Below, in pieces: positions 1-38,645 of a stretch of 38,645 nt of DNA. Below the pieces are notes generated by a model that was not told the DNA's origin, did no database searches, and saw nothing but the letters and a program-made list of their open reading frames with translations. The stretch's first letter is position 1. Each line of letters begins with the position of its first letter. The DNA lies in NCBI GenBank assembly GCA_027083815.1, contig JALWMR010000175.1, forward strand, positions 1-38,645, read 5' to 3'. Both the position numbers and the translations under genes were made by a program. This DNA is from Thiotrichaceae bacterium. GTDB taxonomy: Bacteria > Pseudomonadota > Gammaproteobacteria > Thiotrichales > Thiotrichaceae.

Positions 1-17
1 GTATTTATTACTATTAA

Positions 18-53
18 AAAAAGTACACCCCCCACCTTTTTGTCACTTTACTC
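18..53 (+). repeat. 38-bp C-run intergenic repeat (repeat A), copy R1
   Basis: aaaaagtacaccccccacctttttgtcactttactc; matches the core of nine other copies in the window; tail abuts a MITE. Confidence 0.85.
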
Positions 54-276
54 GAGACCTTTGCACAAAGAGGATGGCGAGAGAAAAATTAGCGTAATTT
101 TTCTGATTTTTTGTAGATTTGAGGGTAATAGCAGGGCTATTGACCGAAAATATACGAAGAATCAGGGAAATTTATTCGGCAAACAACGCCTCACCCTAAC
201 GGGTCAGCTAAAGCTGTTGTCTCGCGTTGCTCGGCTAAGCAATTTTTATCCGTCATATCTTTTGTGCAAAGGTCTC
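54..276 (+). mobile_element. MITE-like element, full-length 223-bp form (copy M1)
   Basis: Terminal inverted repeats GAGACCTTTGCACAAA...TTTGTGCAAAGGTCTC; 5-bp direct repeat TACTC at 49-53 and 277-281; near-identical copy at 31805-32027. Confidence 0.9.
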
Positions 277-305
277 TACTCAATAAAAGCTGCTAAAACA
301 GCACC

Positions 306-923
306 TTAACTATCCGCATAACGCTCCTGATAGTCTTCTATGGATGCCTGAATAACTTTTTCGGCGTGTTCTCTACCATAGGCTTTGCCAATTTCAACCG
401 AAATATCTTTGCCCGGTTGTAATTTGTAGGTAGTGAAATAGTGGTGCAAACGCTCGATCATCACTTCAGGCAAATCACTGATACAGTTAGCGTTTTCATG
501 GACATAATCGGTATCCAGCACTGCGATGATTTTATCGTCGGCTTCGCCACCATCTATCATGGGCAGGCCACCCAGGATACGTGCTTTTAAAACAATATCA
601 GCTCGTGCAATAGGTCTTTCTGAAAGGACGCAAATATCCAGCGGATCATGATCTCCACGTACGCCTTCTTTTCCCATCAGTGCGGCAACGCGCTTACCAC
701 AGTAGGTTCTTGGGATAAAACCATAAAGGGATGGCGGATGCGATGATGTGCGATTTGGACGATCTACGCAAAGATAGCCAGTTTTTTTGTCAATTTCGTA
801 TTTAACGTGATCGAATGGTGTAATTTCAATGTAGGCATTAACCACTTTAGGCGCGTTTGAACCAACTTCCAGGCCATGCCAGGGGTGGGGTCTCCAACGA
901 TAAAAGGAATCAGGAAAAGGCAT
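306..923 (-). CDS. ppa: Inorganic pyrophosphatase (family I)
   Basis: 205 aa; [11 protein letters not shown] motif, [10 protein letters not shown]. Confidence 0.9.
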
Positions 924-935
924 AAATAATCTCCA

Positions 936-970
936 ATAAAAAGAGACCTGCTTTTTGCAGGTCTCAAAAA
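936..970 (-). terminator. Rho-independent terminator of the sdh operon
   Basis: GAGACCTGC-TTTTT-GCAGGTCTC stem 943-965 with a T tract on the minus strand. Confidence 0.75.
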
Positions 971-981
971 TTAATTACTAA

Positions 982-1140
982 GAGACCTTTGCATGAGAGT
1001 ATGGCGAGAGAAAAATTAGCGTAATTTTCCTGATTTTTTGTAGATTTGAGGGTAATAGCAAGGCTATTGACCGAAAATATACGAAAAAACAGGGGAATTT
1101 AAGCAGTTTTTATCCGTCATATCTTTCGTGCAAAGGTCTC
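982..1140 (+). mobile_element. MITE-like element, 159-bp internally deleted form (copy M2)
   Basis: gagacctttgcatgag...cgtgcaaaggtctc; 9-bp direct repeat AATTACTAA at 973-981 and 1141-1149; lacks about 64 bp relative to M1. Confidence 0.9.
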
Positions 1141-1381
1141 AATTACTAAACAAGTCGCCCAATTTGGCGAGCAACGCTGCTTCATCCGGGTCTTGCGTTA
1201 TTTCATAACCCATTAACAAAGCAAAAAGGCATGGGTCTTCCAACTGTAGTAACCTTACAAAGGCTTCTTGTTCAGATTGATTGGCACCTTGATAATCATT
1301 TTCCAGATAGGCGACAAGAACAACATCCAATTCTCGCATACCGCGACGGCAATGCCATTTTAAATGCGATAAAGTGCTCAC
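1139..1381 (-). CDS. sdhE: FAD assembly factor SdhE
   Basis: 80 aa with RGMRELD motif, downstream of sdhB. Confidence 0.9.
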
Positions 1382-2160
1382 ATCTTGCGCTTAATCATCA
1401 AGTGTTTGATTTCGGCGATGGATTTTGCAGGATTTAAGTCTTTAGGGCAAGCGTCGGTACAATTCATAATGGTATGACAGCGATATAGCTTAAACGGGTC
1501 TTCCAGCTCATCAAGGCGCTCTCCGGTGGCTTCATCACGTGAATCAGCAATCCAGCGGTAGGCATTTAACAGAGCTGCCGGGCCAAGGTAGCGATCACTG
1601 TTCCACCAGTAGCTGGGGCAACTGGTCGAGCAACAGGCGCACAGAATACATTCATAGAGACCGTCGAGCTTTCCCCTGTCTTCCACCGATTGCAGGCGTT
1701 CCTTATCAGGTGGAGCAGGTGTCTCTGTTTTCATCCAGGGTTCTACCGAGGCATATTGGGCGTAGAAATTGGTCAAATCGGAGATTAAATCTTTAATAAT
1801 CGGCTGATGGGGTAGCGGAAATATTTTAACATCACCCTCTATTTCTTCTATCGATTTGGTACAGGCCAGGGTATTGCGTCCGTCAATATTCATTGAGCAT
1901 GAGCCACAGATACCTTCCCGGCAGGAACGACGAAGAGCAACGCTTGAGTCCATTTCATCTTTTATTTTCAGCAAGGCATCCAGCACCATTGGGCCGCAGT
2001 TATCCATATCGACTTCGTAGGTATCGGTGCGTGGGTTATCACCGCTGGCAGGATCATAGCGATAGACGATGAACTTTCTGATATTGGTCGCACCCTCGGG
2101 TGCTTTTACCGTTTTACCCGGTTTTACAATGGAGTTTGCCGGGAGCTTAAAGTCAGCCAT
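1378..2160 (-). CDS. sdhB: Succinate dehydrogenase iron-sulfur subunit
   Basis: [15 protein letters not shown] and [17 protein letters not shown] iron-sulfur cluster motifs. Confidence 0.95.
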
Positions 2161-3950
2161 TAATAAACTCTCTTTTTGGGTGGAATGACCTCACAGTCAT
2201 CACTCAGTGTATACATATGAACAGGTCTATAATCTATCTTTACCTTGCCTTTGTCATCGACCCAGGCAAGTGTATGTTTCATCCAGTGCTCATCATCCCG
2301 GTCGGGAAAATCTTCACGCGCATGTCCACCACGACTTTCTTCACGATTGAGTGCGCCATTAATAATGGTTTGCGCCTGTGCCAGCAAGTTCTCCAGCTCC
2401 AGCGTTTCCAGCAAGTCGGTATTCCACTGCATTCCTCTGTCAGTAATGCCCACATCAGCAAAGGAATCAAATACCTTTTGCATTTCTTTGGCTCCTTCCG
2501 CCATGCTTTCACCCGTTCTAAAAACAGCGGCATACTTTTGCATGGTGCGTTGCATTTTGTCACGGATACTGGCGGTTGAATGTGAGCCAGAAGCATTGCG
2601 GGTTTTGTCAAAACGTTCTAGCAAGGCTTCGAATGTGCCGTCTTTCAAGGGCTTGTGCGGGGTATGTTTTTCTATTAACTCGGCAGCTCGCATGGCTGCT
2701 GCACGGCCAAATACAATAATGTCCAACAAGGAATTTGAGCCCAGTCGGTTCGCCCCATGTACGGATACACAAGCACACTCCCCAATTGCCATTAAACCCG
2801 GTACAACAGAATCGGGATCATCGCCATCAAGTGTCACTACTTCGCCTTTATAGTTGGTGGGAATACCGCCCATATTATAATGCACCGTTGGCAATACCGG
2901 GATTGGATCTTTAGTAACATCAACACCAGAGAAAATCCGTGCGCTTTCGGCGATTCCGGGTAGGCGTTCCTGAATAACCTCTTTACCCAGGTGCTGTAAA
3001 TTCAGGTAGATATGATCTTTTTCTGGGCCAACGCCTCGACCGGCGTTGATTTCCATGGTCATGGCACGTGATACCACATCACGCGAGGCGAGGTCTTTGG
3101 CATTGGGCGCGTAACGTTCCATAAAACGCTCGCCTTCCGAGTTGGTCAAAAAACCACCTTCACCACGCACCCCTTCAGTAATCAAGACACCCGCACCATA
3201 AACGCCAGTTGGATGAAACTGGACGAATTCCATATCCTGCAAGGGCAAACCGGCGCGCAACACCATACCACTACCGTCCCCTGTGCAGGTATGGGCCGAG
3301 GTTGCCGAGAAAAATACCCGCCCTGCCCCACCGGTTGCCAGCACCACTTGATGACCCCGGAAGCAATGCAAGTCACCCGTGGTTAAATCCCACGCCATCA
3401 CACCTTTGCAAACACCGTCTTCCATAATCAGGTCGGTGGCAAAATATTCGATAAAAAACTCGGCCTTGTGCTTGATTGACTGCTGATACAAGGTATGCAA
3501 AATTGCATGCCCGGTTCTATCGGCTGCGGCGCAGGTGCGTTGCGCCACACCCTCACCAAAATGGGTTGTCATGCCACCAAAGGGGCGCTGATAGATTTTT
3601 CCTTCTTCAGTGCGTGAAAAAGGCACGCCAAAATGCTCCAGCTCGATAACCGCCGGCACCGCCTCACGGCACATATATTCAATCGCATCCTGATCGCCTA
3701 GCCAGTCAGAACCTTTAACGGTGTCATACATATGCCACTGCCAGGTGTCTTCACCCATATTTGCCAAAGCCGCCGACATGCCACCTTGCGCTGCCGTGGT
3801 ATGACTGCGGGTTGGAAAAACCTTCGTAACACAGGCCGTACTCAAGCCAGCGGCTGCCATGCCTAAGGTTGCTCGTAAACCGGCGCCACCAGCGCCAACA
3901 ATCACAACATCGTATTCGTGATTGATAATTTTATAGTCTTTATTGTTCAT
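2160..3950 (-). CDS. sdhA: Succinate dehydrogenase flavoprotein subunit
   Basis: [35 protein letters not shown]. Confidence 0.97.
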
Positions 3951-3968
3951 TATTAGTAACTACCCGTA

Positions 3969-4376
3969 TTAATTACCCAAAGAAAGTCGAAGTATTGAAT
4001 AAACACCCAAAGCCATCATAAAATAGCTAAGTAACTTAGTGAATAAAATAGCACCAAAACGCAAACTATGCGTATGGATATAATCCTCAAAGATTACCTG
4101 CATACCTATCATTCCATGCTTTAGGGAAACGACAGTAAAGAGACTTGCCATAACTGCATTAAAAGGAGACTTTAGCCAGGCAATCAACACCTCATAAGTC
4201 AGCTCAGGCAAGGTGGCTATGCTATAACAAAGCCATAGCGTTAACGGAATTAGTGCAATCGCCGTAAGCTTCTGAACCCAGAAAAAACGGGTTGCATCAG
4301 ACGATCTTCCCAAGCCTTTGACTTTTGCCAATGGCGAGCGATAATCGTTACTGGCACTCATAAGGCCACCAACCAT
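3969..4376 (-). CDS. sdhD: Succinate dehydrogenase membrane anchor subunit
   Basis: Three hydrophobic helices, position in operon, H/D pattern typical of SdhD. Confidence 0.85.
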   Translation of the reverse strand: MVGGLMSASNDYRSPLAKVKGLGRSSDATRFFWVQKLTAIALIPLTLWLCYSIATLPELTYEVLIAWLKSPFNAVMASLFTVVSLKHGMIGMQVIFEDYIHTHSLRFGAILFTKLLSYFMMALGVYSILRLSLGN

Positions 4377-4738
4377 GTTAACAGGGTTAACAGCAAGGTG
4401 GCTACGATAACGACTATCCCTGCTTTTTCAGCATCCTTGAGATTAAAGCCTTTGCCCATATCCCAGAATAAATGGCGAATACCATTACACAAGTGATAAT
4501 AAAGGGAAAAGGTAAAGCCAACTAAGATCAGCTTGCCAAACCAGCTTGATAAAAAGCTGTGCACACTCGCCCACGTTTGTGGCCCACTTGCGGCGGCTGC
4601 CAATAACAGCACCCATAAAACCACCCCCACAAATAATACTGCACCCGTTCCACGATGCAGAATAGATAGTTTTGCGGTGAGCGGTAAATCATACACCTGT
4701 AGATGAGGCGACATAGGTCGCTTATCGTTCCACGACAT
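4358..4738 (-). CDS. sdhC: Succinate dehydrogenase cytochrome b556 subunit
   Basis: RPMSPHLQVY, SILHRGTGAVLF, HLCNGIRHLFWD. Confidence 0.92.
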   Translation of the reverse strand: MSWNDKRPMSPHLQVYDLPLTAKLSILHRGTGAVLFVGVVLWVLLLAAAASGPQTWASVHSFLSSWFGKLILVGFTFSLYYHLCNGIRHLFWDMGKGFNLKDAEKAGIVVIVATLLLTLLTWLVAL

Positions 4739-4962
4739 AGCTTTTTACTCGATTCATTAACAAAATACATCCCTCATAAGCGAGAGACTAACATAATGGG
4801 TAAGGTAGCTTATATTGAGAAAAAAAACTGTGATATTTATTAATTATTAGAATTAATAAATCGGTGTGAATAATAGTCATCTTGTTTAATAGACAGTCCT
4901 CAATCATAATCAGATTCAGAAACAGAACAAACAATTACCTATCGCTATACTTGGAGAAAGAA

Positions 4963-5898
4963 ATGGATATTAAAAAATTATTTGATGCCGAGCCAAAATC
5001 ACCTTTGTATGTTGCCATTAATCGGGTCTTAGTCAAAAACGACCCTAATCTGATGAGCATGATGAAGCAGGCAAGTTCCAAAATGTGTCTGGCAACGGCC
5101 TTGACACCGGGATTCTCCGGCTTTGACCTGTTAAAGCAACGAGGTGCCTGCCCCATGGGAATGCGCTGGGGTGCCAGCACCGACATGGGAGAAGGGTTAT
5201 CACATATCTGGATAGACCAGGTCACCTATTGGGATTCATGGGAGTCACATGAGAATTTTCATGAAACCTTCGAAGATGTCGTGGTTGATACCTGTGCCCG
5301 TTGCGGTGATGTTATGCTGGATGGCCCAGAAGAACCAGTTTATCGCATTGTCCATTCTGACATGCCAAAGCTGGTTTCATTTAATCAATGGAGCAAAAAA
5401 CAGGCACAAGGCCTGGGTGATAAATACGCAGTTGACTCAGGTAGCACAGTCACCGTAATGGCTGAACATATTGTGCGCCCCGGCAAGGAAGCCGAGTTTG
5501 AAGCGGGCGAAATTGAAACCTTAAGCAAGTTAAAAGAAACCAATGGCATGATCGGTTTTCAGATACTAAAACGCATTGGTTTTTCTTGCCTGGGCAGCGG
5601 GCATGCTACCGTTGAATCATTAATGGAAGATATGAAAGACAGCTCTGGCAGCAAACTAAAACGCGCTGCCGAGGTTTGGGAAGGCTATACCATTCCACCC
5701 CAGTATTTAGTCATGGTGGAATGGGAGAGTCTATGCACTGCACAAGGCGGTATGCCCCATGTGAATGTAAAACCCGAACTGTTATTTATTCATGGTCCAA
5801 AGGTACTGGATAACTGTATTCGCATGCCGAGTGTTCGCATTGTAGATTCAATGTTTAGAGAGCAAACCAACCGCGAAATTCTAAATGGTTTGAAATAG
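4963..5898 (+). CDS. sor: Sulfur oxygenase reductase (SOR); ATG at 4963 preferred over the TTG start at 4882
   Basis: KMCLATALTPGFSGF, HENFH, CARC, GPEEPVY, PPQYLVMVEWES; spacing of iron ligands and CxxC matches remembered archaeal SOR; GGAGAAAG RBS before 4963. Confidence 0.88.
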   Translation: MDIKKLFDAEPKSPLYVAINRVLVKNDPNLMSMMKQASSKMCLATALTPGFSGFDLLKQRGACPMGMRWGASTDMGEGLSHIWIDQVTYWDSWESHENFHETFEDVVVDTCARCGDVMLDGPEEPVYRIVHSDMPKLVSFNQWSKKQAQGLGDKYAVDSGSTVTVMAEHIVRPGKEAEFEAGEIETLSKLKETNGMIGFQILKRIGFSCLGSGHATVESLMEDMKDSSGSKLKRAAEVWEGYTIPPQYLVMVEWESLCTAQGGMPHVNVKPELLFIHGPKVLDNCIRMPSVRIVDSMFREQTNREILNGLK

Positions 5899-5905
5899 TC
5901 GCTTA

Positions 5906-6832
5906 ATGAAACACTTAACAACCTGCAACTATCTCAAAGAGCTACGTGCCTTTTGTATTACCCATCAGGTCGGCAATATGAGCAAGGCTTCCGAGATTTT
6001 ATTTGCCAGCCAGCCAACGATCTCCTTGCAAATAAAAAAGCTGGAAGATGAGCTGGGGGTAAAGCTATTCGAACGTCGCGGTCCAAAGTTAAAAATCACC
6101 ACAGAGGGTGAAATTTTATACAATATTGCCTTACCCCTTGTGCAAGGCATCGACCATATAAAAGACGAGTTCAAGGCGCAGCAGGGTGATTTAGTCTCTG
6201 GCGAGCTGGTTATTGCTGCAGAAGAATCTACCATTCTCTATACGCTACCCGGTCCGATCAATACCTTTGTAAACAAATACCCCGGTATTCGCCTGAAACT
6301 TTCCAATGTAACGGGCAGTAGCGGACGTGAGCAGGTGCTCTCCGATGAAGTTGATTTTGCCGTTAGCTCAATGCTGGACACACCCAAAAACCTGGACTAC
6401 GCGCCTTTTGTTTCTTACCCTGCGGTATTAATTACGCCACTTAACCACCCGCTAACACAGAAAAAAGAAGTAACAATTAACGATATAAGCCAATATGGTT
6501 TAATCCTGCCTCCCTCCCAGTTTAGTAGCTGGCGCTTGATTAAAATGATGTTTGATTTAAAAGGCGTACCCTTAAATGTCACTCTGGAGGCCGGTGGTTG
6601 GGAAGTCGTCAAAAAATATGTATCCATTGGACTGGGAATCTCAATCGTCACCAGCATTTGCATTACAGAAGATGATAAAAATAAATTTGCCACCATTCCA
6701 CTCAGTGCCAACTTTCCCGACAGGAAATACGGGGTAGTCACGCGCAAGAAAAAAGCAATATCTTCTCCCGCTAAAAGCTTTATTGAAATCTTAACTGACT
6801 ATTATGCACACGAAAAACAAACAGGTAGATAA
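5906..6832 (+). CDS. LysR-family transcriptional regulator (CysB/Cbl-like appearance)
   Basis: N-terminal HTH NMSKASEILFASQPTISLQIKKLEDELGVKLFERRG. Confidence 0.88.
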   Translation: MKHLTTCNYLKELRAFCITHQVGNMSKASEILFASQPTISLQIKKLEDELGVKLFERRGPKLKITTEGEILYNIALPLVQGIDHIKDEFKAQQGDLVSGELVIAAEESTILYTLPGPINTFVNKYPGIRLKLSNVTGSSGREQVLSDEVDFAVSSMLDTPKNLDYAPFVSYPAVLITPLNHPLTQKKEVTINDISQYGLILPPSQFSSWRLIKMMFDLKGVPLNVTLEAGGWEVVKKYVSIGLGISIVTSICITEDDKNKFATIPLSANFPDRKYGVVTRKKKAISSPAKSFIEILTDYYAHEKQTGR

Positions 6833-7817
6833 CTCGCTTCTATCAAATAAAAAAGTTGGCATTGCCCTGGGCAGTGGATCTGCCCGGGGCCTGGCACATA
6901 TCGGGGTGATACATGCCTTACAGGAAGCAGGCATCAAGGTGGACTATGTATCGGGAACCAGCTTTGGCGCACTCATTGGCTCTGTTTTTGCCAGCAACAA
7001 ACTGGATGCCATAGAAAAAACATACCGTGAGTTTGACTGGAAAAAAACAGCCTACTTATTTGATATTGTTTTTCCAAAGTCTGGTTTGATAGATGGTGAT
7101 AAAGTCGAAGAGTTTGTACGTCAATACCTTACCGCCCAAACCATTGAAAACCTGCCCTTGCCCTTTAAGGCGGTCGCTGCCGATTTAATCAGTGGTGAAG
7201 AAGTTGTCCTTGATAAAGGCGATGTCATAAAAGCAGTTCGCGCCAGTATTTCTGTTCCGGGAATCTTTACACCGGTTCGCAGAGAAAACCGTATACTGGT
7301 CGATGGTGGGCTTGTTAACCCGGTGCCTACCAGTACGGTACGCGATATGGGTGCTGACTTTATTATCTCGGTTGATCTCAACCACGATATTGTTGCAGGT
7401 AAAGCACCAAAAAAAGCCTTAAAACAGGAGCAATCAGCTAGTAGGAAAACCAATTCGACAAAACAAGGCACAATAGGCGAGGATGATTTTCTGGCTGTGA
7501 TTGGTGGCAAATATCAGGCAGCCGTGGAACGTATCACCCAAAGTCTCCAGTCTTTGGATAATCCGGCGATCAAACAAGTACGCAACTGGCTAAATGAAGA
7601 GCCTCTGCCAAACATAGTTGAGGTGATGCTTGCCTCCATCAATATCATGGAAACCCAGATTACCCGAACCCGTTTGCGTATCGACACACCAGACCTGTTG
7701 ATACAACCCAAGCTAGGCAGTATTCGCTTTATGGAGTTTCACCGTGCAGATGAGATTATTGACATAGGCTATCAGGAAGCAAAAAAACAAATCGACAAGT
7801 ATTTAGCCTCGCAATAA
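6804..7817 (+). CDS. Patatin-like phospholipase family protein
   Basis: GSGSARGLAHIGV oxyanion loop, GTSFG nucleophile elbow, DGGLVNPVP. Confidence 0.9.
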   Translation: MHTKNKQVDNSLLSNKKVGIALGSGSARGLAHIGVIHALQEAGIKVDYVSGTSFGALIGSVFASNKLDAIEKTYREFDWKKTAYLFDIVFPKSGLIDGDKVEEFVRQYLTAQTIENLPLPFKAVAADLISGEEVVLDKGDVIKAVRASISVPGIFTPVRRENRILVDGGLVNPVPTSTVRDMGADFIISVDLNHDIVAGKAPKKALKQEQSASRKTNSTKQGTIGEDDFLAVIGGKYQAAVERITQSLQSLDNPAIKQVRNWLNEEPLPNIVEVMLASINIMETQITRTRLRIDTPDLLIQPKLGSIRFMEFHRADEIIDIGYQEAKKQIDKYLASQ

Positions 7818-7964
7818 CTGAAATTAAAAAAATAATAGTAAATCTGGCCCCTATTGGTTTTATAAATACTAACAATTACCCATAAGCCCTAGTTAAACCT
7901 TATTTTACATTCTATTGTTAACTGTAATGTTAATAACGACTGAAATTACCATAAGGAAATAGCC

Positions 7965-9560
7965 ATGAGCCAATATCAAACCGACATTCAATCCGTATCC
8001 GCCCTGAAAAAAGAACAAGGCTCACCGTGGGATGCCATTAATCCCGAGTCGGCCGCCCGTATGCGCGCCCAGAACCGCTTTAAAACCGGCCTGGATATTG
8101 CTAAATATACCGCCGATATTATGCGTGCCGACATGGAAAAGTATGATGCGGACTCAAGCCAATATACCCAGTCTCTGGGCTGCTGGCATGGCTTTATTGG
8201 TCAGCAGAAGATGATCTCGATTAAAAAACACTTTGGCAGCACGGCGGGGCGCTATCTTTATTTATCGGGCTGGATGGTTGCTGCCTTGCGCTCCGAATTT
8301 GGGCCTTTGCCCGATCAGTCAATGCACGAAAAAACCTCTGTCTCTGCGCTCATTAAAGAGTTATACACCTTTTTGCGCCAGGCTGATGCCCGCGAACTGG
8401 GCCTGCTGTTTCGTGAGCTGGACGCTGCCCGTGCCGAGGGCGATACGGCAAAAGAAGCAGAAATACAGGATAAAATCGATAATTTTGAAACACACGTCGT
8501 CCCGATTATTGCTGATATTGATGCCGGTTTTGGCAATGCCGAAGCAACCTACCTGCTTGCCAAACAAATGATAGAAGCGGGTGCTTGCTGTATTCAAATC
8601 GAAAACCAGGTTTCGGATGAGAAACAGTGTGGTCACCAGGACGGCAAGGTAACCGTTCCACATGCCGACTTTCTTGCCAAGATACGCGCTGTGCGATATG
8701 CCTTTTTAGAGCTGGGCGTAGATAACGGCATTATCGTGGCACGCACCGATTCGCTCGGCGCCGGCCTTACCAAGCAAATCGCAGTGACCAATGAGCCTGG
8801 CGATTTGGGCGATCAGTACAACGCCTTTCTTGATTGTGAAGAAGTCACCCCGGAGACAATGAAAAACGGTGATGTACTCATCAACCAGAACGGTAAACTG
8901 GTTCGCCCCAAACGATTACCAAGTAACCTGTTCCAGTTCAAAAAAGGCACTGGCGAGGCACGCTGTGTGCTTGACTGCATTACCTCCTTGCAAAACGGCG
9001 CTGACCTCCTTTGGATAGAGACCGAAAAACCACATATCGACCAGATTGGCGGCATGGTGAATGAAATTCGCAAAGTAATCCCCAATGCCAAGCTGGTTTA
9101 TAACAACAGCCCCTCCTTTAACTGGACGCTCAATTTCCGCCTGCAAGCCTATGATGCAATGGAACAAGAAGGAAAAGACCTATCAGCGTACAACCGCGAT
9201 GAACTCATGGACGTAAAATATGACGATAGCGAACTGGCAAAACTGGCAGATGAGCGTATTCGCACCTTCCAGGCGGATGCCTCACGCGAAGCCGGTATTT
9301 TCCATCACCTGATTACCCTGCCCACTTATCATACCGCCGCACTTTCTACTGATAGCCTTGCAAAAGAATACTTTGGCGATCAGGGCATGCTGGGCTATGT
9401 ACTGGGCGTGCAACGCAAGGAAATCCGCGATGGCATAGCCTGTGTTAAACACCAGAATATGTCTGGATCAGATATTGGTGATGACCATAAAGAATATTTT
9501 GCCGGTGAAGCCGCCTTAAAAGCCGCCGGTGAAGACAATACAATGAATCAATTCTCGTAA
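7965..9560 (+). CDS. aceA: Isocitrate lyase
   Basis: 531 aa; KQCGH catalytic motif, DIDAGFGN. Confidence 0.93.
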   Translation: MSQYQTDIQSVSALKKEQGSPWDAINPESAARMRAQNRFKTGLDIAKYTADIMRADMEKYDADSSQYTQSLGCWHGFIGQQKMISIKKHFGSTAGRYLYLSGWMVAALRSEFGPLPDQSMHEKTSVSALIKELYTFLRQADARELGLLFRELDAARAEGDTAKEAEIQDKIDNFETHVVPIIADIDAGFGNAEATYLLAKQMIEAGACCIQIENQVSDEKQCGHQDGKVTVPHADFLAKIRAVRYAFLELGVDNGIIVARTDSLGAGLTKQIAVTNEPGDLGDQYNAFLDCEEVTPETMKNGDVLINQNGKLVRPKRLPSNLFQFKKGTGEARCVLDCITSLQNGADLLWIETEKPHIDQIGGMVNEIRKVIPNAKLVYNNSPSFNWTLNFRLQAYDAMEQEGKDLSAYNRDELMDVKYDDSELAKLADERIRTFQADASREAGIFHHLITLPTYHTAALSTDSLAKEYFGDQGMLGYVLGVQRKEIRDGIACVKHQNMSGSDIGDDHKEYFAGEAALKAAGEDNTMNQFS

Positions 9561-9607
9561 AACACCCTATTTTTACCCTCAATTATTATTTATTGATAAA
9601 CCGAACC

Positions 9608-9646
9608 CTTAAAAAGGGCTAATTAGTGGTATTTAGCCCTTTTTAT
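9608..9646 (+). terminator. Rho-independent terminator after aceA
   Basis: AAAAAGGGCTAA...TTAGCCCTTTTT hairpin with T tract. Confidence 0.85.
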
Positions 9647-9664
9647 TATGGATAAAAGACTTAA

Positions 9665-9698
9665 TAAGTACACCCCCCCACTTTTTTGCCCTTTTCTC
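9665..9698 (+). repeat. Repeat A, copy R2
   Basis: aagtacaccccccca cttttttgcccttttctc; upstream of gpmI. Confidence 0.85.
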
Positions 9699-9746
9699 TA
9701 AATATGGTCTATAAAGCCATTAACACTCGTAACCTGTCCTTTCCAT

Positions 9747-11312
9747 ATGCAAAAGAACCCGTCAAAAAATACACTTCGCCGTAAAACCATTCTCATTATT
9801 ATGGACGGTGTAGGCATTAACCCCAGCAAAAAGAATAATGCCTTTTTTGAGGCAAACACACCTCGGCTGGATGAATACTTTTCACGCTATCCACACACCA
9901 CTTTGCAAGCGTCGGGGCGCGCCGTGGGGCTACCTAACGGGCAGATGGGCAACTCTGATGTGGGTCACTTAACCATAGGCTGTGGCACGATTATTGAACA
10001 GGATTTAGTGCGTATTGACGATGCCATTGAGGACGGTCGTTTTGTGCAAAACCATGCCTTTGTCAGTGCCATGCAACAAGCAAAAAAGCATAATCGCCCC
10101 CTGCATCTACTGGGACTGGTCTCTGATGGCGGTGTACATAGCCATCTGCGCCACCTCCTGTTTTTAATCAAGATGTGCAAACAGCATCAGGTGAAGCCGC
10201 TATTGCATGTGATTGCCGATGGCCGTGACACCTCGCCACAGGTATTAGAAAACGCCCTGCCCCAGGTGCTGGATGCACTGCAAGAAGCCGATGGAGCAGT
10301 GGCAACCATTTCGGGTCGCTTTTATGCCATGGACAGAGATAATCGCTGGGAGCGTATACAACTTGCCTGGGATGCTATCGCCAATAATCAGGGTATTAAA
10401 GAGAGCGACCCCATGCAAGCCATTCAACACGCCTATGCCAATGGTGAAACGGATGAGTTTATCAAGCCTCGTGTGCTGCCCGAAGCGCAACCCCTGTTAG
10501 CCGATGATGCGCTAATCTTTTTTAACTTTAGAAAAGACCGCCCTCGTGAGCTGACAGCGGCTCTTGGTCTTACAGATTTTAATGAGTTTGACCGAGGTGA
10601 CTACACACCCACCCCCGTTACCTGCATGACCCGTTATGACAAATGGCTGGAAATGCCGGTTGCCTTCCCCCTGGTACACCCGACAACTTCGCTGGCAAAA
10701 GTGATTAGCGAAGCCGGTTACAAGCAGCTACATTGTGCCGAAACCGAGAAATACGCCCATGTGACCTTCTTTTTAAATGGTGGTTACGAAACCCCTTATG
10801 AAAATGAGGAGCGAATTATGGTCGACTCACCCAAAGTGCATACCTATGATGAATGCCCAGAAATGAGCGCCCAGGAAGTCGCCGATAATGTCATAAACGC
10901 ATTAAACAAGGGCGAGCATGACTTTATTGTGGTTAACTTTGCCAATGGTGATATGGTCGGTCACACCGCCGTCCCCGAAGCGGTTATCAAGGCCGTTGAA
11001 ACGCTGGATAAAGAAGTCGGTCGCGTGCTGGATGCGGCAGTCGCCAATAATTATTCTGTGATTCTAAGCGCCGACCATGGCAATTGTGATGAATATATTG
11101 ACTCATACACGGGCGAACCCAATACGCAACATACTGTTTATCCCGTGCCCTGTCTGGTAATAGACAAAAACTATTGGCGGCTCGGCAGTAATGAAGGTTT
11201 AAGCAATATCGCGGCAACCGTCTTGCAACTTATGGGCATTGACAAGCCTGAAGCCATGGACAGAGACTCAATATTGCTTGAAGCCTTACCTGCTTCCCCT
11301 CAAAAGGCATAA
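9747..11312 (+). CDS. gpmI: 2,3-bisphosphoglycerate-independent phosphoglycerate mutase
   Basis: LIIMDGVGIN, GNSDVGHLTIG, SADHGNCDEY. Confidence 0.95.
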   Translation: MQKNPSKNTLRRKTILIIMDGVGINPSKKNNAFFEANTPRLDEYFSRYPHTTLQASGRAVGLPNGQMGNSDVGHLTIGCGTIIEQDLVRIDDAIEDGRFVQNHAFVSAMQQAKKHNRPLHLLGLVSDGGVHSHLRHLLFLIKMCKQHQVKPLLHVIADGRDTSPQVLENALPQVLDALQEADGAVATISGRFYAMDRDNRWERIQLAWDAIANNQGIKESDPMQAIQHAYANGETDEFIKPRVLPEAQPLLADDALIFFNFRKDRPRELTAALGLTDFNEFDRGDYTPTPVTCMTRYDKWLEMPVAFPLVHPTTSLAKVISEAGYKQLHCAETEKYAHVTFFLNGGYETPYENEERIMVDSPKVHTYDECPEMSAQEVADNVINALNKGEHDFIVVNFANGDMVGHTAVPEAVIKAVETLDKEVGRVLDAAVANNYSVILSADHGNCDEYIDSYTGEPNTQHTVYPVPCLVIDKNYWRLGSNEGLSNIAATVLQLMGIDKPEAMDRDSILLEALPASPQKA

Positions 11313-11320
11313 TAATAATC

Positions 11321-11358
11321 AAAAAAGTACACCCCCCCACTTTTTTGCCCTTTTCTCC
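11321..11358 (+). repeat. Repeat A, copy R3
   Basis: aaaaaagtacacccccccacttttttgcccttttctcc. Confidence 0.9.
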
Positions 11359-11402
11359 CCTGAGTTGTGTTTTTTTAGTGCCAGTTTGTTACACTGAGCG
11401 TT

Positions 11403-11749
<347 letters not shown>

Positions 11750-11801
11750 ACATTATTTTTCTAACTTCCCACACTTTTCATGTTGTTTTGACCGTTTCAA
11801 C

Positions 11802-11838
11802 GAGAAAAGCCGTAAAAAGGTGGGGGGTGTACTTTTTA
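11802..11838 (-). repeat. Repeat A, copy R4 (reverse orientation)
   Basis: cgagaaaagccgtaaaaaggtggggggtgtacttttt. Confidence 0.9.
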
Positions 11839-11861
11839 ACCCTCTTTACTTACCCAATTAA

Positions 11862-12968
11862 ATGACCTCCAAGCCCCAATTTGACAGTATCAGCCATTTT
11901 TTACAAAGTGGTGGCTTTAATTATCGTGTTTTTGATATGGGGCGCAAAGTCACACCCATTCCAAAGCCGTTGTTTGAACAAATTGAATCACAGCAGGTCA
12001 TTTACCCCTACCCTTTTCAGCAAAAGGCGTGGATAGCCTTGTTATTCTGGCCAGAGGATAGCAACAATAATACAAACAAAGAGCCTGTTATCTGGTTTCT
12101 ACAATTTCCTGTTGATGAGCTGGGTTATTTAAAACAGGATGCTCGCGATGGCTTTTTAATCAGCCTGCTTGAGCAAACAGGTAAAAATATCCAGGCAAAA
12201 CAGCATGGAGAATCCTTACAGGATGAACTGGCTGAATCACCCTATGCCTTTAAGCCACAGCCCGACCGGCTTGCTATCTTTCATGCTTTTTCAACCAGAT
12301 TACTCGACCAGAAACCTTCACAATATTATCAATTTGCACAGGATTATCTCGCGGGTGATGCCGGTTACGATCAATGGCAATTTCTGGGTATGCAAGGCGT
12401 TGCCGACGTGGTTGCCCGGCTCGACGAGGACAACCTTGACGAGGACAACAATGAAGCACTGCTGGCAAAAGCAATCAACCAACTCCCCGAAGTGCCTCTG
12501 GAAATTTTCTCACAAATGCTGGAACACGCTCACCCAGATAAAGATTTAACGGATGAGCTATCTAAACGCCTGGAGCAAGAGCTAAGCAAGGAGCAACCCA
12601 ATAATAAAATCGTCGCTGCCTTAATCAGAGGGCTTTCTGGTAGCCAGAACAATAAAAAGCGAAAAGAAATGCTTAAAAAAGTATTAAACAGTGATTTAGC
12701 AAACGATATTGAAGTTTTAGTCGCTATTTCAGGACGTAGCTGGGAAGACCTGAAAAACAGCACCCTGCTAAAAAGCTTTATCAATCAACTTGCTGAACAA
12801 AACCAGACTGCCTTTAATGCTATTCTAAGTGATTTAATCAGGCTGCCTGAAATGCGCCCTCTGGTAATGAATACTCTAAAACAAGCTCAACAAACGAACG
12901 CATTAAAAGACAGGGTGACACAATTTATGCAGACTTTTGGTAGCGCTGGTGTAATGAAAACACATTAA
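11862..12968 (+). CDS. DUF3549-family protein of unknown function
   Basis: FLQSGGFNYRVFDMGRKVTPIPKPLFEQIE...YPYPFQQKAWIALLFW resembles DUF3549. Confidence 0.7.
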   Translation: MTSKPQFDSISHFLQSGGFNYRVFDMGRKVTPIPKPLFEQIESQQVIYPYPFQQKAWIALLFWPEDSNNNTNKEPVIWFLQFPVDELGYLKQDARDGFLISLLEQTGKNIQAKQHGESLQDELAESPYAFKPQPDRLAIFHAFSTRLLDQKPSQYYQFAQDYLAGDAGYDQWQFLGMQGVADVVARLDEDNLDEDNNEALLAKAINQLPEVPLEIFSQMLEHAHPDKDLTDELSKRLEQELSKEQPNNKIVAALIRGLSGSQNNKKRKEMLKKVLNSDLANDIEVLVAISGRSWEDLKNSTLLKSFINQLAEQNQTAFNAILSDLIRLPEMRPLVMNTLKQAQQTNALKDRVTQFMQTFGSAGVMKTH

Positions 12969-13035
12969 TTTTTTTAGAATAATAAAAAACACATTCTAGA
13001 TTACTTTGCCCTGTTAATATTTATTAATTTTGTAC

Positions 13036-13797
13036 TTAGTATAATTTTGCCAAGCGCATCCAGGGGTCACTATCAATCATGCCTACTGGCGTTACTGTTT
13101 TACGATCAAACACCCAAATCATATCCTTTTTATTATTACCACTTACCGGGAAGAAGGCATAATCATCCGTTTTTCCTCCATATTTCTTTAGAAATGCATT
13201 CAGTTTCTCTTTTCTTTTATTATTAAAGAAAAGTTGTCTGGGGGGAATACTCTTTGCCAGAACAATATCTGTATATTGCTCAAAAGGCTTATAATAACGA
13301 GGTCTGTGGTCAATATCTGGCATGCCTTTTAAAAGAACATCAAACAATAGCTTTTTCCTTTTTTTCGTATCAACAGGTGGCTTGGCAAAAACCATTTTTG
13401 GAAAGAAGAAGGTTGTTTTTAATTGTTTTACCAAAGGTTCCTGGGGAAAAAGACGACTAACATTTGTCAGGGTAAACCTGTCAACAGTGAAAACAGCATA
13501 AGCAGGATGTTTTAGGTATAGGGAATATGCGCCCCAGAGGAATGCGGCAAGTTGTATTGCGAGTAGTACGTTTATATCAAACTTTAAATATTTTTTACCT
13601 TCTTTGAAAACAATAAATACCAGTAAAGGGCCTAACACAATATCAACAAAAATCAGCATCAAGGCCGTTTTATAGAAACCGCCTAATAACGAAAAGGAAT
13701 GAGGAAACCAGACAAAGTAGGCATATACTAAAAACAAGCCGATAATTAATTGGCTGTACATTAAATTTCGTAAAGCAATTTTTAAACGCATGGACAT
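13036..13797 (-). CDS. TfpX/TfpZ-like type IV pilin accessory protein
   Basis: VDIVLGPLLVFIVFKEGKKYLKFDINVLLAIQLAAFLWGAYSLY...FTVDRF. Confidence 0.75.
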   Translation of the reverse strand: MSMRLKIALRNLMYSQLIIGLFLVYAYFVWFPHSFSLLGGFYKTALMLIFVDIVLGPLLVFIVFKEGKKYLKFDINVLLAIQLAAFLWGAYSLYLKHPAYAVFTVDRFTLTNVSRLFPQEPLVKQLKTTFFFPKMVFAKPPVDTKKRKKLLFDVLLKGMPDIDHRPRYYKPFEQYTDIVLAKSIPPRQLFFNNKRKEKLNAFLKKYGGKTDDYAFFPVSGNNKKDMIWVFDRKTVTPVGMIDSDPWMRLAKLY

Positions 13798-13932
13798 TCC
13801 CCAAATATGAATACTTTTGAGGGTAATGTCTAGATTGTTTTTTTAACCAATAAAAAGAGATAAAGGGTAGCGTTAAGCAGAAAGTTCGATTTTAGCTCTC
13901 CCATATATAAGAAGCAGACACAAGGTGTGCAG

Positions 13933-14676
13933 TTATTTCTTTACAAATTTCCACGGATCAGTATCAATAGTAGCAACAGGCTCAGCTGTTTCTTTATCAA
14001 TCACAATCAGTGCATCTTTTTTTAGGCTATTTAAAGGTAGAAAGGCGTAATCTTTAATTTTACCATTATGCTTTTTCAAAAATTCCGCCGCTTTTTTATC
14101 GCTCATAAGTGTTCTGGGATCAAGACCTTTTGCAATTATTGCCGAAATATTATCTTTTACAGGCTCATAGTATTCTTCTTTTTGATCCAGGTCTTCTGCA
14201 CCCTTAATCGCGCTAAAGAGCAATTCATTCCTCTTTTCTATATCATCAGGCATTTTGGCAAACGCAAGTTTTCCTGCTGATAATTTTGATACTTTATACT
14301 CATCTATCCTCGCTTTTTGTGGCTCAGCATCTTTTGCTGAAATAATTGTAAAACGATCTACATTGAACGTAATATAAACAGGGTGAACCTGGTAGAGTGC
14401 GAAGGCCCCATAGGCAAGAGCAGATAGTTGTATTGCGCCAATGACTGACAAATCAAACTTCAGTGTTTTCTTTTTAGGCTTGAACACCACAAAGGTAAGC
14501 AGTGGCCCTAAAACAAGATCAATAGAAATGATCAGGGTAGCTATTTCTTTAAAGTCTGAAACACTTATAAAAAGTGGGGGGAAAAACAAGAATAATAAAC
14601 TACCAATAACCAGGCCTACTAAAAGAATACTTAGACCAAGATGGATTAAAGAAGCATGTAATTTATGTTTAAACAT
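13933..14676 (-). CDS. TfpX/TfpZ-like type IV pilin accessory protein
   Basis: IDLVLGPLLTFVVFKPKKKTLKFDLSVIGAIQLSALAYGAFALYQVHPVYITFNVDRF; paralog of the adjacent gene. Confidence 0.8.
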   Translation of the reverse strand: MFKHKLHASLIHLGLSILLVGLVIGSLLFLFFPPLFISVSDFKEIATLIISIDLVLGPLLTFVVFKPKKKTLKFDLSVIGAIQLSALAYGAFALYQVHPVYITFNVDRFTIISAKDAEPQKARIDEYKVSKLSAGKLAFAKMPDDIEKRNELLFSAIKGAEDLDQKEEYYEPVKDNISAIIAKGLDPRTLMSDKKAAEFLKKHNGKIKDYAFLPLNSLKKDALIVIDKETAEPVATIDTDPWKFVKK

Positions 14677-14838
14677 ACGAGCTATTAAATATTAAAAGAA
14701 GAGTTATAGATTGTAACAATAAATGAATTAACAACAGATGAACCATTATCTTGCATATAGCTATTCAAGTGGATAAGGTTGAAATTTACATAGATATAAT
14801 TGAGCCGTTATTATATTAGTCTTATCTAGATAAATACG

Positions 14839-14868
14839 AAAAAGCCCCTCATTAGAGGGGCTTTAAAA
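14839..14868 (-). terminator. Terminator between pilin and accessory gene
   Basis: AAAGCCCCTC-ATTA-GAGGGGCTTT perfect stem. Confidence 0.85.
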
Positions 14869-14903
14869 TCATAATTATGATTTTATTTGTTGAATATTAA
14901 ATA

Positions 14904-15353
14904 TTAACGACATGACGCTGAACGGTATTTATCTTGAAGGGTGCCGCCTGTACAATCGACTGTTAATCCAGTTGCACTTGCAGTATAATCAAATACTATT
15001 GTTTTTCCATCTGCTGCTGTGCCAAGATTTTCAGTTGTTACTGTAAAGTCTGCCTGATCATCACCAGTACGATTATATGTCGTAGCTACTGTTCCGGCAT
15101 ATTGTGATGCATCAAATTGTGCAATAGAATCTACAACAATAGCGTCAGCAGCAACAGGCATTTTTCCTGTACTTGCATGAGTTTCTCCAATGCCTGCTTT
15201 AACAGCATTACCCATTGACAGGATTTCACTTACTTTTGCACGTACTGTGTAATCCTGATAAGCAGGAAGAGCAATAGAAGCCAAAATACCGATAATCGCT
15301 ACAACGATCATTAATTCGATAAGTGTAAAACCTTTTTGTAGTTGTTTTTTCAT
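14904..15353 (-). CDS. pilA: Type IV major pilin-like protein
   Basis: [38 protein letters not shown]-terminal Cys pair. Confidence 0.9.
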
Positions 15354-15731
15354 TTTAAATCTCCAAAGATTATTTTTATGATTAAAGTTAATTGTTGCTA
15401 AAAAGCAGAGTTATCATATTAAAGTGTTGATTAACTCGTGCTTAACAGCGTGAACAACATGTTCGCTGGTATTAATGCAGAGGCCGTGCCAAAAACCATA
15501 TAAAAAACCTAAGTTATTGTTTATAAACTATTTTATTGAACTTTCAGATCTGTTTTATATCAAATATTTTTTTCTTTTGTCAGAAAAAAGTGTCACTTTG
15601 TGACCCAAAAAGCCTAAAGCTGACAGTTTGTGGCATTTATTACACCGCTTATCTGTTCTTTGCTATGATCCATGGCGCTCTAAACAAAATATACAATCAA
15701 AATATTTCAACAAAGATCTAGGAGGAGATAA

Positions 15732-16949
15732 ATGGAGATAACAACCACAATACTGCTTTGGGCATTTGGCCTGGCGGTTATATTAGGCTTTATTGCCAAT
15801 AAAACCAATTTTTGCACCATGGGGGCGGTATCTGATGTCGTTAATATTGGCGATACAGGGAGGATGCGTTCCTGGGTGTTTGCAATGGGCCTGGCAATAC
15901 TTGGCGTAATGGGTTTAAGCCTGCTGAGTTTATCCGATATGTCGCTGGTTGCCAGTAATGATACCGCTAATCCACCCTACCTTACCTCTAATTTTGCCTG
16001 GCCTCGTTATATTCTTGGTGGTATTTTGTTTGGCATTGGCATGACCCTTGGCTCGGGTTGTGGCAACAAAACATTGATACGCATGGGTGGTGGTAATATA
16101 AAATCTCTTTTTGTCTTGTTCGCTATCGGCATCATGGCATACCTGATGATTTTCACCAATTTTAGCTATACTGCGTTTCTTTCCTGGATGGAGCCTGCCT
16201 TTATAGATCTCTCCAGTTATGATATTGACAATCAAGGTTTAGGCAGTGTTATTGCTCACTTTATCAGTAGCGATCCTCAACAAACAACCATTATTGTTGC
16301 AGCTGTCCTGGGCGGGCTATTAATACTCTGGGCATTACTATCCAAAGATTTCAGGGGAAATTTTGATAATATTCTGGGCGGCCTTGTCGTTGGGGCAGTA
16401 GTCGTCGGCGCATGGTGGGTGACAACCGGAATTTTAGGGCAAACTCTATTAGAGGAAGCCGAAATGATGGATGAACGACCTTTTGCAATTGGCGCGCAGT
16501 CATTTACCTTTGTACAACCATCTGGTCATTTAATCCGCTGGACAGAGCTTGGCTTTGATAAAAACATGCTTACTTTTGCTTTGGTAGCCGGTTTTGGGGT
16601 TGTCATTGGCTCTCTTCTTTACTCTCTTATTTCCAGAAAGTTTAGAATCGAATGGTTTGCCAGCTGGAAAGACTTCTTCACTCATATTATTGGTGGCTTA
16701 TTAATGGGTATCGGTGGTGTATTAGCCATGGGCTGCACCATTGGTCAGGGCGTTACAGGTGCATCAACACTGGCAATGGGTTCTTTTTTAACCTTTATCT
16801 CCATTGTCTTTGGCAGCGCACTCACCATGAAAATACAATACTATAAAATGGTTTATGAAGATGAAGCCTCCTTCGCAAAAGCACTGGTAGCCAGCCTTGC
16901 CGATATGCATCTGCTACCCAATAGCTTACGCAAACTGGATAAAGTCTAA
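15732..16949 (+). CDS. YeeE/YedE-family (sulfur/thiosulfate-type) transporter
   Basis: NKTNFCTMGAVSD, GSGCGNKTLIRMGGG, MGCTIGQGVTGAS conserved Cys motifs, multiple TM segments. Confidence 0.85.
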   Translation: MEITTTILLWAFGLAVILGFIANKTNFCTMGAVSDVVNIGDTGRMRSWVFAMGLAILGVMGLSLLSLSDMSLVASNDTANPPYLTSNFAWPRYILGGILFGIGMTLGSGCGNKTLIRMGGGNIKSLFVLFAIGIMAYLMIFTNFSYTAFLSWMEPAFIDLSSYDIDNQGLGSVIAHFISSDPQQTTIIVAAVLGGLLILWALLSKDFRGNFDNILGGLVVGAVVVGAWWVTTGILGQTLLEEAEMMDERPFAIGAQSFTFVQPSGHLIRWTELGFDKNMLTFALVAGFGVVIGSLLYSLISRKFRIEWFASWKDFFTHIIGGLLMGIGGVLAMGCTIGQGVTGASTLAMGSFLTFISIVFGSALTMKIQYYKMVYEDEASFAKALVASLADMHLLPNSLRKLDKV

Positions 16950-17056
16950 AAAAACCAAAAACCCGCTGAAAAGCACTTGAAAGGCAGAATCGGTAGTGTA
17001 TACTACCGCCTCTCTTGATTGAGAGCAGTTTTCTACGGCTCTTAATGATAAGATAA

Positions 17057-17132
17057 GGGCCGTTAGCTCAGTCGGTAGAGCAGTTGACTTTTAATCAATT
17101 GGTCGAGCGTTCGAATCGCTCACGGCCCACCA
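17057..17132 (+). tRNA. tRNA-Lys (anticodon UUU)
   Basis: 76-nt cloverleaf gggccgttagctcagtcggtagagcagttgacttttaatcaattggtcgagcgttcgaatcgctcacggcccacca. Confidence 0.97.
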
Positions 17133-17141
17133 TATATTTCA

Positions 17142-17171
17142 AAGGCTTAGCTTCGGCTAGGCCTTTTTTGT
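17142..17171 (+). terminator. Terminator after tRNA-Lys
   Basis: aaaggcttagcttcggctaggcctttttt hairpin with T run. Confidence 0.8.
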
Positions 17172-17229
17172 TTGGGTACATTAATTCTTGATTGTTGGTA
17201 CAGCCTATTTTAATGAAAAAGGAATCTCG

Positions 17230-18057
17230 ATGCCCCAAATAATACTCGTTGATAATGGCTCACTCCGCCCTGAGGCAACCTTGCAGCTCAGAGTAATAGC
17301 TCAAAAGCTCGCTGACAGTATTGGCCATGATGTTGCGCCAGTTTCGCTTAATCATGCTGATAACATTCCACCCGAGCTGCTAAACAAGCAACCCGCGCAT
17401 ACCTTTAAAGCATTTTTACAAAAATCACTTGATGCGGGTCAGCGTGATTTTATTGTACTTCCCTTGTTTTTCGGTGTGAGCAAAGCCGTTAGTCAGTTGA
17501 TTCCAGAAATCATCAATGCGTTGCAAAAAACTTATACAGACATCAATGTATCACTTGCTGATGTGATTTTTCCCCTGCCTGATGGAGAGCCGCTTTTAAG
17601 CGATATTCTTTTCGAGAATATACAAAATACTGCAAAGGAACATCAGCTAGCATTACAAAATATTGTATTGGTCGATCATGGCTCGCCCTCCCCCAAGGTT
17701 ACAGCAGTTCGAAATCATTTAACCAAATCTATCAAAAGCTGTTTACCGGCAAAGTCAAGTATTAGTCAGGCAGCGATGGAACGACGCAAGGAAAAAGAAT
17801 ACGACTTTAATGGCGAGTTACTGGAAAACTGGCTGAGACAAAAAGCGCAGTCAGGAGAAACGCAGGCGATTGTTGCGCTATTATTTTTTCTACCGGGAAA
17901 ACACGCTGGCAAAGGCGGGGACATCAAGACAATTTGTGACAGGGTGATGAAGGACTTCCCTGGTTTCAAAATTGCAATCACTGAATTGATTGGCGCTCAC
18001 CCAAAATTACTCGATATTTTACAATCACGCTTTCAAACAGTTTTAGATGAACAGTAA
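17230..18057 (+). CDS. CbiX-like sirohydrochlorin chelatase domain protein
   Basis: IILVDNGSLRPEA and NIVLVDHGSPSPKVTAVRNHL tandem CbiX-like halves; ATG at 17230 preferred. Confidence 0.75.
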   Translation: MPQIILVDNGSLRPEATLQLRVIAQKLADSIGHDVAPVSLNHADNIPPELLNKQPAHTFKAFLQKSLDAGQRDFIVLPLFFGVSKAVSQLIPEIINALQKTYTDINVSLADVIFPLPDGEPLLSDILFENIQNTAKEHQLALQNIVLVDHGSPSPKVTAVRNHLTKSIKSCLPAKSSISQAAMERRKEKEYDFNGELLENWLRQKAQSGETQAIVALLFFLPGKHAGKGGDIKTICDRVMKDFPGFKIAITELIGAHPKLLDILQSRFQTVLDEQ

Positions 18058-18066
18058 GCAGTAATA

Positions 18067-18104
18067 GGGAGAAAAGCCATAAAAAGGTGGGGGGTGTACT
18101 TTTT
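18067..18104 (-). repeat. Repeat A, copy R5 (reverse orientation)
   Basis: gggagaaaagccataaaaaggtggggggtgtacttttt. Confidence 0.9.
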
Positions 18105-18109
18105 AAAGC

Positions 18110-18871
18110 TTATTTTTCTAATTTTTGATGGCAAGGTTGTGCTTCATCCAGACAAATTGCCCGATAAATCAATTGCAGACACTTATCGGCATAGGCATCA
18201 ATCGTTTCTTCGGGGTTTCGATATTTCCAGGGCTTTAAATAACGCTCCTGTATTAGTGAAAGCGCCATCGTTGCCACAAATTCGGCCTTGTGGCAGGCAT
18301 CATCGCAATGATCGGTGTCTTTTATCAGTTTTCCAATTAGCGTTTCCAGTTCTTTTACCTGAATCAGTTCAATTTTTAACGAGCCTTCCTGATCTGCACT
18401 GGGCAGGCTTTTTGTTTCAAAATAAAGAAAATAAAACCAGGGCTGCATAATGGTCGATGCATAGAGATAACCGCGCATCAATGACTGTAGCGCCTGTAAA
18501 GGGTCATCAAACTCACGTGAGTCTTCCACTAATTCTGCACAGACCAGCGCAACAACATCTTTTATCATTATTGCAATCGCTTCCTTGCTGGAGATACTGG
18601 AATAAAGCCCGCCCATGCTAAGCCCGGTTTCGGTTGATAAATCACGTAATGACATTGCCTGAAAACCGATTTTGGGTGTCATCTGAAAGGTTGCCGAAAA
18701 AATCTTTTGCAGGTTTTTAATGGCAAACTTCTCTTTGCTAAGCCGAATCTTATCCCTGTTTCTTTCAAAAATAAGGGCATATAAATTATCCCCCTGATAA
18801 GGAAAAGAAGCCTTAAAGTCTGTAAACAGGGGCGGTTGAAGAGAGTGAATTTTTTGAGCTGAAACCGACAA
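18110..18871 (-). CDS. TetR-family transcriptional regulator
   Basis: GFQAMSLRDLSTETGLSMGGLYSSISSKEAI HTH; divergent from fadE-like gene. Confidence 0.85.
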   Translation of the reverse strand: MSVSAQKIHSLQPPLFTDFKASFPYQGDNLYALIFERNRDKIRLSKEKFAIKNLQKIFSATFQMTPKIGFQAMSLRDLSTETGLSMGGLYSSISSKEAIAIMIKDVVALVCAELVEDSREFDDPLQALQSLMRGYLYASTIMQPWFYFLYFETKSLPSADQEGSLKIELIQVKELETLIGKLIKDTDHCDDACHKAEFVATMALSLIQERYLKPWKYRNPEETIDAYADKCLQLIYRAICLDEAQPCHQKLEK

Positions 18872-18900
18872 GGAACAAAACCTCTTATAAAAGACTTATA

Positions 18901-18975
18901 GAGACCGTTGCACAAAAGATATGACGGATAAATATTGCTTAATTTTCTCTCGCCATACGCTCATACAAAGGCCTC
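18901..18975 (-). mobile_element. MITE-like element, 75-bp minimal form (copy M4)
   Basis: gagaccgttgcacaaaagatatgacggata...ctctcgccatacgctcatacaaaggcctc; flanks TTATA/TTATG. Confidence 0.85.
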
Positions 18976-19102
18976 TTATGATTAATTCTTGACACAATCA
19001 TACTACTAGTTTAAATTAAAAGCGAGCGTTCGCTCTTTTTTGTTTTTAATAAACAATAATCGGGTAACGCATGACTATTTTAAGACCATCAGGAACATTC
19101 CG

Positions 19103-21571
19103 ATGATAAATCTCATTCTTATTCTTCTGGCACTGGGTTGCATAACCTTGTTTGCTTTTCGTGGTAGCTCAATAAAAACAGCGGCTATTACACTCGGTTT
19201 ACTTACACTTGGCGCGCTATTATTTTCAGCTCACTGGTTAACGCTGGCACTACTGGCTTTGTTCACCATCGTATCCCTGATTTTTGCAATACCTTCATTG
19301 CGTATTAAATGGGTGTCCCGCCCTGCCCTGGCTATGGTTCGCAAGATTCTGCCGCCCATATCAAACACCGAAAAAGAAGCGATTGATGCCGGTAGCGTCT
19401 GGTGGGATGGCGAAATTTTTAGTGGCAAACCAGACTGGCACAAACTGCTTGATGCACCTGTGCCAACCCTGTCAGCCGAGGAACAGGCCTTTCTTGATGG
19501 CCCAGTTGAAGAGCTATGCAAAATGTCGGATAGCTGGAAAATTAATCACGACTGGAATGTCATCCCACCCCATATCATTGATTATGTCTGCCAGAGTGGT
19601 TTTCTGGGCATGATTATCCCAAAAAAATACGGTGGTCTGGAACTATCCGAAGTAGCCCAGTCACAAGTGTTGTTAAAGCTCACCAATAGCGGCGGCGGTA
19701 TTACTTATCTGGTCGGTGTACCCAATTCATTAGGCCCTGGCGAGCTATTGTTAAAATACGGCACCGACGATCAAAAAGATTACTACCTGCCCCGTCTTGC
19801 CAAGGGTGAAGAAATCCCCTGTTTTGCCCTTACCGGCCCAACGGCTGGATCAGATGCAACTTCAATTCCTGATGTAGGCGTGGTATGCAAAGGAAAGTGG
19901 CAGGGCAAAGAAGTGCTGGGGATGAAACTTACCTTCTCCAAACGCTATATCACACTGGCGCCGATTGCCACCTTGATCGGCCTGGCGTTTCGTTTGCAAG
20001 ACCCGGACGGTTTAATCGGCGATGTCAAAGATTATGGCATTACCTGCGCCCTGATCCCGCGAAGCACACCGGGGCTTGATATTGGCAGACGACATTTACC
20101 GATTGGCGATGCTTTTCTAAACGGGCCAATTAAGGGCAATGAGATTTTTGTACCGCTGGATACCATTATCGGCGGCCCTGAAATGGCAGGAAAAGGCTGG
20201 CGGATGCTGGTCAACTGCTTATCGGTTGGTCGTGCGATTACCCTGCCCACATCGGCTGTTGCGGTAAGCAAACGCTGTGCACTTGGCACCAGTGCCTATG
20301 CCAATTTACGCAGTCAGTTTGGTGTCAATATTGCCAAATTCGAGGGCATACAAAAGCCTTTGGCGCGCATTGCAGGCTTAAGTTACATTATTGATGCAGC
20401 ACGTATCCATACCATTCAGTCCATCGTAGATGGTGAGAAGCCCAGCGTTGCATCGGCTATCCTAAAATATCACTGTACCGAAATGGCACGCCAGTGTTTG
20501 CTGGATGCCATGGATATTCACGCGGGCAAAGCCGTGGTAAAAGGGCCAAAGAATTATATTGCCAATATGTACGAGTCCATCCCGGTCGCCATTACCGTTG
20601 AAGGCGCCAATATACTCACTCGTAACCTGATGATCTTTGGTCAGGGGGCAATTCGCTCTCACCCCTTTATCCTGAAAGAAATGGAGCTGGCACAGGCACC
20701 CGACAACGCAGCAACACTGGATGCCTTTGACAAAACACTCAGTGCCCATCTTGGCTTTGGGATGCGTAATTTCACCCGCTCGCTACTGATTGGGCTGGGC
20801 TTGCCGCTATACGGCTCAAACCGCAAGGCCGCCAAGCCTGATCGTGAACGCTATTATCAACAGATTGATCGGCTAAGTAGTGTATTTGCTCTGGTGGCGG
20901 ATATGTCAATGCTCAGCCTGGGTGCCAAACTGAAATTTAAAGAAAGTTTATCTGCCCGTTTGGGTGATTTGCTCAGCACCCTGTTTTTGGCAAGCATGGT
21001 GCTTAAACACCACAAAGATAACGACTATGCCAATGATGAATGGCCAATTGTAAAGTGGTCGCTGGATCACTTGCTAAGTGAATACCAGATTGCCTTTGAT
21101 GAATTAATGACCAATTACCCAAACAGAATGCTGGCGGGCATAATTAAATTTGCCGCATTCCCGATTGGCAGGCGTTTTAAAGCACCCCTGGACAGTCTGG
21201 AAAAAGAAGTCGTCGATATCATCAGCCAGGATTCAGGCGCCCGATCACGCTTAACCCGAGGCCCTTATATGGGGCTGGGTGAAAACAACCCGCTGGCTGA
21301 GGTCAATCAGATTTTTGTGGAAAGCCTAGAGCTCAAACCCTTGCAACAAAAAATGCGTGAGGCAATCAAGGCGGGTACCTTGCCCAAGCTGGCAGGCGAT
21401 GCCCTGATCGACGCGGCACTGGAAGAAAAAATCATCAATCAGGACGAAGCAGGGAAGTTGTATAGCTTCCAGAAGCGTTTAATGTCGGTGATCCATGTTG
21501 ATGACTTTGATGAGTCCGAACTGGTGCGTGTGCCGTATCAAGAAGAGCAGGAATGGCGTGAAGCAAGTTAG
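19103..21571 (+). CDS. fadE: Acyl-CoA dehydrogenase, FadE type
   Basis: About 820 aa; N-terminal TM, CFALTGPTAGSDATSIPD, DAMDIHAGKAV. Confidence 0.9.
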   Translation: MINLILILLALGCITLFAFRGSSIKTAAITLGLLTLGALLFSAHWLTLALLALFTIVSLIFAIPSLRIKWVSRPALAMVRKILPPISNTEKEAIDAGSVWWDGEIFSGKPDWHKLLDAPVPTLSAEEQAFLDGPVEELCKMSDSWKINHDWNVIPPHIIDYVCQSGFLGMIIPKKYGGLELSEVAQSQVLLKLTNSGGGITYLVGVPNSLGPGELLLKYGTDDQKDYYLPRLAKGEEIPCFALTGPTAGSDATSIPDVGVVCKGKWQGKEVLGMKLTFSKRYITLAPIATLIGLAFRLQDPDGLIGDVKDYGITCALIPRSTPGLDIGRRHLPIGDAFLNGPIKGNEIFVPLDTIIGGPEMAGKGWRMLVNCLSVGRAITLPTSAVAVSKRCALGTSAYANLRSQFGVNIAKFEGIQKPLARIAGLSYIIDAARIHTIQSIVDGEKPSVASAILKYHCTEMARQCLLDAMDIHAGKAVVKGPKNYIANMYESIPVAITVEGANILTRNLMIFGQGAIRSHPFILKEMELAQAPDNAATLDAFDKTLSAHLGFGMRNFTRSLLIGLGLPLYGSNRKAAKPDRERYYQQIDRLSSVFALVADMSMLSLGAKLKFKESLSARLGDLLSTLFLASMVLKHHKDNDYANDEWPIVKWSLDHLLSEYQIAFDELMTNYPNRMLAGIIKFAAFPIGRRFKAPLDSLEKEVVDIISQDSGARSRLTRGPYMGLGENNPLAEVNQIFVESLELKPLQQKMREAIKAGTLPKLAGDALIDAALEEKIINQDEAGKLYSFQKRLMSVIHVDDFDESELVRVPYQEEQEWREAS

Positions 21572-21606
21572 GAGCCTGTCCAGGAATAGAGAAACTGCTG
21601 CAAATT

Positions 21607-21636
21607 CCAGGAGCCTGTTCTCAAACAGGCTCCTGG
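21607..21636. terminator. Perfect 12-bp hairpin downstream of fadE
   Basis: CCAGGAGCCTGT-TCTCAA-ACAGGCTCCTGG; no clear T tract. Confidence 0.55.
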
Positions 21637-21727
21637 AAAACTCAGCTTAGGGTTATCCTAAGCAGATACATTGCCTTTTTAACCAGGTTTGCCAGCAAAA
21701 AGCTTAATAAAGACTAAAATATATACT

Positions 21728-21763
21728 AAAAAGTACACCCCCCCACTTTTTTGCCCTTTTCCC
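21728..21763 (+). repeat. Repeat A, copy R6
   Basis: aaaaagtacacccccccacttttttgcccttttccc. Confidence 0.88.
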
Positions 21764-21829
21764 TGCCTAAGCACTATCAGTCAGATTAAAGAGCAGAAAA
21801 CAAGGGAATAACCAAGGAGAAAAATAAGC

Positions 21830-24217
21830 ATGAAGGGAAAGATACCTGTCATGAAACGCGTGGCGATACTGGGCGCGGGCGTCATGGGCGCGCAGATCGC
21901 CGCTCATTTTGCCAATGCCGGCATAGCCTCTTACCTGTTTGACTTACCCGCAGAGGGCAAAGATCCCAGTGCCACTGCGCGTGCTGCCATAAAAGCACTG
22001 GCAAAACAAAAGCCGGAGCCGTTAGCCCTTGGCAGTTTTGCAAAACTTATTACCCCGTGCAATTACGATGATGATCTGGAAAAACTGAAAGAGTGCGATC
22101 TGGTGATAGAGGTTATTGCCGAGCGCGCCGACTGGAAACATGATCTGTATAAAAAGATCGCGCCCTATTTAAGCGATGCCACAATTCTTGCCACCAACAC
22201 CTCGGGTATTTCTATCTCGGTATTGGCAGAAGGCGTGCCCGATTCGCTTAAAGATCGCTTTTTGGGCGTCCATTTCTTTAATCCACCGCGCTATATGCCA
22301 CTGGTTGAGATTATTGCCCACCAGGGAACCCGTCCTGAAATCATGGATGATATGGAAACTTTTTTGGTGAGCACCCTTGGTAAAGGCGTGGTACGTGCCA
22401 AAGACACCACCAACTTCATTGCCAATCGCATTGGTATTTTCTCCATTCTGGTGACCCTCTATCACGCAGAGCAGCTAGGGCTTAATTTTGAAACCATAGA
22501 TGAACTCACTGGCAAGAAACTGGGGCGCCCCAAAAGTGCCACCCTGCGAACGGCTGATGTAGTGGGTCTGGATACCATGCGCCACGTGATACAGGGCATT
22601 ATCGACAACCTCAAAGATGACCCCTGGTCTAAGCTGTTTAAAATTCCTGAATGGCTGGATACGCTGGTGGATAGCGGCTCTCTGGGTGCAAAAACAAAGA
22701 TTGGTGTTTACAAAAAGGAAGGCAAGGAAATTCTGGTGTTTGAGCCTAAAGACGGCTCCTATCGCAAACGCAAAGTTAAAATTCCGCGCAAGGTTGAAAA
22801 GGTCATTAAAGATTTCAGAAACCCCGACCGCCTTGCCAATCTGCGTGCTATCAATGACCCGCATGCACAGTTTCTTTGGGCGATTCATCGCGATGTCTGG
22901 CATTACTGTGCTTACCTGCTTGAACAAATTGCCGATAATGCCCGCGATGTCGATATGGCAATCCGCTGGGGCTTTGGCTGGAAACAGGGGCCTTTTGAAA
23001 TATGGCAACAGGCGGGCTGGAGCAAAATCGCCGGCCTTATTAAGGAAGATATAGAGGCAGGCAAAACGCCCAGCGACCTCCCCCTGCCCGACTGGGTGTT
23101 TGACATTGATGCGGTGCACACCGAAGCAGGCTCCTGGTCTGCCAGTGAAAACACCTATAAAGCACCCTCTAATTTACCCGTTTACCAGCGCCAGCTTTGG
23201 CCAGAAACGGTCATCGGTGCCAAAACGCCGGAGTACAAAACACTATTTGAAAATGAGGCAGCCCGCTTTTGGGTATTTAAAAATGGAATTGATGAGGATA
23301 TTGGCATCCTCAGTTTTAAAACCAAAATGCACACCATTAGCGACCCCGTTCTGTCCAGTATTAATCAGGCGCTTGACTATGCCGAAAAAGAACTGCGCGG
23401 CATGGTTATCTGGCACCCTGATGCGCCCTTTAGTGCTGGTGCAGATTTAAAATCGTTTATGCCGGTTGCCATGAAAAGCATGTTGCCGGGCAATAATGGT
23501 CTGGATGAACTGCTTGAGCGCTTTCAAAACACCTGTATTCGCACCCGCAAATCGACGATTCCGGTCGTTTCTGGTGTCCAGGGGCTGGCATTGGGCGGCG
23601 GTTGCGAATTAATGATGCAAACTGACCGCGCCGTAGCAGCACTGGAAAGTTATATCGGCCTGGTTGAAGTGGGGGTTGGACTAATTCCTGCGGGTAGCGG
23701 TTGTATGGAATTTGCCCGTCGCGCCAGTGTTGCATCCAAAGGAAAAGATGTTTTCGAGCATATCAAAAATGCCTTTGAAACCATTGGCATGGGAAAAGTT
23801 GCCACCAGTGCCTACCAGGCAAAAGACATGGGTTTCTTGCGTGAAACGGACATTGTAGTGATGAATAAAGATGAAGTACTTAGCACCGCCATTGCACAGG
23901 TTCGGGCTTTGGATGCCGCTAACTATCGACCTCAGCCAGAGCAGACCATCCGCGCTGGCGGGCGCGCCGCTATAGCCAATATCAAGGCAGCCATGGTCAA
24001 TATGCACGCGGGTCAATTTATTTCAGACTACGATATGAAAATTGGTAATTATGTTGCTGAAGCGCTTTGCGGTGGTGATGTAGATGAAGGCACAGAACTG
24101 CCCGAATCATGGTATTTGCAACGCGAACGGGAAGGCTTCCGCAGCCTGCTTAAAAATCCAAAAACACATATGCGCGTCAAGCACATGCTGGACACCGGCA
24201 AACCGCTACGTAACTAG
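21830..24217 (+). CDS. 3-hydroxyacyl-CoA dehydrogenase/enoyl-CoA hydratase fusion (FadN-like domain order)
   Basis: N-terminal VAILGAGVMGAQIAAHFANAG Rossmann domain, C-terminal GLALGGGCELMMQTDRAVAA crotonase motif. Confidence 0.9.
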   Translation: MKGKIPVMKRVAILGAGVMGAQIAAHFANAGIASYLFDLPAEGKDPSATARAAIKALAKQKPEPLALGSFAKLITPCNYDDDLEKLKECDLVIEVIAERADWKHDLYKKIAPYLSDATILATNTSGISISVLAEGVPDSLKDRFLGVHFFNPPRYMPLVEIIAHQGTRPEIMDDMETFLVSTLGKGVVRAKDTTNFIANRIGIFSILVTLYHAEQLGLNFETIDELTGKKLGRPKSATLRTADVVGLDTMRHVIQGIIDNLKDDPWSKLFKIPEWLDTLVDSGSLGAKTKIGVYKKEGKEILVFEPKDGSYRKRKVKIPRKVEKVIKDFRNPDRLANLRAINDPHAQFLWAIHRDVWHYCAYLLEQIADNARDVDMAIRWGFGWKQGPFEIWQQAGWSKIAGLIKEDIEAGKTPSDLPLPDWVFDIDAVHTEAGSWSASENTYKAPSNLPVYQRQLWPETVIGAKTPEYKTLFENEAARFWVFKNGIDEDIGILSFKTKMHTISDPVLSSINQALDYAEKELRGMVIWHPDAPFSAGADLKSFMPVAMKSMLPGNNGLDELLERFQNTCIRTRKSTIPVVSGVQGLALGGGCELMMQTDRAVAALESYIGLVEVGVGLIPAGSGCMEFARRASVASKGKDVFEHIKNAFETIGMGKVATSAYQAKDMGFLRETDIVVMNKDEVLSTAIAQVRALDAANYRPQPEQTIRAGGRAAIANIKAAMVNMHAGQFISDYDMKIGNYVAEALCGGDVDEGTELPESWYLQREREGFRSLLKNPKTHMRVKHMLDTGKPLRN

Positions 24218-24230
24218 GAGAATAATTAAC

Positions 24231-25412
24231 ATGACAGAACAAGCCTATATTGTTGCCGCTCGAAGAACACCTGTTGGTAAAGCACCACGTGGCGTTTTTA
24301 ATAAAACCCGCCCGGATGATTTACTGGTGCATGCCATGCAGGGGGCTATTGCTGATTGCGGTGGCCTAAAAGGAGAGGCTATTGATGATGTGATAGTCGG
24401 CTGCGCCATGCCCGAGGCAGAGCAAGGACTGAATATTGCCCGAATCGCCGCCCTGCTCGCAGGCTTGCCCGAAAGTGTGCCTGGCGTTACGGTGAATCGT
24501 TTTTGTGCCTCCGGCCTGCAAAGTATTGCCAATGCAGCTGACCGGATACGTCTGGGTGAAGCTGATATTGTGATTGCAGGTGGTGTCGAATCAATGAGCA
24601 TGGTGCCCATGATGGGCAATAAAGTGGCCATGAATCCCGCCATTTTTGAAAATGATGAGGTTGCCATAGCCTATGGTATGGGTATTACTGCCGAGAATGT
24701 TGCCAAACAATGGAAGGTCAGCCGAGAAGCACAGGATGAGTTCGCCTTAAACAGTCATCTCAAGGCATTAGCGGCTCAGGATGCCGGACTTTACAGGGAG
24801 ATTTTACCCTATGAAGTGCGTCATCATTTACCCAATGACGATGGCACGGTTCGTATTGCAACAAAACGGGTTGAAGCAGATGAAGGCCCGCGCCGTGACA
24901 GTTCTCTTGAAGGACTTGCCCGCTTGCGTCCTGTATTTGCCGCCAAAGGCAGTGTCACTGCGGGAAACAGCTCGCAAATGAGTGATGGTGCAGGTGCTGT
25001 CGTGTTGATGAGCGAATCTAAAATGAAAGCCCTGAAACTTGAGCCTCTGGCACGATTTGTTGGCTTTAGTGTCGCTGGCGTGCCGCCTGAAATTATGGGT
25101 ATTGGCCCTAAAGAAGCGATTCCAAAGGTGCTGAAGCAAACTGGCATCAACCTGAATGAGATAGACTGGATCGAACTCAATGAAGCCTTTGCCGCACAAG
25201 CGCTGGCGGTTATGCAGGATACCGGACTTGACCCCGACAAGGTCAACCCGCTTGGTGGCGCAATAGCCTGGGGGCATCCATTGGGCGCAACCGGAGCTGT
25301 ACGCACGGCAACGCTGCTACATGGTTTACAGCGAACCGGAGGAAAATACGGCATGGTCACCATGTGTATTGGTACTGGAATGGGAGCTGCGGGCGTTTTT
25401 GAGCGGTGTTAA
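24231..25412 (+). CDS. Acetyl-CoA acyltransferase (thiolase)
   Basis: VNRFCASGLQSIANAA, NEAFAAQ, GGAIAWGHPLGATG, CIGTGMGAAG. Confidence 0.95.
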   Translation: MTEQAYIVAARRTPVGKAPRGVFNKTRPDDLLVHAMQGAIADCGGLKGEAIDDVIVGCAMPEAEQGLNIARIAALLAGLPESVPGVTVNRFCASGLQSIANAADRIRLGEADIVIAGGVESMSMVPMMGNKVAMNPAIFENDEVAIAYGMGITAENVAKQWKVSREAQDEFALNSHLKALAAQDAGLYREILPYEVRHHLPNDDGTVRIATKRVEADEGPRRDSSLEGLARLRPVFAAKGSVTAGNSSQMSDGAGAVVLMSESKMKALKLEPLARFVGFSVAGVPPEIMGIGPKEAIPKVLKQTGINLNEIDWIELNEAFAAQALAVMQDTGLDPDKVNPLGGAIAWGHPLGATGAVRTATLLHGLQRTGGKYGMVTMCIGTGMGAAGVFERC

Positions 25413-25577
25413 GCTGATTAACCGAGTTGTCATACTCTGTTATCGAGCCTGTTATTTGGAATAACCAGGTGAAACTCCTTTTCGCAACTGCCTGATTATT
25501 CCTTTTTCGCCCCTTAAGGAAGCTCTGAATAACCTAGATGAAATTCTGCAAGCCTCTAAGGCATCCTTTGGGCTGTC

Positions 25578-25904
25578 TTACTTCGCTCGGTTTAAGGTTT
25601 TATTCTGTTTACTCTTTTGAGCCGCTTCATTAGCGCGTCTTTTGGCTTCTTTATTGGCTATTTCCTGAGCTTTATCTTTCGATTTGTATTCCTTCGGTAG
25701 AATAATAAAAACCAAAGAGTACGCATTTTTAATACGTACCTTTGGTTTGAATGTCCCTTTTATTGTCTTCTCTGTTTCGCCAATATAGCTAAAACCAGCA
25801 CCAGCAAAACGATCCGCCCAGCTGTTTGTATAGATTAGCAATAAAACAAACATTAAAAGGGACTTTGGGAGAGATAGGCATTTCATTTTTCTAACATCTA
25901 ACAC
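25578..25904 (-). CDS. Small predicted secreted protein, unknown
   Basis: Signal-like N terminus KSLLMFVLLLIYTNSWA; Lys/Ala-rich C terminus. Confidence 0.55.
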   Translation of the reverse strand: MLDVRKMKCLSLPKSLLMFVLLLIYTNSWADRFAGAGFSYIGETEKTIKGTFKPKVRIKNAYSLVFIILPKEYKSKDKAQEIANKEAKRRANEAAQKSKQNKTLNRAK

Positions 25905-25925
25905 CAGGCTACTTACCTTTTCCTA

Positions 25926-26600
25926 CTACTTGCTTGAACAATGCACAATATTTTTATACTTGCCCTCAACCCAGAATTTCCCTTTGGCACAGCTTGCTTT
26001 ATATCCATTCCACCTTAGGTACTGATCGTATTTTTTATCTTTTCTATAAGCTCTGTTTCCTTGTTGTTTTTGATAACCAGTGATATCCAGCAAAAAACCG
26101 TCCTTACCATTTCCTCCTGGGTTGCGGATACAGGAATATTTTCCAAACTTATGATTTAGTTTGTAACCAGGACTGCAACTTGCGACCTTGCGACCGTTTC
26201 TCATACCCCAAATAACAAACCCCTTTCCTTTTTTGGAACTGACACAGTAGTATTTTCCAGATTTGTGGTTCAGCTTATAGCCTGGCTTGCATCGCGCTAC
26301 CTTGCGACCATTTTTCATATCCCAAATTACATAGCCATTCCCCTTATGCCCTTGCTGCATTCTTCGCATGGAGTTTTGCTGGCTATGCGGCTTCATAAAC
26401 TTGTTTTTTTCACAGTAGGCAACCCGCTTGTACCACTTCACTTTATATCCTGGTTTACAAACAGGCTTTCTTTTGCCATGACTCGAATAGGGTGCCATAT
26501 AGCGATCAACCGTATGGCTTCCTGCTTGTGCAATGTTGACTGAGCTAGCACCTGACAGGGTTAACAGGCCTGCGCCTAAAATTAGTTTTAAATGTTTCAT
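25926..26600 (-). CDS. Predicted secreted cysteine-repeat protein, unknown
   Basis: Signal peptide; repeats of C-x-PGYK-x8-C and VIWxMxNGRKVAxC. Confidence 0.7.
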   Translation of the reverse strand: MKHLKLILGAGLLTLSGASSVNIAQAGSHTVDRYMAPYSSHGKRKPVCKPGYKVKWYKRVAYCEKNKFMKPHSQQNSMRRMQQGHKGNGYVIWDMKNGRKVARCKPGYKLNHKSGKYYCVSSKKGKGFVIWGMRNGRKVASCSPGYKLNHKFGKYSCIRNPGGNGKDGFLLDITGYQKQQGNRAYRKDKKYDQYLRWNGYKASCAKGKFWVEGKYKNIVHCSSK

Positions 26601-26802
26601 TCCTTCTACCTCTACTTTTGTATGTTATTTTAAAAAAATCCAGCCCTCGCAAGCTGGATAAACATTTGGAAAGTTTTTAACGCTTTAACAAAGTATCGGA
26701 AATAAAAAGAAACAGGTCTATAGTATTTTCATACTAGTAAGTAACGCCTAGTTCTCTTAACATAAGCAAGATATAAGCAAGCAATTATTTAAGGAAAGAG
26801 TT

Positions 26803-27138
26803 ATGCCACTAATCAGTATAGAAACAAATCAAATATTGGATGATGAGTCTGTGTTAAAGGAAATATCAGCAGAAGTAGCCAAAATTATAGAGAAGCCTGA
26901 AGCTTATGTAATGCTGAAATTCACCCACAACCCAAACATGCTCTTTGCGGGTAATGCCCTGCCATTAGCGCATATTAAGTTAAAAAGCTTAGGTCTGCCC
27001 GAGGATAATACGGCTGAAATATCAAATGACGTCTGCCTGTTAATCGAAAAGTACTTTAATGTACCGCCAGAGCGTAACTATATTGAGTTTGCTAATCCGG
27101 AGCGCCATATGTGGGGATGGAATTGTAAAACATTTTAA
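26803..27138 (+). CDS. Tautomerase/MIF-like protein
   Basis: MPLISIETN N-terminal Pro after Met; YIEFANPERHMWGWN C terminus. Confidence 0.8.
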   Translation: MPLISIETNQILDDESVLKEISAEVAKIIEKPEAYVMLKFTHNPNMLFAGNALPLAHIKLKSLGLPEDNTAEISNDVCLLIEKYFNVPPERNYIEFANPERHMWGWNCKTF

Positions 27139-27145
27139 CGCTGTA

Positions 27146-28027
27146 TTAGGGTTGGTTTTTTAAAGCCATTGCTTGCCGATACAATTCATTTTTCTTTTTA
27201 CCCGTTATTTTAGCGGCAATCCCTGCTGCTTGCTTAACGGGCAGTTCCTCCAGAAGCGTTACTAGCAACTCATCGCTGGAACAATTTACGGCATCAGAAT
27301 TCTCTTCCACAGGAGCACCTTCCACAATTAGCACAAATTCTCCTTTCTGATGCATCGGATCAGCGCTGATCCACGCTTGTAAATCAAGCAGTGTGCCACG
27401 AAATATCTGTTCATACATTTTGGTCAGTTCACGCGCTAAAACAACCTTTCTGTTCTCACCAAAAATCTCCAGCATGGCACTTATAGTTGGGATAATACGA
27501 TGACTCGACTCATAATAAACTTGGGTTCGATTTTCCTTCTTGTTTTGCGTTAATGCCTTGTTTCGCCCTATTGTTTTGGCAGGTAGAAAACCTTCAAATG
27601 TAAAACGGTCAGTAGGCAAACCGGCAACCGATAAGGCCACAATAATTGCACTTGCCCCTGGAATCGGAACAATCTTATATCCTTCCCCCCCTAAAATACT
27701 CACTAAATGATACCCCGGATCACTAATTAACGGCGTACCCGCATCACTGACCAAAGCGATGTTTTCACCCCTATCAAGCCAGCCCCTTAGTTGGTCGGTT
27801 TTGTGCTGTTCATTATGATCATGAATCGCCTTTAAATTAGCTTGTATACCGAAATGAGTAAGTAATTTTCGGGTATTGCGGGTATCCTCAGCACAAACCT
27901 TATCAACTTGTTGCAAGGTATCTAAGGCACGCTGAGTAATATCCCCCAAATTACCAATGGGTGTGGCGACTATATAGAGCGTACCAACTGATCTGGGGTG
28001 CTTCGTTTCTGTATTTTTTAAGGTCAT
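27146..28027 (-). CDS. rsmI: 16S rRNA (cytidine 1402-2'-O)-methyltransferase
   Basis: GTLYIVATPIGNLGDITQRAL, SDAGTPLISDPGY. Confidence 0.95.
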   Translation of the reverse strand: MTLKNTETKHPRSVGTLYIVATPIGNLGDITQRALDTLQQVDKVCAEDTRNTRKLLTHFGIQANLKAIHDHNEQHKTDQLRGWLDRGENIALVSDAGTPLISDPGYHLVSILGGEGYKIVPIPGASAIIVALSVAGLPTDRFTFEGFLPAKTIGRNKALTQNKKENRTQVYYESSHRIIPTISAMLEIFGENRKVVLARELTKMYEQIFRGTLLDLQAWISADPMHQKGEFVLIVEGAPVEENSDAVNCSSDELLVTLLEELPVKQAAGIAAKITGKKKNELYRQAMALKNQP

Positions 28028-28071
28028 TAGGCTATATTTAGTCTGTGCAATAATTAAACAATTGGCTTATT

Positions 28072-28926
28072 ATGAAATGTAATCTTTATCGTCTTTCCGT
28101 TCTCTTTCTTCCTGCATTATTCAGCGTAGGCTGTTCAACGATTCCCGATATTGTACCCCAAATACCTTTACCCATTTTAAATAAACCATCAGCTCCCATT
28201 GGTAAAGATATAGAACAGGCCAATGATTTCCTCGCTGCCGGAAAGCAACACGATGCCGCCAGCGCCTATTTTGCAGCCGCAAATCATTACCCTTCTCCAC
28301 AACGGGAGCGCTTGATTTTACAAGCGGCGGAGTTGGCCGCTAATTTTAAAGACAATAATCTGGCGCAACGCTATCTTGACCCCATCAGTAGTTCCGCCAG
28401 TTTTAACAAGATGAGCAAAGAGAATCAGGCCAGATTCCGTCTTGTACAAGGTCAACTTGCGATTAATGATGGCAACCAGCGTGAAGCGCTTCGTATTTTT
28501 CCACAACGGGTTAGCGATTTACCCCCTGCTCTGGGAGACAAAATCTTAAAAGCACGCATGACAGCGGCACAGTCAAGCCGGGATAAACTGGCGCTTATTC
28601 AAGAATTGGTATTGCAAGAGCCACGGCTACAAAACAGAGATGCAATCGACCTGAATCACAAGCGTATATGGAACCTGATAAAACAAATGCCCTTGCAAAA
28701 TATCAAGGACGGTGCATCCCAAATAAATCACCCTATTCTTAAGCAGTGGCTAACACTGGGGGCTATGGCGCGAGAAGTACGCGCTAATGAAACTGATGAA
28801 AGCAGTTATCAAAGGGGCATTAAAGGCTGGATTAAGCTTAATCCGACGCATCCTGGCATTGTTGAGGCAAAAAAGCTCCTTAAAGAGAAGCCTACAGCGG
28901 TTGTAACACCTTATCGCGGCGGTTAA
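28072..28926 (+). CDS. LpoA/LppC-like lipoprotein, N-terminal domain only
   Basis: Lipobox LFSVGC; position divergent from rsmI and upstream of yraN; TPR-like region, no C-terminal binding-protein domain. Confidence 0.7.
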   Translation: MKCNLYRLSVLFLPALFSVGCSTIPDIVPQIPLPILNKPSAPIGKDIEQANDFLAAGKQHDAASAYFAAANHYPSPQRERLILQAAELAANFKDNNLAQRYLDPISSSASFNKMSKENQARFRLVQGQLAINDGNQREALRIFPQRVSDLPPALGDKILKARMTAAQSSRDKLALIQELVLQEPRLQNRDAIDLNHKRIWNLIKQMPLQNIKDGASQINHPILKQWLTLGAMAREVRANETDESSYQRGIKGWIKLNPTHPGIVEAKKLLKEKPTAVVTPYRGG

Positions 28927-28964
28927 GGCACCGAATGCACAAGAGGTTCCTTAAACAAATGATT

Positions 28965-29002
28965 AAAAAGTACACCCCCTACCTTTTTATGGCTTTTCTC
29001 CC
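28965..29002 (+). repeat. Repeat A, copy R7
   Basis: aaaaagtacaccccctacctttttatggcttttctccc. Confidence 0.9.
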
Positions 29003-29014
29003 AGCTTCGCTATC

Positions 29015-29413
29015 ATGAATGCTAAAAAGCAAGGTTTATTAAAAAAACTGACCCTAAAAAGAAAAACAGGGGATAAAGCAGAAGAAAAAGCCCTAAAATT
29101 CTTACAGAAAAAGGGCTTAAAGTTACTTGAAAAAAATTACGGCACCAGAGCAGGCGAAGTCGATTTGATTATGCGGGACAAATCGGGCGAAAACGACACC
29201 CTGGTTTTTATTGAAGTTCGTTATCGCAAAAATAAAAGCTTTGGTGGGGCCGCTGCAAGCGTTACCCCAAAAAAACAACAGCGGATTATCAAGGCCTCAC
29301 TTGCTTATCAACAACGCTATTCTCCACAGTCATCAATGCGCTTTGACGTGATTGCCATGGATGGTGAAGCGATGGATATCAACTGGATAATCAGTGCTTT
29401 TGATGGCTTTTAA
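29015..29413 (+). CDS. yraN: YraN/UPF0102 family protein
   Basis: GDKAEEKALKFLQKKGLKLLEKNYGTRAGEVDLIMRD...FIEVRYR. Confidence 0.9.
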   Translation: MNAKKQGLLKKLTLKRKTGDKAEEKALKFLQKKGLKLLEKNYGTRAGEVDLIMRDKSGENDTLVFIEVRYRKNKSFGGAAASVTPKKQQRIIKASLAYQQRYSPQSSMRFDVIAMDGEAMDINWIISAFDGF

Positions 29414-29419
29414 ACACCT

Positions 29420-29896
29420 CTATTGTGATGAAAAGGCTTTATTGATAATTAAATCAATTTCTTTTTCATAGCTTTTTTCCAACTCTGGAATATTTTCAAT
29501 CTTGTTACTTTTATCTGTAACGGGTGCAGTTACAGATATTTCTTTGGCACCCTCTTGAGACATTTGCTGAGGGGACTTCAGGGTTTTCAAGCTATCCAAT
29601 GAACGACTTGATGTGCTGGATTCTGATTCTGAAGGGCTAGTGATAATAATACCTTGTGGCGCATTTTGTAATGAGCCCTGTGTTACATCTTGTGATTCAT
29701 TCTGGCTTTTATATGTCATCCAATACAAAAACAATCCTATGATAATAAGTAAAATAATATAGACACGATGACGAATACGCCTTTTATGCATTTCCTCTTC
29801 CATAACCCCTGGAATATAACCGGTATGATAGTTAAAGCTCATCTTGCTATCCTGCTTACTGTTTCCTAAGACGCTTCCAATATAGATTTCAAGCAA
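29420..29896 (-). CDS. Hypothetical single-pass membrane protein
   Basis: Hydrophobic segment VYIILLIIIGLFLYWMTY; Ser-rich region. Confidence 0.5.
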   Translation of the reverse strand: MLEIYIGSVLGNSKQDSKMSFNYHTGYIPGVMEEEMHKRRIRHRVYIILLIIIGLFLYWMTYKSQNESQDVTQGSLQNAPQGIIITSPSESESSTSSRSLDSLKTLKSPQQMSQEGAKEISVTAPVTDKSNKIENIPELEKSYEKEIDLIINKAFSSQ

Positions 29897-30008
29897 TTGA
29901 ATAACGAGTGCTTATTGATAAATCAGCAATATTTACGGATAGCTGGCTTAGATAGCGGCTTCATCATCCTGTTTTGACGTGTCTCATTAAGCAAGCGATA
30001 ATAGCCAC

Positions 30009-31301
30009 ATGAAACACAATAATCGTATCGACTTCTTTAGGGAAGCTGCCCCCTACATCCACCTGCACCGAGGAAAAACCTTTGTGATCGCCTTTGCGGG
30101 TGAGGTCATTGAAGATGACGCTTTTCAGCAGATCGTTCAGGATATTGCCATTTTATCTGCCTTAGGTGTGCAAATTGTATTAGTTCACGGCGCACGACCT
30201 CAAGTTGATAGTCACCTAAAAGCCATACAGCACCAGGTACAGGTTATTGATGATATGCGAGTTACTGACGATATTACCTTGCAAACCGCCAAAGAAACCA
30301 TAGGTGCATTGCGCGTTGAAATTGAGAATCAGCTTAGCCATGCACTCAGTACCCCGCCGGTTGTTAATGATACTCTGGGAGTACTCTCCGGCAATTTTAT
30401 TACCGCGCAACCGCTGGGCATTCATAACGGTGTTGATTTTCAACATACCGGAACGGTAAGAAAAACGAATGCCAGGCTCATTAAGCAGCTGATTGAAGCG
30501 GGCAATATTGTGCTTCTTTCATCACTGGGATTCTCGCCCTCTGGTGAGGCATTTAACTTGCGTTATGAAGATGTTGCCAGCTTTGTCGCCAAATCTTTAA
30601 AGGCCGACAAACTGATCTTTATCCACGCTGATGCTGCCACCCCGACCGCCGATATTGAATTTCAAAATATTGATGAATTCATTGAAACTCACCCCAAACA
30701 AAAACGTTTGCTCAAACATATCAAAAACGCCATGCAAAAAGGTGTGCAACGTGTTCACCTGATTAGCACAGAAACCAAAGATGGCTTATTTTTGGAGCTT
30801 TATACGCGTGATGGTATTGGTACCATGTTTAATGCCAGCCTCTATGAAACCATCCGCCAGGCAAGCATTGATGATGTCAGTGGCATAATTGAGCTGATTG
30901 AGCCATTGGAAGATCAGGGTGTTTTAATAAAACGTTCGCGTGAACAACTAGAACTTGAAGTTGAGCAGTTTAGCGTGATTGAACGTGATGGAAAAATAAT
31001 TGGCTGTGCTGCCCTGTATATTATACCTGACACCAGCATGGGAGAACTGGCTTGCCTGGCAGTACATCCTGACTATAAAGGCGGTGAACGCGGTGATCGC
31101 CTACTTAAACGCATTACACAACAGGCTATGGACAATCACCTTAGCCGTTTATTGGTCCTGACCACGAAATCAATCGACTGGTTTAAAGAAAGAGGCTTTA
31201 AACCGGGCGTACTGGATGATTTACCGGCACAAAAGAAGGCGCTTTATAACTTCCAACGTAATTCAAAGATATTATTAAAGCGTTTAGTGCTTAAAACATA
31301 G
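30009..31301 (+). CDS. argA: N-acetylglutamate synthase
   Basis: Amino-acid kinase domain (VLVHGARPQVD) plus C-terminal GNAT domain (ELACLAVHPDYKGGERGDRLL). Confidence 0.93.
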   Translation: MKHNNRIDFFREAAPYIHLHRGKTFVIAFAGEVIEDDAFQQIVQDIAILSALGVQIVLVHGARPQVDSHLKAIQHQVQVIDDMRVTDDITLQTAKETIGALRVEIENQLSHALSTPPVVNDTLGVLSGNFITAQPLGIHNGVDFQHTGTVRKTNARLIKQLIEAGNIVLLSSLGFSPSGEAFNLRYEDVASFVAKSLKADKLIFIHADAATPTADIEFQNIDEFIETHPKQKRLLKHIKNAMQKGVQRVHLISTETKDGLFLELYTRDGIGTMFNASLYETIRQASIDDVSGIIELIEPLEDQGVLIKRSREQLELEVEQFSVIERDGKIIGCAALYIIPDTSMGELACLAVHPDYKGGERGDRLLKRITQQAMDNHLSRLLVLTTKSIDWFKERGFKPGVLDDLPAQKKALYNFQRNSKILLKRLVLKT

Positions 31302-31313
31302 CAAAATAGCAAT

Positions 31314-31352
31314 GAAAAAGTACACCCCCCACCTTTTTATGCATTTTCTCCG
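31314..31352 (+). repeat. Repeat A, copy R8
   Basis: gaaaaagtacaccccccacctttttatgcattttctcc. Confidence 0.9.
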
Positions 31353-31361
31353 AAACAAGCC

Positions 31362-31805
31362 ATGACTATAACAGACACCTCAAGGATCCTTAATTACATA
31401 AAGATTTCAGATCAAATCAGCACATCGGGGCAGCCCACACCGTTGCAGTTTCAGGATATTGCTGATGCTGGCTTTAGCACCGTTATTAATCTTGCCATGC
31501 CCGATTCGGATAATGCTCTTCCTGATGAAGGTGGCTTTGTTAGCGAACTTGGCATGAACTACTTTCATATTCCGGTTCCTTTTGATGCGCCGACACCAGA
31601 GCATTTACACCTGTTTTTAGCCCTTATGGAAATTCTTCAAAAAGAAAAAGTATGGGTTCACTGCGCCCTTAATATGCGCGTTTCTGCATTTATGAGACAT
31701 TATCAGGAACGTATTATGAAACGCCCTGCCAATGAACAGATCGCCATGCTAGCAGGCTGGCAACCGGATGAAATCTGGCAAAAATTTATTGAGATAAAGT
31801 ATTAG
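31362..31805 (+). CDS. Protein tyrosine phosphatase-like (DUF442-like) protein
   Basis: ISTSGQPTPLQFQDIADAGFSTVINLA, VHCALNMRVSAFM loop. Confidence 0.75.
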   Translation: MTITDTSRILNYIKISDQISTSGQPTPLQFQDIADAGFSTVINLAMPDSDNALPDEGGFVSELGMNYFHIPVPFDAPTPEHLHLFLALMEILQKEKVWVHCALNMRVSAFMRHYQERIMKRPANEQIAMLAGWQPDEIWQKFIEIKY

Positions 31806-32027
31806 AGACCTTTGCATGACAGATAAGACGGATAAAAAATTGCTTAGCCGAGCAACGCGAGACAACAGCTTTAGCTGACCCGTTAGGGTGAGGCGTTGTT
31901 TGCCGAATAAATTTCCCTGATTATTCGTATATTTTCGGTCAGTAGCCCTGCTATTACCCTCAAATCTACAAAAAATCGGGAAGATCACGCTAATTTTTCT
32001 CTCGCCATGCTCTCATTCAAATATATC
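31805..32027 (-). mobile_element. MITE-like element, 223-bp form, reverse orientation (copy M3)
   Basis: gagacctttgcatgacag...cattcaaatatatc; 5-bp direct repeat TATTA at 31800-31804 and 32028-32032; same length as M1. Confidence 0.88.
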
Positions 32028-32038
32028 TATTAAAAAAA

Positions 32039-32068
32039 ACCTTTTCCCCAAAGTGGGGAAAAGTTTGG
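32039..32068 (-). terminator. Terminator downstream of the anti-sigma gene
   Basis: CTTTTCCCC-AAAGT-GGGGAAAAG hairpin with T tract on the minus strand. Confidence 0.75.
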
Positions 32069-32088
32069 GAGAGAAACTTAAGGAACTT

Positions 32089-32826
32089 CTAAATAGCGAT
32101 ATACTTCCACCCTTTCTTAAGGTGGTCGACTACAAATTGAACGGCCGATGGAGCTACTTCAACCTCATCGACTAATTTAACATCCTGCCCTTTCTTATGA
32201 AGCTCGTAGATTTGATTGTTACAGGCAACAAAGTGTAAGCTCTTGTAGAGACCACTCATGTTTCGTATCCGCTGGCGCACTTTATTGTCTGTATTGGTCC
32301 TAAGCAAATCAATACCCCCAGCGCTGGTTACAACATAAACCTGGGTGCCTGCCTGCTTATATTTGTTTAACAACTCTTCGGCTTTATCCAGAGTCTCATT
32401 AAACTTATCTTTGCCTGAACGACCCAGGTAGATAATCACCTTGTTTTCCGGATTTGGAACACTCGGTAGTGCGGTTGCTTGCTGATCTATGGCTGCAACC
32501 GAATGATTGCGATTATCAGAAGAAATAACATCCGAGCTAATATATCCGCCCAGGAAACCCAGGCCTGGCATCAATAAAAAGGCAGCAGCTGTCGTCTTTA
32601 AATGATAAGACTTGGCTTTAACATTTATTTTAGCCGTATTTTCATTATCAAGCGGGTAGGCAAGTTGCAGCAATTCTTTAACATAATGAATATCACAGGC
32701 CTCATTTCGTAGCGCATTATTCTCATCAAGCGTCTCCATGAGTGCTTTATGCTGTTGCTCATCCAGCTCGCCATCAATAAAAGCGTGCAAAATCTCCTTA
32801 TCATTGAAGTGTTTTTTAGAGTTCAT
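32089..32826 (-). CDS. Membrane anti-sigma factor with C-terminal DsrE-like domain
   Basis: N-terminal EILHAFIDGELDEQQHKAL; one TM segment; C-terminal KVIIYLGRSGKDKF...LHFVACNNQIYELHKKG...GWKYIAI resembles the secreted DsrE-like protein at 33635. Confidence 0.75.
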   Translation of the reverse strand: MNSKKHFNDKEILHAFIDGELDEQQHKALMETLDENNALRNEACDIHYVKELLQLAYPLDNENTAKINVKAKSYHLKTTAAAFLLMPGLGFLGGYISSDVISSDNRNHSVAAIDQQATALPSVPNPENKVIIYLGRSGKDKFNETLDKAEELLNKYKQAGTQVYVVTSAGGIDLLRTNTDNKVRQRIRNMSGLYKSLHFVACNNQIYELHKKGQDVKLVDEVEVAPSAVQFVVDHLKKGWKYIAI

Positions 32827-33371
32827 TATTTTATCCTTCGTAAAGTTTGACGTTGCCGTATGTTTGAATGCTTTCTAATACTAATCAGCTTTTTCTTTAA
32901 GGATGCGCGCGCCCGACTTAAGCGGCTCATCACCGTACCAATTGGAATATCCAATATTTCTGCTACATTCAAATAGCTACAACCTTCCAGATCCACCAGG
33001 GTAATGACTTGTCGTTGAGACATCGGCAATTCCGAAACGGCATGCTGAACTCGTAATACCAGTTGTTCTTCCGATAAAATACTCTCGGGTGAATCTTCTT
33101 CCAGTGAATCTATATCATCCAAATCGGTCGTTGGTTTATATTTACGTAAATACTCCATCCAGTTATTGTGCAATATTCTAAAAAGCCAGGCATCCAGACT
33201 ATTAACATCTTTTAACTGATGATGTTTTTGTAGTGCTTTGCTAATACAATCCTGAACCAAATCATCAGCCAGCATAGCATCATGACACCATGAAACAGCC
33301 AGACGATATAATCGCTCCCGGCGTTGCTCTATCTGATTATCCAGCTTTTTAGATCGTATGAAACTCAGCAT
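32826..33371 (-). CDS. RNA polymerase ECF-type sigma factor
   Basis: Region 2 ADDLVQDCISKALQK...LDAWLFRILHNNWMEYLRK; region 4 MSQRQVITLVDLEGCSYLNVAEILDIPIGTVMSRLSRARASLKK. Confidence 0.93.
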   Translation of the reverse strand: MLSFIRSKKLDNQIEQRRERLYRLAVSWCHDAMLADDLVQDCISKALQKHHQLKDVNSLDAWLFRILHNNWMEYLRKYKPTTDLDDIDSLEEDSPESILSEEQLVLRVQHAVSELPMSQRQVITLVDLEGCSYLNVAEILDIPIGTVMSRLSRARASLKKKLISIRKHSNIRQRQTLRRIK

Positions 33372-33526
33372 TTACGGTTCTCTTCTTATCAGGCTGTTAG
33401 GTCTTAGATACTTTGTTATACCTTAATGATGGAGTAAGGCATCTTTTATTCCCATTATATTTTAATTAAAGTGGAATATTACAGCCACTAGATACATCTG
33501 AAGAACGGGTATGATTTTTACCTATA

Positions 33527-33603
33527 GGAACCTTTGCACAAGAGGATGACGAGAGAAAAATTAGCGCATTTTTTATCCATCATATCTTTTGTGCAAAGAT
33601 CTC
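33527..33603 (+). mobile_element. MITE-like element, 77-bp minimal form (copy M5)
   Basis: ggaacctttgcacaagaggatgacgagagaaaaattagcgc...atccatcatatcttttgtgcaaagatctc. Confidence 0.85.
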
Positions 33604-33634
33604 TAATAATAAATAAACCACTAGGAGTTCGACT

Positions 33635-34081
33635 ATGAAAGCTATTAAAGGAATACTCATGTCATTATTTTCGGCATGTCTTTTGTTTGGATTTATTAAT
33701 ACGGCCAGTGCCGATAGTGCAGGGGCAACAAAGCACAAGCTGGTTATTCAAGTCAGTACCGATGATCCACGAACACAAAAAATTGCCATGAATAATGCAG
33801 TCAATCTGCAAAAACTCTATGGACTTGATAATGTCGATATTGAAATCGTTGCTTATGGGCCAGGTTTGGGATTGATGACTAAAAAAAGTCAATATGCTAG
33901 TCGTGTTAAAAGCCTTGCTATGCAAGATATAAAGTTCACTGCCTGCATGAATACCATGAATAAAATTAAAGCAAAGAAAGGGCATTTACCAGCCCTCACT
34001 GAAGGCGTTACTACCACAAAAGCTGGAGTATCCAGAATTATGGAATTACAGGAACAGGGCTATGCTTATATACGCCCATAG
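33635..34081 (+). CDS. Secreted DsrE-family protein
   Basis: Signal peptide (LLFGFINTASA); KLVIQVSTDDPRTQKIAMNNAVNLQKLYG; FTACMNTMNKI Cys motif. Confidence 0.82.
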   Translation: MKAIKGILMSLFSACLLFGFINTASADSAGATKHKLVIQVSTDDPRTQKIAMNNAVNLQKLYGLDNVDIEIVAYGPGLGLMTKKSQYASRVKSLAMQDIKFTACMNTMNKIKAKKGHLPALTEGVTTTKAGVSRIMELQEQGYAYIRP

Positions 34082-34118
34082 TTAATTCTAAGTTAAAAAA
34101 GTTGCTTGAGGGAGCAAC

Positions 34119-34147
34119 CTCCCCCGGTCAGGTACCGGGGTTTTTTA
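34119..34147 (+). terminator. Terminator after the DsrE-like gene
   Basis: CCCCGGTcaggtACCGGGG followed by TTTTTT. Confidence 0.88.
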
Positions 34148-34243
34148 TGCCTGTTATATTTACCTGCAAAAGAGAATCCTTAACATTTATATTAATTTGG
34201 CTAATACTAAAGCTTTCGACATCACTTTATTAAATGGAGCATC

Positions 34244-34675
34244 ATGCTTTTTCTGAAACATAATCTGGATTATATGGTATTTGGCCTATTAGGCTTTATG
34301 AGCTTTCTGATGGTCTGGTTTGTTATTGAGCGTTACTTTTATTATTCACGCATCAAGCTAGATAATTTTAAACATGCGGATAATCTCAATGTGGCGCTTA
34401 CCAATCATCTCACCATTATCTCAACTATTGGAGCTAACGCGCCCTACATTGGACTGCTAGGAACGGTTATCGGCATCATGCTAACCTTTTATGATATGGG
34501 TCAAGGCGGTAAGGTCGATGTTCACACTATTATGACTGGACTGTCTCTGGCATTAAAGGCCACAGCAGCAGGACTTGCGGTCGCAATTCCTTCCATTATG
34601 TTTTACAACGGCCTGCTAAGAAAGGTTGATGTACTGAACGCAAAGTGGAGAGAGCTGCAAGATAACGGAGCATAA
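34244..34675 (+). CDS. exbB: ExbB/TolQ-like energizer protein
   Basis: IGANAPYIGLLGTVIGIMLTF...LSLALKATAAGLAVAIPSI. Confidence 0.9.
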   Translation: MLFLKHNLDYMVFGLLGFMSFLMVWFVIERYFYYSRIKLDNFKHADNLNVALTNHLTIISTIGANAPYIGLLGTVIGIMLTFYDMGQGGKVDVHTIMTGLSLALKATAAGLAVAIPSIMFYNGLLRKVDVLNAKWRELQDNGA

Positions 34676-34693
34676 ACCCCTACAAACTGGCAT

Positions 34694-35083
34694 ATGAAAC
34701 GTTTTGACCAGATTAATGTAATTCCCTTTATCGACATTATGTTGGTATTGCTGGCTATTGTATTAACAACGGCGACTTTTATCTCACAGGGCCTAATTGA
34801 GGTAAATCTTCCTGAGGCAAGTAGCGCAGAGCCACTTCAAGAGACAGACCTGAAAAATCTTGAAATCACCATTAATTCAGACAATGAAATTTTTCTCGCT
34901 GGTAAACGCGTTGATCCACAAAACTTATCTCAGGCACTACAAAAGATTCAAGCCGAAAGACCGGTGACTCTTCGCGTCGATAAACAGGTCATGTTTAAAC
35001 ACTTCGTAAAAGTGATAGACCTACTGAAAAGGAATAATCTCGAACAGTTTTCAATCGTGACGATAGAGAGCAATGAACAATAA
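34694..35083 (+). CDS. exbD: ExbD/TolR-like protein
   Basis: NVIPFIDIMLVLLAIVLTTATF with conserved Asp. Confidence 0.9.
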   Translation: MKRFDQINVIPFIDIMLVLLAIVLTTATFISQGLIEVNLPEASSAEPLQETDLKNLEITINSDNEIFLAGKRVDPQNLSQALQKIQAERPVTLRVDKQVMFKHFVKVIDLLKRNNLEQFSIVTIESNEQ

Positions 35084-36239
35084 TGTAATAGGTTTCATCA
35101 TTTCAGGTTTACTGCACGCAAGCATCTTTAGCGGTGTGGCACTTTTAAACAAAGAAGAAAAAAACGAGAAGACCCCAGCAGAAAATAAAATTGTTCTTAA
35201 CGTAAAGCTATTTAAAACACAGCCAGTCAAACCCTCACCCAGCCTTGGGCCAATAGCACAAGCTTGGAAAGATAATAAAAAAGAAGAAGTCAAAAAAGAA
35301 AAAAACACCACCAAAACTGACAAAACTTCATTGAATCCAAAACAGGTTGTAGTGCCTGCCAAAGCACCGCAATTACTAAAAACTATTGATTTAAAAACCA
35401 GAGAACCAGAAAAAAAGATACCTTTAGAAACAATCAGGAAAGTTGGCAAAACAAAGAGCACCACAAATAAAAAAACCAATAATAAGCCTTTAATCAAAAA
35501 GCCCAGACGCAAACTTGCCGGTAAAAGTGTAAAGAAAAAAATAGCGAGAAAAACAAATAAGCCCAGAGTATTAGCTCACCCCAAAAAACCTGAACAAAGA
35601 ACCGTAACAAAACGCCTGAAAAAACCGAAAAACACCTCAAAACGACTTGTTCGGCGCCAACCAAAACAGGCTACTCGTCGAACGACAGCCATTCGCACTA
35701 TACAAAAGAAAACTATTTTAAAAGCGCCCAGGCGAAGCTACCCTGCCCATCCAGTAGGCAAACCTCGCAGACCAGTAAAACCCGCAAGGCATGTGACCAG
35801 GCTAAAAACACCGTCATCCAGGTCTCACCCTGCTTCCAGACAAATTACGCGAAAACAGCCTCGACATAATTCATATCAGCCCCAAAAAAATGCGCCTTCA
35901 CACACTGTAAAAGCTCGCCCTAAAAATGTCGTAACGGCAACAACAATACAGCTAAACAAGCAATATAAATCCCGGTTACAACGCCTTATTGTGGCAAATA
36001 AGCATTACCCTAAACGAGCTAAACGGCACCGTCAACAAGGCAAGGTAACAGTCTCTTTTAGGGTTTCTCATAGCGGTATTATCAGCAATATAAGAATCAT
36101 AAAAAGCTCAAACTATGCCAGCCTTGATAATGCCGCTTTGCAGGCTATTAAACGCTCTTCTGCCAAGTTACGTTTTCTTCCTGGCATGTCAAAAAAATCT
36201 TTAAATCTTAGCATCACCGTTAGTTATATTTTAATGTAA
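35073..36239 (+). CDS. tonB: TonB protein with unusually basic linker
   Basis: N-terminal SGLLH (SxxxH) anchor; C-terminal YPKRAKRHRQQGKVTVSFRVSHSGIISNIRIIKSSNYASLDNAALQAI. Confidence 0.88.
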   Translation: MNNNVIGFIISGLLHASIFSGVALLNKEEKNEKTPAENKIVLNVKLFKTQPVKPSPSLGPIAQAWKDNKKEEVKKEKNTTKTDKTSLNPKQVVVPAKAPQLLKTIDLKTREPEKKIPLETIRKVGKTKSTTNKKTNNKPLIKKPRRKLAGKSVKKKIARKTNKPRVLAHPKKPEQRTVTKRLKKPKNTSKRLVRRQPKQATRRTTAIRTIQKKTILKAPRRSYPAHPVGKPRRPVKPARHVTRLKTPSSRSHPASRQITRKQPRHNSYQPQKNAPSHTVKARPKNVVTATTIQLNKQYKSRLQRLIVANKHYPKRAKRHRQQGKVTVSFRVSHSGIISNIRIIKSSNYASLDNAALQAIKRSSAKLRFLPGMSKKSLNLSITVSYILM

Positions 36240-36275
36240 GCTACTGTTTTATATATTATTATTCTTTTTTTCGGC

Positions 36276-36289
36276 TTGATAATTATCAA
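36276..36289. promoter_or_regulatory. Candidate Fur box
   Basis: Perfect palindrome TTGATAATTATCAA about 75 bp upstream of the TonB-dependent receptor. Confidence 0.5.
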
Positions 36290-36361
36290 TTAACCTAAAT
36301 CAAGGCCTATAAATTATTTACTTGCTCTACTATAAGCTAATTGAAAAAAGAGGGTCATGCC

Positions 36362-38281
36362 ATGCAAAAAAACCTGACCAAGAGGTCTATGATCTGTAGC
36401 GCAATCTATGTGGCAATTCACACCACCAGTGCCCAGGCAGCAGATGAATTACAGCAACTAGATGATGTAATCGTAACAGCGACCCGTTCAGAAATTAGCA
36501 CAGCAGATGCTCCCGGCAGTGTTACCGTTATTAGCAGACAGGATATTGAACAAAAGAATAGCGATATTATCGTCGATCTGGTTCGATCCACCCCTGGAGT
36601 AAGCATCCGCGGCATTGGCTCTGGCGGACGAAAATCAATCAATATTCGCGGCATGGAAAGCAAACACACCCTGATACTTATTGACGGAAAGCGGGTTCCA
36701 TCCAGCAATGATGTTATTGGACCCAATACCGATTATCAGTATGACTGGATTCCAGGTGACCAGATTGAACGTATTGAAATCGTGCGCGGGCCAATGTCCG
36801 TTTTGTATGGCGCTGATGCTTTAGGTGGCGTGATTAATATCATTACACGCAAACCAAACAACAAACTGTCACGCTCTTTCAAACTCAACGGCTATCTCGC
36901 CAATGGCGATTCATCCAATGACGGCAATGGTCATAATATTGACTTGCGCATTAGTGGCGGCATTAAAAAGAACCTGCAATTGTCACTTAATGCACAACAA
37001 TCACGTCGTGACAGTGTAGATAGCCAATTAAAGAAAGGCCAGTCAGCCATTGAAGGACGTAAAAAACAACAAGCAAGCTTGACCATGAACTGGCAACCCA
37101 AAGAGCAGCATAATATCAAACTGGATATAAGCACCGGACAAGAAGATCGTTGGCAAGATACTGCAACTCGCAAAAAGAAGCTTTATCAAAGTCGTTATGA
37201 TATTGATAGAAATCAGTATTCATTAGGCTGGAAATGGATCTTCGGTGAAAAAAACGCGTCACTGCGTATTTATCAAAGCAAAGTAGATATTAATAATCAT
37301 GCTACAAATGGGGTAAGAGCCACAACTCCTCAGGCGCTCAAAGATACCACTCTAGAGGGAAACTATGCCTTTCCAATAGGTGACAAACAGTTTCTCACAA
37401 CTGGCTTTGAGCATCGCAAGGAAGAGCTAAACAATGCACGTTTAAAAAATGGTAAAGATGATATTACCCTCAATGCACTCTACCTACAGGATGAAATTGA
37501 CCTGACGGATAACTTACTGTTTACACTCGGTGCCAGGCTGGATGACCATAGCGCCTTTGGTCAGGAAACCAGTCCACGAGCATCATTAGTGTGGAGTGCA
37601 AACAACAAGCTAACCCTAAAAGCCAGCTATGGCCATGGTTTTAGAGCGCCCAACATCAAGCAGGCATCAGCTGATTATGTTTTTACCCTGGGAAAGATAA
37701 AGGTAACTGGCAATGATAAACTCAAAGCAGAAACAAACAATGCTTTTGAACTGGGTGCAAATTATACCAAAGGAAAATACAGTATTGATGCTTCAATCTT
37801 TGACAATAGAGTAAAGAATCTAATAGAACTGACCGGGCCTATTACCAATAGAACCTATCAAAATATTAGCAAGGCTCATCTCAAGGGTATTGACCTTAGT
37901 AGCAAGGTAGCTTTGACCAGAAACCTTGATTTAAAGATGAGCTATCAATATCTTGATGCAAAAGACAACGATGACAATACTCTAACACATCGGCCAAGGC
38001 ATACTATTTCAAGTGGTCTAGCATGGGACTATAAAAGCTGGAAACTAAACCTGAACGCCGAATATGTATCACCTCAAAAAATTGAGCACAATAGAGTCAC
38101 AACCGATGTGCCGGGCTATACACTTTGGAATGCTGGCGTAGGAAGACAACTCAATAAGCATTTCAAGTTTACAGCCAGTCTAGATAACGTAAGCGATGTC
38201 CGTCTTGAAGATAAATCACCTGCTTTTTTGCATGAAGAATATCCACGAACCCTGAAGCTGGGCTTAGCAGGTACTTTCTAG
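36362..38281 (+). CDS. TonB-dependent outer membrane receptor (CirA/siderophore-like)
   Basis: TonB box DDVIVTATR; plug VDLVRSTPGVSIRG, IERIEIVRGPMSVLYGADALGGVINIIT; C-terminal Phe. Confidence 0.92.
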   Translation: MQKNLTKRSMICSAIYVAIHTTSAQAADELQQLDDVIVTATRSEISTADAPGSVTVISRQDIEQKNSDIIVDLVRSTPGVSIRGIGSGGRKSINIRGMESKHTLILIDGKRVPSSNDVIGPNTDYQYDWIPGDQIERIEIVRGPMSVLYGADALGGVINIITRKPNNKLSRSFKLNGYLANGDSSNDGNGHNIDLRISGGIKKNLQLSLNAQQSRRDSVDSQLKKGQSAIEGRKKQQASLTMNWQPKEQHNIKLDISTGQEDRWQDTATRKKKLYQSRYDIDRNQYSLGWKWIFGEKNASLRIYQSKVDINNHATNGVRATTPQALKDTTLEGNYAFPIGDKQFLTTGFEHRKEELNNARLKNGKDDITLNALYLQDEIDLTDNLLFTLGARLDDHSAFGQETSPRASLVWSANNKLTLKASYGHGFRAPNIKQASADYVFTLGKIKVTGNDKLKAETNNAFELGANYTKGKYSIDASIFDNRVKNLIELTGPITNRTYQNISKAHLKGIDLSSKVALTRNLDLKMSYQYLDAKDNDDNTLTHRPRHTISSGLAWDYKSWKLNLNAEYVSPQKIEHNRVTTDVPGYTLWNAGVGRQLNKHFKFTASLDNVSDVRLEDKSPAFLHEEYPRTLKLGLAGTF

Positions 38282-38302
38282 TTCTTACCCGGACAAAAGA
38301 CA

Positions 38303-38325
38303 CAAAAAGTGGGGGGGTGTCCTTT
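38303..38325 (-). repeat. Repeat A, degenerate copy R9 (reverse orientation)
   Basis: caaaaagtgggggggtgtccttt. Confidence 0.65.
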
Positions 38326-38393
38326 CAGTTCTCTCTAAATACGCCTTTTAATAGCAATAATGCCTTAATAGGATAACAATAAAGACTATTTGA

Positions 38394-38429
38394 GAGTACA
38401 CCCCTCACCTTTTTAGGCATTTTCTTCGC
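38394..38429 (+). repeat. Repeat A, copy R10
   Basis: agtacacccctcacctttttaggcattttctt. Confidence 0.8.
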
Positions 38430-38543
38430 TTATTCACGTTAGCTGGATAAACAGGCCCTGAAAAAGCCCATAAATAATGCAGCTATCTCTATCTGTTTAT
38501 GATGTAGCAAACTTTGCTTACTATTTTATTAGTTTTTCTTTCA

Positions 38544-38645
38544 GAGACCTTTGCATGAGAGTATGGCAAGAGAAAAATTAGCGTAATTTTCCTGTTTTTT
38601 TGTAGATTTGAGGGTAATAGCAGGGCTAAGGACCGAAAATAAACG
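38544..38645 (+). mobile_element. MITE-like element (copy M6), truncated by the window end
   Basis: gagacctttgcatgagagtatggcaagagaaaaattagcgtaattttcctg... matches M1/M2 from the left end. Confidence 0.85.

Follow-up and report, generated by a model that had tools for sequence, protein, structure and literature searches.

Which signal would be read by an ECF sigma factor whose anti-sigma partner ends in a DsrE-like domain outside the cytoplasm, and which genes would it switch on? The question is raised by three genes in a 38,645-nt stretch of DNA from a Thiotrichaceae bacterium (GenBank contig JALWMR010000175.1), and the whole stretch is called the window here. An original prediction, made from the letters of the DNA, had described a sigma/anti-sigma pair lying divergent from a gene for a secreted DsrE-like protein, and all three genes were found where it had placed them. 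We consider it rather likely that they form an autoregulated ECF switch, in which the periplasmic DsrE domain would sense reduced sulfur and which would control sulfur-trafficking and Sox genes. The module probably senses reduced sulfur outside the cytoplasm.

The first gene of the operon (32826..33371, minus strand) encodes an ECF sigma factor of 181 aa. The protein matched Sigma70_r2 (PF04542, E 4.5e-12) and r4_2 (PF08281, E 1.9e-15) above the Pfam cut-offs and TIGR02937 of NCBIfam with 84.9 bits (cut-off 42.9). It is a short protein with Sigma70 regions 2 and 4 only, as is usual for the ECF class, and the two Pfam matches bear out the ECF assignment of the original prediction. The stop codon of the sigma gene is overlapped by the ATG of the anti-sigma gene (32089..32826, minus strand), and the two ORFs are co-operonic. 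A sigma ORF is also found immediately upstream in most of the orthologous anti-sigma loci. Past the anti-sigma gene lies an intrinsic terminator (32041..32063, minus strand) with a 10-pair stem followed by a T run.

The anti-sigma factor, identified by profile, hhalign and structure evidence, has 245 aa. Its layout is a helical cytoplasmic N-terminus (residues ~1-56), a single transmembrane segment (~78-96) and a periplasmic DsrE domain (~126-245). The hydrophobic segment is the only one and is modest (window mean hydropathy 1.41), and a positive-inside charge pattern, which favours the N-inside orientation, was present in 64 of the 68 distinct full-length anti-sigmas. The protein is thus co-operonic with a sigma gene and has a single transmembrane segment with its N-terminus inside, as expected of an anti-sigma factor. 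Matches of the N-terminus were below cut-off, both to RseA_N in Pfam (15.1 bits against 24, E 0.034) and to MucA (PDB 6in7, E 1.4), and three helices were predicted there. So from the layout that had been proposed, the hydrophobic segment and the DsrE domain were recovered, while the N-terminal anti-sigma region reached sub-threshold similarity only. The zinc-binding anti-sigma (ZAS) class was rejected, because neither HX3CX2C nor CXXC occurs in the sequence; the single Cys of the cytoplasmic part is Cys44.

The DsrE domain is encoded at 32089..32451 (minus strand; residues ~126-245 and the stop codon), as delimited by the alignment with MTH1491 (126-242) and by AlphaFold. The window anti-sigma gave no DsrE match when compared directly with Pfam and NCBIfam, and its BLASTP alignment with the secreted protein of the window was weak (19% identity, E 0.012), so the proof of kinship rests on profiles and structure. 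PF02635 was matched by 3 of 13 anti-sigma orthologs (best E 1e-6), and a 13-ortholog profile matched PDB 1l1s (MTH1491) with E 3.3e-17 over residues 126-242; in a second anti-sigma profile, Cys202 was aligned with a Cys of MTH1491. Comparison by hhalign of the anti-sigma with 18 secreted DsrE proteins gave a probability of 99.7% and E 1e-26. The AlphaFold2 model had pLDDT of ~88 across residues 129-245, and its best Foldseek match was again 1l1s (E 1.3e-7, TM 0.83 on target), together with ST0148 and YchN; further DsrE-family structures and those of DsrEFH matched more weakly. The C-terminal domain is a genuine DsrE fold with sequence kinship, though it is missed by Pfam. The fold that had been predicted for residues ~110-245 was recovered by ortholog profile, by hhalign and by AlphaFold2/Foldseek, and the PF02635 search that had been suggested for both proteins gave a match above cut-off for the secreted one and not for the window anti-sigma on its own. 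The missing Pfam match and the BLASTP value would also suit an ordinary ECF pair that stands by chance beside an unrelated sulfur gene, its DsrE resemblance being spurious. This explanation is contradicted by the profile, fold, synteny and promoter evidence; fold and conserved synteny already refute it, and we give it practically no weight.

The divergent gene (33635..34081, plus strand) encodes a DsrE-family protein of 148 aa, with a typical Sec-type signal sequence as judged by eye and a single Cys (Cys104) in the mature part. PF02635 was matched with 28.4 bits (gathering cut-off 22.7), and in Foldseek the model had a TM on target of 0.93 with 1l1s and 0.69 with chain A of DsrEFH (2hy5). These results agree with the signal-peptide DsrE-like protein of the original prediction. 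An intrinsic terminator with a 7-pair stem followed by TTTTTT (34122..34140, plus strand) separates this gene from exbB. Further secreted DsrE-like proteins are encoded elsewhere in the same genome (contig C127:62-499 and C27:606-1082); one of these adjoins cytochrome/nitric-oxide-reductase-like genes and a Crp-type regulator, and one has a possible Tat-like N-terminus.

In the predicted models of the anti-sigma and the secreted protein, the conserved Cys closes the same beta strand. The two proteins had been suggested to share one Cys, and C202 and C104 indeed align with a Cys of MTH1491. Cys202, Trp240 and Tyr242 are invariant in 68/68 distinct full-length anti-sigmas, and the equivalent Cys is also invariant in all 18 aligned secreted proteins. 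Exactly one Cys is present in the periplasmic part of 67/68 anti-sigmas and within the last 118 residues of 45/46 secreted relatives. The single Cys of the periplasmic part argues for a carried sulfur group or an intermolecular bond, and against an internal disulfide.

A search for other loci of this kind, as had been suggested, detected the full-length anti-sigma in 67 of 369 sampled gammaproteobacterial genomes. Within a phylum-wide sample 3 of 399 genomes matched, all of them of the same class (Gammaproteobacteria). A profile search of genome contigs with a narrower alignment gave 11 named loci, and named carriers include Thiothrix fructosivorans, T. caldifontis, T. lacustris and Candidatus Thiothrix singaporensis. 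In a tree of 128 columns with an arbitrary root, every anti-sigma DsrE domain fell in one clade (100/97), and the one other row inside it is an anti-sigma truncated by a contig end (L064). Most simply, this topology suggests that the fused DsrE domain arose once.

The gene neighbourhood was compared in 69 full-length loci, a few of which are cut by contig ends and two of which (L059 and L078) are the same place. Within ~4.5 kb of the anti-sigma gene there was a separate DsrE gene in 40/69, a porin-like gene in 29/69 and soxB in ~11/69. The module of Thiothrix is embedded in the sox cluster: soxB is divergent from the sigma gene, and genes for DUF4395, secreted DsrE, soxY-like and soxA-like proteins come next. 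At another locus (L119) the module adjoins soxX-, soxA- and soxB-like genes. The porin-like family (~470 aa, e.g. L077:9411-10820(+)) has the look of an outer-membrane porin, and Pfam gave no match for the one member tested.

When spaced word pairs were counted without bias in the intergenic regions between the divergent genes of 35 loci, one motif emerged, on both strands; it was refined to TGGAATAWW-N13/14-CRTCTW and has the typical shape of an ECF promoter. Of the 35 loci, 29 carry it on the sigma strand, 26 on the divergent strand and 23 on both, where dinucleotide shuffles gave 0.14, 0.16 and 0.0, respectively. The A at position 6, which was free in the search pattern, occurs in 55/55 sites. 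The motif was refined on the same regions in which it was counted, so the test upstream of soxB given below is the cleaner, independent one. In the window, the secreted DsrE gene has a predicted ECF promoter at 33473..33498 (plus strand; GGAATATTACAGCCACTAGATACATC), 162 nt before its ATG. A second predicted ECF promoter, which would be autoregulatory, belongs to the sigma/anti-sigma operon and lies at 33428..33452 (minus strand; GGAATAAAAGATGCCTTACTCCATC), 81 nt ahead of the ATG of the sigma gene. Judged by how densely the pattern occurs across the genome, the chance of both sites is ~1e-6. The regulatory link between sigma factor and secreted protein that had been hypothesized is strongly indicated by these paired predicted motifs on both strands.

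The frequent separate DsrE gene, which usually has the motif where it is divergent, would also suit an arrangement in which the DsrE domain of the anti-sigma is unreactive with sulfur and joins the secreted DsrE protein in mixed oligomers, the latter being a co-regulator as RseB is for RseA. The signal would then be sulfur carried by the secreted protein, or the titration of that protein by Sox partners, with feedback as the result. The two domains are homologous and have the same predicted order of secondary structure, and DsrE-type subunits make up a hetero-oligomer in DsrEFH (2hy5). Against this, no DsrE gene lies nearby in ~29/69 loci, some of them cut by contig ends, and Cys202 stays invariant in the anti-sigmas even so, which accords better with direct chemistry. 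We regard such co-regulation as unlikely, if still worth weighing, and prefer a sensing of reduced sulfur by the Cys of the anti-sigma DsrE domain, whether direct or by way of the secreted paralog.

The exbB/exbD/tonB/receptor genes (34244-38281) were considered as part of the module and rejected: a terminator precedes them, the genome-wide motif search gave no match before them and they are absent from the recurrent neighbour families. The window also contains a YeeE/YedE-like sulfur transporter ORF at 15732-16949, ~15 kb from the module.

SoxB was present in 66/67 genomes with the module and in 88/302 others (Fisher 1.5e-28, a value inflated by species relatedness). The only module genome with no SoxB match (G091) is 93% complete. 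We then compared the regions upstream of soxB (1.5 kb each) between 40 genomes with the module and 40 that encode SoxB but lack the module. The motif was present in 11/40 and 0/40, respectively (p 4.4e-4), and by family in 7/26 and 0/30 (p 0.003). All of these sites were within <=275 nt of the soxB match, the antisense control gave 0 and 0, and none of the soxB genes concerned is adjacent to the module. With the pattern used, the motif was absent before soxB in the other 29/40 module genomes, which counts against sox control. The strict motif had 57 sites in 12 module genomes (18 for the reversed control), and the genes after it included soxB, soxX-like, soxY (PF13501), YeeE/YedE transporter (PF04143), secreted DsrE-like and DUF302 genes. 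The link to reduced sulfur in the original prediction becomes stronger by the co-occurrence with soxB, the synteny and the motifs before sox genes in relatives.

Some motif matches fall inside genes or precede genes without an obvious sulfur role (TPR, HAD-like), and the porin-like gene is a frequent partner of the module; these would fit a switch by which sulfur oxidisers respond to envelope or redox stress in general, and in which the DsrE domain is structural or thiol-redox and the sox genes are just one part of a wider response. A lone periplasmic Cys allows no intramolecular disulfide switch, nearly every module genome has SoxB, and sox and YeeE/YedE genes recur among the motif targets. 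A stress switch is therefore improbable in our opinion, more so than co-regulation by the secreted protein, and a dedicated sulfur sensor remains the preferred reading.

In the genome of the window, soxB is on contig C59 and dsrEF-like genes are on C68. The motif was not found upstream of this soxB, so direct sox control in this strain is rejected on present data and the sox connection rests on the relatives. The genome-wide motif count was 23 against 33 for the reversed control; it was not in excess, and a wide regulon in this genome is therefore not claimed. The only further promoter-placed motif of the GGAATA form is on contig C233 (L225:962-2876; GGAATAAAACTAGCCAAATATGCATC). The gene 135 nt downstream of it encodes a protein with a PhnD-like periplasmic-binding N-terminus and is followed by a kinase-like ORF. 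The predicted regulon in this genome is supported for the module and the secreted DsrE gene, and perhaps includes the kinase gene.

The mechanism that we infer would run as follows. The N-terminal part of the anti-sigma would hold the sigma factor at the membrane. When reduced sulfur is present in the periplasm, the lone Cys202 would be loaded, as a persulfide or thiosulfonate, either directly or via the secreted DsrE paralog. A change of conformation, of oligomer or by proteolysis may then free the sigma factor, which would act at TGGAATAWW-N13/14-CRTCTW promoters to transcribe the operon that encodes it and the divergent gene for secreted DsrE; among related bacteria, it may transcribe the neighbouring porin-like gene, soxB, soxX, soxY and YeeE/YedE genes as well. 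A DsrE protein of Metallosphaera (DsrE3A) takes a thiosulfonate from tetrathionate on its Cys, and reacted with tetrathionate only, not with persulfide or polysulfide (PMC4175335). Cys chemistry of such a kind is thus plausible for the anti-sigma. A broader view is tentative and, in our estimate, somewhat short of even: sulfur on the Cys of periplasmic DsrE would be read by the homologous anti-sigma domain, and the flux of reduced sulfur would set Sox expression in many gammaproteobacterial sulfur oxidisers.

The module resembles the RseA/MucA-type systems in its sigma-then-anti-sigma operon, single transmembrane segment, helical cytoplasmic N-terminus, periplasmic sensor part and (predicted) autoregulation. 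It differs from them in having, as its periplasmic part, a DsrE domain of the sulfur-carrier type in which a single Cys is invariant, in an N-terminus that matches below cut-off, and in predicted targets that belong to sulfur oxidation instead of envelope stress. ECF control of sulfur enzymes is known for RpoE1/RpoE4 (ECF26) of Sinorhizobium meliloti and a relative in Starkeya novella, where the ECF/anti-sigma pair is next to and controls periplasmic sulfur-oxidising enzymes and is induced by thiosulfate or sulfite-generating compounds (PMC3511301, PMC6527743). Those systems are alphaproteobacterial, their targets are the sulfite dehydrogenases SorT/SorAB, and a DsrE protein is not mentioned in these papers (PMC3511301, PMC6527743); the likeness lies in gene arrangement and function. 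In Arcobacter, a member of Campylobacterota, ECF sigma factors with broad, overlapping regulons raise or lower sox operon expression, and a DsrE anti-sigma is not reported (PMC3445524). The TspS/TspR two-component system of Acidithiobacillia also has dedicated sensor genes beside sox genes, but uses a histidine kinase and a sigma-54 activator in place of an ECF/anti-sigma pair (PMC12194929).

With MTH1491, YchN and DsrEFH (PF02635) the domain shares the fold, and its conserved Cys has the position seen in the MTH1491 subgroup. The known members are soluble proteins, sulfur-trafficking or uncharacterised. In the module, by contrast, one copy makes up the periplasmic part of an anti-sigma, to which it is fused, and another version is secreted. 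No DsrE-domain anti-sigma was found in the open-access literature searched; the ECF re-classification (10.1093/nar/gkaa1229), which is outside that scope, may list the group. Apparent matches of DsrE with ECF in PMC2729926 and PMC3511301 were discarded, as they are DsRed.

Only a few regulators dedicated to Sox thiosulfate oxidation are known, and in the literature searched we found no Sox regulator covering these gammaproteobacterial lineages. What is predicted here is a direct, widespread one, for which the promoter, a candidate sensor residue and a set of targets can be named and which is present in culturable genera such as Thiothrix. If the prediction is true, a sulfur-trafficking fold has been recruited as a signal sensor, apparently once, by fusion.

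In the module genome with no SoxB match, the locus (L083) still has genes for the anti-sigma, a DsrE protein and a porin-like protein, as well as the motif on both strands. The motif is upstream of DUF302 proteins in two genomes (L179, L215), from which a role of DUF302 in sulfur oxidation seems possible. The window also has related short repeats at 31800-32039, 33510-33608 and 38527-38645, whose ends are of the AGAGACCTTTGCA type and whose arms are inverted. For example, 31800-31840 is 85% complementary to 33568-33608, and the value for 31926-32038 with 38533-38645 is also 85%. They look like MITE-type insertions, and one of them separates the start of the secreted DsrE gene from its predicted ECF promoter.
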